A DNA stretch of 64,000 nucleotides from Chlamydiota bacterium. GTDB taxonomy: Bacteria; Auribacterota; Tritonobacteria; UBA1439. The DNA lies in NCBI GenBank assembly GCA_012729785.1, contig JAAYCL010000021.1:7876-71875 (forward strand). Reading direction: 5' to 3'. This document shows positions 1-64,000 of this stretch, piece after piece. The translations under genes were made by a program, and so were the position numbers. Each line of letters starts with the position of its first letter. Positions within the stretch are counted from its first letter, which is position 1. The notes beneath the pieces are model-generated. The model was not told where the DNA came from and did not search any database. It was given only the letters and a program-made list of their open reading frames with translations.

Positions 1-1
1 C

Positions 2-370
2 GGCCTGGTCGGCTCCAGGGCACGTCTCCACTACCGACAGGGCGCCAGGCGCTATGTCATGGAGGATGAACTGCTTCAGGCAGAGCCGAATCGGAGATAC
101 GTGTCCAGGGTCACAGGGGATGCGATCGAGGCGCACGTGGAGACGATCCTTACGCCGATCAGCGGGGCCACTCGAGTCGACGTGCGATGGGCTGGTTCAG
201 GTAAGCCCCTTCTTCTCCGTCTCCTATTGCCGTTCATGCGCAGATCCATCGCCCGGCAAGCGCAGAAGGACCTGGTGAAGCTCAAGGCCCTGGTCGAATC
301 AGAGTGGCGCGGAAAGGACCGGGGGCAGGGCTCGGCTGATGACCAAGCGGAACATATCGAGGCCGAATAG
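2..370 (+). CDS. SRPBCC-family (polyketide cyclase-like) protein, C-terminal part
   Basis: The reading frame is open from the first bases of the window, so the gene starts upstream. About 122 residues are visible. The end of the protein has the pattern of START/Bet v1-like (SRPBCC) ligand-binding proteins: beta strands ending near RVDVRWAG, then a long C-terminal amphipathic helix around FMRRSIARQAQKDLVKLKALVE. Such proteins bind hydrophobic small molecules or act as cyclases; no substrate can be inferred. It ends about 185 bp before the tRNA gene and shows no operon partner here. The family call rests on the C-terminal half only. Confidence 0.55.
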   Translation, partial: GLVGSRARLHYRQGARRYVMEDELLQAEPNRRYVSRVTGDAIEAHVETILTPISGATRVDVRWAGSGKPLLLRLLLPFMRRSIARQAQKDLVKLKALVESEWRGKDRGQGSADDQAEHIEAE

Positions 371-448
371 GATCGGGGCGCACCAGTGTTTTGTACAGCT
401 GCGCAGCTCCCTCGCAATCGCACATCGTGTTGTCCGGGTGACCCGTTC

Positions 449-474
449 AAAATCCCCGGAAAATCCCCGGAAAA
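449..474. repeat. 11-bp direct repeat
   Basis: Two adjacent copies of AAAATCCCCGG lie at 449-459 and 460-470, followed by AAAA. They end just upstream of the tRNA promoter -35 box at 477. No function is evident. Confidence 0.6.
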
Positions 475-476
475 CG

Positions 477-505
477 TTGAACCCCGAGGGAAGGGATGGT
501 ATAGT
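477..505 (+). promoter_or_regulatory. sigma-70-like promoter of tRNA-Thr
   Basis: TTGAAC (477-482) and TATAGT (500-505) are separated by 17 bp. The predicted start is near 512, about 43 bp before the mature tRNA. This is the usual layout for a monocistronic tRNA gene. Confidence 0.7.
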
Positions 506-554
506 ATTTTAAAAGCGGCCTCCGGACGGTTGCGGCGGAGGAATGATCTCGCGA

Positions 555-630
555 GCCAACGTAGCTCAACTGGCAGAGCAGCGCATTCGTAATGCGCAGG
601 TTATCGGTTCGATTCCGATCGTTGGCTCCA
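555..630 (+). tRNA. tRNA-Thr (anticodon CGT)
   Basis: A full cloverleaf can be drawn. The acceptor stem is GCCAACG (555-561) with CGTTGGC (620-626). The D stem is GCTC/GAGC and the anticodon stem GCGCA/TGCGC encloses the loop TTCGTAA, giving anticodon CGT at 588-590. The T arm has stem ATCGG/CCGAT with loop TTCGATT. The discriminator T and a genomically encoded CCA end at 630. The tRNA reads ACG threonine codons, which suit the high GC content. Confidence 0.95.
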
Positions 631-666
631 TTACTTCAGTCGGTGGCGCGCAGTTTCTTGTTTCCA

Positions 667-711
667 GGGACAGTCGGGAGAGCAAGGACAGTCGGGACAG
701 TGGGGACAGTG
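667..711. repeat. 9-bp tandem repeat, five units
   Basis: Five consecutive 9-mers with consensus GGGACAGTS run from 667 to 711: GGGACAGTC, GGGAGAGCA, AGGACAGTC, GGGACAGTG, GGGACAGTG. The array lies between the tRNA and its terminator, in non-coding sequence. Confidence 0.75.
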
Positions 712-720
712 AAAGAATAG

Positions 721-750
721 GGGAGGGCCGGCGGCCCTCCCTTCGTGTTT
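721..750 (+). terminator. probable intrinsic terminator after tRNA-Thr
   Basis: GGGAGGGCC (721-729) pairs perfectly with GGCCCTCCC (733-741) over a 3-nt loop. The T-rich stretch TTCGTGTTTT follows. The 9-bp GC stem and broken T tract suit a rho-independent terminator for the tRNA transcript. Confidence 0.6.
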
Positions 751-860
751 TCCGTCCTGATCCCGGCTTCCCGCCCACCAGACGGAGGACAGGTCGGCGG
801 GATGACGGCGATCGGCGTTTCCGGTTTCTCGTTTCGCGTTTTCAGAAATGCGGGGGAACG

Positions 861-1283
861 ATGAGAAGGGCGGCGGTGCTGACAACGTGCCTGGCGCTGT
901 GCGGGTGCGCGGCGTCGCGGGGCGCGGCGCCGTTTTCGGTGGATGTCGACGTGCGGGATGCGGACGGGTCCACCCCGCTCATGAAGGCGGTCTTCATCGG
1001 GAACCGGCAGTTCGCGGAGACGCTCATCGCGCACGGGGCGGACGTGAACGCCCGGAACGCGCACGGGAGCACGCCGCTGATGATCGCCGCGCACGCGGGG
1101 AGGAACGAGATCGCCCGGCTCCTCATCGAGAATGGCGCGGACGTGAACGCGCGGGTGAACGGGGAGAACGTCGCCCTCGCCATCGCGAACGAGCAGGGGA
1201 ACGACGAGCTCGTGCGGATGCTCGAAGAGGCGGGGGCGCGGCTGCACCCCGCATCCGGGACTCCGGCTGTTTCCACGGAATGA
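861..1283 (+). CDS. ankyrin-repeat lipoprotein
   Basis: This is a 140-residue protein. The N-terminus (MRRAAVLTT...) ends in the lipobox L13-C14-G15-C16, so it is probably processed by signal peptidase II and lipidated on Cys16. About three ankyrin repeats follow (residues ~34-128), with repeated TPLMxAA and HGADVNAR segments. Ankyrin arrays bind protein partners, so a scaffolding role at the envelope is likely; the partner is unknown. The start at 861 has GGGGGAA about 4 nt upstream. The same frame is open further upstream, but that part crosses the tRNA and repeats. It seems to stand alone. Confidence 0.85.
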   Translation: MRRAAVLTTCLALCGCAASRGAAPFSVDVDVRDADGSTPLMKAVFIGNRQFAETLIAHGADVNARNAHGSTPLMIAAHAGRNEIARLLIENGADVNARVNGENVALAIANEQGNDELVRMLEEAGARLHPASGTPAVSTE

Positions 1284-1642
1284 GAAGGCGAAGCGCGTCC
1301 CCCCGCCCGCCCGCGAGAGGGGGGCCCGGATGACGAACCCCGATTCGAACGCATCCGCGAGGCGCGGATAGCCGGGCGCGCGAAGAGCGTCCCGTGGCTG
1401 TCGGGGGGGATCGGGACGCCGTCGCGGCGGCGGATCGCACGGCAGCGGAGCGATCCCCTGGAAGATCCGCGGCGCGCGGGACGGCGCGATCCCCGCACGC
1501 AGCGGCGGGAAGCGGCCCCGACGCGGCGCGCCGGAGGGGGGCATTCTCCGCGACCCTGCGCCGCGGGGAAGCGGAGCTTCCGCCGGCCGCGCGGAAAAGG
1601 AGCCCCGACGCGGCGTCTTCGGGTATACTATCGGCGCACCCG
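1284..1642. other. gene-free interval, no recognised element
   Basis: These 359 bp are extremely GC-rich and open in several frames without protein-like composition. The only element of note is TATACT at 1624-1629, a possible -10 box for the next gene with no convincing -35. I see no RNA gene or repeat. Confidence 0.5.
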
Positions 1643-3391
1643 ATGAAACGCGCCCTTGAATGGCTATCCGTCGCCGCGGTGATCTCGCTCGCGGCGGTCC
1701 TCCGCTTCACGGACGCATCCTCCCTGCGCGATCTCGCCATCGTGCCCGACAACGCGCAGTACGCCGTCGGCGGCTGGAACCTCGCCCGCGGCCGCGGGCT
1801 CTGGATCTACATCAACGACCTGAAGCTTCCGCTCCAGTACCCGTGCGGCTTCCCGCTGATTTTGGCCGTCTTTTACCTCGCGACAAACGCCGCGCTGCAC
1901 CAGGCGGTCCACCTGGTGCACCTGTTCGCTCTCGCGACGATTCTCCTGGTCTACCTCTTCGCCCGGAGCGTGTTCGGGAGGAGGATCGCCCTTCTCGCGT
2001 CGCTCCTCCTCGCCGTCGCGCCTTCCTCAGTCGGGTACAGCCAGGTCCTGATCAGCGACATGGTCTCCAACGCGTTCATCGTCGCCGGGCTCTGGCTGGC
2101 CTGGCAGGCGGCGGCGCGAAATGACACGCGGCCGGGGCCCTGGGCCGCGGCGGGGGCGCTGTGCGGCTTTTCAGCCGCGGTGCACCTGCTGAGCGGTCTC
2201 ACCGTTGTCCCGCTCGCCGCGGCGTCCCTCTGCGGCGCCTGCGGCGGCCGGCGGCGTTTCCCCGCGCCGCTTCTCTGGGCGCTCGCGGGGTTCGCGGCCG
2301 GTTTCTCCCCCGTGCTTGTCTGCAACGCCGTCGCCTTCGGGAATCCGTTCCGCAGCGGCTACGACTACTGGGCGCGATGGGGTCAGGGGCAGCGCAACTT
2401 CTCCCTTGCCTACGCCTGGAGGAACACGGCGGTCTCGGAGCGCGGGGACGGGAGGGGGAACCTCGGGTTCTTCGTCTGGCATTTCCTCGGCAGGAGCTGG
2501 CCCACGCTCTTCGCGCCGTATTTCTTGACCGTTCTTCCCTTCGCTGCCGCGGGGGCGGCGGCCGGGATCGTTCCGACGCGCCGGTGGGCGGCGTTGCCGA
2601 TCGGCGTTCTGGCGGCCGCGGCAACGGCATGCGCGCTCCTCTTCCCCCTCGCCCCGTGGGTGAACGCGCCGCTCCTCGCCGCCGCGGCCGCGGCGCTTTT
2701 CTTCCCCGCCGCACGAGCGGCCGGGCGCGGTGCGCGCCTCTTCGCGCTCATCGCGTCGACGCTTGCCGGATCGGTGGTCCTCGTCCTCCTCTTCTACAGT
2801 TTCCAGATGTCCAAGTTCCTCCTCCCGATCGTGCCGCTCGTCTGCATCCTTGCCGCGCGCGGCGTCCTCCTTCTCGCGGAGGCATGCCGAGGCCCCGGCG
2901 CCTTCCCGGTGCTGCTGCGCCTTCCCGCGGCGGCGCTGTTCGCCCTCACCGCCTGGGGATGCGCCTTGCCGTTCGCAGGCGGACACTTCTCCCGCCCGGA
3001 ATTTCCGTGGGGCTGGCACGAGGGGATCGAGCTGCTCGACCGCATCGCCCCGCCTGATGCCATCCTGATCTCCGGGATCGACGGGGTGTTCGTGACGCAC
3101 TACTTCGTCAAGGAGACGCAGCGGGTCTACGTCCCGACGTCCCGGGATATCGAGTACGTCAGGCACCGGAAGCTCCCGCTCTCGACGGCCATGGATGATC
3201 CGGCGTATCTGGCGGCCGCGGCGGCGAAGGGGAGAAGAATCTTCATGGACGGGTTCACCTATCACCAATGGGCCGGAGTGCGGGTGGCGATGGAGAAGCA
3301 ATTCATCTTCGTCCCGGTGGCGTCGTACCGCGGGGGCGCGCTGCGCCTCTTCGAGCTTCGCCCGCGAGTCGTGCACGGTCCAACCACGTAG
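1643..3391 (+). CDS. GT-C fold membrane glycosyltransferase-like protein (family 39/83-like)
   Basis: The protein has 582 residues and about ten or more hydrophobic segments, followed by a soluble C-terminal tail (from about residue 460). It resembles bacterial PMT/ArnT-like transferases that use polyprenyl-phosphate sugars: an N-terminal membrane helix is followed by an acidic loop with PDNAQY (D36) and an HQAVH segment. Specificity cannot be inferred. The ATG at 1643 gives the expected N-terminal helix; the frame is open for 249 bp upstream but is not protein-like there. TATACT at 1624-1629 would leave a leader of only about 7 nt. It is the first of several similar membrane proteins in the window. 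Confidence 0.75.
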   Translation: MKRALEWLSVAAVISLAAVLRFTDASSLRDLAIVPDNAQYAVGGWNLARGRGLWIYINDLKLPLQYPCGFPLILAVFYLATNAALHQAVHLVHLFALATILLVYLFARSVFGRRIALLASLLLAVAPSSVGYSQVLISDMVSNAFIVAGLWLAWQAAARNDTRPGPWAAAGALCGFSAAVHLLSGLTVVPLAAASLCGACGGRRRFPAPLLWALAGFAAGFSPVLVCNAVAFGNPFRSGYDYWARWGQGQRNFSLAYAWRNTAVSERGDGRGNLGFFVWHFLGRSWPTLFAPYFLTVLPFAAAGAAAGIVPTRRWAALPIGVLAAAATACALLFPLAPWVNAPLLAAAAAALFFPAARAAGRGARLFALIASTLAGSVVLVLLFYSFQMSKFLLPIVPLVCILAARGVLLLAEACRGPGAFPVLLRLPAAALFALTAWGCALPFAGGHFSRPEFPWGWHEGIELLDRIAPPDAILISGIDGVFVTHYFVKETQRVYVPTSRDIEYVRHRKLPLSTAMDDPAYLAAAAAKGRRIFMDGFTYHQWAGVRVAMEKQFIFVPVASYRGGALRLFELRPRVVHGPTT

Positions 3392-3440
3392 GCCGCCTTT
3401 CCTGGCACCCGGCGAGGCTTGAATACACAAGGGGGGAACG

Positions 3441-4628
3441 GTGAGCGGGGGAAGGACGGGCGCGGCGGTTAAGAGAGCAGGCGCCGTTCTGGGGGCGCTG
3501 GCGGTGTGCGCCTTCGCCGGGGAGGCCGCGTTGCGCCTGCTGGCCCCGTTCCCCGAGCACGGTTCCCGGGCCATCCACTCGTTCCCCGACACCTACCACC
3601 CGCTCCTCGGCTGGACGGGCGTTCCGAATCTCGACACCGTCTTCACGCTCCCGGATTTCAGCCACCGGATCCGCAACAACCAACGCGGCTTCCGGGACCG
3701 GGATCACGCGAGGGAGAAGGCCGGGAAGCGCCGGATCGTCGTTTTGGGCGATTCCACCGCGTGGGGGTGGGGCGTCGAGGCGGAGGAGCGGTTCTCCGAC
3801 CGCATGGAAAGGATGCTCCCGGGTTGGGAGGTGCTCAACCTCGCGCAGGCGGGCTACTCGACGGACCAGGAGCTCCTCGTCCTGGAGACGGAGGGGCTCG
3901 CCTATGGCCCCGAGCTCGTCCTGCTCCTCTTCGACCGGAACGACGTGGCGGAGGGGAACAACGCGCGTCTCATCGACAGGATGCAGCCGAAGCCGTGGTT
4001 CGAGGAGCGTGACGGCGCGCTGGAACTCCGCGGCGTCCCCGTCCCGCGCGACGCCGTCTACTGGGCCCGGAAGGCGGCGCTCGCCAAGACCTACGGCGGC
4101 CCGCCGCCGCGCGGGGGGTGGGAGGGATTCCGCGACCGGGTCCTCGCCCGGTCGCACCTTCACAACTGGATCTCGTTCCGGCTCACGCACCCGGCGCGGA
4201 GGGGGGGAGGGGAAGAAGGACGGGAGGACGAGGAGGTCCTCGATGCGAGGATGGGCCTCACGAAACGACTCCTCTCCCGGATGCACCGCCTCTGCGCGGA
4301 ACACGGGGCGCGCTTCGTCATCGCCGACGTCCCGTCGGAATACTCCCCGTTCCTGGCGCGCTTCTGCCGCCGCGAGGGGATACCGCACCTCGACCTCCGC
4401 CCCGCGCTCACGGACGGGCTGCGGCCGGTGCAGCACCGGCGGGTGGGGCACTGGAACCGGCTCGGGCACCGCCTCGTCGCCGGGGCGGCGGTCGACTTTC
4501 TGGAGAGGGAGGGGCTTCTGGAGGGACGGGCGGAGAGGCAGGGGGCGCGGAGAGGACCGAGTGAAGGTGTGAAGGCGGGAAGGTGTGAAGGCGCAGGGGT
4601 GCGAGAATGCGAGGGTATGAGGGTATGA
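3441..4628 (+). CDS. SGNH/GDSL-type hydrolase-like protein, membrane-anchored
   Basis: This 395-residue protein starts at GTG 3441 behind GGGGGGAA. An N-terminal hydrophobic segment (~12-34) is followed by the SGNH block I motif GDST (103-106, nucleophile Ser105). Near the end, HWNRLGH resembles block V with its catalytic His. Such proteins are esterases or O-acyltransferases, often acting on surface glycans, which fits its position between two GT-C-like genes. The last ~30 residues are low complexity because the frame runs into an 8-bp tandem repeat (4561-4632), so the C-terminus is probably a repeat-derived extension. Confidence 0.75.
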   Translation: MSGGRTGAAVKRAGAVLGALAVCAFAGEAALRLLAPFPEHGSRAIHSFPDTYHPLLGWTGVPNLDTVFTLPDFSHRIRNNQRGFRDRDHAREKAGKRRIVVLGDSTAWGWGVEAEERFSDRMERMLPGWEVLNLAQAGYSTDQELLVLETEGLAYGPELVLLLFDRNDVAEGNNARLIDRMQPKPWFEERDGALELRGVPVPRDAVYWARKAALAKTYGGPPPRGGWEGFRDRVLARSHLHNWISFRLTHPARRGGGEEGREDEEVLDARMGLTKRLLSRMHRLCAEHGARFVIADVPSEYSPFLARFCRREGIPHLDLRPALTDGLRPVQHRRVGHWNRLGHRLVAGAAVDFLEREGLLEGRAERQGARRGPSEGVKAGRCEGAGVRECEGMRV

Positions 4629-4632
4629 GGGT
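4561..4632. repeat. 8-bp tandem repeat, nine degenerate units
   Basis: Nine 8-mers run without gaps: GTGAAGGT, GTGAAGGC, GGGAAGGT, GTGAAGGC, GCAGGGGT, GCGAGAAT, GCGAGGGT, ATGAGGGT, ATGAGGGT. The purine-rich array covers the end of the SGNH gene and supplies the start codon region of the next gene. Confidence 0.8.
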
Positions 4633-6310
4633 GGACGTGAAAACGGATCCGGACGGGCGAGGGAAGGCGACGGGGGGCGCGCCGGCGGCGCGCGACCGCA
4701 CGGCACTCGCGGCGCGGCTGATCGCCGCGGCGACGCTGGCGCTCGTCTTCGCCCCGTACATCTGGGGGTACCTCAACGCGCCGCCGGGGATGGTCTTCAT
4801 GGGCTTCGCCGACCACCCGTACGACCAGAACGTCTACCTCTCCTACATTCAGCAGGCGGCGGAGGGCAAGCTCCATACCTGCCGCGACCACACGCTCGAG
4901 CCCCAGGCGCGCGCCTGGTTCAACCCCTTCACGTTGATCCTCGGCCGGGCCGCGCGCATCACCGGGGCGACGCCGCTCCAGGTCTACTACGCGGCCATCG
5001 CCCTTTACGCCATTCTCCTCCTGCGCGTCGTCTATTGGTTCGCCTCGCTCTTCACCGCGGACCGGCGCGCGCGCCTCTTCGCCTTCGCGCTCTGCGCCCT
5101 CTCGTCGGGCTTCTGCTGGCTGATGCCCTACCGGCGCTGGCTCGCCCTCGCCTCGCGCTCGCCGGTCGAGAGCCGGAACATCATCCCGATCGACTACTGG
5201 ATCGGCGAGACGATCACCTTCGAGACGATGCTCTCCGTGCCGCAGAAGGCCGCGACCGCGCTGCTGATGCTGCTGGCGTTCGGCCTGTTCATCAGGGCGT
5301 GCGAGGGCCGCACGGTTTTGCGCGGGATCGGCGCCGGCCTCGCCGCCCTCGCCCTCAGTCTCGTCCACCCGGTCGAGGTCGTCGTCGTCGCGGCGGTCGT
5401 CGCCGCCTGCGCCCTCGCCGCCGTCCTGCGCTTCCGGGAGGCGGCCGGCCGAGCCGTCGCGGCGGGAGCGCTTACCGCGGCCACGGCGCTCCCCGCCTTC
5501 GCCTATATGGTCTGGCTGTTCAGGACGGAGCCGGTGTTCGTCGAGTGGTCCAAGGAGCGGTTCATCTCGCCGCACCCGCTGAGCTATCTGATCGGGTACG
5601 GCCTGCCCCTCCTCCTCGCCCTCCCCGAGATCGTTTGGATCGCGCGCCGGGGGGGGCTCCGCGAGTGGCTCCCCGCCTTGTGGACGATCGCCGTCGCGGC
5701 GCTCCTCTACGCCCCGCTCTCGTTCCAGCGGCGCCTCTCCACCGGCGTGCACGTCGCCGTCTGCCTTCTCGCAACGCTCTTTGTCTTCCGCGCCGTCCTC
5801 CCGGCGCTCCGGCGGCGGTGCGCGGCCTGGTGGGGGCCGCGGGTCGAGGCGGCCTTCCTCGCGGCGATCGTCATCGCGACCGCGCCGGCCAACCTTGTGA
5901 AGATCGCCATCTGCGTCCACGAGATGCGGACGAACCCGCTTGAATTCCACCTCTACCGGGGCGACGTCGAGGCGATGCGGTGGATGATGGAACGGCACAA
6001 CGAGGACGCCGCCGTGCTCTCCTCCTACAAGAGCGGCCTCTACATCCCGGCCTACACCGGCAACCGGACCTACGTCGGGCACTGGTCCGAGACGCTGCGT
6101 TTCGAGGAGAAACGCCGGATCGCCGACTGGGTCCTCCACGCGCCCGGGCGCATGGAGGAGAAGAAAGAATTCCTGAAGGCGCAGGGGATCCGGTACGTCT
6201 ACTACGGGACCTTCGAGCGGATGCGGGGGCCGTTCGCGCTCGAGGAAGCGCCGTTCCTCGAGACGATCTACGACCGCGGCGGGGTGGCGATCCGGCGCGT
6301 CGTCCCCTGA
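4607..6310 (+). CDS. polytopic membrane protein, GT-C-like
   Basis: The protein has up to 567 residues and about ten membrane segments. An acidic loop after the first helix (FADHPYDQNVY) recalls the catalytic loop of GT-C transferases, and a soluble C-terminal tail follows. Two in-frame starts exist, ATG 4607 and ATG 4625, both inside the 8-bp repeat array, and GAGGGT in the repeats acts as a weak ribosome site. It overlaps the end of the SGNH gene by 22 bp or less, so the two are probably co-transcribed and coupled. Likely role: transfer of a lipid-linked sugar outside the cytoplasmic membrane. This is inferred from fold and context. Confidence 0.65.
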   Translation: MRGYEGMRVDVKTDPDGRGKATGGAPAARDRTALAARLIAAATLALVFAPYIWGYLNAPPGMVFMGFADHPYDQNVYLSYIQQAAEGKLHTCRDHTLEPQARAWFNPFTLILGRAARITGATPLQVYYAAIALYAILLLRVVYWFASLFTADRRARLFAFALCALSSGFCWLMPYRRWLALASRSPVESRNIIPIDYWIGETITFETMLSVPQKAATALLMLLAFGLFIRACEGRTVLRGIGAGLAALALSLVHPVEVVVVAAVVAACALAAVLRFREAAGRAVAAGALTAATALPAFAYMVWLFRTEPVFVEWSKERFISPHPLSYLIGYGLPLLLALPEIVWIARRGGLREWLPALWTIAVAALLYAPLSFQRRLSTGVHVAVCLLATLFVFRAVLPALRRRCAAWWGPRVEAAFLAAIVIATAPANLVKIAICVHEMRTNPLEFHLYRGDVEAMRWMMERHNEDAAVLSSYKSGLYIPAYTGNRTYVGHWSETLRFEEKRRIADWVLHAPGRMEEKKEFLKAQGIRYVYYGTFERMRGPFALEEAPFLETIYDRGGVAIRRVVP

Positions 6311-6404
6311 CCCCGCCTTTCGTCCGCCTCGGGCCGATTCCGCTTGCGCGCCGCCTCCCGCCGTGCGAGACTGCCGGCGGGGTTGGCGACGGGGGAGCGG
6401 CGGC

Positions 6405-7151
6405 ATGAACTCGGCGGGGAGGGGGAACGGGTGGGGCATGGCGCTCCTCGGCGCGATGCTCGCGGCGGGAATGACGGCGTCCGCGATCACGGCGTCGAGA
6501 AGCTTCGAGCGGGTGCGGTCCGCGGACCGCACCATCCGGGTGAAAGGCGCGTCGGAGAGAAGGATCGTCTCCGACTGGGCGGTCTGGGAGGCGCGCTTCA
6601 CGGCGCGGGCGCCGGGGCTCACCGCCGCCTACGAGAAGATCCGCGCGGACCTGGACGCGGTCCTCGCCTACCTCGAACGCGGCGGCGTCCCGCGGGAGGG
6701 GGTGGCGGTCTCCTCCGTCTCCACCGATATCAGGTACGGCATGACCGAGAAGGGGGCGGTCACGAACCGCATCGAGGGGTTCGTGTTGGAGCAGACGGTG
6801 CGGGTGAGTTCCGGCGACATCCCGCTCGTCACGCGCCTCGCGCGGGACTCCACCGGCCTCATCAAGGACGGGATCGAGTTCTCCTCCCTGCCGCCGAGCT
6901 ACTACTACACCAAGCTGAACGACCTGAAGATCGCCATGCTCGGCGAGGCCACGAAAGACGCGAAGACGAGAGCAGAGCAGCTCGCCCTACACAGCGGGTG
7001 CGAGGTCGGCGCGCTCCGTTCCGCGAGCCAGGGGGTCTTCCAGATCACCCCGGAGTACTCCACCGCGGTGTCGGACTACGGGGTCTACGACACCGGATCG
7101 GTCGTCAAGTGCGTCAAGGCGCTCGTCACCGCGGAGTTCTCGATCCGGTGA
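6405..7151 (+). CDS. SIMPL (DUF541) domain protein
   Basis: This is a 248-residue protein with one N-terminal membrane or signal segment (~9-28) and a SIMPL domain. The domain begins IRVKGASERRIVSDWAVWE and continues with YEKIRADLDAVLAYLE and the TDIRY region. SIMPL proteins are periplasmic or membrane-anchored and of poorly defined function; some affect oxidative stress or envelope signalling. ATG 6405 is chosen because GGGGGAG lies 7 nt upstream and the hydrophobic segment follows at once. It is the last gene of the plus-strand group and converges on the HicB-like gene. Confidence 0.85.
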   Translation: MNSAGRGNGWGMALLGAMLAAGMTASAITASRSFERVRSADRTIRVKGASERRIVSDWAVWEARFTARAPGLTAAYEKIRADLDAVLAYLERGGVPREGVAVSSVSTDIRYGMTEKGAVTNRIEGFVLEQTVRVSSGDIPLVTRLARDSTGLIKDGIEFSSLPPSYYYTKLNDLKIAMLGEATKDAKTRAEQLALHSGCEVGALRSASQGVFQITPEYSTAVSDYGVYDTGSVVKCVKALVTAEFSIR

Positions 7152-7168
7152 CGGGTTGACCTGGAGGG

Positions 7169-7369
7169 TCACCCCTCCACGACCTCGATCTCGAGATCCT
7201 CATCCTTGACGCTGCTGCACGGGCAGTACTCGAGCCGGTACCGGATCTCCTCCCTGACCTTGTCGAGGGCCTCCTGGCGTGTCGGGGCCCCGGCGCTGCA
7301 TCTGGGTTCATCGCAGTAGGCGATGAACCTCCCCGAACTCACCTGCACAACCCTGACGGGATAGGGCAT
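7169..7369 (-). CDS. HicB-like / DUF1902-like small protein
   Basis: This 66-residue protein looks like the small partial RNase H fold of HicB antitoxins. It has a beta hairpin (YPVRVVQVSSGRFIAYC), then a substrate-like loop (PRCSAGAPTRQEALDKVREEI) and a helix. There is no DNA-binding tail, and no HicA toxin is visible on either side. AAGGAGG (7378-7384) sits 8 nt before the ATG, a near-ideal ribosome site. It follows the glycosyltransferase gene by 19 bp on the same strand, so the two are probably one transcript. It may be an orphan antitoxin or a small regulator. Confidence 0.6.
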   Translation of the reverse strand: MPYPVRVVQVSSGRFIAYCDEPRCSAGAPTRQEALDKVREEIRYRLEYCPCSSVKDEDLEIEVVEG

Positions 7370-7388
7370 CGGATCCGCCTCCTTCTCG

Positions 7389-8507
7389 CTACCGCAGCAG
7401 GAACGGCTGCGACCGGTACCGTCTTCCCTTCCAGCGCACGCCCCTCCCCCCGATCTTCTTCCAAAACGCCCCCGCGAGGATCCCGATGAGCACCGCGGCG
7501 CCGAGCGGATGGACGAACACGAAACGCCGGTCCGCGCCGATGAAGGCGTACCCGCGTTCGGCGGCCAGGTGCATCGCCACGAGCTGGGCGAGGGCGAGGC
7601 GGGGCCACCGCGGGAGGGCGAGGTAGGGGAGGAACGAGAGGAGGGCGGCCGCCAGTGCCACGACCGGCAGCGCCCAGATGAGGTCGCTGAAGACGAGGAA
7701 GAAGATCCGCTCCCAGCCGGCGCGGAGGGAGCGGAGCGAGGAGTACATCCGGCACCGCAGCAGGGCGCGGCCGGGGAGGAGGCGGAACCGGACCCCGGCG
7801 CGCTTGGCGTTCTGCGCCAGGGCGATATCCTCGAGCGGGAAGGAGAGCACCGCCGCGTGCCCCCCGATGCGTTCGTAGGCGGCGCGTTCGAAGAGGAAAT
7901 ACTGGCCGTTGGCGAACGCCATCCTCGAGCGGTCGCGGTTGATCCGCCGGAGCGGGAAGAGCAGGAACAGGGCGATGCCGATGACCGGCTGGACGGTCTT
8001 TTCCCAGAACCCCTCGCAGGCGGGGGCGGGGAGGAGGGAGAGCGCCCCGACGCCCTCGCGGATCGCCCAGGCGAGGGGGACGCCGATCGAGTGGGGGCCG
8101 TGCTCCGTATCGGCGTCCGTGAAGAGGAGCCAGTCGCCGCGCGCCGCGCCCGCCGCGACGGCGAGCGCGTGGCTCTTGCCCGCGCAACCGTCCGGCGGGG
8201 GCGGCACCCGCACCGTGTGCACCGACGGGAACCGGGCGCGGAGGATCTCCGGCGTCGAGTCCTCGGACCCGTCGTCGGCGACGATGATCTCGGTGCGCGG
8301 GTGCCTCTGGGCGAGGAGGGAATCCAGGCAGCGGCCTATGCAGCGATCCTCGTTGCGCGCCGCCACGAGCACCGAGACGAGCGGCGGGTCCGCGAGCGGC
8401 TCCCGCAGCGCCGGGTCGCGCAACAGGTCCTGGCGCGGCGCGAGGAGGGCGGCGAGGTACCGCCGCACCCAGACCGCGAGCACCAGGAGCATCAGAAGCC
8501 GCGCCAT
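7389..8507 (-). CDS. family 2 glycosyltransferase, membrane-associated
   Basis: The 372-residue protein has a short N-terminal membrane segment, a GT-A domain (VSVLVAARNED, VADDGSEDSTPEI, then the DTD-like FTDADTEHGP) and a QXXRW-like region. Two or three C-terminal membrane helices follow (~285-350). The layout matches HpnB-type and similar processive or lipid-acceptor GT2 enzymes. The frame is open 51 codons upstream, but that part overlaps a likely promoter. TACAAT (minus strand, 8514-8519) ends 6 nt before ATG 8507, so the transcript may be leaderless. The acceptor is unknown. Confidence 0.8.
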   Translation of the reverse strand: MARLLMLLVLAVWVRRYLAALLAPRQDLLRDPALREPLADPPLVSVLVAARNEDRCIGRCLDSLLAQRHPRTEIIVADDGSEDSTPEILRARFPSVHTVRVPPPPDGCAGKSHALAVAAGAARGDWLLFTDADTEHGPHSIGVPLAWAIREGVGALSLLPAPACEGFWEKTVQPVIGIALFLLFPLRRINRDRSRMAFANGQYFLFERAAYERIGGHAAVLSFPLEDIALAQNAKRAGVRFRLLPGRALLRCRMYSSLRSLRAGWERIFFLVFSDLIWALPVVALAAALLSFLPYLALPRWPRLALAQLVAMHLAAERGYAFIGADRRFVFVHPLGAAVLIGILAGAFWKKIGGRGVRWKGRRYRSQPFLLR

Positions 8508-8574
8508 GGGCCCATTGTAACAGGGCGGCGGGGGGGCGGGGAGGGAAACCGCGCCCGGTCGGGCCGTGTCCCCC

Positions 8575-8603
8575 TTGAAGGCATACCCCTGTTCATATAT
8601 CAT
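8575..8603 (+). promoter_or_regulatory. sigma-70-like promoter of the DUF2934 gene
   Basis: TTGAAG (8575-8580) and TATCAT (8598-8603) are 17 bp apart. The predicted start is near 8610, giving a 44-nt leader before ATG 8654, with AAAGGAA about 9 nt before the start codon. Confidence 0.6.
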
Positions 8604-8653
8604 GGCGAAAAAGGCGCGGCGGGAAACGCCGCGACCGGAAAGGAACGGCCACA

Positions 8654-8914
8654 ATGGCAAGGAAGATTGCGGCGGTGAAGAAGGCGGCGAAGCGTACGGT
8701 CCGTGCGAAGGCCCCCGCGAAGGCCCCGAAGAAGAAGGCGGCGAAGGCCCCGAAGAAGAAGGCGCCCGCGCGCCCGCGGCTCAGCCCGCGTGAACTGGAG
8801 CGGGAGATACAGAAGATCGCGTACGAGCTCTACGCGCGGAGGGGGTACTTCCACGGCCGCGACATGGCCGACTGGCTGGAAGCGGAGCGGATCGTTCTGT
8901 CGAAACTGCGCTGA
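8654..8914 (+). CDS. DUF2934 protein with histone H1-like Lys/Ala-rich tail
   Basis: This is an 86-residue protein in two parts. Residues 1-45 are almost entirely K, A, P and R, with repeated APKKKAAKAPKKK units like the tail of bacterial histone H1-like proteins. Residues 46-86 match DUF2934 (ELEREIQKIAYELYARRG, then DWLEAERIVL), a short helical domain of unknown function. The combination suggests a nucleic-acid-binding or nucleoid-associated protein, though this is inference. It has its own promoter and ribosome site and is divergent from the GT2 gene. Confidence 0.8.
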   Translation: MARKIAAVKKAAKRTVRAKAPAKAPKKKAAKAPKKKAPARPRLSPRELEREIQKIAYELYARRGYFHGRDMADWLEAERIVLSKLR

Positions 8915-9480
8915 ACAGGCCGCGGGGGCGGAAGAGGCCGGGGCCCGTCGATGTGGCCCGAAACGCAGCCCCGTAGCATCTCCCCGCCGATCCCCGTCGG
9001 CGCCGTGGAGACGATCGGCCCCGTTCCCGTTTGAAAGGCCGACGCGATCCGGCTCGACCGTTTCCGCGAGACCCCCGTCGCCTGCGCCTCCTCCGCCGCG
9101 ATGCGCATCGAAGGCGATCGGCAGGCCGGCCTCTCCGCACCCCGATGCCTTGCCCGGACAGATCCGCCGATTCATGCCGATCGCCCGCGCATTTCCGAGA
9201 TCTGCGCGATGGCCCCTCCGTTTCGCCCGGGCCGCCGCCGCTTCGCGGTCGGCGCATCCCCCCCGCGACAAGGACGGCGTCGGCGTCTTCACCGCCTCCG
9301 GGGAGTGGGGCGGCCCCCCTTCCGCCGAGGCGGTGCGTCGCGCACACGAGGCGCTCCGACCCGTCAAGACCTGCGAAAGGAACAGGGTCGAGGTTCGGGC
9401 GGCCTGCGCGGCGCCCCCTTCCATCGAACGCCGCTTCCGTGGTACACTACGCCGAAACGAAGGCCGGAGGGCGCCGGGAA
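8915..9480. other. 566-bp gene-free interval
   Basis: I see no protein-like frame, tRNA or known RNA motif here on either strand. Near the right end, TACACT (9443-9448) could be the -10 of ndk, but no good -35 lies upstream. The interval may hold an unrecognised RNA or a decayed gene. Confidence 0.4.
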
Positions 9481-9918
9481 ATGGGCAGGACGCTTCTTAT
9501 CATCAAGCCGGATGCGGTGCAGCGCGGGCTCGGAGAGGAGATCCTCGGCAGGGTCGTCGCGGCGGGGTTCACCGTCACCCGCCGAGAACAGCGGCGGCTC
9601 AGCCGCGCCGAGGTCGAGGAGCTGTACCGGGAGCACCGAGGCAAGCCGTTCTTCGAACGGAACGCGGCGTTCATCGCCAGCGGGGAGTTGATCCTCTGCC
9701 TCATCGAGGGAAACGGCGACATCGTGGGTCGCGTGCGGGCGTTTATCGGCGACAAGAACCCGGCGCGGGCCCGAAAGGGGACGGTGCGCGGGGACTACGG
9801 GATCGACCCCGCGCACGTCGAGCGCAACCTGGTCCACGGCTCCTCGAGCGCCGAGGACGCGGAGCGGGAGACGGCGCTGTTCTTCGGCGAGGCGGGGGCC
9901 TCCCGCACCGATCGCTGA
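9481..9918 (+). CDS. ndk: nucleoside diphosphate kinase
   Basis: The 145-residue protein has the family's normal length. It starts TLLIIKPDAVQRG, carries the phosphorylated His119 in NLVHGSSS, and has the NPARARKGTVRGDYG loop that binds the nucleotide. It transfers the gamma phosphate from ATP to other NDPs and keeps NTP pools balanced in the cytoplasm. ATG 9481 is fixed by the conserved N-terminus; the longer open frame upstream is not protein-like. HGSSS replaces the usual HGSDS. Possibly co-transcribed with the small basic peptide 29 bp downstream. Confidence 0.95.
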   Translation: MGRTLLIIKPDAVQRGLGEEILGRVVAAGFTVTRREQRRLSRAEVEELYREHRGKPFFERNAAFIASGELILCLIEGNGDIVGRVRAFIGDKNPARARKGTVRGDYGIDPAHVERNLVHGSSSAEDAERETALFFGEAGASRTDR

Positions 9919-9947
9919 CGCGCCGCCTCGCGGTCAACGGAGGGGAT

Positions 9948-10049
9948 ATGTCGAAGCCACATCGTGTTTCGGAAAAACGGCAGCGCAGGCGGAAGTATCT
10001 GAAGCGGGCGGCCAAGAAGCGCAAGGCCGCCTCAGCGAAGGCGGTGTAG
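9948..10049 (+). CDS. 33-residue highly basic peptide
   Basis: This short gene encodes 33 residues, with 16 Lys or Arg, in a continuous basic helix (EKRQRRRKYLKRAAKKRKAA). A strong ribosome site, GGAGGGG, lies a few bases before ATG 9948, 29 bp after ndk. The composition is like small ribosomal proteins (bL34, bTHX, bS21), but it matches none of the motifs I know for them. A ribosome- or rRNA-associated role is a guess from charge and size alone. Confidence 0.6.
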   Translation: MSKPHRVSEKRQRRRKYLKRAAKKRKAASAKAV

Positions 10050-10110
10050 CGGCGCGGGACCGTCCGCAGAGCCGGGCCCGTGCCGCGCGAGCGGCTTTCG
10101 GGGGGCTCCG

Positions 10111-10302
10111 ATGAGGCGGACCCGGGTCCGGCGGTGCGCCGCGGCGCTTTTCGGCGCGGCGTGGACGCTCGCCTTTCTCTCCCCGCGCGCGGAGCACGGG
10201 CCGCACGCCGTCGCTCTCCCGGCTTCTCACCCGGCCGCGGCCGATGCCGGCCCGCCGCCGAGGGGCAATTGCCCTGCCCTAAATCCGATTAATGATAATT
10301 AG
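10111..10302 (+). CDS. small hypothetical ORF, possible secreted peptide
   Basis: A 63-codon frame starts at ATG 10111, with GGGGGG about 8 nt upstream. Residues 1-25 (basic start, then CAAALFGAAWTLAFL) resemble a signal peptide; the rest is Ala/Pro-rich. Its end overlaps the palindrome upstream of the catalase gene. No family is recognised, and it may be a chance frame in GC-rich DNA. Confidence 0.25.
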   Translation: MRRTRVRRCAAALFGAAWTLAFLSPRAEHGPHAVALPASHPAAADAGPPPRGNCPALNPINDN

Positions 10303-10303
10303 T
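10288..10303. promoter_or_regulatory. Fur/PerR-like operator upstream of catalase
   Basis: The AT-rich 16-mer ATTAATGATAATTAGT is symmetric at 6 of 8 paired positions and stands out in this GC-rich sequence. Its core AATGATAAT matches the corresponding 9 bases of the Fur box consensus. It ends 10 bp before the -35 of the katA promoter. PerR or Fur control of catalase genes is well known, so this is a plausible site for a Fur-family regulator. Confidence 0.45.
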
Positions 10304-10313
10304 ACATGACAGC

Positions 10314-10342
10314 TTGCCTGCGGATATTTCTTCCGCTATACT
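10314..10342 (+). promoter_or_regulatory. katA promoter
   Basis: TTGCCT (10314-10319) and TATACT (10337-10342) are 17 bp apart. Transcription would start near 10349, about 53 nt before the GTG start. Confidence 0.7.
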
Positions 10343-10401
10343 GACCCCATCGAGATGCTTTACAGGGCCCGTGTGCGGCCCGGCAGAGGAAAGGGGGGAT
10401 C

Positions 10402-11874
10402 GTGAAGAAGCCCGCGAAGAGACAAAAAGCCCGGCTCACCACCAACGCGGGGGCGCCGGTCGTCGACAACCAGAACATCATGACCGCCGGTCCGCGCGGT
10501 CCCGCCCTGCTGCAGGATGTCTGGTACCTGGAGAAGCTCGGACACTTCGACAGGGAGGTCATTCCCGAGCGGCGCATGCACGCCAAGGGGTGGGGGGCCT
10601 ACGGGACCTTCACCGTCACCCGCGACATCACCGGCTACACGAAGGCGAAGCTCTTCTCCAAGGTCGGGAAGAAGACCGAGCTGTTCGTCCGATTCTCCAC
10701 GGTGGCGGGGGAACGGGGCGCGGCGGACGCGGAGCGGGACATCAGGGGGTTCGCCGTCAGGTTCTACACCGAGCAGGGGAACTGGGATCTCGTCGGGAAC
10801 AACACCCCGGTCTTCTTCCTGCGCGACCCGATGAAGTTCCCCGACCTCAACCACGCCGTCAAGCGCGACCCGCGCACCGGCCTGCGCAGCGCGAAGAACA
10901 ACTGGGACTTCTGGACCTCGCTCCCGGAGGCGCTGCACCAGGTCACCATCACCATGAGCGACAGGGGGCTCCCCGCCTCATTCCGGCACATGCACGGCTT
11001 CGGCAGCCACACCTTCAGTTTCATCAACGCCCGAAACGAGCGCCACTGGGTCAAGTTCCACTGGGTCTGCCAGCAGGGGATCAAGAATCTGACCGACGCG
11101 GAGGCGGAGGCGCTCGTCGGCAAGGACCGCGAGAGCCACGGGCGGGACCTGTACGAGGCGATCGAGAACAAGCGGTTCCCCCGCTGGAAGCTCTGCATCC
11201 AGCTGATGCCCGAGAAGGACGCGGCGACGTTCCCCTACAACCCGTTCGACCTGACCAAGGTCTGGTTCCACAAGGACTACCCGCTGAAGGAGGTCGGGGT
11301 GATGGAGCTGAATCGCAATCCCGAGAACTACTTCGCCGAGGTCGAGCAGGCGGCGTTCAACCCCGCCAACATCGTCCCCGGCATCGGGTTCTCGCCGGAC
11401 AAGATGCTCCAGGGGCGCCTCTTCTCCTACCACGACGCGCAGCTCTACCGGCTCGGCGCGAACCACCACCTGATCCCGGTCAACAAGCCGCGCTGTCCGT
11501 TCCACAGTTACCACCGGGACGGCGCGATGCGGGTGGACGGCAATCACGGCGGCACGCTCGCCTACGAGCCCAACAGCTACGGCGAGTGGCGCGAGCAGCC
11601 GGAGTTCGCCGAGCCGCCGCTGAGTCTCGAGGGGGCCGCCGACCATTGGAACCACCGGACCGACGAGGACTACTTCAGCCAGCCGGGGAAGCTGTTCCGC
11701 CTGATGAGCCCCGCGCAGCAGAGGGCCCTCTTCGGCAACACGGCCCGGGCGATGGCCGACGCCCCGATGGAGATCAAGGTGCGGCATATCGGCCACTGCC
11801 TGAAGGCCGATCCGGCCTACGGCAAGGGGGTGGCGAAGGCGCTCGGGATACCGCTGAACAAGGTCCCGAAATAA
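10402..11874 (+). CDS. katA: monofunctional haem catalase (small-subunit type)
   Basis: The 490-residue enzyme converts hydrogen peroxide to water and oxygen. Catalytic residues are visible: His60 in ERRMHAKG, the Asn in [11 protein letters not shown] (~133), and the haem-ligand Tyr343 in [12 protein letters not shown]. The length and lack of a C-terminal flavodoxin-like domain place it with small-subunit catalases. It starts at GTG 10402 behind AAAGGGGGGAT. It has its own promoter, a Fur/PerR-like palindrome upstream and a strong hairpin downstream, so it is probably a single-gene stress-response unit. No signal peptide is seen, so it is cytoplasmic. Confidence 0.97.
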
Positions 11875-11884
11875 CCGCCTCGCG

Positions 11885-11938
11885 CCCCGGTGCCTTCTTC
11901 GGGAGGGGCTTTTCGAAGCCCCTCCCGGAAGACCGGGG
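11885..11938. terminator. long hairpin after katA
   Basis: CCCCGGT (11885-11891) pairs with ACCGGGG (11932-11938), enclosing the perfect stem GGGAGGGGCTT / AAGCCCCTCCC around a TTCG tetraloop. There is no T tract, so it may stop transcription with Rho's help or protect the 3' end. Confidence 0.55.
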
Positions 11939-12106
11939 CCGCGCCTCCTCGAACCGAACTCCGGCGCGCCGCCTCTCGCCGGCGTGGCGGAATCCTCTCT
12001 CCTCCTTGCGCGATCGAACCGGAGAGGGTCCCCTTCCGCATGCCCGCGTCCTGTACGACCCCCCCGCGCCGCGCACACCGCAGGGTACGCCAATCCTTTT
12101 CCGCCC

Positions 12107-12136
12107 TTGTCCCCCCGGGCGGCGATCTGGTATACT
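12107..12136 (+). promoter_or_regulatory. promoter of the riboflavin operon
   Basis: TTGTCC (12107-12112) and TATACT (12131-12136) are separated by 18 bp, so transcription would start almost exactly at the 5' end of the FMN aptamer (12143). Confidence 0.65.
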
Positions 12137-12142
12137 CCTTTT

Positions 12143-12262
12143 GATCTTCAGGGCGGGGTGCGATTCCCCACCGGCGGTACAGCCCGCAAGTCCGTCCCGC
12201 ATGGACGGGCCGACCCGGTGAAACTCCGGGGCCGACGGTGACAGTCCGGATGGAAGAGGATC
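12143..12262 (+). promoter_or_regulatory. FMN riboswitch (RFN element)
   Basis: All conserved blocks of the RFN aptamer are present in order: ATCTTCAGGGCGGGGTG, ATTCCCCACCGGCGGTA, AGCCCGCAAG, the block around GCCGACCCGGTGAAA, and GACGGTGACAGTCCGGAT, ending GGAAGAGGATC. The ends GATC(TTC) and GAAGAGGATC form P1. It binds FMN and controls the ribBA-ribH-nusB-ribD-ribE operon. A terminator follows directly. Confidence 0.97.
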
Positions 12263-12288
12263 GGAGAGGGGCTCGCGCCCCCGCATGT

Positions 12289-12318
12289 CCTGAAGACGTA
12301 TGTCTTCGGGATTTTTTT
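12289..12318 (+). terminator. riboswitch-controlled intrinsic terminator
   Basis: CCTGAAGAC pairs with GTCTTCGGG over a GTAT loop (12289-12310), and seven T residues follow (12312-12318). It lies between the FMN aptamer and ribBA. This is the layout for FMN-dependent premature termination. Confidence 0.88.
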
Positions 12319-12342
12319 GTGCCGTGCGGGAGGGGGACGGAG

Positions 12343-13533
12343 ATGTTGGGCACCGTTGAGGACGCGCTGCGGGCGATCGCCGACGGACGGATCGTCATCG
12401 TCACCGACGACGAGGACCGGGAGAACGAGGGCGACTTCGTCATGGCCGCGGAGAAGGCCACGCCGGAGGCGGTGAATCTGATGGCCACGCACGGCCGCGG
12501 GCTGATCTGCGTCTCCGCGCCGGGGGAACGCATCGACGCCCTCGGTTTGAAGCCGATGGCGCAGCACAACACCTCGCTCTTCGGCACGCCGTTCACGGAG
12601 TCGATCGATCTCAAACACGGGACGACGACCGGCATCTCCGCCTTCGACAGGGCGGCGACCGTCCGCGCCTTCGCCGACCCGGAGCGGGGCCCGGACGAGT
12701 TCGCCCGCCCCGGCCATATCTTCCCGCTCAGGGCCAGGGACGGAGGGGTGCTCCGGCGCGCGGGGCACACCGAGGCGAGCGTCGACCTCGCGCGCCTGGC
12801 CGGGCTGTATCCGGCCGGGATGCTCTGCGAGATACTGGCCGAGGACGGCACGATGGCCAAGCTGCCCGTCCTGCTGCGGATCGCGGAGCGCTTCAAGATG
12901 ACGGTGGTGACCGTCGACGCGCTGATCCGCTACCGGATGCGGCGCGAGAAGCAGGTGCAGTGCACCACCCGCACCCCCCTCCCCACGCCGTGGGGGCCGT
13001 TCGATCTCCGCCTCTACGAGTGCGTCCTGGACGGCGCGCACCACCTCGCCCTGGTGCGGGGCGAGGTGTCGGGGCGGCGCGACGTGCTCGTCCGCGTGCA
13101 CTCGGAATGCCTCACCGGCGACGTCTTCAACTCCCTCCGCTGCGACTGCGGCGCGCAGCTGCGCGCCGCCTTGCAGCGGATCGCGGGGGAGGAGTGCGGC
13201 GTGCTCCTGTACATGCGGCAGGAGGGGCGCGGGATAGGCCTCGTCAACAAGCTCAAGGCGTACGCGCTCCAGGACGGGGGGCTCGACACGGTCGAGGCGA
13301 ACGAGCACCTCGGGTTCGCGCCCGATCCGCGCGACTACGGGATCGGGGCGCAGATCCTCGCGGATTTGGGCCTCGGGCGGATCCGGCTCCTCACGAACAA
13401 CCCGCGTAAGATCGTGGGGCTCGAAGGGTACGGGCTGGAGGTGTCGGAGCGGGTCCCGATCAGGGTGGGGGCCACCGCCCACAACGAGGAGTACCTGCGC
13501 ACGAAGCGGGACAAGATGGGACACATGCTCTGA
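12343..13533 (+). CDS. ribBA: bifunctional 3,4-dihydroxy-2-butanone-4-phosphate synthase / GTP cyclohydrolase II
   Basis: This 396-residue fusion makes both starting compounds of riboflavin. The N-terminal RibB domain (1-~200) has [11 protein letters not shown] and the [13 protein letters not shown] segment. The C-terminal RibA domain (~205-396) has the zinc-binding cysteines in [18 protein letters not shown] and the RQEGRGIGL loop. ATG 12343 follows GGGAGGGGGACGG and comes right after the riboswitch terminator. It is the first gene of the operon, and expression should fall when FMN is plentiful. Confidence 0.97.
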
Positions 13534-13607
13534 CGCCGGTTCGGGGAGGGCGAACGACGCGTCGGCGGGCGCCCGGCGCGGCGCACGGGGGAGGGAAGGA
13601 GGAGGAG

Positions 13608-14072
13608 ATGCCGAAGGTCTACAGCGGCGACCTGGTGAGCAAGGGGGCGCGGTACGCGATCGTGGTGAGCCGGTTCAACGAGTTCATCACCTCGAAGCTT
13701 CTCGAGGGGTGCACGGACACGCTCCTGCGCCACGGGGTCAAGGACGAGGAGCTCTCGGTCGTCTGGGTGCCGGGGGCGTTCGAGATCCCCTTCGCGGCCG
13801 CCCGGCTCGCGCGCGGCAAGAAGCACGACGCGGTGATATGCCTCGGGGCGCTGATCCGGGGCGCCACCCCGCACTTCGACTATGTGAGCGCCGAGGTCTC
13901 CAAGGGGATCGCGGCGGCGGGGATCGAGTCGGGGCTTCCCGTCATCTACGGAATCATCACCGCCGACACGATCGAACAGGCGGTCGAGCGCGCGGGCACC
14001 AAGGCGGGCAACAGGGGCAAGGACGCGGCGGAGGCCGCCGTGGAGATGGTGAACCTGTGCAAGAGACTGTAA
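13608..14072 (+). CDS. ribH: 6,7-dimethyl-8-ribityllumazine synthase
   Basis: This 154-residue protein has the family's usual size. It shows the substrate-binding segments [16 protein letters not shown], and [16 protein letters not shown] with the catalytic His. It condenses the RibBA product 3,4-dihydroxy-2-butanone 4-phosphate with the ribitylamino-pyrimidine, and normally assembles as a 60-mer or pentamer in the cytoplasm. It starts 74 bp after ribBA behind GGAGGAGG. Confidence 0.97.
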
Positions 14073-14125
14073 GCGGCGGCGGGTGCCGGCGCGGCGTGCG
14101 CCCGCGGCGGGAGGAGGGCTGACCG

Positions 14126-14545
14126 ATGGGTTCCCGCCGACGATCGCGCGAGTTCGCGCTCCAGTGCCTCTACGGGATAGAGATCTCCCACGAGGATCCC
14201 GAGCGGGCGCTGGCGGAGTTCTGGGCCGAGCACCCGGCGGATGAGGAGGTGCGCCGCTACGCGTCCGGCCTTGTCAAGGGGGCCTGCGCGGCGCGGGGGG
14301 AGATCGACCGGCTGATCGCCGGCTGCGCGAAGAACTGGACGCTGGAGCGGATGGCGGCCGTCGACAGGAACATCCTCAGGCTCGCCGTCTACGAGATGCG
14401 GTCCGGCGGCGAGCCGCCCCCGGCCGTGATCATCAACGAGGCGGTCGACATCGCCAAGAAGTACTCCACCCCCGACTCGGGCGCGTTCGTCAACGGCATC
14501 CTCGACCGCATCCACAAGGACGCGTTGCGCGATGGGAATCCCTGA
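14126..14545 (+). CDS. nusB: transcription antitermination protein NusB
   Basis: The 139-residue all-helical protein starts RRRSREFALQCLYG and contains DRNILRLAVYEM and PAVIINEAVDIAKKYS, the core NusB signatures. With NusE (ribosomal S10) it binds boxA RNA and promotes antitermination of rRNA transcription. Its place next to ribH is common in bacteria. The stop overlaps the ribD start at 14532, so the two are translationally coupled. Confidence 0.96.
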   Translation: MGSRRRSREFALQCLYGIEISHEDPERALAEFWAEHPADEEVRRYASGLVKGACAARGEIDRLIAGCAKNWTLERMAAVDRNILRLAVYEMRSGGEPPPAVIINEAVDIAKKYSTPDSGAFVNGILDRIHKDALRDGNP

Positions 14546-15680
14546 GCCGCCGCCCCGGGACGCCGCGCGCGGCCCTGAGCGGCATATGCGGAGGGCGCTC
14601 GCCCTGGCGCGCCGGGGCAAGGGATTCACGAGCCCGAACCCCGCGGTCGGCGCGGTGATCGTGCGGCGCGGGGCGGTCGTCGGAGAGGGGTGGCACCGCC
14701 GGCCGGGGGCGCCGCACGCCGAGGTCGTGGCGCTGCGGAAGGCCGGCGCCGCGGCCCGCGGCGCCACGATGTACGTCACCCTGGAACCGTGCTGCACCTG
14801 GGGGCGCACCCCTCCGTGCACCGACGCGATCAGCCGCGCCGGCATCGCGGCGGTCGTCGCGGCGGGTCGCGACCCGAACCCGCGCCACCGCGGGCGGGGG
14901 TTCCGGCTGCTCCGGCGCCGGGGGATACGGGTGGCGGTGGGGCTCCTCGCGGCGGAGGCGGCCGCGCTCAACGAGGATTTCGCCTCCTACGTCGCCACCG
15001 GGCTCCCGTTCACCGTCGTCAAGTGCGCGATGAGCCTCGACGGCAAGATCGCCGCGGTCGGCGGCCGGGCCCGCTGGATCAGCGGGCCCGCGGCGAGGGC
15101 CCGCGCCCACGACCTGCGGATGGAGGCCGATGCGGTCCTGGTCGGGAGGACGACCGTCGCGCGCGACGATCCCTCCCTGACTGCGCGCCCCGCGGGCCGG
15201 CGGGGAAAAATCCCCTGGAGGGTGATCCTGGACTCGGGGGCGAACATCCCGCTCCACTCCCGCGTGCTGAGGCCCGCGGCGGCGGAGAAGACCATCGTGG
15301 CGGTGACCCGCGCCGCGTCTCCCGCGCGCGTCGCGAAAATCGAGGCGCGCGGCGCGCGGGTGCTGCGGTGCCCGGCCAAAGGCGGGCGGGTTTCCATACG
15401 GGCGCTCTGGCGCCTGCTCGGCCGGATGGGGATCATGTCCGTGCTGGTGGAGGGAGGCGGCGAGACCATCGCCTCGGTGATCGAGGCGGGGGTCGCCGAC
15501 CGGTACGTCGCGTTCGTCGCCCCCCTGCTCATCGGGGGGCGCGGCGCCCCGACGCCCGTGGGCGGCAGGGGGGTCAGGCGGATCGCCGACGCCCTGCGCC
15601 TCGGGCGCATCGAGGCGACGCCTGTCGGACTCGACCTGATGCTCGAGGCGCGCCTGCATCCGCCGCGCGCCTGGCGCTGA
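14532..15680 (+). CDS. ribD: bifunctional riboflavin deaminase/reductase RibD
   Basis: The 382-residue fusion carries an N-terminal cytidine-deaminase-like zinc domain (HAEV at 62-65; Cys87 and Cys96 in EPCCTWGRTPPC) and a C-terminal NADPH reductase domain (CAMSLDGKIA, GRTTVARDDPSLTAR, LVEGGGETI). It deaminates and then reduces the pyrimidine intermediate of riboflavin synthesis. The zinc loop reads CCTWG where CSHHG/CSHYG is usual, but the metal ligands are kept. It overlaps nusB by 14 bp. A shorter start at ATG 14586 is possible but has no ribosome site. Confidence 0.95.
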   Translation: MGIPEPPPRDAARGPERHMRRALALARRGKGFTSPNPAVGAVIVRRGAVVGEGWHRRPGAPHAEVVALRKAGAAARGATMYVTLEPCCTWGRTPPCTDAISRAGIAAVVAAGRDPNPRHRGRGFRLLRRRGIRVAVGLLAAEAAALNEDFASYVATGLPFTVVKCAMSLDGKIAAVGGRARWISGPAARARAHDLRMEADAVLVGRTTVARDDPSLTARPAGRRGKIPWRVILDSGANIPLHSRVLRPAAAEKTIVAVTRAASPARVAKIEARGARVLRCPAKGGRVSIRALWRLLGRMGIMSVLVEGGGETIASVIEAGVADRYVAFVAPLLIGGRGAPTPVGGRGVRRIADALRLGRIEATPVGLDLMLEARLHPPRAWR

Positions 15681-15706
15681 ACGAGGCACCTGCAAGGGGC
15701 GATGCC

Positions 15707-16351
15707 GTGTTTACCGGACTGGTCGAGGAGATCGGCGTCGTGGAGCGGATCGAGTCCGCCCCCGCGGGGCGGCGTATCGCCATCCGCGCCCGTCTGACGC
15801 TCGAGGGGATCGCGCCGGGGGCGAGCATCGCCGTGAACGGCGTCTGCCTCACCGTGGTCCACATCGACGCCCCTCCGGCGAAATCCACGCGGGGGCGGCT
15901 GGTCGCGGATCTGCTCGGGAGGACGTGGGAGGTGACGACGCTCGGCGCCCTTACGCCGGGATCGGCCGTCAACCTCGAGCGGGCCCTGCGGGCGGGGGAT
16001 AGGATGGGGGGGCACTTCGTGCTCGGCCACGTCGACGGCACGGGAGTCGTCGAATCGCGCCGGACCGAGGGGGGCGATCTGGTGCTGCGCATCGCGGCGC
16101 CCCCGGGACTCGCCCCGGGCCTCGTGCCGAGGGGATCCGTCGCGGTGGACGGGGTGAGCCTCACCGTCGCCCGGGTCCGCGGCCGCCGCTTCGACGTCCA
16201 CTGCATCCCCGCGACGCTCGAGCGCACCACGCTCGGACGGCTCCGGCCCGGCGCGAAAGTCAACCTCGAAACCGACATCCTCGGGAAATACGCGCAGCCG
16301 CCTTCCGGCGGCGGTCTCACCGCCGCGTCTCTCGAGGAGAAGGGGTTTTGA
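15707..16351 (+). CDS. ribE: riboflavin synthase alpha chain
   Basis: This 214-residue enzyme dismutates two lumazine molecules to give riboflavin. It starts at GTG 15707, giving the canonical (M)FTGLVEEIG, with AAGGGG 8 nt upstream. Two lumazine-binding barrels are seen, with VNGVCLTV (~45) and VDGVSLTV (~145), and the dimer helix lies at the end. It closes the riboswitch-controlled operon, which therefore holds all classical riboflavin genes plus nusB. Confidence 0.97.
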   Translation: MFTGLVEEIGVVERIESAPAGRRIAIRARLTLEGIAPGASIAVNGVCLTVVHIDAPPAKSTRGRLVADLLGRTWEVTTLGALTPGSAVNLERALRAGDRMGGHFVLGHVDGTGVVESRRTEGGDLVLRIAAPPGLAPGLVPRGSVAVDGVSLTVARVRGRRFDVHCIPATLERTTLGRLRPGAKVNLETDILGKYAQPPSGGGLTAASLEEKGF

Positions 16352-16425
16352 GAGGCCGGTTGCCGCCTCCTCGGGGCGCGTCGCGGCGTCGCGGCGTCCC
16401 CCGCATTTCCACGTTCCGTTTTTGA

Positions 16426-16455
16426 TTGCCTTTCCCGCGCAGCTTCTTGTACACT
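16426..16455 (+). promoter_or_regulatory. promoter of the TonB-like gene
   Basis: TTGCCT (16426-16431) and TACACT (16450-16455) are 18 bp apart. The -35 hexamer is the same as that of katA. The transcript probably includes rpsU. Confidence 0.6.
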
Positions 16456-16515
16456 GCTGTCGGCGTGCGGGGTGCGGCGTTCGCCCGCCGGCCGTCGCGA
16501 GCGGGGGGAGGAACG

Positions 16516-17163
16516 GTGGATAGGTTTTTTCTCTTGGGACTGCTGCTCTCCGCGGGGCTGCACACGGCGGTCGTCGCGCATGTCGGCATCCCCGGCGCGG
16601 GGGGGAGCGACTGTTCGCTCCCGCCCGGGCTCGAGCTCCGCTACGTGGAGGCGGTGACGCGGTTGTCGCCGGCCGCCGCGACGGGGGAGATCGAAACGGA
16701 GGCGCTGGCTGCCCTGACCGTTCCGGCGGAGGAACAGGTCGCCGCGCGGGAGCCGGCGCGGCCGGTGGCGTCGGCGATGCGGGGGACCGGCGAGGTGTTG
16801 CGCGCCTCGGTGCAGGAGACGCTGCGTCCGCTGCTCGACGAGGGCGATTCGCCGGACGCCGAGTTCTCCGAGGCGGTCTGCCGCTACAAGGCGCGGCTCG
16901 AGGCGATACTCGACCGGGAGAGTCGGATCGCGTACCCGGACCCCGCGCGGATGGGCGGGCGAGAGGCGAGGCTGCAGATCCGCTTCAGCCTGCGCAAGGA
17001 CGGCAGCCTCGAGTCGGTCGAGCTGCCCCCCCGCTGCGGCGGCTTCGAGCAGGAACTGGTCGCGGGGCTGCGGAAGGCGGCGAGGCACTTTCCCGCCTTC
17101 CCGGAGGAGATCGACTGCGTGCGGCTCACATTCTGCTGGCCGGTCAGTTTCAACCTGTACTGA
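16516..17163 (+). CDS. TonB-like energy-transducing protein
   Basis: This 215-residue protein begins at GTG 16516 behind GGGGGGAGG. It has one N-terminal membrane anchor (FFLLGLLLSAGLHTAVVAHV), a variable Pro/Ala/Glu-rich periplasmic stretch, and a C-terminal domain (~135-215). The C-terminal pattern (ARLQIRFSLRKDGSLESVELP, then AVxxAxxFPAFP-like) fits the TonB C-terminal fold. It may transmit proton-motive force to outer-membrane receptors, or be a TonB-fold protein of another system. No ExbB/ExbD or receptor gene is in the window. It precedes rpsU by 18 bp. Confidence 0.6.
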   Translation: MDRFFLLGLLLSAGLHTAVVAHVGIPGAGGSDCSLPPGLELRYVEAVTRLSPAAATGEIETEALAALTVPAEEQVAAREPARPVASAMRGTGEVLRASVQETLRPLLDEGDSPDAEFSEAVCRYKARLEAILDRESRIAYPDPARMGGREARLQIRFSLRKDGSLESVELPPRCGGFEQELVAGLRKAARHFPAFPEEIDCVRLTFCWPVSFNLY

Positions 17164-17181
17164 GGACAAGGAGGATTGCAT

Positions 17182-17349
17182 TTGCCAAAGATCATACTCA
17201 GGGCGAACGAGTCGGTGGAGAAGGCCCTCAAACGCCTCAAGAAGAAGGTGGATAAAGAGGGCATCATGAAGCAGGTCAAAAAGCACCGGCACTACGAGAA
17301 GCCCAGCCAGAAGCGGCGCAGGAAGGCGCAAGAGGCGCGGCGGCGCTGA
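17182..17349 (+). CDS. rpsU: 30S ribosomal protein bS21
   Basis: This short gene encodes 55 residues from TTG 17182 behind AAGGAGG. The sequence PKIILRANESVEKALKRLKKKV, then HYEKPSQKRRRKAQEARRR, matches bS21 in length, basic charge and the conserved (F/Y)YEKP motif. bS21 sits near the anti-Shine-Dalgarno end of 16S rRNA and helps initiation. A rare TTG start, together with co-transcription with the TonB-like gene, may limit its synthesis. Confidence 0.93.
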   Translation: MPKIILRANESVEKALKRLKKKVDKEGIMKQVKKHRHYEKPSQKRRRKAQEARRR

Positions 17350-17370
17350 CGGCGCAGCCGCTCCCGGACC

Positions 17371-18318
17371 ATGCCGGCCCTGTCCACCGCGTGGAACGCG
17401 GACGGGAGGTACACCGCGAGGGGCCTGCTCGCTACGCTGGCGAGGATGGGGCTGCGGGAGATCGAGCTCAGCTACCAGTGCGGCCCCGTGGAGGTGCGCG
17501 ACTACGCGTCCGCCTGCCGCGCGATGGGGTTCCGGGTGGTGAGCGTCCACAACTTCTGCCCGGTCCCCGAGAACGCCCCCGCGGGGCGGGCGCGGTCGGA
17601 GGCGCTCCTGCTCTCGTCCCTCGATGAGGGCGAGCGGAGGCGCGCCGTGGAGGCGACCCGGCGGTCGATCGAGACCGCGGCGGGGCTGGGGGCGGGGACG
17701 CTCATACTTCACCTGGGCAGGGTGGAGGTTTCCTGCCGGACGCGGGAGCTGATCGGGCTGTACCGGGCCGGGCTGCGGGGCACGCCCCGATGGGAGTCGA
17801 TCCTCGGCCGGATGCGCGCGCAGCGCGCGGCGAAGAGGGGGCCGCATTTCAGCGCCGCCCTCCGGAGCCTCGACGAGTTGTGCGGGGCGGCCTCGGACGC
17901 GGCCCTGGCGCTGGCGGTCGAGAACAGGTTTTACCATCGGGAGATCCCGTCGTACGGCGAGCTTCGCGAAATCCTTCGCAGGTTCGCCGGTGGCCCCGTG
18001 GGCTACTGGCACGATATCGGGCACGCGCAGGTGATGGAGAACCTCGGCTTCTGTCGGCACGAGGAGTATCTCGATGCGGCCGGAGCGGTGTTGAGGGGAT
18101 TCCACGTGCACGACGTGCTCCTGTGCCGGGACCATCTCCCGCCCCCGCGCGGGATGGTCGACTTCTCGCGGTTCGCAGGACGCGCAGGGGCGCGGGTCAT
18201 CGAGCTGTCGCCGGTCCACGGGGCGGCGGCGGTTGAGCGGTGCGTGCGTTTTCTGGAGCGGACGTTCGGAGAGCCGCCGGCGACGGCGAGGGGTGCGTCG
18301 AATGGCGCGCAGGCATAG
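17371..18318 (+). CDS. sugar phosphate isomerase/epimerase-like TIM-barrel protein
   Basis: The 315-residue protein has the xylose isomerase-like TIM barrel fold (AP endonuclease family 2). Likely metal ligands are the Glu in LAVENRFY, the Asp and His in GYWHDIGHAQ, the His/Asp in FHVHDVLL and the Glu in VIELSP. These proteins isomerise or epimerise sugars or inositols; the substrate is unknown. It lies 21 bp after rpsU with a weak ribosome site and overlaps the start of the next gene by 17 bp. It may supply an activated-sugar precursor for the polysaccharide region it opens. Confidence 0.75.
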   Translation: MPALSTAWNADGRYTARGLLATLARMGLREIELSYQCGPVEVRDYASACRAMGFRVVSVHNFCPVPENAPAGRARSEALLLSSLDEGERRRAVEATRRSIETAAGLGAGTLILHLGRVEVSCRTRELIGLYRAGLRGTPRWESILGRMRAQRAAKRGPHFSAALRSLDELCGAASDAALALAVENRFYHREIPSYGELREILRRFAGGPVGYWHDIGHAQVMENLGFCRHEEYLDAAGAVLRGFHVHDVLLCRDHLPPPRGMVDFSRFAGRAGARVIELSPVHGAAAVERCVRFLERTFGEPPATARGASNGAQA

Positions 18319-19885
18319 GGTCTACCGGCAGATCGAGGGGAAGAAGCGCTACGAGCACCGCGCCAAAACCATCGTCTCGGCCGCCATCCTTGTGATCATC
18401 CTCGCCTTTCCCATCTCTGTTTACAAGGCGAGAAACCCCGCGGCGATTAATCTCCCCGCCGCAATGGACGTGGCACAGGTGGCCCGCAATCTCGCCAGGG
18501 GGGGTGGGTTCACCACCAATATCCTGCGTCCCGGCCTGTACGCGTCGCTGCCGCGGTTAACCAAGCCTCCGGACATCGTGAATCCGCCGCTCCACGTCTG
18601 GCTGCTGGCGCGGCTCCCGGGGATGAAGCGGGGTACGATCCTCTCCACCCCCGACAGCACCGTCACCAATTTCTCCTCATTTTTCTACCTGCTCACGGCG
18701 CTGCTCCTGTTCCTGCTCGAGCGCAGGTTGTCGGGCGGCCAGACCCTCGCCATCGCCTCGTTGATCTACCTCTTCAGCGTCCCGATGTTGCACAGTGCGG
18801 TGTCCGGCACCGGCGAGACCCTGTCGGCGGCGATGGTCACCCTTCTCATGCTCATGATCTCCGTGGACAGCAACAAGTCGTTCCTCTACTCGTTCGTCGT
18901 GGGGGCGGTCCTGGGCGCCTGTTATCTGACCTCCTACGTTTTCCTGGTCCTCCTCCTCCCCCTCATCATCCACAAGAATGCGGTGGGGGAGGAGGGGCGT
19001 TTCAGGCACATCGCGGCGATGCTGGTGGGGCTTTCCGCCGTGTCGGTGCCCTGGATGGTGCGCAATCTGCATTTCGGCGCCAATGCCCTCATCGCCCAGC
19101 CTTTTTCCTCGATTTTCCTCGGCGGCGAGCGGCCGCCGCAGGGCCCCGCCGCCGGGGGGGGAGTTTATTTGCACATGGCGAACTATTATGGTAAGCTTAT
19201 TAATAATTACAGTGCGTCGTGTGTGCTTGGGTTTTTCCTGATTTCGCCCGTTGTGCAAAGCCACGGCCAAGGGATTGGCAGGGTCAAGCATTTCCTATGG
19301 TACGGCTTGGGGGCGGTCATACTCTTTTCGCTGCTCGGGCAGGGCGATACGGAAGCGATGGGGGCGTTTCTGCCCGGCGCCATACTCGTCGGCAGCCTCA
19401 CGTTCCAGGAGCTTATTCAGAGGTACCGCTCCGATTCGCCACTGGTGAAAAGCAGGCTGACGGTTTTGTTCATCGCGCTTAACGTTCTTCCGTTCGTATC
19501 CGCGCTGATGGCGACGCCGCCGAGCGCGGCTGCGTATCGATGGCACGAGAATCGACTGCGCACCATGGCTGACATGCACAGCAGGATGCATGCCGGAGAG
19601 ATCCTGATGACGAACGCGCCGGAGTGGATGGCGTACTACGGGGAGTTCAATACCCTTCCGCTCCCGGCCGACGGCGCCGAGCTCAGTCGATGGGAGCAGG
19701 CGTTCGGCCAGTTGCGCTTTGCGGCGGTGTGCCCGTACGGTTCGGTCGAAGGCGTGGCCAAGATGATACTCAAACAGCACGTTGTCCCCGCCTGGTTCCT
19801 TAGCGAAAAGGCGCAGGTCTATCCGGGCAAGGAGGTCTTCTTCTCCGCCGCCGATAACGATGAGGCTATGGTCGTCACACGTTGA
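18302..19885 (+). CDS. polytopic membrane protein, GT-C-like
   Basis: This 527-residue protein has a basic cytoplasmic N-terminus (MARRHRVYRQ), about ten membrane helices and a soluble C-terminal part (~430-527). An extracytoplasmic loop with AMDVAQVARNLARG after helix 1 and PPLHVWLL further on recalls the GT-C layout of family 39 proteins. It starts inside the end of the isomerase gene. The second half is locally much richer in A and T (about 19150-19280) than its neighbours, which may mark a transferred segment. Probable role: a sugar transferase or ligase of the polysaccharide system. Confidence 0.65.
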   Translation: MARRHRVYRQIEGKKRYEHRAKTIVSAAILVIILAFPISVYKARNPAAINLPAAMDVAQVARNLARGGGFTTNILRPGLYASLPRLTKPPDIVNPPLHVWLLARLPGMKRGTILSTPDSTVTNFSSFFYLLTALLLFLLERRLSGGQTLAIASLIYLFSVPMLHSAVSGTGETLSAAMVTLLMLMISVDSNKSFLYSFVVGAVLGACYLTSYVFLVLLLPLIIHKNAVGEEGRFRHIAAMLVGLSAVSVPWMVRNLHFGANALIAQPFSSIFLGGERPPQGPAAGGGVYLHMANYYGKLINNYSASCVLGFFLISPVVQSHGQGIGRVKHFLWYGLGAVILFSLLGQGDTEAMGAFLPGAILVGSLTFQELIQRYRSDSPLVKSRLTVLFIALNVLPFVSALMATPPSAAAYRWHENRLRTMADMHSRMHAGEILMTNAPEWMAYYGEFNTLPLPADGAELSRWEQAFGQLRFAAVCPYGSVEGVAKMILKQHVVPAWFLSEKAQVYPGKEVFFSAADNDEAMVVTR

Positions 19886-19907
19886 TTATCAAATAGGGGG
19901 TGGTCTA

Positions 19908-20894
19908 ATGCGCGCGAGGCTTGTGTCCCTGATCATATGCACCGGTGTTCTCTGTTCGGCAATGTGCCTCGGACAGACGCCCGGCGAACAGGCGGCCCGG
20001 AGGAACGAGCTCGAACAGAAATACCCGGACATCAAATTCAACTGGCCCAAGACCCCCGGGGCGGGGGAGGCGGAGGGGGGCGAGGCCGTGCCGGTCGATC
20101 CGTCCGTATCGACACCGGACCTTGAGGAAACGGCGTCGACGGCGTTGTATCAGGACGCCTCCGAGATCGCCCAGGAGGAGGTGCTGATGCGCCAGAAGCA
20201 GCGCAGGGCCTATATGCTCGGCCCCGGCGATGTCATCAGCATCAACGTCCGCGATCATCCGGAGTTCAGCAGTTACGGCGTGCGGGTCGGCTACGCGGGG
20301 GAGGTCATCCTTCCGCTCACGAACGAGGTCGTCTACGCGGAAGGTCTCACCGTGGAGGAGGTGCGGCTGGCGATCGAGGAGAAGCTCAAGGCCTACATCG
20401 AGCGCCCCTTCGTGAGCGTCTTCATCACCGAATTCAACAGCAAGAAGTTCTACGTCCTCGGCGAGATCGGAGCGGGGATCTACCCGATCGGAGCCACGAA
20501 TATCAGCCTGATGGAAGCGATGTACGCCGCCGGGCTCCCCTCGGAAGGGATCGCGGCGATGCGCCGTGTGCAGATCATCACCCCGCACGAGACCGATCCG
20601 ATCAACCGCTGGGTGAATGTCTACGCCATCCTCTACAAGGGCCGGATGGAGCACAACATCACCATCGAGCCGGGGACCATCATCTACGTGCCCACCACGA
20701 TCTTCACCAAGTTCTCCAGGGTGATCAGGCAGGTCTCGGTGACGATCGAGGACCTCTCCAAGATACCGAACGACCTCGCCTCGTTCGACTCGGGGCTCAT
20801 CGCATGGGACACGTCCTGGAACATGAACATATTCCCCAAGGGTATCGATCTGCACGGCGGCAACAAGGCCAGCCGCTGGTATGACGGGGACTAA
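19908..20894 (+). CDS. Wza-like outer-membrane polysaccharide export protein
   Basis: The 328-residue protein has a Sec signal peptide (about 1-22) and a Poly_export domain (YMLGPGDVISINVRDHPEFS, then GEVILPLTNEVVYAEGLTVEEV). A SLBB-like beta-grasp follows (FYVLGEIGAGIYPI, LMEAMYAAGL). Wza-type proteins form the periplasmic and outer-membrane conduit for exopolysaccharide. There is no clear lipobox, unlike E. coli Wza. AGGGGG precedes ATG 19908. A hairpin with TTTT lies 34 bp after the stop, before the chain-length gene. Confidence 0.9.
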   Translation: MRARLVSLIICTGVLCSAMCLGQTPGEQAARRNELEQKYPDIKFNWPKTPGAGEAEGGEAVPVDPSVSTPDLEETASTALYQDASEIAQEEVLMRQKQRRAYMLGPGDVISINVRDHPEFSSYGVRVGYAGEVILPLTNEVVYAEGLTVEEVRLAIEEKLKAYIERPFVSVFITEFNSKKFYVLGEIGAGIYPIGATNISLMEAMYAAGLPSEGIAAMRRVQIITPHETDPINRWVNVYAILYKGRMEHNITIEPGTIIYVPTTIFTKFSRVIRQVSVTIEDLSKIPNDLASFDSGLIAWDTSWNMNIFPKGIDLHGGNKASRWYDGD

Positions 20895-20927
20895 CTCCGC
20901 ATCGATCGTCGGCGGTCACGTGCAGCC

Positions 20928-20960
20928 CCCCGCCCGCGGCGGGACGCGGGTCGGGGTTTT
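20928..20960 (+). terminator. possible intrinsic terminator or attenuator
   Basis: CCCCGCCCGC (20928-20937) pairs with GCGGG-T-CGGGG (20946-20956), a 10-bp stem with one bulged T, and TTTT follows. It separates the export and chain-length genes, so it may lower downstream expression. Confidence 0.5.
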
Positions 20961-20991
20961 CGCTATCCCCCCCGCCTAGAGGTTCGGCAGT

Positions 20992-22575
20992 ATGGTCGTC
21001 AACGCTGCGGCGATTACCGGCGCCGCGAGAAGCTACATCGAGGTCGTCTTCAGGCGCAAGTGGCTCTTCCTGGTGCCGGTGATCGTCTTCCTCTCCGTCG
21101 CAGTCGGCCTCGGCTTCGTGCTCCCCCCGCGGTACCGTTCCGAGGCCATCCTCGGCCTGAAGGAAGAACAGAGCGACAACCCCCACCTGAAGGGGGTTAC
21201 CGCGATCACCCCTGTCAAGGAACGTCTCCCGATGATCCGCGAGAAGCTCACCAGCCGCTCGCGACTGATCTCGGTGATCCGGAGCCTCGGCCTCGATGCC
21301 CAACTCAAGAACGAGTGGGGGATGGAGGAACTCATCGGTTCTTTGCGCAGGTCGATCGGCGTCGAGATGCGGCAGGGGGGGAACTTCTTCAGCATCTGGT
21401 GCGAGCACTTCGATCCGGTCACCTGCCAGAAGATCGCGGAACTGTTGACCGATCTGTTCATCAAGGAGAACCTCGACATCGAGAAGCGCGAGACGAGCAT
21501 CGGTATCGAGTTCCTCGAGAGCCAGCGGTCGATCTACCGGCAGAAGCTCGAGGAGTCCGAGAAGAACCTCACCACCTTTAAACAGGAAAACCAGCGCGTC
21601 CTCTCCATCGCCGCCGCGCGGGAGCTTGGCGAGAAGCTCGGCGTGAGCGATGCCGCGAACATCAACGTGCTGCGCTTCACCAACTACCAGGTGAACCTGA
21701 TCGAGTCGCGAATCAAGCTCCAGGAGCTCACCACGCACAGGGAGCAGCTCGTGCGGGAGCTCAAGCGGACGGACAAGTACGTCGTCGCGGAGCGGATCCA
21801 GGAGATCAACCCGATCGTCCGCGAGCTGAAGAAGACCCTCGTGGACAAGCGCATCGAGCTCCATAAGCTCAAGCTCGACTCCACGGAGAACCATCCGCTC
21901 GTCCAGCAGCTCCAGCAGCAGATAGAGAAGACGCAGGAGGAGCTGGAGAAGATGACCGAGGAGACGGTCAAGCAGGAGACGCGCGCCATCAACCCCAACT
22001 ACCAGCAGATCGAGCGCGAGATCGGCCAGACGGAGGCCGAGATCGCCTCCCTGAAGAAGCGCCTCGAGATCACCGAGCTGTACATGAAGGACTTCCACCG
22101 GGAGATCCAGCAGATCCCCGAGACGGAGCGCAAGATGACCGATCTGCAGCGGAGCTACGGCATCTACAACAAGCGCTTCCTCGACCTGACCGAGCGCCTC
22201 GAGACGGCCAGGATCACCGAACGGCTCGAGACGATCGAGAAGGGGGTGCGCTTCGAGATCTACGAGCGGCCCCGTGTGCCGATCCAGCCGTTCAAGCCGA
22301 ATCGCAAGGCGATCTCCCTCATCGGGCTCGTCTCGGGGATCTTCTTCGGGGGCGCCCTGGTCTTCATCGCCGAGGCGACCGACCACTCGTTCAGCGAGAT
22401 ATCGCAGCTGCGGGCGGCGATCGATCTCCCGGTCATCGGTTCGGTGAGCAGGATCCTGACCGTGGAGGAGGACGAGTTCAACAAGTCCAAGAAGCGGCTC
22501 GGCCTCGTGAGCCTGCTGGTCTTCATCATCTTTATTTTCCTCGGCGTGGTGGCGAAGTACATCCTCACCGCCTGA
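20992..22575 (+). CDS. Wzz/GumC-family chain-length determinant (polysaccharide co-polymerase)
   Basis: This 527-residue protein has a first membrane helix (~24-45), a Wzz domain, a long periplasmic coiled coil (~165-370) and the Pro-rich segment ERPRVPIQPFKPN. A second membrane helix follows (~435-455), with a third hydrophobic segment at the C-terminus. It controls polymer length and works with the BY-kinase encoded next. The kinase domain is not fused but encoded separately 24 bp downstream, as in Firmicutes CpsC/CpsD, although the size is that of GumC types. Confidence 0.9.
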   Translation: MVVNAAAITGAARSYIEVVFRRKWLFLVPVIVFLSVAVGLGFVLPPRYRSEAILGLKEEQSDNPHLKGVTAITPVKERLPMIREKLTSRSRLISVIRSLGLDAQLKNEWGMEELIGSLRRSIGVEMRQGGNFFSIWCEHFDPVTCQKIAELLTDLFIKENLDIEKRETSIGIEFLESQRSIYRQKLEESEKNLTTFKQENQRVLSIAAARELGEKLGVSDAANINVLRFTNYQVNLIESRIKLQELTTHREQLVRELKRTDKYVVAERIQEINPIVRELKKTLVDKRIELHKLKLDSTENHPLVQQLQQQIEKTQEELEKMTEETVKQETRAINPNYQQIEREIGQTEAEIASLKKRLEITELYMKDFHREIQQIPETERKMTDLQRSYGIYNKRFLDLTERLETARITERLETIEKGVRFEIYERPRVPIQPFKPNRKAISLIGLVSGIFFGGALVFIAEATDHSFSEISQLRAAIDLPVIGSVSRILTVEEDEFNKSKKRLGLVSLLVFIIFIFLGVVAKYILTA

Positions 22576-22599
22576 CGCCGTCCGGGGGGGGGTAGCGCG

Positions 22600-23427
22600 A
22601 TGCCCGACACATTCGATCTCGGGAAGATCAAGTCGTTCTTCCTTGAGAAGAAGAAGAGTCTCCAGGAGGAGATCACCACCCGGTCGTACGTCGCCGACCC
22701 CGACCCGACCGACGAGGGGATCGACTCGCGGATCGTGGTCTTCTCGGACCCGTCCTGCCATGTCGCCGAGCAGTACCGGACCATCCGGACGAATCTCCTC
22801 TCGCTCTCCCCCGACAAGCCGCTCCAGGCGATCCAGCTCACCAGCGCGCTGCACTCGGAGGGGAAGACGATCACCAGCTGCAACCTCGCCTTCGCCCTGG
22901 CCCAGGAACCGGAAAAGAAGACCATCCTGATCGACTCCGACATGCGGAAGCCCGCGATCCACAAGCTGCTGGGGATCCCGAAGGAGCCGGGCCTCTCGGA
23001 GATCCTCACCAAGGACTTCGACCTCGAACATTTTCTCCAGCGTCCGATCGCGGGGGGGCTCTACGCCATCCCCGCGGGCAAGGGGCCCGCGAACCCGTCC
23101 GAGCTCCTCTCCTCCTCGCGCCTGAGGAGGATGGTGACGCGCCTCAGGTCGGAGTTCGACTACATCGTCTTCGACGTCTCCCCGATCATCCCGGTGACGG
23201 ACGCGAGCGTGCTCGGGAAGCAGCTCGACGGGACCCTGCTCATCGTGCGGGCCGGCTGGACGCAGGCGATCGACATCGAACGCGCCTACTCGCTCCTCAC
23301 GGAGGCGCAGGCCAAGCCGATCGGGTCGGTGCTCACCTGCGTGGTGAGCTATATCCCGTACTACCTCTATCGCTACCGGTACATCTACTCGCACTACGCG
23401 CGCCCCTACGTCTACTACGGCCCGTGA
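22600..23427 (+). CDS. BY-kinase (CpsD/CapB family tyrosine kinase)
   Basis: The 275-residue cytoplasmic kinase has Walker A ALHSEGKT (83-90), Walker A' ILIDSDM (109-115) and a Walker B-like IVFDVSP. The C-terminal tail is a tyrosine cluster: 11 Tyr in the last 25 residues. BY-kinases autophosphorylate such clusters and, with the Wzz partner, set polysaccharide length and export. The P-loop reads LHSEGKT instead of the usual PGEGKS/T, and Walker B has S where T/P is usual. It sits directly behind the chain-length gene with GGGGGGGG upstream. Confidence 0.9.
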   Translation: MPDTFDLGKIKSFFLEKKKSLQEEITTRSYVADPDPTDEGIDSRIVVFSDPSCHVAEQYRTIRTNLLSLSPDKPLQAIQLTSALHSEGKTITSCNLAFALAQEPEKKTILIDSDMRKPAIHKLLGIPKEPGLSEILTKDFDLEHFLQRPIAGGLYAIPAGKGPANPSELLSSSRLRRMVTRLRSEFDYIVFDVSPIIPVTDASVLGKQLDGTLLIVRAGWTQAIDIERAYSLLTEAQAKPIGSVLTCVVSYIPYYLYRYRYIYSHYARPYVYYGP

Positions 23428-23471
23428 CCGGCGGCGCCTGTCCCGCGCGGCGGGCGGGGGGAGGAGGACGA

Positions 23472-23852
23472 ATGACGCACACGATCGTCGGCACGGACAA
23501 GGCGCCGCGTCCGTCGGGGCCGTATTCCCAGGCGGTGCGCGTCGGCAACCTGCTCTTCATCTCCGGACAGATCCCCCTCGATCCCCGGAGCGGGGAGGTC
23601 GTGGCCGGGGGGATCGATATCCAGGCCAGGAGGGCGCTCGAGAATCTGGGGGCGATCCTCCACGCGCAGGGGCTCGATTACCCGTCGGTCGTCAAGACGA
23701 CCGTCTTTCTCAGGAGGATGGAGGAGTTCAAGGAGTTCAACGAGATCTACGCGCGCTACTTCGCCTCCGGCCCTCCCGCACGATCGTGCATCGAGGTGTC
23801 GCGCCTTCCCGGGGGGGTCGACGTGGAGATCGAGGCGGTCGCCGCCTACTGA
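23472..23852 (+). CDS. ridA: RidA family enamine/imine deaminase
   Basis: This 126-residue protein has the YjgF/YER057c/UK114 fold: PSGPYSQAVRVGNLLFISGQIPLDP at the start and the catalytic Arg in ARSCIEVSRLPGG. RidA hydrolyses reactive 2-aminoacrylate and related imines made by PLP enzymes. GGGGAGGAGG lies just before ATG 23472. It sits between the BY-kinase and pgi genes, probably as part of the same transcript; no link to polysaccharide synthesis is obvious. Confidence 0.95.
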   Translation: MTHTIVGTDKAPRPSGPYSQAVRVGNLLFISGQIPLDPRSGEVVAGGIDIQARRALENLGAILHAQGLDYPSVVKTTVFLRRMEEFKEFNEIYARYFASGPPARSCIEVSRLPGGVDVEIEAVAAY

Positions 23853-23878
23853 CGGCGGCGGGGGCGGGGAGGGGAACG

Positions 23879-25300
23879 ATGCGCACCTGCGGGATTCAGA
23901 TCGACTACACGAAGATGATGGCGGCGTGCATCGGTCCCGAGCACGGCATCCGGCCGGCGGAGCTGCGCGGGATCGCGCGCCGCGGCCGGACCGCGGCGCT
24001 GTCGGTCGCCGCGGCGGTGCGCACCGGCGGCCTGGGCTTCTCGAAGCTCCCGTTCGCGGGCGCGGTCGCCGACGAGGTGCGGCGCGTCGCCGACGAGATC
24101 GCCGGCGAGGTCGACACCTTCGTCGTCCTCGGGATCGGCGGTTCCGCGCTGGGCGCCGCCGCCTTGCACGCCGCACTGGCCCATCCGTTTCACAACCTCC
24201 TCCCCCGGGAGAAACGGAACAGGCGTCCCCGCGTCTTCGTCCTCGACAACGTCGACCCCGAGTTCGTCGCGGGGGCGATCGATCTGCTCGACTTCAAGAA
24301 GACCGCCGTGAGCGTCGTGACGAAGTCGGGGGGGACCGCCGAGACGCTGGCGCAGTGCCTCGTCTTCCTCAAGGAGATGCGCAGGCGGCTCGGGACGCGC
24401 CTGACCCGGCGGCGTGTCGTGGTCACGACGGACCCCGAGCGCGGGGCCCTGCGGGCGTTCGCCCTCCGCGAGGGATACCGGCTCTTCAGCGTGCCGCCGG
24501 ACGTGGGCGGGAGGTTCTCGGTGCTGAGCCCGGTCGGCCTTCTCCCCGCCGCGGTCTCCGGGATCGACATCGGGGCCCTCCTCGACGGCGCGCGCGCCGC
24601 GCACGATGCCTGTCTCGCCCCGGGGCTCGCCTACAACCCCGCTCTCCTCCTCGCCGCGCTCCAGCATATCTCCTGCGTCGAGCGGGGGAAGACGATCGCC
24701 GTGATGATGCCGTACAGCAACGCCCTGGCCGGCGTCGCGGACTGGTTCCGTCAGCTCTGGGCCGAGAGCCTCGGCAAGCGCCTCGACCGCGCGGGGGCGG
24801 TGGTGCACGCCGGGCAGACGCCGGTGCGGGCGCTCGGCGCCACCGACCAGCACTCGCAGATCCAGCTCTACATGGAGGGGCCCGCAGACAAGGTGATCAC
24901 CTTCCTGGGCGTGCGCGGGTACCGGAGGACCGTCCGGATCCCCGCGGCGCCGCCCGGCGACGACGCCCTCGACTACCTCGGCGGCGCGACGATGGACGAC
25001 CTCATAGGCGCCGAGCAGCGCGCCACCGCCCTCGCCCTCGCGGAGGCGGGCCGCCCCTCGATGACGATCACCCTCGACCGGATCTCGCCGCGCGCGCTGG
25101 GGGCGCTCCTGTATCTGTTCCAGATGCAGACCGTCTTCGCCGCGGAACTCAGGGGGATCAACGCCTTCGACCAGCCGGGGGTGGAGCAGGGGAAGCGTCT
25201 GACCTGCGCGATGATGGGGCGCCCGGGGTATGGCGCCCTCCGCCGCGGGATCGCCAGGTCGGATCGGCGATGCGCGTCGCGCTGCGCGCTTTCTCTCTGA
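23879..25300 (+). CDS. pgi: glucose-6-phosphate isomerase
   Basis: The 473-residue enzyme has two SIS domains. Motifs include VLGIGGSALGAAAL, TKSGGTAET, the catalytic Glu in LWAESLGK, the His in GATDQHSQIQLYMEGP, and the C-terminal QPGVEQGKR with the catalytic Lys. It interconverts glucose 6-phosphate and fructose 6-phosphate. The length and the QLYMEGP signature match bacterial group Pgi of the Bacillus/Thermotoga type. GGGGAGGGG precedes ATG 23879. In this context it may feed nucleotide-sugar synthesis. The last ~20 residues are divergent. Confidence 0.95.
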   Translation: MRTCGIQIDYTKMMAACIGPEHGIRPAELRGIARRGRTAALSVAAAVRTGGLGFSKLPFAGAVADEVRRVADEIAGEVDTFVVLGIGGSALGAAALHAALAHPFHNLLPREKRNRRPRVFVLDNVDPEFVAGAIDLLDFKKTAVSVVTKSGGTAETLAQCLVFLKEMRRRLGTRLTRRRVVVTTDPERGALRAFALREGYRLFSVPPDVGGRFSVLSPVGLLPAAVSGIDIGALLDGARAAHDACLAPGLAYNPALLLAALQHISCVERGKTIAVMMPYSNALAGVADWFRQLWAESLGKRLDRAGAVVHAGQTPVRALGATDQHSQIQLYMEGPADKVITFLGVRGYRRTVRIPAAPPGDDALDYLGGATMDDLIGAEQRATALALAEAGRPSMTITLDRISPRALGALLYLFQMQTVFAAELRGINAFDQPGVEQGKRLTCAMMGRPGYGALRRGIARSDRRCASRCALSL

Positions 25301-25334
25301 GGCCCGGGGCGCGTTGCACGAACGCAACAACCGA

Positions 25335-25363
25335 TTGACCGCCGCGGCGGATCGGGATACACT
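25335..25363 (+). promoter_or_regulatory. promoter of the 25385-29177 operon
   Basis: TTGACC (25335-25340) and TACACT (25358-25363) are separated by 17 bp. The start would be near 25370, giving a leader of about 15 nt before ATG 25385. Confidence 0.7.
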
Positions 25364-25384
25364 AACAGGCAGGGGAAAGTTGCC

Positions 25385-27229
25385 ATGGCCTTCCTGAAGA
25401 GAGGTGCGTGTCTTGCCGCCGTTCTGCTCGCCCTCGGCGCGGGCGTCGCGTTCCCGCTGAGTCTCCTCAGGCCGGGGGAGCCGCGCTTCAAGTTCAACCG
25501 GATCGTCGCCCCCGCCAAGGCGGAGGCGGGCGACCAGTTCAGGGTCCTCGCCTTTGTCACGCCTCTCCAGAACATCTGGGACGAGGAGCGGATCTTCTTG
25601 CACCTGCTCGAGTCCGACGCGGTGATGGACGAGTACCCCGCGGACGGGTGGGACCAGAAGGGGATCCTGGTAAACGCCAACGCCGCCCCGCAGATCCCCT
25701 CGCAGCGCTGGGTCGTGGGAGAGGACGTGCAGCTGGGGCCCGTGACCTTCGAGATCCCCCGCGGGCTCGCCCCCGGCACCTACCTGATCCAGATGGGGCT
25801 GTTTCATGTCGTCGATCCCGTCAAGCGGGTCTTCATGCGCGAACCGTACGCCAATCGGGAGATCAAGGACTGGATCGTCGGTTCGGTGGAGGTGACCGCC
25901 CCGCGGCGGATCGAGAACGGGAGCCGGGTCGAACTGCTGCTGAGCGACTTCGAGACCCTCGGGGACGTGAAGAAATGGGAGTCGGGCAGGCGCGGCGAGC
26001 TCGGACTCGTGGGCGGGGCGGAGGCCCTCAGCGGGGACTACTCGGGCTGCCTCGCGTTTCCGTCGAACACCTACCTCCCCATCGTGATGATGCAGAGCTT
26101 CTTCGAGAGCGCCCCTCCCGAGTACACCGACTGGGGGCAGTACGACTACCTCGAGTTTCTTTTCCAGGGCCAGTTCTCCCCCCGCGCCTACGACGGAAGC
26201 CACGTGTCGATCCAGATCAAGGACGCGGGCGGCGGAAGGTTCCAGCGCAGGCTCGACGAACTCGAGAGGGTGAACGTCGAGAGGGGGGCGCACGGCGACT
26301 GGGCGTCCGCGACGGAAAACGGCCCTACGCCTGTCGCCGGCCCGCAGACGCCCGTGCCCGCGCGCCGCGAAAACGCCTCCGCCCCCAACGGTTCGAACGG
26401 TTCCGCGTTCCGGATGCGTCTGCCGGTCGTCGATATCGCCACCCGGATCGATATCGGCAACATCGCCCACCTCGGATTCTGGGCGTCGGGGCTCCCCGAA
26501 CGGGAGGACTGGTTTCTCACCGCGGTCGTCGACGACATCAAGCTGGTGGCGGAGGAGGGGAGGAAGCCGGGCTGGTTCGACGAGCCGTTTGTGGTCTTCG
26601 AGAAGCTCAAATGCCCCGCGACCGCCGTCCCCGGAACGGCGATCAGGATGGAGGCCGCCTTCAGCCTCGCGCGCAAGTTCCGCCAGGATTACTCGCTCTT
26701 CATCCATGTCATCGGTGAGGAACCCCCGCACTACGCGATGCACGTCGAGCGCAGGCCGTTCCGCTCCACGACCACCTGGGAGGTCGGGCGCATGCACACG
26801 GAGGGCCCCCTCCACGTCCCCGTGCCGCAGGACGTTCCGCCGGGGAACTACTTCGTCAATGTCGGGCTCTTCAAGGTGCGCGATGAGTTGAACACGAATG
26901 CGCGCTACGTCAACACCTACCGCTGGTCCGACGGGGTCTACACCGAGGAGCAGCCGACACTCCCGGTGGACTACATCAAACAGCCGTACCTCAACCGCGA
27001 CTCCGCGCAGCAGTGGAGGGTGGGGAAGATCGCCATCGTTTCGCGGAAGGCGGAGAAATCCGCGCCGGCGATGGCCGCGGAGTCGCAGGAGATGGAGGAC
27101 CTCGTCAAGAGCACCGCATCCGGGATCCTCACGAAACCCGCCCCGAAGGGCGACAAGACACGCAACGTTCCGAGGCCGGTGAGGATCCCGCTCCGGAACG
27201 CCGGGCGAGAGGGGCCCGACGGTGACTAG
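25385..27229 (+). CDS. secreted protein with duplicated beta-sandwich domain, function unknown
   Basis: The 614-residue protein has a signal peptide (~1-23). Two related domains flank a central part. Domain 1 (~40-170) has FLHLLES, WVVGEDVQLGP, APGTYLIQMGLFHVVD and DWIVGSVEV. Domain 2 (~415-560) has FIHVIGE, WEVGRMHTEGP, PPGNYFVNVGLFKVRD and QWRVGKIAI. The middle (~180-400) looks like a carbohydrate-binding-type jelly roll (LLLSDFETLGDVKKWE, then FWASGLP near its end). No catalytic motif is seen. Similar domains occur at the ends of some GT39-like proteins. It may bind glycan at the surface; the function is unknown. Confidence 0.7.
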   Translation: MAFLKRGACLAAVLLALGAGVAFPLSLLRPGEPRFKFNRIVAPAKAEAGDQFRVLAFVTPLQNIWDEERIFLHLLESDAVMDEYPADGWDQKGILVNANAAPQIPSQRWVVGEDVQLGPVTFEIPRGLAPGTYLIQMGLFHVVDPVKRVFMREPYANREIKDWIVGSVEVTAPRRIENGSRVELLLSDFETLGDVKKWESGRRGELGLVGGAEALSGDYSGCLAFPSNTYLPIVMMQSFFESAPPEYTDWGQYDYLEFLFQGQFSPRAYDGSHVSIQIKDAGGGRFQRRLDELERVNVERGAHGDWASATENGPTPVAGPQTPVPARRENASAPNGSNGSAFRMRLPVVDIATRIDIGNIAHLGFWASGLPEREDWFLTAVVDDIKLVAEEGRKPGWFDEPFVVFEKLKCPATAVPGTAIRMEAAFSLARKFRQDYSLFIHVIGEEPPHYAMHVERRPFRSTTTWEVGRMHTEGPLHVPVPQDVPPGNYFVNVGLFKVRDELNTNARYVNTYRWSDGVYTEEQPTLPVDYIKQPYLNRDSAQQWRVGKIAIVSRKAEKSAPAMAAESQEMEDLVKSTASGILTKPAPKGDKTRNVPRPVRIPLRNAGREGPDGD

Positions 27230-27518
27230 GGACGAGCAGGGGCGCCCGCTGGTCAGGATACGCGTCAAGGAGCGGATCGGTTCCTCCTCCGAGCGGGCGG
27301 TTTCGAAATCCCACGGCCCGGAGAAGATCATTTTGCTCGTCGTCGGCGCGTGTCTCGGCCTCGGTCTCGGGTACCTCCTCGCCGGCAGGCTGGCGGCACT
27401 GTTCCGTCCGTCGTTCGGCTCGGTGCGGGCGGACGCGCCGGCGGCGCGGGAGCGCGGGGATGCGCCCGCCCCCGCGGCGCCCGCCCTCGAGTTCGATCTG
27501 CCCTCCGAAGGGGAGTGA
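27222..27518 (+). CDS. small single-pass membrane protein, unknown function
   Basis: This 98-residue protein begins at GTG 27222, overlapping the preceding gene by 8 bp. It has a basic cytoplasmic N-terminus, one glycine-rich membrane helix (IILLVVGACLGLGLGYLLAG, ~36-55) and an Ala/Pro-rich periplasmic tail. The stop overlaps the ATG of the phosphoesterase gene (TGATG). The tight packing suggests it works with its neighbours. No family is recognised. Confidence 0.65.
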   Translation: MTRDEQGRPLVRIRVKERIGSSSERAVSKSHGPEKIILLVVGACLGLGLGYLLAGRLAALFRPSFGSVRADAPAARERGDAPAPAAPALEFDLPSEGE

Positions 27519-28381
27519 TGCGCAAGCTGCTCCTCGCCGTCTCCGCATTCACCGCATATCTGTGCGCGGCGCTGGGAGCGGGGTTTGTCGACGCGTTCGT
27601 GCTCGAGCCGAACTGGCTCAAGATGGAACGCGTCACGGTCGCCAGCCCCGCCCTCGCCGCGTCGCTGGGCCCCCTCACCATCGCCCAGCTCTCCGACCTC
27701 CATCTCCGCGGCGCGTGCGGGTTTCTCGAGGAGCAGATCCTACGGACGCTCGCCCGCATCCGCCCCGACGTCTTGTTCTACACCGGCGACCTCGTGTCGC
27801 GCAGGGAGGCGCTCGAGGAGTTCTGGCGGTTCGCCCGTCGCGCCGCCCCCCGTCTCTGGAGTTACGCGATCCCGGGCGACGACGACGAGGCCCTCATCAA
27901 CGACCGGTGGCGCGACCCCGCATGGCGGAAGGCGGGGGTGGCGCTGTTGGTGAACGAGGTCGTGCCGCTGCGGCTTCCGGGCGGGGGAGACCGCGCCCTC
28001 TGGCTCGTCGGCGCGGGGCCCGACTTCCCCTGGGGGTCGTACCGCGACAAGATCCCCGAGGGGGAGGCGGTCCTCGTGCTCGCCCACCGTCCCGCCGAGA
28101 TAAAGCATGCGGCGATCCGCGGGGCGGGGATGGTCCTCTCCGGGGATACGCACGGGACCCAGCTCGGCATTCCGGCGCTGCGCCGGTTTTCGGCCTACGC
28201 GCGCCGGGGACCGTACATGGCCGGGCTCTACCGCGTCAAGGAAACCCTGCTCTACGTGAGCAGGGGGACGGGCTGGAAGGCCCGCCCGATCCGGTTCTTC
28301 TGCAGGCCCGAGCTCACCGTGTTCCGTTTCGTCTCCTCGGGCGCGACGAGCGAAATCACGGTCCTTCCCGGCGATGAATAG
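27518..28381 (+). CDS. metallophosphoesterase (YkuE-like) with altered metal-site motifs
   Basis: The 287-residue protein has an N-terminal signal or anchor and a calcineurin-like domain. Motif I (D60-L-H62) and motif II (G90-D91-L-V) are normal, and the motif IV His190 is present. Motif III GNHD reads GDDD (120-123), and motif V GHTHG reads GDTHG (209-213), replacing a metal-ligand Asn, a catalytic His and a metal-ligand His with Asp. YkuE-type enzymes cleave phosphoesters or UDP-diacylglucosamine-like lipids. Activity is uncertain here; the metal preference may have changed. It overlaps the deacetylase gene by 8 bp. Confidence 0.8.
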   Translation: MRKLLLAVSAFTAYLCAALGAGFVDAFVLEPNWLKMERVTVASPALAASLGPLTIAQLSDLHLRGACGFLEEQILRTLARIRPDVLFYTGDLVSRREALEEFWRFARRAAPRLWSYAIPGDDDEALINDRWRDPAWRKAGVALLVNEVVPLRLPGGGDRALWLVGAGPDFPWGSYRDKIPEGEAVLVLAHRPAEIKHAAIRGAGMVLSGDTHGTQLGIPALRRFSAYARRGPYMAGLYRVKETLLYVSRGTGWKARPIRFFCRPELTVFRFVSSGATSEITVLPGDE

Positions 28382-29177
28382 GCGCGCCAGTCCCATACTG
28401 CTCTACCATGGCGCCGAGGAGAGCGGCGACGCCATCCGCGACCCGCTTTACTCCCTCCCCCCCGCGCGTATCCGCGCGCAGATCGCCGCACTCCGGGAGG
28501 CCGGGTTCCGTTCCGTGACGCTCGGCGAATTCCTCGCCCGCGGCGGATACTGCGCCGGCGGCTGCGTGATCACCATCGACGACGGGCTCCTGAGCGCCGC
28601 CACGGTTCTCTTCCCGGCGCTTGCGGGAGCGGATCTCACGGCTGTCATCTTCCCGGTGGCGGGGATGGTCGGCCGCAAGGGATGGGTGGACTGGACCGCG
28701 CTCGCCGAGATGCGGCAGGCCGGATTCGAGGTGGGGTCGCACGGGATGACGCACGCCAGCCTGGCCGCCGCCTCGGCCCGCGAGGAACTCGCCGCGTCGA
28801 AACGGCGCATCGAGGACCGCCTCGGCGCGCCGGTGCAGTACCTCGCCCTGCCCGGGGGGTACCGGAGCCGCGCGACGGCGTCGTACGCCGCGGAGGCCGG
28901 CTACACGGCGATCTGCGGCTCCCGCTTCGGCTACAACAAGGTCCCCGCGGAGCCGATGGATCTGAAAAGGATCTGCCTGAAACGCGGGGACGGCCCCGAG
29001 GCTGCGGCGGTCTTCGCGGCGGGCAGACCAGGCAGGATCGCGGGGCGTTTCATGCGGGAACGGGGGAAGGAGATCGGCCGGGCGATCCTCGGCCCCAGGA
29101 TCTACGCTGCGCTGCGCGGGCGGCTCGTCCCCGAGGGCGCCTGCCGGTCGCTGCCGCGCTTCCCCCAAGACACGTGA
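28374..29177 (+). CDS. polysaccharide deacetylase (carbohydrate esterase 4)
   Basis: This 267-residue NodB-homology protein carries TIDDG (usually TFDDG) with the catalytic and metal Asp, and the metal motif HGMTH. The later LALPGGYRS segment matches the RxxxGxxx motif region. Such enzymes remove N-acetyl groups from hexosamine polymers. No signal peptide is evident, so it may act in the cytoplasm or on lipid-linked precursors. It starts inside the phosphoesterase gene (ATGAATAG), so it is translationally coupled, and ends the plus-strand run that faces the sugar transferase gene. Confidence 0.85.
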   Translation: MNRRASPILLYHGAEESGDAIRDPLYSLPPARIRAQIAALREAGFRSVTLGEFLARGGYCAGGCVITIDDGLLSAATVLFPALAGADLTAVIFPVAGMVGRKGWVDWTALAEMRQAGFEVGSHGMTHASLAAASAREELAASKRRIEDRLGAPVQYLALPGGYRSRATASYAAEAGYTAICGSRFGYNKVPAEPMDLKRICLKRGDGPEAAAVFAAGRPGRIAGRFMRERGKEIGRAILGPRIYAALRGRLVPEGACRSLPRFPQDT

Positions 29178-29202
29178 GGCCGGCGTGTGGAGATGCCGGC
29201 GT

Positions 29203-30657
29203 TCAGATGCCGCGCCCGCCGAGCATCACGACGATCGTCCTGAGCATGATCCAGAGATCGAGCAGGAGCGACATGTTCTCTATGTAGTAGAGGTCGCTCA
29301 CGAGCTTCTCGGCGTTGGATTCGATGGTCGATGCGTACTGCAGATTCACCTGCGACCAGCCGGTGATGCCCGGCTTCACCTCGAGGCGTTCGGTGTAGAA
29401 CGGCATGCACCGGATGAGCGAGCGCACGAAGTGCGGGCGCTCCGGCCGCGGCCCCACGATGCTCATCTCCCCCTTCAGCACGTTGAAGAACTGCGGAAGC
29501 TCGTCGAGGTGCGTCCGGCGGAGGAACCGTCCGAAACCGTTCACGCGGGCGTCGTCGGGCGCGGCCCAGACCGGGCCGGTGTTCTTCTCGGAGTCGACGG
29601 TCATCGTGCGGAACTTGAGCATCGTGAACGGCCGGCAGTGGAGTCCCGCGCGCTCCTGCATGTGCAGGATCGGGCCTCGCGAGGTGAGGCGTACGATCAG
29701 GGCGATCGGCAGCATCAGCAGCGGACCGGCGACGGCGATCACGGCGAGCGAGAAGGCGATGTCGAGCACCCGCTTGAAGCCGTGGTACCAGCCGCGCCCA
29801 TAGCGCGCGAAGGTGAGTTCGATGAGCGGGATGTTTTTCGCGGCGGCGGTCGCGGCCACCCTGCCGACCACCGCCTCGTACAGGTCGGGGACCGTTTTGA
29901 ATATGATGTCGGTGTTGATGAAGTAGGAGAATATCTCCGCCACCCGCTCGCGCGGAAGGTCCGGCGACGAGATGACCGCCTCGTCCACCGGCCGGCTGGA
30001 TATGATCGAGGGGAGGTCCTCCACCGTCCCCAGGATCATCTCCCGGTCGACCTCCGGTTCGTTCCCGTCGGTGGCGATGTAGCCGACGAGTTCGGTCTTG
30101 ATCCCCGCCCGGCGGGTCATCTGGAGCATCAGCCGCAGGGCGCTCCGGTCGGTGCCGACGATGAGGAGGTGGGAGACGAAGTAGTTGTGGCCCACCAGGA
30201 TATTGATCGCGCGCCGGACCAGCAGCCGCCAGCCGGTGATGAACGCGGCGGTGAGCAGCCAGGATATGAGGATGACCGTGCGCGGGTAGGCGAACGACTG
30301 GGAGAAATAGGCGACGGCGATGATGAACAGGGTGCTCACCGTCATCGCCTTCGCGATGTTCGTGACATTCTCGAAAACGGTTTTGTACTTGGGCTTCTCG
30401 TACAGGCCGAAGACGTAGAGGCAGATCAGGCGGAGCAGCACCACGAACACCGCGATCCGCCAGTAGGCCTTGAAGTTCTCCTCGCGCACGTCGATGCCGT
30501 AGCGCAAGGAGAAGGAGAGAAGATCGGCGAGGACGATCAGGGTGGCGTCGATCACCACCGCGGCGCCCACGATGGATCTCAGGGGAAGCACACGTCTCGC
30601 GGAAGCCCCCCCCCCGCCAGCCACGGCCCGGGATTCCACAGGAGGCGCGATGTTCAT
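29203..30657 (-). CDS. polyprenyl-phosphate sugar phosphotransferase (initiating glycosyltransferase)
   Basis: The 484-residue protein of the WbaP/WcaJ/PssY type has four to five N-terminal membrane segments, a Rossmann-like middle domain (~130-270) and the C-terminal bacterial sugar transferase domain (~290-484). The latter includes KRVLDIAFSLAVI, MLKFRTM, RTHLDELPQFFNVLKGEMS, GPRPERP and KPGITGW. It loads the first sugar phosphate onto undecaprenyl phosphate and so starts exopolysaccharide repeat synthesis. It is coupled to the coiled-coil gene by an ATGA overlap and shares its consensus promoter. Confidence 0.95.
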   Translation of the reverse strand: MNIAPPVESRAVAGGGGASARRVLPLRSIVGAAVVIDATLIVLADLLSFSLRYGIDVREENFKAYWRIAVFVVLLRLICLYVFGLYEKPKYKTVFENVTNIAKAMTVSTLFIIAVAYFSQSFAYPRTVILISWLLTAAFITGWRLLVRRAINILVGHNYFVSHLLIVGTDRSALRLMLQMTRRAGIKTELVGYIATDGNEPEVDREMILGTVEDLPSIISSRPVDEAVISSPDLPRERVAEIFSYFINTDIIFKTVPDLYEAVVGRVAATAAAKNIPLIELTFARYGRGWYHGFKRVLDIAFSLAVIAVAGPLLMLPIALIVRLTSRGPILHMQERAGLHCRPFTMLKFRTMTVDSEKNTGPVWAAPDDARVNGFGRFLRRTHLDELPQFFNVLKGEMSIVGPRPERPHFVRSLIRCMPFYTERLEVKPGITGWSQVNLQYASTIESNAEKLVSDLYYIENMSLLLDLWIMLRTIVVMLGGRGI

Positions 30658-31658
30658 GCGCCGCCGTCTTGGGGGAGACGGGAGAACTTTATGACCGCGT
30701 TCTTCTCAATTTTCTGATCCGGGGAGGAGACGGCGACGTCCGCGAGGCACATCCGCGGGTAGAGCTTCTTGACCTTGGCGGTCCCCACGCGGACGCCCTG
30801 CGCCTCGATGACCCCCGTGTCTCCCAGGGCGATGCCGTCCTCGCTTCCGAGGTTCACGATGACGAAGTTGTACTTCTCGTGGGAGACGAGCACCTGCCCG
30901 GCGATCTCACGGGGCCCCCCCGCGCTGTCGGTCACGACGGTCTCTTTCAGTGAGATCTCCCCGGCCGCACCGGGATCCGGTTCGCCGTCCCGCGCGCGGG
31001 CGAGTTTGGCGACGAGGTCGGCCTTCTCCCGCGCGGCCGCCTCGAGCCGCTCGATCAGCTGGAGTTCGGTGCTCTTGCTCTCCTTCAGCCGCGTGCGGAG
31101 GTAGGAGGCGATCTGCTCCTGGCGCGCGAGGCCCGCCGCCGTGGCCGCCGCCTTCTCGGAGGCCAGCTTCAGGCGCGACTGAAACTCCGCGAGGATCTTC
31201 TGCCGCTCCTCGATGCGCGTGCGCAGCACGCGCCGCTCCCCGTCAACCTTCAAGAACTCGCTCTTCAGGGCCGCGAGCATCTCCGCCTGCCGGGAGATCT
31301 CGGCGGTTTGGGTCTGCGCGGCAACCGCCGCCTCCTCGATCTGTTTCTGCAGGGAGCTGGAGAGGAGGCTCTGGGAGTAGAACCGCGAGTAGAAGTAGAG
31401 CGCCGCCGCGAGTTCGGCGACGGCGAGAACACAGAGGACGACGGTGATGAGGCGGGAGCCGGACGCCGGGGCGGAAGGCTCCGGCGGATCGGGCACCGGA
31501 CCGGCGGCGGCCGGGCGCGGCGCGGAGGGGGGGACGCGGGGCTCCAGACGAGACGAAGGCGCGGGCTTCCCGACGTTCGCGGGGGACGCCGCGGAGGCGG
31601 TCCCGTCCGTCAGTCCCTTCAGGTCGGGCCGTTTCTCTCCGGATCCGTTCTGTTTCAT
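30654..31658 (-). CDS. membrane-anchored coiled-coil protein, unknown function
   Basis: This 334-residue protein has a Pro/Ala-rich cytoplasmic N-terminus (~1-65) and one membrane helix (~68-90). A long coiled coil follows (~95-225), then a small beta domain (~245-334: GQVLVSHEKYNFVIVNLG, ALGDTGVIEAQGVRVGTAKV). Similar anchor/coil/beta-barrel proteins occur near envelope genes in several phyla. ATG 31658 is chosen because it lies downstream of the promoter at 31707-31736, whereas the longer frame crosses it. The product may scaffold the sugar transferase encoded next. Confidence 0.75.
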   Translation of the reverse strand: MKQNGSGEKRPDLKGLTDGTASAASPANVGKPAPSSRLEPRVPPSAPRPAAAGPVPDPPEPSAPASGSRLITVVLCVLAVAELAAALYFYSRFYSQSLLSSSLQKQIEEAAVAAQTQTAEISRQAEMLAALKSEFLKVDGERRVLRTRIEERQKILAEFQSRLKLASEKAAATAAGLARQEQIASYLRTRLKESKSTELQLIERLEAAAREKADLVAKLARARDGEPDPGAAGEISLKETVVTDSAGGPREIAGQVLVSHEKYNFVIVNLGSEDGIALGDTGVIEAQGVRVGTAKVKKLYPRMCLADVAVSSPDQKIEKNAVIKFSRLPQDGGA

Positions 31659-31706
31659 CGGCAGCCGGGCGGTTTCTTCAGGTTGCGCTGCGAGCAGTAT
31701 TCGGCT

Positions 31707-31736
31707 ATTATAGGGCTCCCGCCGCGTTCCTGTCAA
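31707..31736 (-). promoter_or_regulatory. perfect-consensus sigma-70 promoter
   Basis: On the minus strand, TTGACA (31736-31731) and TATAAT (31712-31707) are separated by 18 bp. Both hexamers match the E. coli consensus exactly. It drives the coiled-coil and sugar transferase genes. Transcription would start near 31700, leaving a 42-nt leader. Confidence 0.85.
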
Positions 31737-31779
31737 CGGCGCGGGGCCGTTTTTTTGCGGCGGAAGGAGAGGAGGGGGA

Positions 31780-32763
31780 GTGGCGGACTGGGGCGGGATA
31801 CGCGGGATCATCGACGCCGGCCGGCGTTTCGTCGTGACCAGCCACGTCTACCCCGACGGGGACGCGATCGGGTCCACGCTCGCCATGCTCCGGCTTCTCC
31901 GGGCCATGGGCCGGAGCGCGACGGGCGTCATGCCGTCCCCGGTCCCGGACACCTACCGGTTTCTCCCCGGCGCGCAGGCGCTGCGGAGCTACCGGCCCGT
32001 CCACGACGCCGTCCTCGGCGCCGCCGACGCCCTCTTCGTGCTCGACGCCAGCACCAACGACCGGCTCGGGGCGCTCGACGAGGCGTCGCGCCGTCTCCGG
32101 GTGCCGAGGGTCTGCATCGATCACCACCCCGGCAATACCGTCGACGCGGAGACGCGCCTGGTGGATACCGGAGCCTGCTCGACCGCGCAGCTCATCTACG
32201 AGCTCTACGAAGCGTGCGGGCAGACGATCGACCGGTCCTCGGCGCTCGCCCTCTACACCGGCATCCACACCGACACGGTGTCGTTCAATTTCCTCGGGAC
32301 CGACGCCGTCACGCACGAGATCGCTGCGGTGCTCCTCCGGCAAGGGGTCGACCCGAAATCGGCGTGGCTGAAGATCTACGGGAACGAATCCCCGGCGCTC
32401 CTGAGGCTCGCGGGAGCCACCCTGTCGGGGCTCCAAACCGCCGCGGGGGGGCGTATCGCATGGATGGCAATCCGCGAGCGGGATTGGCGGCGGCTGCGCG
32501 TCGACCCCAGGGCCACCGAGTCGTTCACTCGCTACCCGCTCACGATACGCGGGGTGGGGGTCATCGTCGTCTTCTGCGAGGAGGAGAGGACGCGCGTGCG
32601 GGTCAGCCTCCGGGCGCTCGACCGGACCGACGTGGGTGCCGTCGCGCGTCTGTTCGACGGGGGGGGGCACCGGACCTCGGCGGGGGCGCTGATCTATGCC
32701 CCGCTCGGCACGGTGGTTCGGAGGGTCATCGGCGCGCTCCGCCGGAGCAAGGGGGGACGATGA
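31780..32763 (+). CDS. DHH/DHHA1 phosphoesterase (NrnA-like nanoRNase/pAp phosphatase)
   Basis: The 327-residue protein starts at GTG 31780 behind GGAGGGGGA. It has the DHH motifs SHVYPDGDAIGS, the Asp in FVLDAST, and DHHPGN, and a C-terminal DHHA1 domain ending in GGGHRTSAG. NrnA-type enzymes degrade short RNA oligonucleotides and dephosphorylate 3'-phosphoadenosine 5'-phosphate; some members act on cyclic dinucleotides. It is divergent from the coiled-coil gene and overlaps the next gene's ATGATG start. Confidence 0.9.
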   Translation: MADWGGIRGIIDAGRRFVVTSHVYPDGDAIGSTLAMLRLLRAMGRSATGVMPSPVPDTYRFLPGAQALRSYRPVHDAVLGAADALFVLDASTNDRLGALDEASRRLRVPRVCIDHHPGNTVDAETRLVDTGACSTAQLIYELYEACGQTIDRSSALALYTGIHTDTVSFNFLGTDAVTHEIAAVLLRQGVDPKSAWLKIYGNESPALLRLAGATLSGLQTAAGGRIAWMAIRERDWRRLRVDPRATESFTRYPLTIRGVGVIVVFCEEERTRVRVSLRALDRTDVGAVARLFDGGGHRTSAGALIYAPLGTVVRRVIGALRRSKGGR

Positions 32764-34520
32764 TGCGCGTGCGCGGCGGCAAGGCGGCTTCCTCGGAAAC
32801 CGCCCGTTGGGAACGCCTGATCTTGTGGGGGATCGTCGTGTTGGCGGTCGTCCTCCGCGCCTGGGGGCTCTCCCATCAGCTGCCCGACAAGACCTATATC
32901 GAGGAGGACGAGTTCATCTATACCGCCTTGAAATACGGGTCGGGGGATCCCAACCCGCACTGGTTCTTCCATCCCCCGCTTTACAGCTACCTCCTCTTCG
33001 CCCTGTACGGTGCCTACTATCTCCTCGGCGCGGCGGCGGGCTGGTTCCGCGGCGCGGAGGAGTTCATCCTTCAGTACCTGGTCGACCCGAGCGCCTTCTA
33101 CATCATCGCGCGCGGCCTGAGCGTCCTCCTCTCCGTCCCCGCGGTGCTGCTCCTCCACCGGTTCGGCAGAAACGTCTGCTCGCCGCGTGTCGGCCTCGCC
33201 GCCTGCCTCCTCTTCGCCGTGATGCCCCTCGGCGTCAAGTACGCGCACTACGGCTGCACCGAGCCGCTGCTCCTGTGCCTTGTCCTCGCCGCCGCCGTCT
33301 GCGCGGCGCGGGCCCTCCAGACGGGCCGGGTCCGCCCGCTGCTCGCCGCGGGGGCGTTCGCGGGCGCGGCGATGGGGACGAAGTACACCGGGGCCTTCGC
33401 ACTCGCCCTCGTCGCCGCGGCGGTCCCGCCCCCGACGCGGGTCTCCTCCTGGGCCGCCCTGCTCGGGGCCTTCGCCGCGGCGGGCGCCGCCTTCCTCCTC
33501 GTCTGCCCCTTCCCGATCCTCGCGCCGCAGGAGTTCGCGGCGAACGTCTCCCTCCTCGCGTCCCAGCCGCTCCAGGTGGGCGAGTACAGCTGGCAGCGGA
33601 TCCCGAACCTGTATCTGGAGTTCGCCCGCCGCCATATGCCCGTCGGGATGACCGCGCCGCTCGCCTGGATCTCCCTCGCGGGCACCGTGTTCCTCTGGCT
33701 GCGGCACCGGCGCGAGGATATCCTGGTCGCGGCCCTCCCGACGGCCTTCTACCTCGTCATCGGGCGCTCGCGCCTTTTCTACGACCGGTATATGCTCGTC
33801 TGCTACCCGTTCTTCGCCCTCGCGGCCGCGGCGCTGCTCGACGCGGCGGCTGCGCGCGCCGCCGGACTCCTCGCCCCGGCAGCGGCCCGGCCGCGGCGGG
33901 CGGCGGCCCTCCTCGCGGCGGCGGCCGTCGCGCTTGCCCTCGGCGGCGCCGGGGCCAGCGCCCGTCTCGTCCGGCTGATGGTCCTGCCCGAGACCCGGTT
34001 CCTCGCGGCGCGCTGGATCGAGGAGCACCTCCCCGCGGAGGCGAGAATCCTCGCCGACGACGCCCCCGTGCCCCAGACGGAGGAGAGCGTCCGGCGCGAG
34101 CAGCGCCTGAAGGAGCGGGAGCCCCGGCAGGAGTTCGGCTACCGGGAAAAGACGGGGCTCTACTTCGATCTGCAACGGCGCGCGGCCCGCGGGCGCCGCG
34201 GGTTCGACGTCACGCGGATACTGCACCCCCGCGGCTTCCATATGCTCGGCGGGGGCAGGGGGTACGAGGAGGAGTGGATGACGCCGGAGCGGATGAAGGC
34301 GCAGCTCGAGTCGATCGACGACTACGACTACGTGCTCGCCTCCTCGACCGGCGCCTACCGCTACCGGGCGCGTGAAATCCTCCCGGAGCGGTTCAGGTTT
34401 TTACACGACTTCTACGCCGGGCTGGCGGGGAGGGGGACGGTCGTGAAGGTCTTCCGGCCCGAGCCGTCGCGTTCCACGGGGCCCGAGTACACGCTCTACC
34501 GGGTGGGGGAGGGGCGCTGA
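32760..34520 (+). CDS. GT-C fold glycosyltransferase, family 39-like
   Basis: The 586-residue protein has ten or more membrane helices and a soluble C-terminal tail (~410-586). The first loop has the acidic motif IEEDEFIY, followed by HPPLYSYLL. This matches PMT/ArnT-like enzymes, in which an Asp/Glu pair in this loop is catalytic. Its start ATGATG (32760) overlaps the stop of the DHH gene, so the two are coupled. It probably transfers a sugar from polyprenyl phosphate on the outer face of the inner membrane. The acceptor is unknown. Confidence 0.85.
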   Translation: MMRVRGGKAASSETARWERLILWGIVVLAVVLRAWGLSHQLPDKTYIEEDEFIYTALKYGSGDPNPHWFFHPPLYSYLLFALYGAYYLLGAAAGWFRGAEEFILQYLVDPSAFYIIARGLSVLLSVPAVLLLHRFGRNVCSPRVGLAACLLFAVMPLGVKYAHYGCTEPLLLCLVLAAAVCAARALQTGRVRPLLAAGAFAGAAMGTKYTGAFALALVAAAVPPPTRVSSWAALLGAFAAAGAAFLLVCPFPILAPQEFAANVSLLASQPLQVGEYSWQRIPNLYLEFARRHMPVGMTAPLAWISLAGTVFLWLRHRREDILVAALPTAFYLVIGRSRLFYDRYMLVCYPFFALAAAALLDAAAARAAGLLAPAAARPRRAAALLAAAAVALALGGAGASARLVRLMVLPETRFLAARWIEEHLPAEARILADDAPVPQTEESVRREQRLKEREPRQEFGYREKTGLYFDLQRRAARGRRGFDVTRILHPRGFHMLGGGRGYEEEWMTPERMKAQLESIDDYDYVLASSTGAYRYRAREILPERFRFLHDFYAGLAGRGTVVKVFRPEPSRSTGPEYTLYRVGEGR

Positions 34521-34530
34521 GGCGGGCGGC

Positions 34531-37500
34531 TCACTCCGCCGGGACGGGCGCCGGTTCAGGCGCATCGCCGCGCGCCCCCCGCTCCCACGGCACGCCCGGC
34601 AATCCCCAGCCCGACCCCTCGTCTGAACGGATCGTTGCCGATGCCGCGTCGGACCTGTCGCTGACGAGCCCCGCAGCGTCGATCGCGGAGACGCGGTAGG
34701 TGCAGGAGGTTCCCGCCGCCGCGGTGCGGTCCTCGAACGAGGTGCCGGAGACCCTGCCCACCTTCTCCTCTCCGGCGAGCGGGTTCCACCCGCTCCTGCG
34801 GTAGATCTCGTAGCCGGCGATGTCGGGTTCCGGGCTGGGGGTCCAGGAGAGCGCGATCAGGTCGCCGCGGGCCTCGGCGTTGAGGTTCACGGGAGCGGAC
34901 GGCCGCGGCTTCGTCGCCGCCTCGACCTGCTCAGAGGGGGGGCTGACCAGCCCCTCCACGTCGACCGCGCAAACCTCGTACCGGTAGGGTACGCCGTCTT
35001 CCAGGCCGCTGTCGGTGTAGCCGGGTGTTCGAACCTCTCCCGCAACCGAGGACGCCCCGCGGCGGAGGCGGCGGACCGTGTAACGCGCGATGTCGGGTTC
35101 GGGGTTGGGGGCCCATACGAGCCGAACGCTCCGAGGGAGCCCCGACTCGGCCTTCAGGCCCTGCGGCCTGGAGGGGAGGGGCCTCGTGGCGGCGGAAACG
35201 GTCTCCGAGAAGCCGCTCAGAAGCCCGTCCCGGTCGACTGCGCGGACCCGGTAGAAGCGGACGGTCCTGTCCCCGAGGCCCGCGTGAACGAATGAGGGCG
35301 GGGCGGTTTCGGCGATCTGCCTGAACGGTCCATCCCCGCTCTCCGAGACGAAGACGCGGTAGGCGGCGATGTCGGCCTCGGGATTGCGGTCCCAGACGAG
35401 CGGCACGCGGCGCGCCCTGCCCCCCTCGGCCGCGAGGCCCCGCGGCGCGGACGGGGCGCGCTTGGTGACCGCCTTCACGGGCGCGGTCATGGCGCTCGAG
35501 AGCTTGTCGGCGTCGATTGCCTCGATCGTGTAGTAGTAGGCGGTGTCGTCCTCCAGCCCGGTGTCGGTGTGGGAGGGACCCGTGAGCCATCCCGGTTTCA
35601 CGCTGGCGATCTCCCGGTAGGGGCCCGACTCCGAGCCGCTGCGGTGGATGCGGTACTCCCGGATATCCTTCTCCTTCGGCGGGCCCCACTCGAGCCGCAC
35701 CCTGCGTGCGAGCCCCCCCTGGGCGCAGAACCCCGCCGGCGGCGAGGGGGGCGGCTTCGCGCCGGCGGCGAATTCGACCGACGGCTCGCTTTCGAGCCCG
35801 TTGCGGTACCGCTTGACGACCCGGTAGTAGCGCGTCTCCCCGTTCGCGAGCCCCTTCTCAAAGAAGCCGGGCGTGCGGCTTTCGCCCGCCCGCACGTACT
35901 CCCCGCCGGGCGAGGCGGCGCGGTAGATCGCGTAGCCGACGACGCCCTCCTCTTCCTCCGCCCACGAGAAGGAGCTGGCCCCGACCGCGGTCTGCCGCCG
36001 CACGCGGAGCTCGCCGATCGCCGGCCTGCCGCGGGTGCGGACGGGGGCGGCGGCGCACGGCGGCGATTCCCTCCCGTCCGTGTCGACGGCCGTCAGTCGA
36101 TAGAAGAGGGCGGCGCCGTCGGCGAGGCCGCGGTCGATCCAGTCCGTCTTCTCCGTCTCTCCGACGACGGCGTACGGCCCCCCCTCTGCCTCGGCGCGGT
36201 GGATGCGGTACCCTTTGAGGTCGGGTTCGGCGTTGGGACGCCAAGAGAGCGACGCCTCGCGCACGCCGCCGGTGGTCGCGAGGCCGGCCGGGGGCGCCGG
36301 CGCGTGGAATTGGATGAGGTAGGCGCCCTCGATCCTGCGCACCTCCCGCTCGACCGCCTCCCGGAGGCGGGCCTCCGCGACGACCTTGAGGGCGTCGGGG
36401 AGGATCACCTTCCCCGTCTCGACGTCGAGCAGCCTCAGATCGACCTCGATGGCGCCCCCGAAGAAGGAGACCCCGCCCGCGAGGGCGACGTCGACCCCGA
36501 GCACCCTCCCCAGCTTCTTGGTCGTCTCCTCGTCCACCGCGCCGGACTGGCCGAAGTAGAGCTCGTCGAGGAGCTTCCGGATCTGCTTTCGCTCCACCAC
36601 CTCGAAGTTGGGCCTCCGGGCGAAGGCGGTGATGAACATCTCGGAGATCGTCTCGCCGTAGCCGCGTTCCCTCGCCGGGGGGTTGTTGTTCTTGAAGTCG
36701 AAGACCGCGATCCGGAGCGGCTTCTCGAGGCGGGCGACCGGGGCCTCCTCGACCCTCGGGACGGCGAGGGAGAAGATCTGCACGCGGCGGTTGCCGCGAT
36801 CCGCCACGCAGACGAGGCCGTTGGGGCCGGTCCCGACGCCCTGCGGTTCCCTGAACTGTCCGCGCCCCTTCCCTCGCCCCCCGACGGCGGCGAGGAAGCG
36901 GCCCTGGGGGTCGAAGAACTGGACCGCGTTGTTCTTCTCGTCCGAGACGCAGACGATCCCCATCGCCCCCACGGCGATCCCGGACGGTTTCTCGAATCTC
37001 CCGGGCCCTTTGCCGCGCCCGCCGAAACTGAACAGGTAGGCCTGCTGGGGGGTGTAGGCGTGCACGGCGCGCGTCCCCGAGTCGAGGACGTAGATGAGGC
37101 CGTCGACTCCGACGGCGACATCCTCGATGCGCGTGAACCGGGGCCAGGCGACGAATCGGATGGGGCCGCTCGTGCGCGAGATGTCGATCTTGTCGACGGC
37201 CTTGGGGCCCGAGACGATCTGCCCGATGAACGTCCCGTCGGCGTCGAATCTCTGCACGCGGTTGTTGCCCCGATCGGCCGCGTAGACCCTCCCGGCGTCG
37301 TCGACGGCGACCCCGACGGGGTCGCGGAAGCGGCCCGGGGCGCTCCCCTTGCCGCCTATCTTCGCCGCGAGGGTGCCGGTTTGGTCGTGGATGCAGATCG
37401 AACGGTTCCGTGAGTCCGAGATGTAGAGGCGCCCCGCCCTGTCCGTCGCCACCGCCGAGGGGCGGGGGAAGGTGCTGCTCCAGAACCGTTTCTCCCCGAT

Positions 37501-37761
37501 GGAGAGGATCGGTCTCCCTTCGGCGTCGAACAGATATGCCTTGTGCGTGGATGCGTCGAGGACACAGATATTCCCGGCGGCGTCCGCCGCGGCGTCCACG
37601 AGCGATTTCCACGCCGGGTCGGAGAGCTCGCGCTGGTAGACCACCCCCCGGAGCGTCACCGGGTAGGCGGGCGGGCCGGGGAGGAGATGGAACTGCGGCG
37701 TGGAGCATCCTGCGGCGAGGAGGGCGATACCGACACCGGCGCCGAGAAGTCGGTTTTTCAT
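34531..37761 (-). CDS. large lipoprotein: NHL propeller, CsgG-like domain, six FN3 domains
   Basis: The 1,076-residue protein has a lipobox (LLAAGC). Residues ~40-335 form an NHL-type beta-propeller with repeats such as PVGVAVDDAGRVYAADRGNNRVQRF. Residues ~350-480 are CsgG/FlgO-like (IAVFDFKNNN, then SEMFITAFARRPNFEVVERKQ and LGVDVALAGGVS). Six fibronectin type III domains follow (~490-1050) with repeated EPDIxxYxVxR cores. The first ATG (37773) lies inside the -10 box, so ATG 37761, at the predicted transcription start, is preferred. Its function is unknown; it is probably a surface or periplasmic assembly platform. It converges on the GT-C gene. Confidence 0.85.
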   Translation of the reverse strand: MKNRLLGAGVGIALLAAGCSTPQFHLLPGPPAYPVTLRGVVYQRELSDPAWKSLVDAAADAAGNICVLDASTHKAYLFDAEGRPILSIGEKRFWSSTFPRPSAVATDRAGRLYISDSRNRSICIHDQTGTLAAKIGGKGSAPGRFRDPVGVAVDDAGRVYAADRGNNRVQRFDADGTFIGQIVSGPKAVDKIDISRTSGPIRFVAWPRFTRIEDVAVGVDGLIYVLDSGTRAVHAYTPQQAYLFSFGGRGKGPGRFEKPSGIAVGAMGIVCVSDEKNNAVQFFDPQGRFLAAVGGRGKGRGQFREPQGVGTGPNGLVCVADRGNRRVQIFSLAVPRVEEAPVARLEKPLRIAVFDFKNNNPPARERGYGETISEMFITAFARRPNFEVVERKQIRKLLDELYFGQSGAVDEETTKKLGRVLGVDVALAGGVSFFGGAIEVDLRLLDVETGKVILPDALKVVAEARLREAVEREVRRIEGAYLIQFHAPAPPAGLATTGGVREASLSWRPNAEPDLKGYRIHRAEAEGGPYAVVGETEKTDWIDRGLADGAALFYRLTAVDTDGRESPPCAAAPVRTRGRPAIGELRVRRQTAVGASSFSWAEEEEGVVGYAIYRAASPGGEYVRAGESRTPGFFEKGLANGETRYYRVVKRYRNGLESEPSVEFAAGAKPPPSPPAGFCAQGGLARRVRLEWGPPKEKDIREYRIHRSGSESGPYREIASVKPGWLTGPSHTDTGLEDDTAYYYTIEAIDADKLSSAMTAPVKAVTKRAPSAPRGLAAEGGRARRVPLVWDRNPEADIAAYRVFVSESGDGPFRQIAETAPPSFVHAGLGDRTVRFYRVRAVDRDGLLSGFSETVSAATRPLPSRPQGLKAESGLPRSVRLVWAPNPEPDIARYTVRRLRRGASSVAGEVRTPGYTDSGLEDGVPYRYEVCAVDVEGLVSPPSEQVEAATKPRPSAPVNLNAEARGDLIALSWTPSPEPDIAGYEIYRRSGWNPLAGEEKVGRVSGTSFEDRTAAAGTSCTYRVSAIDAAGLVSDRSDAASATIRSDEGSGWGLPGVPWERGARGDAPEPAPVPAE

Positions 37762-37768
37762 CCGCACA

Positions 37769-37798
37769 AGCATACACCGTCGGAACAGGGCCGGTCAA
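37769..37798 (-). promoter_or_regulatory. promoter of the NHL-CsgG-FN3 gene, predicted leaderless
   Basis: On the minus strand, TTGACC (37798-37793) and TATGCT (37774-37769) are 18 bp apart. The start falls at about 37762, so ATG 37761 would be at the very 5' end of the mRNA. Confidence 0.55.
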
Positions 37799-37900
37799 TT
37801 CCGTTGTCGAAACGCCGTCGAAGCGGCGGGGCGCGGGAGGAGGCGCACGCGGGGCCGCTGCACACGGGCCGGGATGCCCCCGCCGCGGCGCTCCTCCGTC

Positions 37901-37930
37901 TTGCGGCGGCGCCGGGCGGTGTGCTATCAT
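37901..37930 (+). promoter_or_regulatory. thrS promoter
   Basis: TTGCGG (37901-37906) and TATCAT (37925-37930) are 18 bp apart. The leader would be about 42 nt. That is too short for a T-box, and none is seen. Confidence 0.55.
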
Positions 37931-37978
37931 CCGTCCGCCCCGGAGCAGGTCGCACCGTACGGGGAAAGGAGTCATGCA

Positions 37979-39730
37979 ATGGACGCACCAGTAGATCTGT
38001 CGACCGAGCAGGGGCTGGAGACCTACCGCCACTCGGCCTCGCACCTGATGGCGCATGCGGTGAAGCGTCTCTTCCCGCAGGCCCGCCTCGCCATCGGCCC
38101 TGCCATCGCCGACGGCTTCTATTACGACTTCGACCTCGACGCGCGCCTCACCCCGGAGGACCTCGAGAAGATCGAGGAGGAGATGCGGAGGATCGCCGCC
38201 GAGGACCACCCGTTCGTCCGGGAGGAGGTTGACCGGGCGGAGGCGATCGACCTGTTCAGGAAGGCGGGGGAGCGGTACAAGGTCGAGATACTCGAGGAAC
38301 TTCCCGAGGGGAAGGTGAGCCTCTACCGCAACGGGGAGTTCGCCGACCTGTGCCGGGGGCCGCACGTCGCCAGGACCGGACTCCTCAGGGCGTTCCGCCT
38401 CCTCAACGTCGCCGGCGCCTACTGGCGCGGGAACGAGAAGAACGCGATGCTCCAGCGGATCTACGGCACCGCGTGGGGGAGCGATGCGGAGCTCGAGGCG
38501 TATCTGTCGAGGCTCGAGGAGGCCAAGGCGCGCGATCACCGGCGCCTCGGCCGGGAGCTGGGCCTGTTCGACGTCTACGAGGAGGCGGGCGCGGGGCTCG
38601 TCTACTGGCACCCGCGCGGGACGGTGCTCCGACGCATCATCCGGAACTACTGGGAGGAGATGCACCTCGGGCGGGGGTACCAGCTCGTCACGATTCCGCA
38701 CATCGCCCACGCCCACCTCTGGAAAACCTCCGGGCACTTCGACTTCTACCGGGAGCATATGTACACGATGAAGGTGGAGGACGAGGAGTACGTCCTCAAG
38801 CCGATGAACTGCCCGGGGCATATCCTCATCTACAAGTCGGCGGTGCGGAGCTACCGCGACCTGCCGATCCGTTTCGCCGAGATGGGGACGGTCTACCGGC
38901 ACGAGCGCTCCGGCGTCCTCCACGGGATGCTCAGGGTGCGCGGCTTCACGCAGGACGACGCCCACATATTCTGCACCCCCGAGCAGCTCCCCGGAGAGAT
39001 CCTCTCGGTCCTCGACCTGGTGCTCGAGGTGCTGCGGAAGTTCGGCTTCGCGGGGTTCGAGATCGATCTGAGCGTCCGCGACCCGAACAGGCCGCAGGAC
39101 TACGCCGGCTCCCCGGAGTCGTGGGAGACGGCGGAGCGGGTGCTGGCCGACGCACTCAAGGCGCGGAACCTCGCCTACCGGCGGATCGAGGGGGAGGCGG
39201 TCTTCTACGGCCCCAAGATCGACATCAAGCTCCTCGACGCCCTCGGGCGGCGGTGGCAGTGCTCCACCATCCAGTTCGACTTCAACCTGCCCGGCCGGTT
39301 CAACGCCTGCTACGTCGGCAGGGACAACGCCAGGCACCACGTCGTGATGGTGCACCGGGCCCTCTTCGGGTCTCTCGAGCGGTTCGTCGGCGCGCTCATC
39401 GAGCAGTACAAGGGGGCGTTCCCGGTCTGGCTCGCGCCGGTCCAGACCGTCGTCATCCCGGTCTCCGAGAAGTTCCTCGACTACGCGGAGTCGGTGCGCG
39501 AAACGCTCGCCGCGGGAGGGATCCGGGCGGAGATTGACCGCCGCAACGAGAAGATGGGGTTGAAGATACGCGACGCGCAGCTCCAGAAGATCCCCTACAT
39601 GCTGATCGTCGGCGGGAGGGAGCGCGACGCCGGCGCGGTCGCCGTCCGTTCGCGCGAGGCGGGCGACCAGGGGACGATGCCGCTGGCCGGCTTCATCTCC
39701 AAGATCCACGCCGAGGCGAAGGAGGGATGA
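37979..39730 (+). CDS. thrS: threonyl-tRNA synthetase lacking the TGS domain
   Basis: This 583-residue class II synthetase starts directly at the editing domain (RHSASHLMAHAVKRLFP with its HxxxH, and LCRGPHV). The catalytic core follows (MNCPGHILIYKS with the zinc Cys, then TVYRHERSGVLHGMLRVRGFTQDDAHIF), and then the anticodon domain (VIPVSEKFLDYA). The usual ~60-residue N-terminal TGS domain is absent. The ATG at 37979 follows AAAGGAG, and upstream sequence in this frame is not TGS-like and crosses the promoter. It charges tRNA-Thr such as the one at 555-630. Confidence 0.96.
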   Translation: MDAPVDLSTEQGLETYRHSASHLMAHAVKRLFPQARLAIGPAIADGFYYDFDLDARLTPEDLEKIEEEMRRIAAEDHPFVREEVDRAEAIDLFRKAGERYKVEILEELPEGKVSLYRNGEFADLCRGPHVARTGLLRAFRLLNVAGAYWRGNEKNAMLQRIYGTAWGSDAELEAYLSRLEEAKARDHRRLGRELGLFDVYEEAGAGLVYWHPRGTVLRRIIRNYWEEMHLGRGYQLVTIPHIAHAHLWKTSGHFDFYREHMYTMKVEDEEYVLKPMNCPGHILIYKSAVRSYRDLPIRFAEMGTVYRHERSGVLHGMLRVRGFTQDDAHIFCTPEQLPGEILSVLDLVLEVLRKFGFAGFEIDLSVRDPNRPQDYAGSPESWETAERVLADALKARNLAYRRIEGEAVFYGPKIDIKLLDALGRRWQCSTIQFDFNLPGRFNACYVGRDNARHHVVMVHRALFGSLERFVGALIEQYKGAFPVWLAPVQTVVIPVSEKFLDYAESVRETLAAGGIRAEIDRRNEKMGLKIRDAQLQKIPYMLIVGGRERDAGAVAVRSREAGDQGTMPLAGFISKIHAEAKEG

Positions 39731-39770
39731 CCGGCGGTCCCGGTTCCCCTCGCCCCGAAGCGCCCGGCCC

Positions 39771-40187
39771 TCAGCCGATCGCCTTCCCCGTGGAGCTCAT
39801 CGACAGACACGCGTGCTTTACGCCGCGGCTCGCCCGCAGCAGGTCCGCGAGGCGCGTGATCTCCTTCGGGTTCCCGCGCGCGACGATCACCTCGATGCAG
39901 GTGTCGTGGTCCAGGTGGATGTGCTGCGATGAGAGGACGCGCGTGTAGTGTCGGTGCTGGAGCTCGATCAGGCGCTTGGAGAGCTCGCGCTGCCGGTGGT
40001 CGTAGAGCAGGCTGATGACCCCGATCACCTCGTCCCCCTCCGCCCATTCGTCCTCCACGAGGCACGCCCGCACCAGATCGGCGATCGCCTTCGAGCGGTT
40101 GGTGTGCCCCGTCTTCCGCGCGCGGCGGTCGAACCGCGCGAGCAACTCCCTCTCGAGCGAGACCCCGAAGCGGATAAGCCTGTCCAT
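39771..40187 (-). CDS. nikR: nickel-responsive regulator NikR
   Basis: The 138-residue protein has an N-terminal ribbon-helix-helix domain (1-45: RFGVSLERELLARFD) and a C-terminal ACT-like metal domain. The nickel ligands match E. coli NikR: His78, His89, His91 and Cys97 in QHIHLDHDTC. NikR represses nickel uptake genes when nickel is bound. ATG 40187 is chosen for the strong GGAGGGGGT upstream. No nickel transporter, hydrogenase or urease gene is in this window, so its targets must lie elsewhere. It converges on thrS. Confidence 0.93.
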   Translation of the reverse strand: MDRLIRFGVSLERELLARFDRRARKTGHTNRSKAIADLVRACLVEDEWAEGDEVIGVISLLYDHRQRELSKRLIELQHRHYTRVLSSQHIHLDHDTCIEVIVARGNPKEITRLADLLRASRGVKHACLSMSSTGKAIG

Positions 40188-40280
40188 CCCGCACCCCCTC
40201 CTTGTGCGCCGTGGCACCAGTATAGCACCGCCCCCGCGGACAGGTACACCCCCCCGCCCGGAGCGGCGGGAAATTTTGCC

Positions 40281-40310
40281 TTGTGCGGCGCGCCGCGTGA
40301 TTGCTATACT
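40281..40310 (+). promoter_or_regulatory. promoter of infC-rpmI-rplT
   Basis: TTGTGC (40281-40286) and TATACT (40305-40310) are 18 bp apart. This gives a leader of about 120 nt before infC, enough for regulatory folding. Confidence 0.6.
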
Positions 40311-40435
40311 ACGCCCCGTAGCCTCCGCGGTGCGCCCGACGCGCGCCGCGGGGCAGGGGTGAGGTTCGTTGATGCAGGGTCCCGGCCGGCAGACGCCGGC
40401 GCGGGCCGGGCGCGGCGCACGGGGAGGTGATACGC

Positions 40436-41059
40436 ATTCGGTCTCTCATACGGGTCAACAATCAGATCAGGGCCAGGGCGGTGCGCACCATCGACAAGGA
40501 CGGCAAGCAGGCGGGGATCATGACCGCCGAGCAGGCCCTTGCGCTTGCGCGGTCGTGCAAGCTCGACCTCGTGGAGGTGGCGCCGAACCTCGACCCGCCC
40601 GTCTGCAGGATAATGGATTTCGGGAAGTACCAGTACCAGCAGATGAAGAAGAGCCGCGTCGCCAAGAAGAAGTCCATGGGCGGCAAGCTCAAGGAGATCA
40701 AGCTCAGGCCCCGCATCGAGGCGCACGACTACCAGGTGAAGCTCCGGCACGCCCGGGACTTCCTCGAGAAGGGGTGCAAGCTCAGGTTCCGGCTGGTCTA
40801 CCGCGGAAGGGAACTCGCCCACATGGAGATGGGCATCAACCTGCTCAAGCGGATCGAGGAGGACGTGAAGGACCTCGGGCAGGTGGAGATGTATCCCAAG
40901 ACCTTCGGCAGAAACGTGATCATGATGTTCGCGCCGCGTCCCGGGGCCTCGAAGCCCCGGCCCGCGGACGGGCAGAAAAAGGACGGCGGCGATGCCAAGG
41001 CTGAAAACGAACCGCTCGGCGGCCAAGCGGTTCAGCAAGACGGCGCGCGGCAGGTTTAA
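40436..41059 (+). CDS. infC: translation initiation factor IF-3, probable ATT start
   Basis: The protein has about 207 residues, with the N-domain (RVNNQIRARAVR), the linker, and the C-domain (EIKLRPRIEAHDYQVKLRHARDFLEKGCKLRF). IF-3 checks the start codon and keeps the 30S subunit free. GGGGAGGTGA (40421-40430) lies 5 nt before ATT 40436, in frame with the conserved N-terminus. The in-frame GTG 40427 is inside that ribosome site. An AUU start is the known device for IF-3 autoregulation in E. coli, so it is the best choice. The C-terminal tail runs 68 bp into rpmI. Confidence 0.95.
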   Translation: MRSLIRVNNQIRARAVRTIDKDGKQAGIMTAEQALALARSCKLDLVEVAPNLDPPVCRIMDFGKYQYQQMKKSRVAKKKSMGGKLKEIKLRPRIEAHDYQVKLRHARDFLEKGCKLRFRLVYRGRELAHMEMGINLLKRIEEDVKDLGQVEMYPKTFGRNVIMMFAPRPGASKPRPADGQKKDGGDAKAENEPLGGQAVQQDGARQV

Positions 41060-41189
41060 GAAGAAGCTCGCCTGCACGAGCCATATCATGACGAAGAAGA
41101 GCCGCAATCGAAAAAGAAAACTCCGGGGGACCAGCGTTGTCAGCCCCGTGGAGCAATCGATGCTCAGGAAGGTTTTGCCGTACGCCTGA
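40992..41189 (+). CDS. rpmI: 50S ribosomal protein bL35
   Basis: This 65-residue basic protein begins MPRLKTNRSAAKRFSKTARG and contains HIMTKKSRNRKRKLRG, the bL35 hallmarks. ATG 40992 follows AAAGGAC at normal spacing, and both lie inside the end of infC. The overlap of 68 bp is unusually long and should couple the two genes. bL35 binds 23S rRNA near the central protuberance. Confidence 0.96.
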   Translation: MPRLKTNRSAAKRFSKTARGRFKKKLACTSHIMTKKSRNRKRKLRGTSVVSPVEQSMLRKVLPYA

Positions 41190-41211
41190 GATGGTGTGAG
41201 AGGAGGGTCAC

Positions 41212-41571
41212 GTGGTCAAGGCCAGCAACGCCCCCGCTTCCAGGAAGAGGAGGAGGAGGGTCCTCAAGCGCGCGAAAGGGTACCGGAGCGCGCGCGGGAG
41301 CCTCATCCGTCTCGCGACGGAAGCCGTCGAGCGGGGGCTCGCATACGCATACAGGGACCGCAAGGCGCGGAAGCGCGATTTCCGCGGGCTCTGGATCACC
41401 CGGATAGGGGCGGCCTGCAAGGCCGAGGGGCTTTCCTATTCGCGGTTCATCGCCGGGCTCAAGAAGGCCCGGGTCGCGCTCGACAGGAAGGTCCTGGCGG
41501 ACCTCGCGGTGCGCGACAAAGACGTCTTCGTGGAACTGGTGAAGGTCGCCCGGGGAGCGGCGGCCGAATAA
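41212..41571 (+). CDS. rplT: 50S ribosomal protein bL20
   Basis: The 119-residue protein has the long basic N-terminal helix ([20 protein letters not shown]) and the conserved [17 protein letters not shown] and C-terminal globular part. It is needed early in 50S assembly, and in several bacteria it represses the infC-rpmI-rplT operon. It starts at GTG 41212 behind AGGAGGG, 22 bp after rpmI. Confidence 0.97.
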
Positions 41572-41612
41572 GGCGGGAGAGCGGCGCAGAGAGACCATCG
41601 ACGAGGGAGCGC

Positions 41613-41690
41613 ATGCGATTCGTTTACCATACAGACCGGAACACCGGACGCGCGGCCGAAGAGACCACCGGCGGCGCGTTTCCCGGGTAG
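41613..41690 (+). CDS. possible 25-residue leader peptide before pheS
   Basis: A 25-codon frame ([12 protein letters not shown]...) starts at ATG 41613 with GAGGGAG at good spacing and stops at 41690, 85 bp before pheS. It has only two Phe codons, fewer than the E. coli pheM leader, and I see no clear terminator/antiterminator pair. It may be a minor ORF or chance. Confidence 0.25.
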
Positions 41691-41775
41691 CGGCGCGCCG
41701 GTCTGCCGCGCACGTTCCGCCCCCGCCGTTCCTCTCCGCCCGCGTACCCCGCGTCACAGGGGTGTTCGGCTCCGG

Positions 41776-42795
41776 ATGAAAGACAGGATCGAAGCCCTCC
41801 GCGGAGAAGCCGTCCGTCTCATCGCCGCGTGCCCGTCGCGCGACGCCCTCGATGCGCTGCGGGTCAGATTCCTCGGGCGGAAGGGCGCCGTCACCGCGAT
41901 GCTGCGGGGGCTCAAGGATCTGCCCCCCGGCGAGCGGCCCGCCGCCGGCCAGGCGGTCAACGGCCTCAGGGATTCGATCGCCGCCCTCCTCGACGAACGC
42001 CTCGCGGGGCTCCGCGGGCGCGAGGAGGAGGCCGGCTTCAGGCGCGAAACAATCGACGTCACCCTTCCCGGCGTTCCGGTGCGCGTCGGCGCGCGCCACC
42101 CGATCCCCCGCGTCATGGAGCGGATCACGGGGATATTCGCGGGCTTGGGCTTCGACGTCGAGGAGGGCCCCGAGGTCGAGACCGACCGGTATAACTTCGC
42201 GGCGCTGAACTTCCCCGCGGACCACCCCGCGCGGGACATGCAGGCGACCCTCTACGTCGACGACTCCCTGCTGCTGCGCACCCACACCTCCCCCGTCCAG
42301 GTGCGGGTGATGGAACGCCGGAAGCCGCCGCTCCGGTGCATCATGCCCGGCCGCGTCTACCGCTGCGACAGCGACGTCTCCCACTCCCCGATGTTCCACC
42401 AGGTCGAGGGGCTGGCGGTCGGGGAGGGGATCGGTTTCGGGGAGCTGAAGGGGCTGCTCGGCTTCTTCGTGCGGCAGATCTTCGGCCCCGACACGGCCCT
42501 CCGGTTCCGCCCGAGCTTCTTCCCGTTCACCGAGCCGAGCGCGGAGATCGACATCTCCTGCGTCATCTGCGCCGGGCGGGGGTGCCGCGTCTGCAAAGGC
42601 TCCGGCTGGATCGAGATACTCGGCGCCGGGATGGTCCACCCGGCGGTCTTCGAGGCGGTCGGCTACGACCCGGAGCGGTACAGCGGCTATGCGTTCGGGA
42701 TGGGGGTCGAGCGGGTCGCGATGCTCATCTACGGGATCGACGACATACGGCTTTTCTTCGAGAACGACGCGAGGTTCCTGGAGCAGTTCAGGTAA
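41776..42795 (+). CDS. pheS: phenylalanyl-tRNA synthetase alpha subunit
   Basis: The 339-residue class II catalytic subunit has an N-terminal coiled-coil arm (~1-90), motif 2 ([20 protein letters not shown]), the [15 protein letters not shown] segment and motif 3 ([10 protein letters not shown]). It also has the cysteine cluster [13 protein letters not shown], common in bacterial PheS. With PheT it forms the alpha2-beta2 enzyme that charges tRNA-Phe. pheT follows after 59 bp. Confidence 0.97.
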
Positions 42796-42854
42796 GGCGG
42801 CGCGGGGATCGCGGGAGGGCGGAAACCGGGGGAGGGTGACCCGGCGGCGACGAG

Positions 42855-45251
42855 ATGAAGATCCTGTACCGGTGGCTTGCGGAATTCGTGGAGTGCCCGC
42901 TTCCCGCGGAGGAGCTCGCCGGCCGCCTCACCGGCGCCGGCCTCGAGGTCGAGGGGGTGACCCGGCTCGACCCCGGCCCGCCGGGGCTCGTCACGGCGCG
43001 GATCCTCTCCGTCGAGCCGCATCCCGCCGCCGACCGCCTCACCGTCTGCCGGGTGAGCGACGGCGCGCGCGACTACACGGTCGTCTGCGGCGCGCCGAAC
43101 GTCCGTGCCGGCGAAACCGCACCGTTCGCCGCGGTCGGGACCCGGCTCCCGGGCGGGATCGCGATCAGGAAGGCGAAGCTGCGCGGCGTCGTCTCGGAGG
43201 GGATGCTCTGCTCGGAGCGCGAGCTCGGCCTCGGCGAGGACGCCGCGGGGATACTGCTCCTCGGCCCCGACTGCCGGGCGGGCATTTCGCTCGCCGAGGC
43301 GCTCGGGCTCGACGACTGGCTGCTCGACGTCAACGTGCCCCCGAACCGTCCCGACTGCCTCGGCGTCATCGGCATCGCGCGGGAGGTCTCGGCGCTCCTG
43401 CGCGTCCCGCTCCGCGTCGCCCCCCCGCATGTCGCGGAGGGCCCCGAGCCGACCGCCGCCCGCGCCCGGGTGTCCGTCGAGCGCTTCGACCTGTGCCCCC
43501 GCTACACGGCGCGTCTCGTCGTCGGCGCGCGGCCGGTCCCGTCCCCGTTCCCCGTGCGGCGGCGGCTCGCCCTCTCGGGCGTGCGGGCGATCAACGCGAT
43601 CGTGGACGCGACGAACTACGTGATGCTCGAATACGGCCAGCCGCTCCACGCATTCGATTTCGCGAGGATCGAGGGGGGGGGCGTCGAGGCGCGCGCGGCG
43701 AGGCCCGGCGAGAGGATCGTCACGATCGACGGGAGGGAGCGGGAGCTCCCCGGGGGGACGCTCGTCATCGCCGATGCCCGGGGGCCGGTCGCCGTCGCGG
43801 GGCTGATGGGCGGCGCGGGGAGCGAGGTGGGGCCGGACACCGCCGAGGTGCTGCTCGAGAGCGCCTGCTTCGACCCGGCGACGGTGCGGCGGGCATCGAA
43901 GGCGCTCGGGCTCTCCAGCGATTCGTCGTACCGGTTCGAGCGGGGGACCGACGTCGAGGGCGTCGCGTGCGCGCTCGACCGGGCGGCGCAGCTTGTCGCC
44001 GCGCATGCGGGGGGGGTCGTCAGCGCGGGCATCCTCGAATGCCGTCGCCCGACCCCCCCTCCGCGGGCGATCGCGCTTCGCCTCGGCAGGGCGGGCGCCC
44101 TCCTGAGCGGGGCGGTGACGCGCGGGGAGGCCGCCGACTGCCTGACGCGCCTCGGCTTCTCGGTCCGAGAGGGGGAGGGGGACGTCGTCGAGGTCGTCCC
44201 CCCCTCCTTCAGGGTGGACGCGCGGCGGGAGGTCGACCTGATCGAGGAGATCGCCCGGCTGCGCGGCTACGACGCCGTCCCCTCCGTCGCCGTGTCGGCG
44301 GTCGACAGCGGGGCGGACGGGTCCGCCCGGCACACGGGGCGTGCGCGGGTCAGGGAGGCGCTCCGGGCGCGCGGCTTCTCCGAGGCGGTCACGCTGAGCT
44401 TCATGGGGGGCGCGGAGATGGACCGGCTGATGTGGGGCGCGTCGGATCCGCGCCGCGCGGCGGTCCGGCTCAGGAACCCGGTCAGCGAGGAGTTCGCCTA
44501 CCTGAGGACGAGTCTGCTCCCGCCGCTGGCGCGATGCCTCGGTCTCAACGCGTCCCGCGGCGCGCACGATCTCCTCCTCTTCGAGCTCGGCTCCGTCTTC
44601 GCCGCCGCCGGCGGCGGCGCCCCGCCGATCGAGGAGGAGCGGCTCGCGCTCATCGCGACCGGCCTGGCGGCCCCCGCGTCCTGGTGCGCGCCCGGCAGGG
44701 ACGCGGACTATTTCTTCGTGAAGGGGGTCCTCGAGTCGCTCGCCGGACACGCCGGCCTGCGCCTCCGCGCTGAGGCGGCCCCGCTCGACGGCTTCCACCC
44801 CGGCCGCGCAGCGGCGCTGCGGCTGAACGACGAGCCGTGGGGAATCCTCGGCGAGCTGCACCCGCGGGCGGCGGAGGCGTACGGGATCCGCGGGCGGGTC
44901 GTCTTCGCCGAGATGAACGCCGCGCCGCTTTTCGCGGCGCTCGCCCCCGCGCCGCGCTGCCGCCCGATCCCCCCCTCCGCCGCGGTGCGGAGGGATATCG
45001 CGGTCGTCGCCGCGGAGGCGACTCCCGCGCAGCGCCTCCTCGATCGGCTAGGCGAGGCGCTGCCCGGCGGGGCGGTGGAGTCGGTGGCGCTCTTCGACCT
45101 GTTCACGGGCCCCCCGATCCCGCCGGGGAGGAAGGGGCTCGCCTTCTCGGTGCGGCTGCGTCTGCCGGAGGAGGGGGGGGAGGCGGGCATCGACGCCGCC
45201 GTCGAACGGCTCCGCGCGGCGCTGCGCGAAGAGGGGTGCGAGATCAGGTAG
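42855..45251 (+). CDS. pheT: phenylalanyl-tRNA synthetase beta subunit
   Basis: This 798-residue protein has the full bacterial domain order: an OB-fold tRNA-binding region (VTARILSVEPHPAADRLTVC), the B3/B4 editing domain (~200-390, with DATNYVMLEYGQPLHAFD), B5 (~400-480), a catalytic-like core (~490-690) and the C-terminal anticodon-binding fold (PPSAAVRRDIAVVA). It recognises tRNA-Phe and edits mischarged Tyr. GGAGGGTGA lies upstream and the length is normal. Confidence 0.97.
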   Translation: MKILYRWLAEFVECPLPAEELAGRLTGAGLEVEGVTRLDPGPPGLVTARILSVEPHPAADRLTVCRVSDGARDYTVVCGAPNVRAGETAPFAAVGTRLPGGIAIRKAKLRGVVSEGMLCSERELGLGEDAAGILLLGPDCRAGISLAEALGLDDWLLDVNVPPNRPDCLGVIGIAREVSALLRVPLRVAPPHVAEGPEPTAARARVSVERFDLCPRYTARLVVGARPVPSPFPVRRRLALSGVRAINAIVDATNYVMLEYGQPLHAFDFARIEGGGVEARAARPGERIVTIDGRERELPGGTLVIADARGPVAVAGLMGGAGSEVGPDTAEVLLESACFDPATVRRASKALGLSSDSSYRFERGTDVEGVACALDRAAQLVAAHAGGVVSAGILECRRPTPPPRAIALRLGRAGALLSGAVTRGEAADCLTRLGFSVREGEGDVVEVVPPSFRVDARREVDLIEEIARLRGYDAVPSVAVSAVDSGADGSARHTGRARVREALRARGFSEAVTLSFMGGAEMDRLMWGASDPRRAAVRLRNPVSEEFAYLRTSLLPPLARCLGLNASRGAHDLLLFELGSVFAAAGGGAPPIEEERLALIATGLAAPASWCAPGRDADYFFVKGVLESLAGHAGLRLRAEAAPLDGFHPGRAAALRLNDEPWGILGELHPRAAEAYGIRGRVVFAEMNAAPLFAALAPAPRCRPIPPSAAVRRDIAVVAAEATPAQRLLDRLGEALPGGAVESVALFDLFTGPPIPPGRKGLAFSVRLRLPEEGGEAGIDAAVERLRAALREEGCEIR

Positions 45252-45340
45252 CGCCCGGCATCCGCCCGGCGCGGAGGGGATCGGATCGCCGGTTCGTCGA
45301 CGCGGCCGGCGCCGCCGCGGCGTATCGACGGGGGATCCGC

Positions 45341-46684
45341 ATGGATCTGTTCGACGCGCAGGAGAGGGATATCCCGGCGGAGGCCGAGCCGCTGGCGGCG
45401 CGGATGCGGCCGCGGACGCTCGACGAGTTCCAGGGGCAGCGGCACATCCTCGGCGAGGGGAGGCTCCTCTCCCGGGCGATCGCGTCGGACCGGATCGGTT
45501 CGCTGATCCTCTGGGGGCCGCCGGGGTCGGGGAAGACGACGCTCGCCGAGGTGATCGCCCGGGCGACCCACAGCCGCTTCGAGCGCATCAGCGCGGTGAT
45601 GGCCAACGTAGAGATCCTGCGCAAGGCGATCTACGCCGCGCGGAACCGCCTTCGGGAGAAGGGGGAGAAGACCACCCTCTTCATCGACGAGATTCACCGT
45701 TTCAACAAGGCGCAGCAGGACGTGCTGCTGCCGCACGTCGAGCGCGGGGGGATCGCCCTGATCGGCGCCACGACGCACAACCCGTGCTTCTACGTCAACG
45801 CGCCGCTGCTGTCGCGCTCGCTCCTGTTCGAGCTCAAGCCGCTCGAGAAGGAGGATCTGCGCGCCATCGTCGCCCGCGCGCTCGCGGACCGGGAGCGCGG
45901 CCTCGGGGCGATGCGGGTCGCGGTGGACGACGACGCGCTCGAGCATCTCCTCAACGCCTGCGAGGGGGACGCGCGGCGCGCCCTGAACTCGATCGAGCGG
46001 GCGGCGCTCACGACCCCGCCCGGTCCCGACGGCGCGGTGCGCATCACGCTCCGCCAGGCGGAGGAGTCGGTCCAGTCGAAGGCGGTCGTCTACGATCGCG
46101 ACGAGGACGGGCACTACGACACGATATCCGCGTTCATCAAGAGCATGCGGGGCTGCGACCCCGACGCCGCCCTCTACTGGATGGCGAAGATGCTCCACGC
46201 GGGCGAGGACCCGCGCTTCATCGCGCGGCGGATCATCATCTGCGCCGCGGAGGACGTCGGCAACGCGGATCCGCACGCGCTCCTTGTCGCGACCGCCGCG
46301 ATGCAGTCCCTCGAGTTCGTCGGGATGCCCGAGGCCCGCATCCCGCTGGCGCAGGCGGCGGTCTACGTCGCCTGCGCCCCCAAGAGCAACGCCTCCTTCC
46401 TCGGGATCGAGAAGGCGCTCGAGGCGGTGCGCAGCCGCCCGGTGATGGAGGTCCCCGACGCCGTGAAGGGGACCGGCTACGCGGGCGCGGCGAAACTCGG
46501 CCGGGGGGAGGGGTACACGTACGGGCACGGCCCGAGAAGCGAGACCGGAGACCCGGCGTTCACGCCGGCCGAACTGCGCCTCTACGCACCGTGGGCAAGC
46601 GGCTACGAGAAGATCATACGGAAGCGTCTCGAGGCCTGGCGGAAGGGCCGCGGGGAGCGGAAGGAGGCGGCGGGGCCGCGATGA
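45341..46684 (+). CDS. rarA: replication-associated recombination AAA+ ATPase RarA (MgsA)
   Basis: The 447-residue protein starts [24 protein letters not shown], the typical RarA N-terminus. Walker A is GPPGSGKTT, Walker B is [15 protein letters not shown], sensor 1 is IGATTHNP, and the arginine finger region is in LLSRSLLF. The C-terminal tetramerisation domain follows ([18 protein letters not shown]). It acts at stalled replication forks. The frame is open far upstream as a pheT shadow; ATG 45341 fits the family start. It overlaps the next gene (ATGA). Confidence 0.95.
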
Positions 46685-47328
46685 CCGGGGAAGGCGTCGA
46701 ATCCGACGAGAAGGGGAGGCTGCGCGCGGCGCTGCTGGCGCGGCGCCGGGCGATCCCGGAGGGGCTGCGGGCGGGACAGAGCGCGCGGATCGCCGCGGGC
46801 CTTCGCCTGCTCGAGGCGTACCGCCTCGCGCGGCGGATCATGTGCTACGCGGCGGTGCGGGGAGAGGTGGAGACCGCGGGGCCGGTGGCGGAGTGCCTCC
46901 GGCGCGGGGCGCTGGTCGCCCTGCCGCGTTTCGACGCCGCGGCGGGGCGCATCGAGGCGCGGTGGGTGCGCGACCCCGGCCTGGATCTCGCCCCGGGGGC
47001 GTTCGGCATCCCCGAGCCGCGGGCGGACCGGTGCCCGCCGGCCGACACGGGAACGATCGACCTCTTCCTCGTCCCCGGCGTCGGCTTCGACCCGCGGGGC
47101 AACCGCCTCGGGTGGGGGAGGGGGCTGTACGACGCCCTGCTCGCCGGGGCGGCGCCGCGCGCCGTGAAGATCGGACTCGCCTACGAGGCGCAGGTCGTCC
47201 GCCTCGTCCCCGCGGGGAGACGGGATGTCGCCGTGGACCTGCTGGTGACCGAGGATCGGACGATCGACTGCGCGAGGATTCGAAGGATTGTCGACGGGGG
47301 AACGCGGGCGCAGCCGGTTTCGCGCTAG
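46681..47328 (+). CDS. 5-formyltetrahydrofolate cyclo-ligase
   Basis: This 215-residue protein has the FTHFS-like fold: [16 protein letters not shown] at the start, then [11 protein letters not shown], the [24 protein letters not shown] loop, and a final VDLLVTEDR. It converts 5-formyl-THF to 5,10-methenyl-THF with ATP. Its start overlaps the rarA stop (ATGA), so the two are coupled. The pairing has no obvious metabolic link. Confidence 0.93.
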
Positions 47329-47372
47329 GGCGGCGATCCCGCGCCATCACGAACCAGAGGAGGGAGGCGCAT

Positions 47373-48941
47373 ATGCATTTTCTGCAGGAGCAGTTCATCG
47401 CCCTCATCCTGATCGGCACCGCCGCCGGGGTGGCCGCGGGATATCTGTTGCGCCGCCACGCGGCCGAGAAGGGGTTCTCCGACGCGGAGGCGCAGGCGAA
47501 GAAGATCGTCGAGGAGGCCCAGCGCGAGGCGTCCAACAAGGCGCGCGAGGCGGAGCTGTTCGCCAAGGACGAGCTGCACCGCTCCCGGACGGAGTTCGAA
47601 CGGGAGACGAAGAATCGGCGCAAGGAGCTCCTCACCCTCGAACAGCGCGTCCTCCAGAAGGAGGAGAATGTCGAGCGCAAGGTGGGGCTCATCGAGAAGA
47701 AGGAGCAGATGCTGTCGAAAACCGAGCGGGAGCTCCAGGAGCGGGAGCGGAAGGCCGAGGCGCGGCAGGCGGAGCTCGACGGGATCATCGAGGAGGAGCG
47801 CCGGCGCCTCCAGAAGGTCGCGGGCCTGAGCCGCGACGAGGCCAAGCAGCTCCTTTTGAGCAAGCTCGAGGACGAGATCAGGCGCGACGCGGCGACGATG
47901 GCCCGGCGCATCGAGGAGGAGGCGAAGGAGAGCGCCGACAAGCAGGCGAAGAAGATCATCTCCCTCGCCATTCAACGCTACGCCGCCGACCATGTCTCCG
48001 AGACCACGGTCACGAGCGTGCCGCTCCCCAACGACGAGATGAAGGGGCGGATCATCGGCCGCGAGGGGCGCAACATCCGCGCCCTCGAGGCGGCCACGGG
48101 CGTGGACGTCATCATCGACGACACGCCGGGCGCCGTGGCCCTCTCGGGTTTCGACCCGATACGGAAGGAGGTGGCGCGGATCACCCTCGAACGGCTCATC
48201 GCCGACGGGCGCATCCACCCCGCCCGGATCGAGGAGATCGTCGAGAAGGTCAAGAAGGAGATGGACGAGACGATCCGCGAGACCGGCAAGCAGGCCGCCT
48301 TCGACCTCGGCATCCACGACCTCCATCCGGAGCTGGTCAGGCTCCTCGGGCGCCTGAAGTTCAGGAGCAGCTACGGTCAGAACGTGCTCCAGCACTCCAA
48401 GGAGGTCGCCCGGCTGATGGGGATCATGGCGGCGGAGCTCAAGGAGGACGTCCAGGCCGCCAAGCGGATCGGACTCCTGCACGACATCGGAAAGGCGGTG
48501 GACCACGAGGTGGAGGGGGCGCACGCGACCATCGGCGCCGACATCGCCCGGCGCTACGGCGAGGTCGCCGAGGTCGTGCACGCGATCGCCGCCCACCACA
48601 ACGACGTCGAACCGGGCACGATCCAGGCGGTCCTCGCCTCTGCGGGCGACGCCATCTCCGCGGCGAGGCCGGGGGCGCGCTCCGAGTCGATCGAGGCGTA
48701 TATCAAGCGCCTCGAGAACCTCGAGAAGATCGCGCTCTCCTTCCGCGGCGTCCAGCACGCCTATGCGATCCAGGCGGGGCGCGAGATCCGCGTGATGGTG
48801 GAGCCGGACAAGATCGGGGACGCCGAGGCGATCCAGGTCGCCCGCGAGGTGACCAAGAAGATCCAGGAGGAGCTCGAGTACCCGGGGCAGATCAAGGTGG
48901 TCGTGGTGCGCGAGACGCGGGCAGTGGAGTACGCCAAGTGA
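47373..48941 (+). CDS. rny: ribonuclease Y
   Basis: The 522-residue endoribonuclease has an N-terminal membrane anchor (~8-26), a long charged coiled coil (~30-200), a KH RNA-binding domain ([15 protein letters not shown]) and an HD domain ([12 protein letters not shown]). It starts bulk mRNA decay at the membrane in bacteria that use it. GGAGGGAGG precedes ATG 47373. ymdB follows, as in Bacillus and many other phyla. Confidence 0.97.
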
Positions 48942-48966
48942 CGAACATCCACGGCAATGGTCTTGC

Positions 48967-48996
48967 CGCGAATGAACGCGGATCTTCGCGGATTCG
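48967..48996. repeat. 10-bp tandem repeat, three units
   Basis: Three 10-mers follow one another: CGCGAATGAA, CGCGGATCTT, CGCGGATTCG. They lie between rny and ymdB in sequence that is otherwise non-coding (48942-49081). Confidence 0.6.
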
Positions 48997-49081
48997 GGTC
49001 TGTCTCGCAGCCGTATCCGCGGTCGAACCGTTTCCGTGCTTCACGGTGTCAACGGTATGATCTGTGGCGGGAGGGGCTGAG

Positions 49082-49921
49082 ATGATCGGCATCCTGTTCG
49101 GAGGGGACATCGTCGGGAAGCCGGGGAGGGACGCCGTCGCGAGGCTCGTCCCGCTCCTGCGGAAACGCCACGGGGTCGACTGCGTGGTCGCGAACGCGGA
49201 GAACGCCGCGGGCGGCTCCGGCGTCACGCCGGAGATCGTGGAGGAGCTCCTCTCCGCGGGGGTGGACGTGCTCACCTCCGGCGACCATGTCTGGAGGAAC
49301 AGGGCGGTGTACGGCATCATGGGGCGGGAGGACCGCCTGCTCCGGCCCGCCAACTACCCCGAGGAGGCGCCGGGGAAGGGGCGCGTCCTCGTCACCCTCC
49401 CGGGCGGCGCGAAACTCGGGGTCGTCAACGTGATGGGGAGGGTCTTCATGAAGCCGGCCGACTGCCCGTTCAAGGCGGCGGCGCGCGAGGTGGAGGCGCT
49501 GCGGGTCGAAACCCCGCTGATCCTCGTGGACATGCACGCGGAGGCGACCTCGGAGAAGATCGCCCTCGGGCGCTGGCTCGACGGGAAGGTGACGGCGGTC
49601 ATCGGGACGCACACGCACGTCCAGACGGCCGACGAGCGCCTCCTGCCCGGCGGCACCGCCTACCTCACGGAGGCGGGCATGACCGGGCCGTGCGAGTCGG
49701 TCCTGGGGCGCGAGATCGGGGCGGTGGTGCGGCACTTCGTGACGCAGCTCCCCGAGCGGTTCGAGGTGGCGCGCGAGGGGGTCGAGTTCCAGGGGGCGCT
49801 CGTGCGCGCCGACGAGAAGACGGGGAGGGCGGTGTCGATCGAGAGGATCCGGGAGAAGCTGCCCGCCTCCTCCCGGAGGCCGGCCTCCGACGGGGAGGGG
49901 GAGGAGAACGGCGGCAGGTGA
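49082..49921 (+). CDS. ymdB: YmdB family metallophosphoesterase (TIGR00282-like)
   Basis: The 279-residue protein has the YmdB signatures: GDIVGKPGR, ANAENAAGG, TSGDHVW, DMHAEATSEK and GTHTHVQTAD, with the binuclear metal ligands intact. The B. subtilis homologue hydrolyses cyclic nucleotides in vitro, affects biofilm choices and interacts with RNase Y. GGAGGGGCTGAG precedes ATG 49082. The last ~25 residues are a charged, non-conserved tail. Confidence 0.95.
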   Translation: MIGILFGGDIVGKPGRDAVARLVPLLRKRHGVDCVVANAENAAGGSGVTPEIVEELLSAGVDVLTSGDHVWRNRAVYGIMGREDRLLRPANYPEEAPGKGRVLVTLPGGAKLGVVNVMGRVFMKPADCPFKAAAREVEALRVETPLILVDMHAEATSEKIALGRWLDGKVTAVIGTHTHVQTADERLLPGGTAYLTEAGMTGPCESVLGREIGAVVRHFVTQLPERFEVAREGVEFQGALVRADEKTGRAVSIERIREKLPASSRRPASDGEGEENGGR

Positions 49922-50006
49922 GGAAGGGGCGGCGCCGCATGGAGGGCCGGGCGCCGATCCGTCCTCCCCGGCCCGCCGGGGCGCGCCGCGTCGGCACGGG
50001 GAGGCG

Positions 50007-51218
50007 ATGGTGAGGGCGCCGGGCAGGAAGATCTACCGCGTCGCGGAGCTCACCCGCAGGATCAAAATCCTGCTCGAGGGCGAGTTCCCCGGCGTGTGGG
50101 TCGGGGGGGAGGTCTCCAACGTCCGCCGCCCCGGCTCCGGGCACCTCTACTTCACCCTCAAGGACGAGGAGAGCCAGCTCCAGGCGGTGCTCTACCGCTC
50201 CCAGGCGTCGCGGCTGCGCTTCGAGCTGAAGGACGGCCTGCAGGTCGTGGCATTCGGCGACGTCTCCGTGTACGAGCGGGGCGGGCGCTACCAGCTCACG
50301 GTGTCCGAGATCGAGCCGAAGGGGGTGGGCGCGCTCCAGCTCGCCTTCGAGCAGTTGAAGGAGCGGCTGCGGGAGGAGGGGCTCTTCGACCCCGCCCGCA
50401 AGAGGCCGATCCCGCTGCTCCCGGGGAGGATCGGGATCGTCACCTCCCCGTCGGGGGCCGCGATACGCGACATCCTGAGCGTCATCGGGCGACGTTTCGC
50501 CGACGTCCGTGTGCTGATCAGCCCGGTGCGCGTGCAGGGCGAGACGGCCGCCGCCGAGATCGTCGCGGCGATCGACGAGCTGAACCGCCGGGGCGACGTG
50601 GACGTCATCATCGTGACGCGCGGCGGCGGATCCCTCGAGGACCTCTGGGCCTTCAACGAGGAGCCGGTGGCCCGCGCCATCGCCCGCTCGCGGATACCGG
50701 TGATCTCCGCCGTCGGGCACGAGATCGACGTCACCATCGCCGATTTCGCCGCCGACCTCCGCGTCCCGACCCCGTCCGCCGCCGCCGAACTCGTGGTGGC
50801 GAAAAAGTCGGAGCTCCAGGAACGGCTCGCCGCCCTTTCCTCGCGCCTGGTCTCCTCCGCCCGGCAGCTCCTCGCGGAGCTGCGGCGGCGCCTGATCGTC
50901 TCCGCGCGGCATTACGTGCTTCAGGCGCCGGAGAACGTCGTGCGGCAGTACCAGCAGCTCCTCGACGAACTCGAGGGGCGCCTGGGGAGGTCGTTCCGGC
51001 ACCGGCTCGCGCTCGGGCGCGCGCAGCTGGGGGGCATCGCCGGGAGGCTCGAGACCCTGAGCCCCGTCGCCGTCCTCTCGAGGGGCTACAGCGTCGTCTT
51101 CAGGGAAAGGGACGGCGCCGTGGTTTCGGCGCCGGCGCAGGTGCGCCCGGGCGAGGCGGTGCGGGTGAAGCTGGCCCGGGGCGGGTTCACCGCCTCGGTC
51201 AACGAAATCGTTGACTGA
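50007..51218 (+). CDS. xseA: exodeoxyribonuclease VII large subunit
   Basis: The 403-residue protein has an N-terminal OB fold (FPGVWVGGEVSNVRRPGSGHLYFTLKD) and the catalytic domain (GIVTSPSGAAIRDIL, then VDVIIVTRGGGSLEDLWAFNEEPVARAI and SAVGHEIDVTIADFAADLRVPTPSAAAEL). With XseB it degrades single-stranded DNA from both ends. GGGGAGG precedes ATG 50007. xseB follows after 39 bp. Confidence 0.97.
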   Translation: MVRAPGRKIYRVAELTRRIKILLEGEFPGVWVGGEVSNVRRPGSGHLYFTLKDEESQLQAVLYRSQASRLRFELKDGLQVVAFGDVSVYERGGRYQLTVSEIEPKGVGALQLAFEQLKERLREEGLFDPARKRPIPLLPGRIGIVTSPSGAAIRDILSVIGRRFADVRVLISPVRVQGETAAAEIVAAIDELNRRGDVDVIIVTRGGGSLEDLWAFNEEPVARAIARSRIPVISAVGHEIDVTIADFAADLRVPTPSAAAELVVAKKSELQERLAALSSRLVSSARQLLAELRRRLIVSARHYVLQAPENVVRQYQQLLDELEGRLGRSFRHRLALGRAQLGGIAGRLETLSPVAVLSRGYSVVFRERDGAVVSAPAQVRPGEAVRVKLARGGFTASVNEIVD

Positions 51219-51257
51219 GGGGCCGCGCGGCGTAAAATGAAGGCGGGGAGGGGTGCG

Positions 51258-51581
51258 ATGGCGAAGGAGAGGGAGAAGGAGAAGAAACCAGGATTCGAGG
51301 AGTCCCTCGCGCGTCTCGAGCAGATCGTGGCGGCCATGGAGAAGGGGAGTCTCCCCCTCGAGGAGGCGCTGGAGCGCTACGAGGAGGGGGTCAGGCTCGC
51401 CGGTTTGTGCGCCCGGACGCTGGACGCGGCGGAGAGAAAGATCGAGATTCTCGCCAAGGGCGAGGGAGGGGAGACGGAGGTGAAGCCGTTCAGCCCGCCG
51501 GACGCCGCCGCCGAGGCGGGCGGCGCGGCGACGCCCTCAGCGAAACGGCGCGGACGCGAGGAGGAGCCGTTCCTCTTCTGA
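51258..51581 (+). CDS. xseB: exodeoxyribonuclease VII small subunit
   Basis: This 107-residue protein has the XseB helical hairpin (FEESLARLEQIVAAMEKG, then LPLEEALERYEEGVRLAGLCARTLDAAERKIEIL). It extends by ~45 residues of Pro/Ala/Glu-rich tail, longer than the usual ~80. ATG 51258 is chosen for GGGGAGGGG upstream; an in-frame ATG at 51237 also exists. Several small subunits coat one XseA. Confidence 0.95.
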   Translation: MAKEREKEKKPGFEESLARLEQIVAAMEKGSLPLEEALERYEEGVRLAGLCARTLDAAERKIEILAKGEGGETEVKPFSPPDAAAEAGGAATPSAKRRGREEEPFLF

Positions 51582-51612
51582 TCGCGCGGGGGCGGCGATG
51601 AGATTCGGAGCC

Positions 51613-51647
51613 GAGATTTGAGATCTGAGATCTGAAAGCTGAAATCC
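51613..51647. repeat. 7-bp tandem repeat, five units
   Basis: Five 7-mers run in order: GAGATTT, GAGATCT, GAGATCT, GAAAGCT, GAAATCC. The array lies between xseB and dxs, 43 bp before the dxs start, and is AT-rich compared with its surroundings. Confidence 0.75.
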
Positions 51648-51689
51648 GGGATCGCAGGGGGATCACCTGCCCCCCCGAAAGCAGAGACG

Positions 51690-53561
51690 ATGCGCTACCT
51701 TGACCAGATCGAGTCCCCCGAGGACCTGCGGAAGCTTTCCGTGCGCGAGCTTCCGGAGGTCGCCCGCGAAATCCGCGAGCGCCTGATCCGGGTCGTCTCC
51801 TCCAACGGCGGGCATCTCGCCTCGAGCCTGGGCGCGGTGGATCTCACCCTTGCCCTCCACTACGTCTTCGACACGCCGCGCGACGCGATCGTCTGGGACG
51901 TGGGGCACCAGGCGTACGCCCACAAGCTCATCACCGGCCGCAACGCCTCCTTCGACACGCTGCGCCGCCTGGGCGGCGTCGCGGGGTTCCCCCGCCGGGG
52001 GGAGAGTCCGCACGATGCCTTCGGCGCGGGGCACGCCAGCACCGCGGTCTCCGCGGCGCTGGGCCTCGCCGCCGCACGGGATTTGCGCGGCGGCCTCGAG
52101 AAGATCGTCGCCGTCATCGGCGACGGCTCGCTCACCGGGGGGCTCTGCTACGAGGGGTTGAACAACGCGGGGCACCGGGCGCGGAATCTCCTCGTGATCC
52201 TCAACGACAACGCGATGTCCATCTCCCGCAACGTCGGCGCCATCTCGGCCTACCTGAACCGGATCATCAGCTCCCCGATCTACAACAGCGTCCGCACGGA
52301 TCTCCAGGCGCTCGTGAAGACGATCCCCGGCGTCGGGAGCAGGGTGTTGGAGACGGCGCGGCGGATCGAGGAGAGCGTGAAGAACCTCGTCGTCCCCGGG
52401 ATGCTCTTCGAGGAGATGGGGTTCCGTTACTTCGGGCCCGCGGACGGCCACGACATCCCGAAGCTCGTCGAGATGCTCCGGCGCTTGAAGAGGATGGACC
52501 AGCCGCTGCTCCTCCACCTGCGCACCGTCAAGGGGAAAGGGTATCCGCACGCCGAGCGGCACCAGGAGTATTTCCACGGGACCAGCCCTTTCGACATCGC
52601 CACCGGCAAGCCGAAAGAGGAGAACGGCGGGCCGTCGTGGTCGGACGAGATGGGCGGGGCGCTGGCGCGGATCGCCCGCAGCGACCCGTCGGTCATCGCC
52701 GTCACCGCGGCGATGGCGGGGGGGACGGGGCTGTCGGGATTCGCGCAAGAGTTCCCGGACCGCTTCTTCGATGTGGGGATCGCCGAGGAGCACGCCGTCA
52801 CCTTCGCCGCCGGCCTCGCCGCGGGCGGCTGCACGCCGGTGGTCGCCCTGTACGCGACATTCCTCCAGCGGGCGTACGACCAGGTGATCCACGATGTATG
52901 CCTCCAAAACCTCCCGGTGGTGCTGGCGGTCGACCACGCGGGGATCGTCGGCTCCGACGGCCCGACGCACTCCGGGCAGTTCGCCTTCTCCACCCTGAGG
53001 CACATCCCCGGTCTGACGCTCCTGGCGCCGTCCGACGCGGGGGAGCTCAAAGAGATGCTCGCCTGGGCGATCGCGGCGAGGCGCCCGTGCGCGATCGCCT
53101 ACCCCAAGGGCGCGGCGATTCCCGCCCGGGCGTGTGAAGCCGCGCCGCCGCTGTCGCCCGGCAGGTCCCGCCGCCTCAGGGAGGGCCACGACGTCGTCAT
53201 CTTCGCGGCCGGGGCGATGGCGGGCGTCGCAGAGGTCGCCGCGGACCTTCTCCTGCAAAAGGGCCGGAGCGCCGCGGTGATCGACGCGCGTTTCATCAAG
53301 CCGCTCGACCGGGAGGCGATCCTCGCCGCGGCCCGGAAGCCCGGGCGCATCGTGACGCTCGAGGAGAACGCCCTCGAGGGGGGGCTGGGGAGCGGCGCGC
53401 TCACCCTCCTCGCGGAGGAGGGGGCGGCGGGCGCCGAGCTGCTGCCGCTCGGGATAGGGGATCAGTACGTGGAGCAGGGGGAGAGGAGCGAGATGCTGGC
53501 GTCGCTCGGCCTGGACGCCGCATCGGTCGCCCGCCGGATCCTCGACCGCTTCCGGTTCTAA
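51690..53561 (+). CDS. dxs: 1-deoxy-D-xylulose-5-phosphate synthase
   Basis: The 623-residue thiamine-diphosphate enzyme condenses pyruvate and glyceraldehyde 3-phosphate, the first step of the MEP isoprenoid route. Visible motifs are SNGGHLASSLGAVDLTLALHY, DVGHQAYAHK, the TPP motif GDGSLTGGLCYEGLNNAG, and FDVGIAEEHAVTFAAGLA in the transketolase domain, with a C-terminal domain after ~500. Length is normal. xseB-dxs-tlyA-nadK is a common gene order. It should supply undecaprenyl phosphate for the glycan genes. Confidence 0.97.
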   Translation: MRYLDQIESPEDLRKLSVRELPEVAREIRERLIRVVSSNGGHLASSLGAVDLTLALHYVFDTPRDAIVWDVGHQAYAHKLITGRNASFDTLRRLGGVAGFPRRGESPHDAFGAGHASTAVSAALGLAAARDLRGGLEKIVAVIGDGSLTGGLCYEGLNNAGHRARNLLVILNDNAMSISRNVGAISAYLNRIISSPIYNSVRTDLQALVKTIPGVGSRVLETARRIEESVKNLVVPGMLFEEMGFRYFGPADGHDIPKLVEMLRRLKRMDQPLLLHLRTVKGKGYPHAERHQEYFHGTSPFDIATGKPKEENGGPSWSDEMGGALARIARSDPSVIAVTAAMAGGTGLSGFAQEFPDRFFDVGIAEEHAVTFAAGLAAGGCTPVVALYATFLQRAYDQVIHDVCLQNLPVVLAVDHAGIVGSDGPTHSGQFAFSTLRHIPGLTLLAPSDAGELKEMLAWAIAARRPCAIAYPKGAAIPARACEAAPPLSPGRSRRLREGHDVVIFAAGAMAGVAEVAADLLLQKGRSAAVIDARFIKPLDREAILAAARKPGRIVTLEENALEGGLGSGALTLLAEEGAAGAELLPLGIGDQYVEQGERSEMLASLGLDAASVARRILDRFRF

Positions 53562-53601
53562 CGCCCGTCCCCCTTTCGCCAACCCAGGCACCCGATAGCC
53601 G

Positions 53602-54330
53602 ATGAAGGTCCGTCTTGATCGTCTGCTGGTGGAGCGGGGGTTCTTCGAAAGCGGCGAGAAGGCCCGGCGCGCCGTGATGGCCGGGACGGTGACCGTGGAC
53701 GGCCGTCGCGCCGACAAGGCGGGGAAGGCGGTCGACGCGGGGTGCGCGCTCGCCGTCGCCGCCCCCGCGCCTTTCGTCGGGCGGGGAGGGGAGAAGCTCG
53801 ACGCCGCGCTCAAAACGTTCCGCGTCCCCGTCTCGGGGAGGCACTGCCTCGACCTGGGCGCCTCCACGGGCGGTTTCACCGACTGCTTGCTCAAGGCGGG
53901 GGCAACCTCCGTGATCGCCGTCGACGTCGGGCGCGGGCAGCTCGACCGGCGCCTGCGCGAGGACCCGCGGGTCGTCGTGCGGGAACGGACAAACGCGCGG
54001 TACCTGTCCCGCGAGGATCTCCCGCGGGATGCGGAGCTGGTCACCGTGGACCTTTCGTTCATATCGCTCGACAAGGTGCTCCCGGCGATCTCCCGCCTGA
54101 TCGTCGGAGGGGGAGATCTGGTCGCCCTGGTCAAGCCGCAGTTCGAGGCGGGGCGGAGCGAGGTGCAGCGCGGCGGCGTCGTCCGAAACGGGCGGGTGCA
54201 CGCGCGCGTCGTCTGGCACGCCTGCCTGGCGGCAGAGCGGTGCGGGCTCGAGATCATGGGGATCGCCGAATCCCCGCTGACGGGGCCCGCGGGCAACCGG
54301 GAGTTTTTCATCCACGCGAGGAAACCGTGA
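53602..54330 (+). CDS. tlyA: TlyA family rRNA 2'-O-methyltransferase
   Basis: This 242-residue protein joins an S4 RNA-binding domain (VRLDRLLVERGFFESGEKARRAVMAG) to an FtsJ-like methyltransferase (DLGASTGGFTDCLLKAGA for SAM, then VTVDLSFISL and ALVKPQFE). TlyA methylates 16S and 23S rRNA, and some members were reported as haemolysins. It begins 40 bp after dxs. Its stop overlaps the nadK GTG (GTGA). Confidence 0.95.
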   Translation: MKVRLDRLLVERGFFESGEKARRAVMAGTVTVDGRRADKAGKAVDAGCALAVAAPAPFVGRGGEKLDAALKTFRVPVSGRHCLDLGASTGGFTDCLLKAGATSVIAVDVGRGQLDRRLREDPRVVVRERTNARYLSREDLPRDAELVTVDLSFISLDKVLPAISRLIVGGGDLVALVKPQFEAGRSEVQRGGVVRNGRVHARVVWHACLAAERCGLEIMGIAESPLTGPAGNREFFIHARKP

Positions 54331-55226
54331 AGACGAACGCGGCGAAACGGCGCGGCATCCGCACAGTCGCCCTCGTGGCCAACGCGCGCAAGAGGGGGGC
54401 GGCCGCGACGGTCGCGCGGATTGCGCGGTTCCTGCGCGGGCGCGGGATGCGCCTCGTCGCCGATCCGGAGACCGCCCGGCTCCTCGGGGAGGAGGCGATA
54501 GCCAGGGACGACGAAACCCTGCGGGGGGAGGCGGACCTTGCGGTGAGCGTCGGCGGCGACGGCACGGTCCTGAAGGCGGCGCGCATCGTGGCCGGGAGCC
54601 GGGTCCCTCTGATGGGGATCAACCTCGGCGGCCTCGGCTTCCTCACCGCCACCGCGCGCGCCGGGGCCTCCCGGTGCCTCAAGGAGGCGCTCCGGGGGAG
54701 GCTCCGCGCCGAGGAGCGGATGATGCTCAGGGTATCCCTCGTGCGCGGCGGGCGGGAGATCTGCGCGCACGTCGCCCTGAACGACGCGGTGATCGGGAAG
54801 GGGGCCCAGGCGCGCCTGATGGCGCTGGAGACGTTTATCGGGGACGAGTTCCTCGTCACCTACGTCGCCGACGGCCTGATCATCTCGAGCCCCACCGGAT
54901 CCACCGCCTACTCGCTCTCCGCGGGGGGGGCCCTTGTCAGCCCCGCCTTGGATGCTATAATGGTAACGCCGATCTGCCCGCACATGCTCACGAACCGTCC
55001 GATCATCGTGCCGGGCGGGAAAGCGGTGCGGGCGCGGATCTCGACGCACGGGCGCGAAGCGACGCTCTCGATAGACGGGCAGGTGAACGAGGCGCTGGCG
55101 GACGGCGACGAGGTGTCGGTGGCGAAGGCGGAGGGGCGGCTCACGCTGCTCGCCTCCCCGCGGAGGACGCACTTCACGCTGCTCAGGGAGAAGCTCCACT
55201 GGGGAGGACGGACGCTGCATGGCTAG
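54327..55226 (+). CDS. nadK: NAD kinase
   Basis: The 299-residue enzyme phosphorylates NAD to NADP. It has the GGDGT motif (SVGGDGTVLKAAR), NLGGLGFLT, the LNDAVIGKG segment and the GSTAYSLSAGGALVSP signature. It starts at GTG 54327, overlapping the tlyA stop, so it is coupled. Its end overlaps the start of the ferredoxin gene by 8 bp, joining it to the oxidoreductase operon. Confidence 0.97.
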   Translation: MKTNAAKRRGIRTVALVANARKRGAAATVARIARFLRGRGMRLVADPETARLLGEEAIARDDETLRGEADLAVSVGGDGTVLKAARIVAGSRVPLMGINLGGLGFLTATARAGASRCLKEALRGRLRAEERMMLRVSLVRGGREICAHVALNDAVIGKGAQARLMALETFIGDEFLVTYVADGLIISSPTGSTAYSLSAGGALVSPALDAIMVTPICPHMLTNRPIIVPGGKAVRARISTHGREATLSIDGQVNEALADGDEVSVAKAEGRLTLLASPRRTHFTLLREKLHWGGRTLHG

Positions 55227-55494
55227 GGTCACCATAGACATCACGCGCTGCAAGGGGTGCGAACTCTGCGTGGAGTCGTGCCCCCAGGGCGTCATCGCCA
55301 TGTCGAAGTCCCTCAACGACAAGGGGGTCCACTTCGCGCAGCCGGCCCGCATCGAGGAGTGTACCGGGTGCGGCCTCTGCGCGATGATGTGCCCCGACGT
55401 CATCATCGAGGTGGACCGGGAGGAGACCCCGGCCCCTGCGCACGCCCCCCGCCCCCCCGAACTGGACCCCGCGGGGACACCCCCGGAACCGTAG
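55219..55494 (+). CDS. 2-oxoacid:ferredoxin oxidoreductase delta subunit (2[4Fe-4S] ferredoxin)
   Basis: This 91-residue protein has two CxxCxxCxxxCP clusters (CKGCELCVESCP and CTGCGLCAMMCP), each binding a 4Fe-4S centre. It carries electrons from the TPP subunit to external ferredoxin. The four genes delta-alpha-beta-gamma (55219-57984) are in the usual order. A Pro-rich tail of ~20 residues is extra. It begins inside nadK behind GGGGAGGA. Confidence 0.94.
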   Translation: MARVTIDITRCKGCELCVESCPQGVIAMSKSLNDKGVHFAQPARIEECTGCGLCAMMCPDVIIEVDREETPAPAHAPRPPELDPAGTPPEP

Positions 55495-55506
55495 CACGGT
55501 GACGTC

Positions 55507-56583
55507 ATGGCGAAAAAGAAGCTGATGTGCGGGAACGAGGCGCTCTCGGAGGCGGCCATCGCGGCCGGGTGCCGGTGCTACTTCGGCTACCCGATCACGC
55601 CGCAGAACGAGGTGACCTCCTATATGTCGCGGCGGATGCCGGAGGTCGGCGGGCAGTTCGTGCAGAGCGAGAGCGAGCTCGCCGCCATCAACATGGTCTT
55701 CGGCGCCTCCGCGGTCGGCGCCCGGGCGATCACCTCCTCCTCGAGCCCCGGCATCAGCCTGATGCAGGAGGGGATCTCGTACATCGCGGGGTGCGAGCTC
55801 CCCGCGGTCATCGTGAACATCATGCGCGGCGGCCCCGGTCTCGGCAACATCGGCCCGAGCCAGGCCGACTACTTCCAGGCGACCCGCGGCGGCGGCCACG
55901 GCGACTACCACGTGATCGTTCTCGCACCCGCGAGCGTGCAGGAGCTGGTGGACCATGTCTTCCTCGCCTTCGATCTCGCCGACAGATACCGGAACCCGGT
56001 GATGATCCTCGGGGACGGCGTGCTCGGGCAGATGGTCGAACCGGTGGAGATCTCCGCCAAACGGCATGCGCGGCTCCCGGCGAAGGAGTGGGCGCTCACC
56101 GGGTGCGCGGGCAGGGAGCCCAACAAGGTGCGCTCGCTCGTGCTCGGCGACAACGAGCTCCTCGCGCACAACAACAAGCTCCAGGCGAGATACCGTCAGA
56201 TCGCCGAGACGGAGATGCGCGCGGAGTCGTTCCAGACCGACGGCGCCGAGCTCCTCCTGGTCGCCTACGGAACGCCGTCGCGGACCTGCCGCGCCGCGCT
56301 CAAGGAGTTCAGGGCGCGGGGGTACCGGGTCGGCCTCTTCAGGCCGGTCACGCTTTGGCCGTTCCCGGCGGCGGCGCTCACCGAGGCCGCGAAGGCGGCG
56401 CGTGTCGTCCTCGTGGTCGAGATGAGCGCCGGGCAGCTCATCCAGGATGTGCGCCTCGCCCTCGGGAAATCGCCGGCGCAGGTGGAGCTTCTCGGCAAGC
56501 CGGGCGGCGAGGTGATCCAGAAGGCCGAGGTGAACGCGGCGATCGAGAAGGTCGTCGAGGCGCACGGCCTCAAGAGAAGGTGA
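55507..56583 (+). CDS. vorB: 2-oxoacid:ferredoxin oxidoreductase alpha subunit (VorB/KorA type)
   Basis: The 358-residue subunit begins KKKLMCGNEALSEAAIAAGC and contains CYFGYPITPQNEVTSYM and SSSPGISLMQEGISYIAG, the Pyr-domain signatures. The start matches proteins usually annotated VorB (3-methyl-2-oxobutanoate:ferredoxin oxidoreductase), so branched-chain 2-oxoacids are a likely substrate, but 2-oxoglutarate enzymes look much the same. The reaction links oxidative decarboxylation to ferredoxin reduction and acyl-CoA formation. Confidence 0.9.
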   Translation: MAKKKLMCGNEALSEAAIAAGCRCYFGYPITPQNEVTSYMSRRMPEVGGQFVQSESELAAINMVFGASAVGARAITSSSSPGISLMQEGISYIAGCELPAVIVNIMRGGPGLGNIGPSQADYFQATRGGGHGDYHVIVLAPASVQELVDHVFLAFDLADRYRNPVMILGDGVLGQMVEPVEISAKRHARLPAKEWALTGCAGREPNKVRSLVLGDNELLAHNNKLQARYRQIAETEMRAESFQTDGAELLLVAYGTPSRTCRAALKEFRARGYRVGLFRPVTLWPFPAAALTEAAKAARVVLVVEMSAGQLIQDVRLALGKSPAQVELLGKPGGEVIQKAEVNAAIEKVVEAHGLKRR

Positions 56584-56618
56584 CCGTGCGGGCGGGCGAA
56601 GACGGGAAGGATGCCTGA

Positions 56619-57374
56619 ATGAAACGCGGGACGGCGCGGCCGAAAAGCCTCAGGGACGTCGAGACGCACTACTGCGCCGGCTGCGGGCACGGGATCGTTC
56701 ATCGGCTGATCGCCGAGGCGGTCGACGAGCTCGGCATTCGCGAGCGCGTGGTGGGCATCGCCCCCGTCGGCTGCGCGGTGCTCGCCTACGACTACTTCAA
56801 CTTCGACGTGAGCGAGGCGGCGCACGGGCGGGCCCCCGCGGTCGCCACGGGGATGAAGCGCGCGCGTCCGGATCTGATCGTCTTCTCCTACCAGGGGGAC
56901 GGGGACCTCGCCGCTATCGGGATGGCGGAGATCATCCACGCGGCGAACCGCGGGGAGGGGATCACCGTCTTCTTCGTCAACAACGCGGTCTACGGGATGA
57001 CCGGTGGCCAGATGGCCCCGACCACGATGCTCGGGCAGAAGACCATGACCTCGCCCCGCGGCCGCGCGGCCGCGCATGAGGGGAACCCGATACGGGTCGC
57101 CGAGCTCCTCGCGCAGTTCGACGGGGTGAAGTTCGTGGAGCGCTGCACCGTCTCCAAGCCCAAGAACGTCGCCAAGACGAAGGCCGCGATCAAGCTCGCC
57201 CTGCGGCTGCAGGTCGAGGGGAAGGGGTTCGGTTTCGTCGAGATCCTCTCGCCGTGCCCCACCTACTGGGGGCTCCAGCCGCGCGTGGCGATGAAGATGA
57301 TCGACGAGAAGATGACCGAGGTGTTCCCGCTCGGGCGGTTCAAGTACGTTTGCCCCGAGGGGGAGGGAAGATGA
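56619..57374 (+). CDS. vorA: 2-oxoacid:ferredoxin oxidoreductase beta subunit (TPP-binding)
   Basis: The 251-residue subunit contains HYCAGCGHGIVHRL, PVGCAVLAYDYF and the TPP/Mg motif GDGDLAAIGMAEIIHAANR followed by FFVNNAVYGMTGGQMAPTT. It binds thiamine diphosphate and pairs with the alpha subunit. GGGAAGGA lies 8 nt before ATG 56619, 35 bp after the alpha gene. Confidence 0.93.
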   Translation: MKRGTARPKSLRDVETHYCAGCGHGIVHRLIAEAVDELGIRERVVGIAPVGCAVLAYDYFNFDVSEAAHGRAPAVATGMKRARPDLIVFSYQGDGDLAAIGMAEIIHAANRGEGITVFFVNNAVYGMTGGQMAPTTMLGQKTMTSPRGRAAAHEGNPIRVAELLAQFDGVKFVERCTVSKPKNVAKTKAAIKLALRLQVEGKGFGFVEILSPCPTYWGLQPRVAMKMIDEKMTEVFPLGRFKYVCPEGEGR

Positions 57375-57390
57375 CGCCGGGGAGGCGGGG

Positions 57391-57984
57391 ATGAAGGAAG
57401 AGCGGGTCATCATCGCCGGCTTCGGCGGGCAGGGGATCATGTTCATGGGGAAGCTCCTCTGCTACGCGGGGATGCTGGAGGGGAAACAGGTCACCTACAT
57501 GCCCTCCTACGGGGCGGAGGTCCGCGGCGGGACCGCCTACTGCAACGTGATCATCTCCGCCGAAGAGATCGCCTCGCCGGTCGTCGCCGAACCGACCTCC
57601 GCGATCATCATGAACCTCCCGTCGCTCGTCAAGTTCGAGCCGATGCTCCTGAAGAAGGGGCTCCTCGTCGTGAATTCGTCCCTCGTCTCCCGGCCCCCGA
57701 AACGCAAGGACCTCGAGGTGATCGCCATCCAGGCCACGGGCATCGCCGACGGCCTCGGGAATACCCGCGTGGCCAACATGGTCGCCCTGGGGGCGTACCT
57801 GGCCAAGCGCGATAGCGTCGGGATCGAAACCGCCCTCGCCGCGGTCGAGGAGATGCTCCCCCCCTACCGCCAGCACCTCGTCGAGATCAATCGCCGGGCG
57901 CTGCGCGAGGGGAAGGGGTTTGTCGAGTCCCGGAGCTCCGACGCCCTCTGGAGCAAGATCAGCCGCGGCTTCGGGTTCGGATGA
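57391..57984 (+). CDS. 2-oxoacid:ferredoxin oxidoreductase gamma subunit
   Basis: This 197-residue protein has the POR_gamma fold ([45 protein letters not shown]), the usual signature of this subunit. It completes the four-part enzyme. Its stop overlaps the gltX ATG (ATGA), so the oxidoreductase genes run straight into the tRNA synthetase genes. Confidence 0.94.
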
Positions 57985-59351
57985 CCGTGAACCCGTCTCC
58001 CGCCGCCCCGCCGCGCGTCCGCTTCGCCCCCAGCCCGACCGGGCACCTCCATATCGGGGGCGCACGGACGGCGCTCTTCAACTGGCTCTTCGCGCGCCGC
58101 CTCGGCGGGACCTTCATCCTCCGCATCGAAGACACCGACCTCCAGCGCTCGACGCGGGAGTCGGTGGACGCCATCATCGACAACCTCCGTTGGCTCGGGC
58201 TCGACTGGGACGAGGGGCCGATCCTCCAGTCCGGCCGCTTCCCCCTCTACGCCCCGCAGGCCGAGCGCCTGGTCGCGGAGGGGAGGGCGTACCGCTCCGA
58301 CGACAGGAAGGGCGCGAAACAGGCCGTCATTTTGAAGAAGCCGGAGCGGGAGATCGCGGTGGACGACATCGTCCACGGAAGGATGGTCTTCTCCCCCGAC
58401 GCGGTCGGCGACCTTGTGCTGATGAAGTCCGACGGCACCCCGACCTACAACTTCGCCTGCGTGGTCGACGACGCGGCGATGGGGATCACGCACATCATCC
58501 GCGGCGACGACCATGTGAGCAACACCCCCAAGCAACTCCTCCTGTACGAGGCGCTCGGGCTTCCCGTCCCGCTCTTCGCGCACGTGCCGCTCATCATGGG
58601 CCCCGACGGGTCGCGCCTGAGCAAACGGCACGGGGCGACCTCCGTCGGGCAGTTCCGCGAGGAGGGGATCCTCCCCGAGGCGCTCGTGAACTTCCTCGCC
58701 CTCCTCGGCTGGTCCCCCGGCGACGACCGCGAGATCATGTCGCTTTCGGAGCTGATCGCGGCCTTCTCGCTCGAGCGGGTGAACAAGAAGAGCGCGGTCT
58801 TCGACACGAAGAAGCTCGAGTGGCTGAACATGCAGTACTTCAAGAAGCGGTCGGCGGAGGAGATCGCGCGCATGGCGCTGCCGCACCTGGCGGCGTACGG
58901 CCTGGAGCCCGGCGCGGTCTCCCCGGGGCGGCTGGAGGAGGTGGTCCGCCTGCTCGGGGAGAGGTTCAGGACGCTCCGGGACCTTGCGGACAAGGCGCAC
59001 TACTTCTTTGCCGACGCGCCGAACATCGATCCGGCGGCGTTCCGGAAGCATATCCGCAGGGAGGGCTCCGCGGAGATCCTCGCGGACGTGGCCGCCCGGT
59101 TGGAGGCGCTCGACGGCTTCACCCCGGAGGCGATCGAGCGCGAACTGCGCGCCGTGAGCGCCGCGCGCGGCGTGAAGGCGGGGGCGGTGATGCAGCCGGT
59201 GCGCGTGGCGGTGTGCGGGCGCGCGGAGACGCCAAGCATCTTCGAGACGCTGGTCCTCGTCGGGAAGGAGAAGGTCCTCGGCCGTCTGCGGCGGGCCCCC
59301 CTCCTCGAAATCCCCGACGGGGCCCCGGAAGGGGAGCGGCGGGCGCCATGA
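57981..59351 (+). CDS. gltX: glutamyl-tRNA synthetase
   Basis: The 456-residue class I synthetase has the HIGH-type motif [19 protein letters not shown] and the KMSKS-type motif [11 protein letters not shown] helical anticodon-binding domain follows (~310-456). As a separate GlnRS is encoded next, this enzyme is probably discriminating (tRNA-Glu only), but I cannot show it from sequence. Coupled to the preceding gene by ATGA and to glnS by another ATGA. Confidence 0.96.
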
Positions 59352-61063
59352 ACGCCACCGGCAACGGCCGTCTCCCGGAAGGCGCCCCCCCTCCGCGGGA
59401 TTTCATCCGCCAGATCGTCGCGGAGGATCTGGCCTCCGGGAAACACGGCGGCCGGGTCGTGACGCGCTTCCCCCCCGAGCCGAACGGCTACCTCCATATC
59501 GGGCACGCGAAGTCGATCTGCCTCAACTTCGGCATCGCCGCCGAGAACGGCGGGAGGTGCCACCTCCGCTTCGACGACACCAACCCCGCGAAGGAGGATG
59601 TCGAGTACGTCGAGTCCATCCTGCGCGACGTGCGCTGGCTCGGCTTCGACTGGGGCCCGCACCTGTACTACGCCTCCGACTACTTCGAACGGCTCTACGG
59701 CTTCGCCGTGGAGCTCGTCCGGCGGGGGAAGGCGTACGTGGACAGCTTGAGCGCGGATGAGATACGGAGGCACCGGGGGACGCTCACCGAGCCCGGCCGG
59801 GAGAGCCCGTTCCGCACCCGCTCCGTGGAGGAGAACCTCGACCTGTTCGGCCGGATGCGGCGGGGGGAGTTCCCCGACGGCGCGCACGTCCTCCGCGCGA
59901 AGATCGACATGGCGTCTCCGAATTTGAACATGCGCGACCCGACGATCTACCGGATCAGGCGCCAGACGCACCACCGCACCGGGGATGCGTGGTGCATCTA
60001 CCCGATGTACGACTTCGCGCACTGCCTCTCCGACTCGATCGAGGGGATTACGCACTCGATCTGCACGCTGGAGTTCGAGGACCACCGCCCGCTCTACGAC
60101 TGGTTCCTCGACGCCCTTGAAACCGGCTGCCACCCGCAGCAGATCGAGTTCGCCCGCCTCAACGTGAGCCACACCATCCTCTCCAAGCGCCGTCTCCTCG
60201 CGCTCGTGCAGGAGGGGCGCGTCTCGGGCTGGGACGATCCGCGGATGCCCACGCTCTCGGGCTTGCGGAGGCGCGGTTGCACCCCCGAGGCGATACGGAG
60301 CTTCTGCGAGCGGATCGGCGTGGCGAAGACCGACAGCACGGTGGAGATCGCCCTGTTCGAGCACTGCCTCCGCGACGACCTGAACCGGCGCGCCGCCCGT
60401 CGGATGGCGGTGCTGCGGCCCCTTCGCGTGGTCGTGGAGAACTACCCCGAGGGGACCACGGAGGAGCTCGACGCCGTGAACAACCCCGAGGATCCGTCCG
60501 CGGGGACGCGGAGGATCCCGTTCTCGCGGGTCATCTACGTCGAGCGGGACGATTTCAGGGAACAGCCGCCGAAGAAGTACCACCGCCTCTCGCCGGGCGC
60601 CGAGGTGCGCCTGCGGTACGGCTACCTCGTCACCTGCACCGGGTTCACGAAGGACCCGCGCACCGGGGAGGTGACGGAGCTCCGGTGCCGGTACGATCCC
60701 GCCACGCGCGGCGGGCACGCGCCCGACGGCCGAAAGGTCAAGGGGACGATCCACTGGCTCTCGGCCGCCCACGCCGTTTCGGCGGAGGCGCGCCTCTACG
60801 ACCACCTCTTCACGGCGGAGGACCCGTCGGGGGGAGGGGAGGGAACGGACTGGAGGACGTGCCTGAATCCGGCCTCGCGGGAGATCGTGACCGGGTGCCT
60901 CGTCGAACCGGCCCTCCTCGGCGCCGCGCCGGGGGAGACGTTCCAGTTCGAGCGGCTGGGCTACTTCTGCGTCGACCCCGACTCCGCCCCCGGGAAACCG
61001 GTCTTCAACCGGACCGTGGCGCTCCGCGACACCTGGGGCAGGATCGAGAAGGCGCAACGGTAG
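59348..61063 (+). CDS. glnS: glutaminyl-tRNA synthetase
   Basis: The 571-residue class I enzyme has [23 protein letters not shown] (HIGH), the KMSKS equivalent [11 protein letters not shown], and two C-terminal beta-barrel anticodon domains (~340-560, with [12 protein letters not shown]). It charges tRNA-Gln directly, avoiding the GatCAB route. GlnRS came to bacteria from eukaryotes and is confined to some phyla, so its presence is a useful taxonomic hint. It starts inside the gltX stop, an unusual tandem arrangement. Confidence 0.97.
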
Positions 61064-61143
61064 CGCGGGGCGTCGCTGCCCATGCCGCGGGCGGATGTTC
61101 AATCGCGATGCAAGAGCGGGTGCACAAGAACTGCGACGCGTGC

Positions 61144-61223
61144 GTAAGTGTATGACCCCAATTCTGCAAGGGGCTTTGACGTAAGTGTATAGTTGAGATC
61201 TGACCCCAATTCTGCAAGGGGCT
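61144..61223. repeat. duplicated 32-bp element, second copy with an 11-bp insert
   Basis: GTAAGTGTAT followed by GACCCCAATTCTGCAAGGGGCT occurs at 61144-61175. It recurs at 61181-61223 with AGTTGAGATCT inserted after GTAAGTGTAT. The second copy ends 4 bp before pgsA and its AAGGGG (61216-61221) is the ribosome site of that gene. Sequences with TGACCCCAATT are familiar from dispersed repeats near REP-type transposase genes, but no transposase is here. Confidence 0.8.
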
Positions 61224-61227
61224 CCGC

Positions 61228-61782
61228 ATGTTGAATCTTCCGAACCTGATCACGCTCATACGGATCGTGCTGATCCCCTGTTTCGTCGCGTTGCTGCTGC
61301 GCTACCGGGAGACGGGCGAGGAAATGTTCCGGTGGCTGGCGTTCGCGGCGTTCGTCGCCGCCGCGGCGAGCGACGCGTTCGACGGGATGATCGCGCGGAT
61401 GCAGGACAGGAAGACCGTGTTGGGGTCGTACCTCGACCCCCTCGCCGACAAGCTGCTGCTGCTCGCGGCGGTCGTGGTTCTCAGCGTGCCGATGGGACGC
61501 CTGGAGAGGCTCCCGAGCTGGTTCCCGGTGCTCGTGCTCAGCCGCGACCTGCTCATCGCGCTCGGTTCCCTCCTGGTTCACATGCTGTGCGGCTCGTTGA
61601 CCCCGCGCCCGAGCGTCGCGGGGAAATGCGCGACGACGCTCCAGATGGTCACCTGCGCCTGGGTCCTCTGCGGATGGCCGTACCACGAGATCTTCTTGTA
61701 CCCCGCCGCCGCCCTCACGGTCGTCTCCGGGGTCGGGTACGCGCGGGACGGCCTGCGGCAGTTCCAGGGGGTCGGCGGCTGA
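61228..61782 (+). CDS. pgsA: CDP-alcohol phosphatidyltransferase (phosphatidylglycerophosphate synthase-like)
   Basis: The 184-residue integral membrane protein has four to six helices and the family motif D-x2-DG-x2-AR-x8-G-x3-D-x3-D (SDAFDGMIAR, then GSYLDPLADK). It begins LNLPNLITLIRI, typical of PgsA. It joins glycerol 3-phosphate to CDP-diacylglycerol in the path to phosphatidylglycerol. The ribosome site AAGGGG is supplied by the upstream repeat. der follows after 40 bp. Confidence 0.92.
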   Translation: MLNLPNLITLIRIVLIPCFVALLLRYRETGEEMFRWLAFAAFVAAAASDAFDGMIARMQDRKTVLGSYLDPLADKLLLLAAVVVLSVPMGRLERLPSWFPVLVLSRDLLIALGSLLVHMLCGSLTPRPSVAGKCATTLQMVTCAWVLCGWPYHEIFLYPAAALTVVSGVGYARDGLRQFQGVGG

Positions 61783-61822
61783 GCGGGGGGGACGCGGTCC
61801 GCCCGAGGAAGGTGAGATCCCC

Positions 61823-63121
61823 ATGCGAACGGTCGCCCTCGCCGGAAGGCCCAACGTCGGCAAGTCCGCCCTCTTCAACCGGCTCGCGGGGAAACGGATC
61901 GCCATCGTCGATTCCACCTACGGGATGACGCGCGACCGGATCTGCGCCACGGCGGAGTGGGGGGGGCGGCGCTTCACCGTCGTGGACACGGGCGGCATCG
62001 ACTTCGACTCCTCCGACACGCTCCGGGGGATGGCCCGCCGCCAGGCGCAGCTCGCGATCGAGCAGGCCGACACCGTCCTTTTCGTCGCGGACGCGATCGA
62101 GGGGCTCGTGCCGCTCGACAGGGAGATCGCCGCCTTGCTGCGCGCGGCCGGGAAGCGCGTCATCGTCGCCGTGAACAAGGCCGACAACGAGGCCTCCGCG
62201 GCTGCCGCGGGTGAGTTCCACCGCCTCGGCTTTCCGGACGTCTTCCCCGTCTCCGCGACGCACGGGAGGGGGATGGACGCCCTTCTCGACGCCCTCGTCG
62301 AAACGCTCGTCGAGGACGAAGAGGAGGAGGTGCGGGAGACGCTCCGGGTCGCCGTCCTGGGAAGGCCGAACGTCGGAAAGTCCTCGTGGGTCAATGCCGT
62401 TCTCCGCGAGGAGCGGATGATCGTGGACGGGGTGCCGGGGACGACCCGCGATGCGGTCGACACGCGGGCGTCATGGCGGGGGAAGGTGCTCACCCTGATC
62501 GACACCGCGGGGATCCGCAGGGAAGGAAAACTCAGGGAGGCGGCGGAGTACTACAGTCTCACGCGGACCCGCGCGAGCCTGAAACGGTGCGACGCCGCCC
62601 TGATGCTGCTCGACGCCCTCGAGGGCGTCACGGTGCAGGACGAGAAGCTCGCCCGCTCCATCCTCGACGAGGGGCGGGGGTGCGTCCTCGGCGTCAATAA
62701 GTGGGATCTTGTCCGCGGCGGGGACACCCGGCGTTATCGCGAGACGCTCTGGGGCAGGATGCGGTTCTTCAACCACGTCCCCGTGGTCTTCCTCTCCGCG
62801 AAACTCGGGCGGGGGATAGGGCGCTCCCTCGACGCCCTCTTCCTTGTGCGGGAGCAGACCGAGCGGCGGGTGGGGACGCCGGTCCTCAACAGGATCCTGC
62901 ACCAGGCGTGGGAACGCACCCCCCCCGCCTCGCTGAAGGGGAAGCGGTGTCGGCTCTACTACGCCGCGCAGACCGGCGTGAGACCGCCCGCGTTTTCCCT
63001 CTTCGTCAACAACCGCGATCTCCTGGCCGACCAGTATGCCCAGTACCTCTCCAGCACCCTCCGCCGCGCCTTCGGATTCGAAGGCGCGCCCCTGCGCCTG
63101 AAATTCAAGAATCGCCGTTAG
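61823..63121 (+). CDS. der: GTPase Der (EngA)
   Basis: The 432-residue protein has two tandem GTPase domains (GRPNVGKSALFNRLAG with DTGGID and NKAD; GRPNVGKSSWVNAVL with DTAGI and NKWD) and the C-terminal KH-like domain (VNNRDLLADQYAQYLSSTLRR). Der is essential for 50S ribosome assembly. GAGGAAGGTGA lies upstream of ATG 61823, and the length is typical. A strong hairpin follows the gene. Confidence 0.97.
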   Translation: MRTVALAGRPNVGKSALFNRLAGKRIAIVDSTYGMTRDRICATAEWGGRRFTVVDTGGIDFDSSDTLRGMARRQAQLAIEQADTVLFVADAIEGLVPLDREIAALLRAAGKRVIVAVNKADNEASAAAAGEFHRLGFPDVFPVSATHGRGMDALLDALVETLVEDEEEEVRETLRVAVLGRPNVGKSSWVNAVLREERMIVDGVPGTTRDAVDTRASWRGKVLTLIDTAGIRREGKLREAAEYYSLTRTRASLKRCDAALMLLDALEGVTVQDEKLARSILDEGRGCVLGVNKWDLVRGGDTRRYRETLWGRMRFFNHVPVVFLSAKLGRGIGRSLDALFLVREQTERRVGTPVLNRILHQAWERTPPASLKGKRCRLYYAAQTGVRPPAFSLFVNNRDLLADQYAQYLSSTLRRAFGFEGAPLRLKFKNRR

Positions 63122-63173
63122 CGCCGCGCCGGGGCGATGGCGAACCTTGCGACCAGGCGGAAGATAACGCAAC

Positions 63174-63212
63174 AACGCGGTCCGCAGCGCCTCCGGCGCC
63201 GCGGACCGCGTT
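63174..63212. terminator. hairpin between convergent genes (bidirectional)
   Basis: AACGCGGTCCGC (63174-63185) pairs over 12 bp with GCGGACCGCGTT (63201-63212). Inside, GCGCC/GGCGC extend the stem. No T tract follows, but the position between der and the minus-strand gene suits a shared transcription stop. Confidence 0.6.
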
Positions 63213-63244
63213 GAAACCTGATCCTTCCGAGCTCTCCTGTCCCG

Positions 63245-64000
63245 CTACCCGGTGATCTCCAGACCCTTCAGGTCGCAGCCAATCGCCTTCGAGAGATCCA
63301 CGGGGGATCCCGCGGGCACCAGCACCGCCCCGACCGTCCAGATGCCCTCGGCGGTGCCGGGGCAGATCGTGTGCGTGAACAGGGTGCCGCACCAGACGTT
63401 CGGCAATCCCCGCACGCCGGCGACGTAGGGGACGTAACCCGGAACGGCCCCGCCGTCGGGCCGCACCGAGTAGATCTTCCCCGCCGGATCCCGCACGAGG
63501 ACGTACCCGTCGAAGACGCTCGAAGGGGCGATCGGAGGTATGCAGGCCGAGGCCTTGACCTCGATGTTCGGCGCGGCGGTCTTCCTGTCGAGCGTCAGCT
63601 CCACGTCGGAGGGGGGGGCGGTCGGCTCGGGCGTCGGGGTGGGTTGGGGGGGCGCCTTGGTGGGCGTGGCCGTCGGCGGGACCGGCGTCTCCGTCGGTTT
63701 GGGCGTCTCGGTTGCCGTGGGCTCCGGCGTCTCGGTTGCCGTGGGTTCCGGCGTCTCGGTTGCCGTGGGTTCCGGCGTCTCGGTTGCCGTGGGTTCCGGC
63801 GTCTCGGTTGCCGTGGGCTCCGGCGTCTCGGTTGCCGTGGGTTCCGGCGTCTCGGTTGCCGTGGGTTCCGGCGTCTCGGTTGCCGTGGGCTCCGGCGTCT
63901 CCGTGGGCGTGCAGGTCGGCGTCTCCGTGGGATCACCGAACGTGTAGAAGGTGCCGCACTCACCACCTATGTGGAGCGAACCGAGCGCCGCGGAGGCGGA
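63245..64000 (-). CDS. Thr/Pro-rich linker protein, partial (5' end outside window)
   Basis: The minus-strand frame is open from the window edge to a TAG at 63245, about 251 residues. It begins inside a Gly/Ser-rich region (ALGSLHIGGECGTFYTFG). It continues through a linker with eight ETPEPTAT-type octapeptides (63704-63899) and more TP-rich sequence, and ends in a ~110-residue domain (VELTLDRKTAAPNIEVKASA, then YVLVRDPAGKIYSV). TP-rich linkers usually join surface or secreted domains. The C-terminal domain is not recognised, though the same kind of end occurs in proteins with low-complexity PT linkers in several uncultured phyla. Confidence 0.75.
   Translation of the reverse strand, partial: SASAALGSLHIGGECGTFYTFGDPTETPTCTPTETPEPTATETPEPTATETPEPTATETPEPTATETPEPTATETPEPTATETPEPTATETPEPTATETPKPTETPVPPTATPTKAPPQPTPTPEPTAPPSDVELTLDRKTAAPNIEVKASACIPPIAPSSVFDGYVLVRDPAGKIYSVRPDGGAVPGYVPYVAGVRGLPNVWCGTLFTHTICPGTAEGIWTVGAVLVPAGSPVDLSKAIGCDLKGLEITG
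63704..63899. repeat. 24-bp in-frame tandem repeat, eight units
   Basis: The core GGTTGCCGTGGG recurs exactly every 24 bp, at about 63710, 63734, 63758, 63782, 63806, 63830, 63854 and 63878. Each unit encodes an ETPEPTAT-like octapeptide on the minus strand. Units differ only at one base (GGGCTCC or GGGTTCC), so the array is recent or kept uniform by slippage. Confidence 0.9.

Follow-up and report, generated by a model that had tools for sequence, protein, structure and literature searches.

The gene described here lies on the minus strand of a 64,000-nucleotide stretch of DNA from Candidatus Auribacterota (hereafter, the window) and encodes a protein of 1076 amino acids, in which a signal peptide with lipobox is followed by an NHL beta-propeller, a compact domain of the CsgG superfamily and six FN3 domains (Table 1). 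The open reading frame contains no internal stops and runs over 34531..37773 from the first ATG or to 37761 from the second, the latter start being backed by the orthologue alignment. Matches to Pfam were judged against the gathering cut-off of each family, and NHL, CsgG (cut-off 20.8) and fn3 (80.3 bits) all exceeded theirs. A full-length AlphaFold model built from eight orthologues (mean pLDDT 77) contains six four-stranded propeller blades, the last of which is closed by the N-terminal strand, and six FN3 sandwiches predicted with high confidence between residues 487 and 1046. Propeller and FN3 matches prevailed in a fold search with the whole model. The propeller corresponds to the NHL domains of Thin, TRIM71 and TRIM2 (target-normalised TM-score 0.85–0.90), and no PD40 match was found in it with Pfam, the blades being of the NHL type. 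Reading frame, profile scores and models together bear out the order of lipobox, NHL repeats, CsgG-superfamily domain and six FN3 domains given in the first-pass annotation. The tail beyond the last FN3 domain is presumably disordered, judging from the model. Elsewhere in the same genome (G000:C44:23000-41000), several NHL-repeat matches fall in two large frames of 1979 and 963 amino acids.

Table 1. Features of the gene and of its surroundings, in window coordinates
Feature	Residues	Position	Strand	Basis or remark
Whole gene: signal peptide/lipobox, NHL propeller, CsgG/TolB_N-like domain, six FN3	1076 aa	34531..37761	minus	ORF, Pfam, AlphaFold models
Signal peptide and lipobox LLAAGC	1-19 (Cys19)	37705..37761	minus	Sequence; kept in family-f1 orthologues
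Six-bladed NHL beta-propeller	40-332	36766..37644	minus	Pfam NHL 105.6 bits; pLDDT mostly about 90
Compact CsgG-superfamily (TolB_N/LpoB-like) domain	346-482	36316..36726	minus	Pfam CsgG 48.5 bits, best stretch 9-102/210; fold matches
FN3 domain 1	487-576	36034..36303	minus	Pfam, AlphaFold
FN3 domain 2	578-669	35755..36030	minus	AlphaFold
FN3 domain 3	670-768	35458..35754	minus	AlphaFold
FN3 domain 4	769-861	35179..35457	minus	AlphaFold
FN3 domain 5	862-952	34906..35178	minus	Pfam best stretch 864-947; AlphaFold
FN3 domain 6	953-1046	34624..34905	minus	AlphaFold
C-terminal tail	1047-1076	34534..34623	minus	AlphaFold model (pLDDT about 30); missing in orthologues (alignment)
PMT_2 glycosyltransferase gene		32760-34520	plus	Convergent neighbour
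Wzz protein		20992-22575		Window neighbour, family f1 setting
614-aa ORF		25385-27229		No Pfam match at E 1e-5
Polysaccharide deacetylase		28374-29177		Window neighbour, family f1 setting
Sugar transferase		29203-30657		Window neighbour, family f1 setting

The gene stands alone, with thrS divergent on one side and the PMT_2 glycosyltransferase gene convergent on the other, the ends of the two convergent genes being about 10 bases apart; the convergent geometry toward the polysaccharide region was thus described correctly in the first pass. Within the family of the window's genome (f1), the gene is placed between a gene for a DHH protein (with or without the PMT_2 glycosyltransferase) and thrS wherever the contig reaches, with the sugar transferase nearby; the glycosyltransferase is missing in one genome (G004). 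The orthologues of two further families (f8 and f11) have other neighbours, and no polysaccharide genes were seen beside them as far as the contigs reach, so that the claimed adjacency to the polysaccharide region stands for f1 and fails for f8 and f11. In G027 the orthologue is adjoined by genes for a LysM protein, Pal, a response regulator, an FHA protein, ExbB/TolQ and ExbD/TolR (L047:8232-11665), a neighbourhood that is absent in its family mate G012 and was seen in one genome only. A function read from the operon or neighbours was rejected, because the neighbours are kept only in f1 and the Pal/ExbB arrangement is a single case. The 614-aa frame listed in Table 1 has a counterpart of 53% identity in G003, where the gene order is the same.

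Orthologues and phylogeny

Full-length orthologues with the same domain order were identified in three Auribacterota families (five of the six f1 genomes, both of f8 and the single one of f11), and none in the other searched genomes of the phylum. The f1 genome that lacks the gene (G001) is 80% complete. NHL, CsgG and fn3 are matched by Pfam in all eight orthologues. The cysteine equivalent to Cys19 is kept in all five f1 orthologues (the window's own counted) and not reliably in more distant ones, which indicates that lipid anchoring is no general feature of the protein. The search for the same architecture in other genomes, suggested at the first pass, also returned a shorter version in a spirochaete group: a 735-amino acid protein of G069 (from the phylum of a Brevinematales genome) composed of NHL, CsgG-like, two FN3 and bacterial SH3 domains. 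In G056, of the same phylum, apparently the same gene is cut by two contig ends.

In a tree of CsgG-like domains, all those linked to NHL propellers form one group (support 97/97), with the spirochaete-group pair inside this clade next to G020, the exact placement of these long branches being less sure. A single origin of the fusion, followed by inheritance or transfer, is the simplest reading of the tree and a probable one, since the NHL-linked domains of both groups make up a single clade. Compact CsgG-like domains combined with HEAT, TPR, FN3 or kinase parts occur in the same phyla, likewise in multidomain proteins that mostly carry a signal sequence, but these have other partners and fall outside the NHL-linked clade.

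Several of these relatives have unusual arrangements of their own. The closest compact domains of family f7 (L050:8095-9102 and L051:202-1191) appear from their sequence to be fused to HEAT-like repeats, directly before a radical-SAM-type gene; given this setting, f7 was rejected as a split-gene version of the protein. Judged by eye, a protein of G080 in the spirochaete group (L116:1803-3641) seems to have a compact CsgG-like domain at its C-terminus, fused to a PorV-like outer-membrane barrel and carboxypeptidase-regulatory-like domains, and a serine/threonine-kinase-like protein of G026 (L088:580-3177; by eye and domain HMM) carries TPRs and a C-terminal domain of the same kind.

The CsgG-like domain is 65–67% identical within f1 and 43% identical to f8, compared with 26–40% to f8 for the propeller and individual FN3 domains. 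In both comparisons no other part of the protein is as well conserved, which suggests that this domain is the functional core; the same does not hold for G020 (32% versus 28–40%). A literature search for the combination of NHL, CsgG-like and FN3 domains found no described system, in agreement with the first impression that it was unfamiliar. The architecture is real and conserved, apparently uncharacterised, and belongs to a known superfamily.

A compact domain of the CsgG superfamily

In the full-length model the CsgG-like domain is poorly predicted (pLDDT mostly 28–59); modelled alone with 24 rows of relatives, it reached a pLDDT of 85.5 and a pTM of 0.80. The isolated domain was matched by the CsgG, LpoB, TolB_N and FlgO profile models. 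Under half of the CsgG model is covered (about positions 10–101 of 210), versus nearly all of TolB_N (11–104 of 106, at 18.6 bits against a cut-off of 22.4) and more than 60% each of LpoB (21.0 bits, under the cut-off of 22.3) and FlgO (19–118 of 130). FlgO is also matched in seven of the eight orthologues with Pfam.

The highest score in the fold search with the domain model was for FlgT (Z 15.4), followed by the N-terminal domain of TolB (Z 13–14, rmsd 2.6–4.6 over 115–130 residues), PelC (Z 12.0, rmsd 2.6 over 114 residues), GNA1162 (Z 11.7), LpoB (Z 11.6), PelBC (Z 10.9) and the HpaA adhesin of Helicobacter (Z 10.2). The core of CsgG aligns with Z of about 10–12 and rmsd of 4.5–5.5. The domain of LpoB has been noted to resemble the N-terminal domain of TolB (PMC7267771), and CsgG and TolB_N are grouped in one Pfam clan (PMC3173608). 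The domain search proposed as a check at the first pass thus did return a CsgG-like match, in profile and in fold. The term 'CsgG-like' here denotes membership of the superfamily to the exclusion of CsgG itself: the domain is of the compact TolB_N/LpoB/FlgT/PelC form, without the transmembrane inserts of CsgG. The outer-membrane secretion or assembly function that the name had suggested in the first-pass annotation is not supported for such a domain.

The inserts of CsgG reportedly form its transmembrane barrel, as seen in a structure of 2014. Two conserved motifs are separated by 30 residues in the window protein and by 57 in the CsgG of the PDB (a weak alignment, with the same two motifs), and the domain is modelled with a tight turn at the site of the first insert. 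After the TG motif only about 37 residues, modelled as a strand and a helix, precede the first FN3 domain, which leaves no space for a second insert. The full-length CsgG-family proteins of the compared genomes have a glycine-rich insert at the first-insert site, and the genome of the window encodes a separate full-length member of 476 amino acids, which matches the CsgG model over positions 9–207. A CsgG-type pore is very unlikely for the window protein, as the profile matches well only to about position 101 and the barrel-forming inserts are missing, and it was ruled out on the latter ground. CsgG, the curli secretion channel, shares with it the core fold, the Pfam match and, in f1, the lipobox; the inserts are found only in CsgG and the fusion to propeller and FN3 domains only in the window protein. 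No curli genes of the CsgA, CsgB, CsgE or CsgF type were found among the scanned neighbours.

The 476-amino acid protein (L048:6523-7953, on G000:C37) has a barrel-type insert and no lipobox. Two further secreted-looking proteins are encoded upstream of it on the same strand, and it has close relatives in G001 (L095) and G003 (L090).

Candidate roles in the envelope

TolB of the Tol-Pal system and the window protein are both exported, and each has a six-bladed propeller together with a TolB_N-type domain. In the window protein, however, the propeller comes first, its blades are of the NHL and not the TolB type, and there are in addition a lipobox and six FN3 domains; the score against the TolB equivalog (TIGR02800) is 16–21 bits, with a cut-off of 343. 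FlgT and FlgO are associated with the outer membrane at the flagellum, and FlgT provides the best structural match, but the f1 hosts lack flagellin: no match was obtained in the six f1 genomes, that of the window included, whereas f8 and f11 have flagellin. A flagellar role was rejected for f1 on this ground. LpoB, the activator of PBP1B, is a lipoprotein with a domain of similar size and the same fold; it carries a disordered linker and has neither a propeller nor FN3 domains. UB2H was not found above the cut-off of 27 bits in the genome of the window; the best score (19.8 bits over 40 positions) was for a 1091-amino acid frame that is probably Mfd. With neither flagellin nor a convincing UB2H domain in the genome of the window, a flagellar role or one of the classical LpoB type becomes less likely. 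PelC, of exopolysaccharide export, is likewise an outer-membrane lipoprotein with a compact domain of the same fold, but consists of this single domain.

Our leading reading, held tentatively and at somewhat short of even confidence, is that the protein is an envelope scaffold that in f1 would be lipid-anchored in the outer membrane and face the periplasm, unlike a CsgG pore. The NHL propeller and the adjacent compact domain would together form a docking unit near the membrane, which may bind partners from the outer-membrane or peptidoglycan machinery, and the six FN3 domains would form an arm reaching into the periplasm. The mode of working would resemble that of TolB, LpoB or PelC, as a lipid-anchored or periplasmic docking module. 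The periplasmic side is favoured because the compact relatives of known function among the fold matches are mostly periplasmic or periplasm-facing, HpaA of Helicobacter being a possible exception. Bacterial SH3 domains often bind the cell wall; a role linked to the cell wall would be consistent with the SH3 end of the spirochaete-group version and with the one Pal/ExbB neighbourhood, neither of which proves it.

As strings of FN3 domains are often found in secreted and surface-exposed proteins too, the protein could be a surface lipoprotein or adhesin in which propeller and FN3 domains bind polysaccharide or a surface and the TolB_N-like domain serves as an anchor module. NHL domains are likewise frequent in surface proteins, the gene stays beside polysaccharide genes within f1, and HpaA, an adhesin, is among the fold matches. 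Yet most of the compact TolB_N-type relatives in the same list face the periplasm, and the polysaccharide genes are not retained beside the f8 and f11 orthologues, as far as the contigs extend; we consider an adhesin possible but unlikely.

It is improbable that the protein is an accessory of exopolysaccharide export akin to PelC, with compact domains that ring the periplasmic side of a polysaccharide porin in the outer membrane. The fold matches to PelC and PelBC would fit such a role, as would the f1 neighbours (the Wzz protein, polysaccharide deacetylase, sugar transferase and PMT_2 glycosyltransferase), but this neighbourhood does not persist in f8 and f11, with the glycosyltransferase missing even within f1, and PelC has no counterpart of the propeller and FN3 arms.

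A replacement for TolB that docks Pal, with the two module types of TolB swapped, would draw on those shared modules and on the Pal and ExbB/ExbD genes adjacent in G027. A TolB match nevertheless coexists in the genome of the window (342.6 bits, just below the cut-off of 343.15), and a full match is present in every other genome with the full-length gene except G002 (best 28.7 bits); in G027 it lies on a different contig from the orthologue. TolB, Pal and the gene of interest are on separate contigs of the window's genome (C11, C39 and C21, respectively), and the propeller is of the NHL type, without a PD40 match. The replacement was rejected for this genome, where the canonical match coexists, and is highly improbable overall. 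A CsgG-type secretion channel or assembly platform, to which the significant Pfam match and the aligned fold core had pointed, is barely credible in view of the missing inserts, the short motif spacing, the tight turn and the insert present in full-length family members, one of them from the same genome.

The envelope scaffold that we tentatively favour might, in a more specific and rather doubtful version, be a distinct hub in which the two module types of TolB are reversed and extended by an FN3 arm, which arose once, is common to Auribacterota and spirochaetes, and would, beside an ordinary Tol-Pal system, connect peptidoglycan or other machinery with the outer membrane.

A CsgG match in Pfam can mean a compact docking domain of the TolB_N/LpoB type and not a secretion pore, and a simple test for the inserts is whether the match extends beyond about position 102 of PF03783. 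For the uncultivated phylum Candidatus Auribacterota, the gene provides a conserved and testable envelope protein, which also occurs in a spirochaete group.
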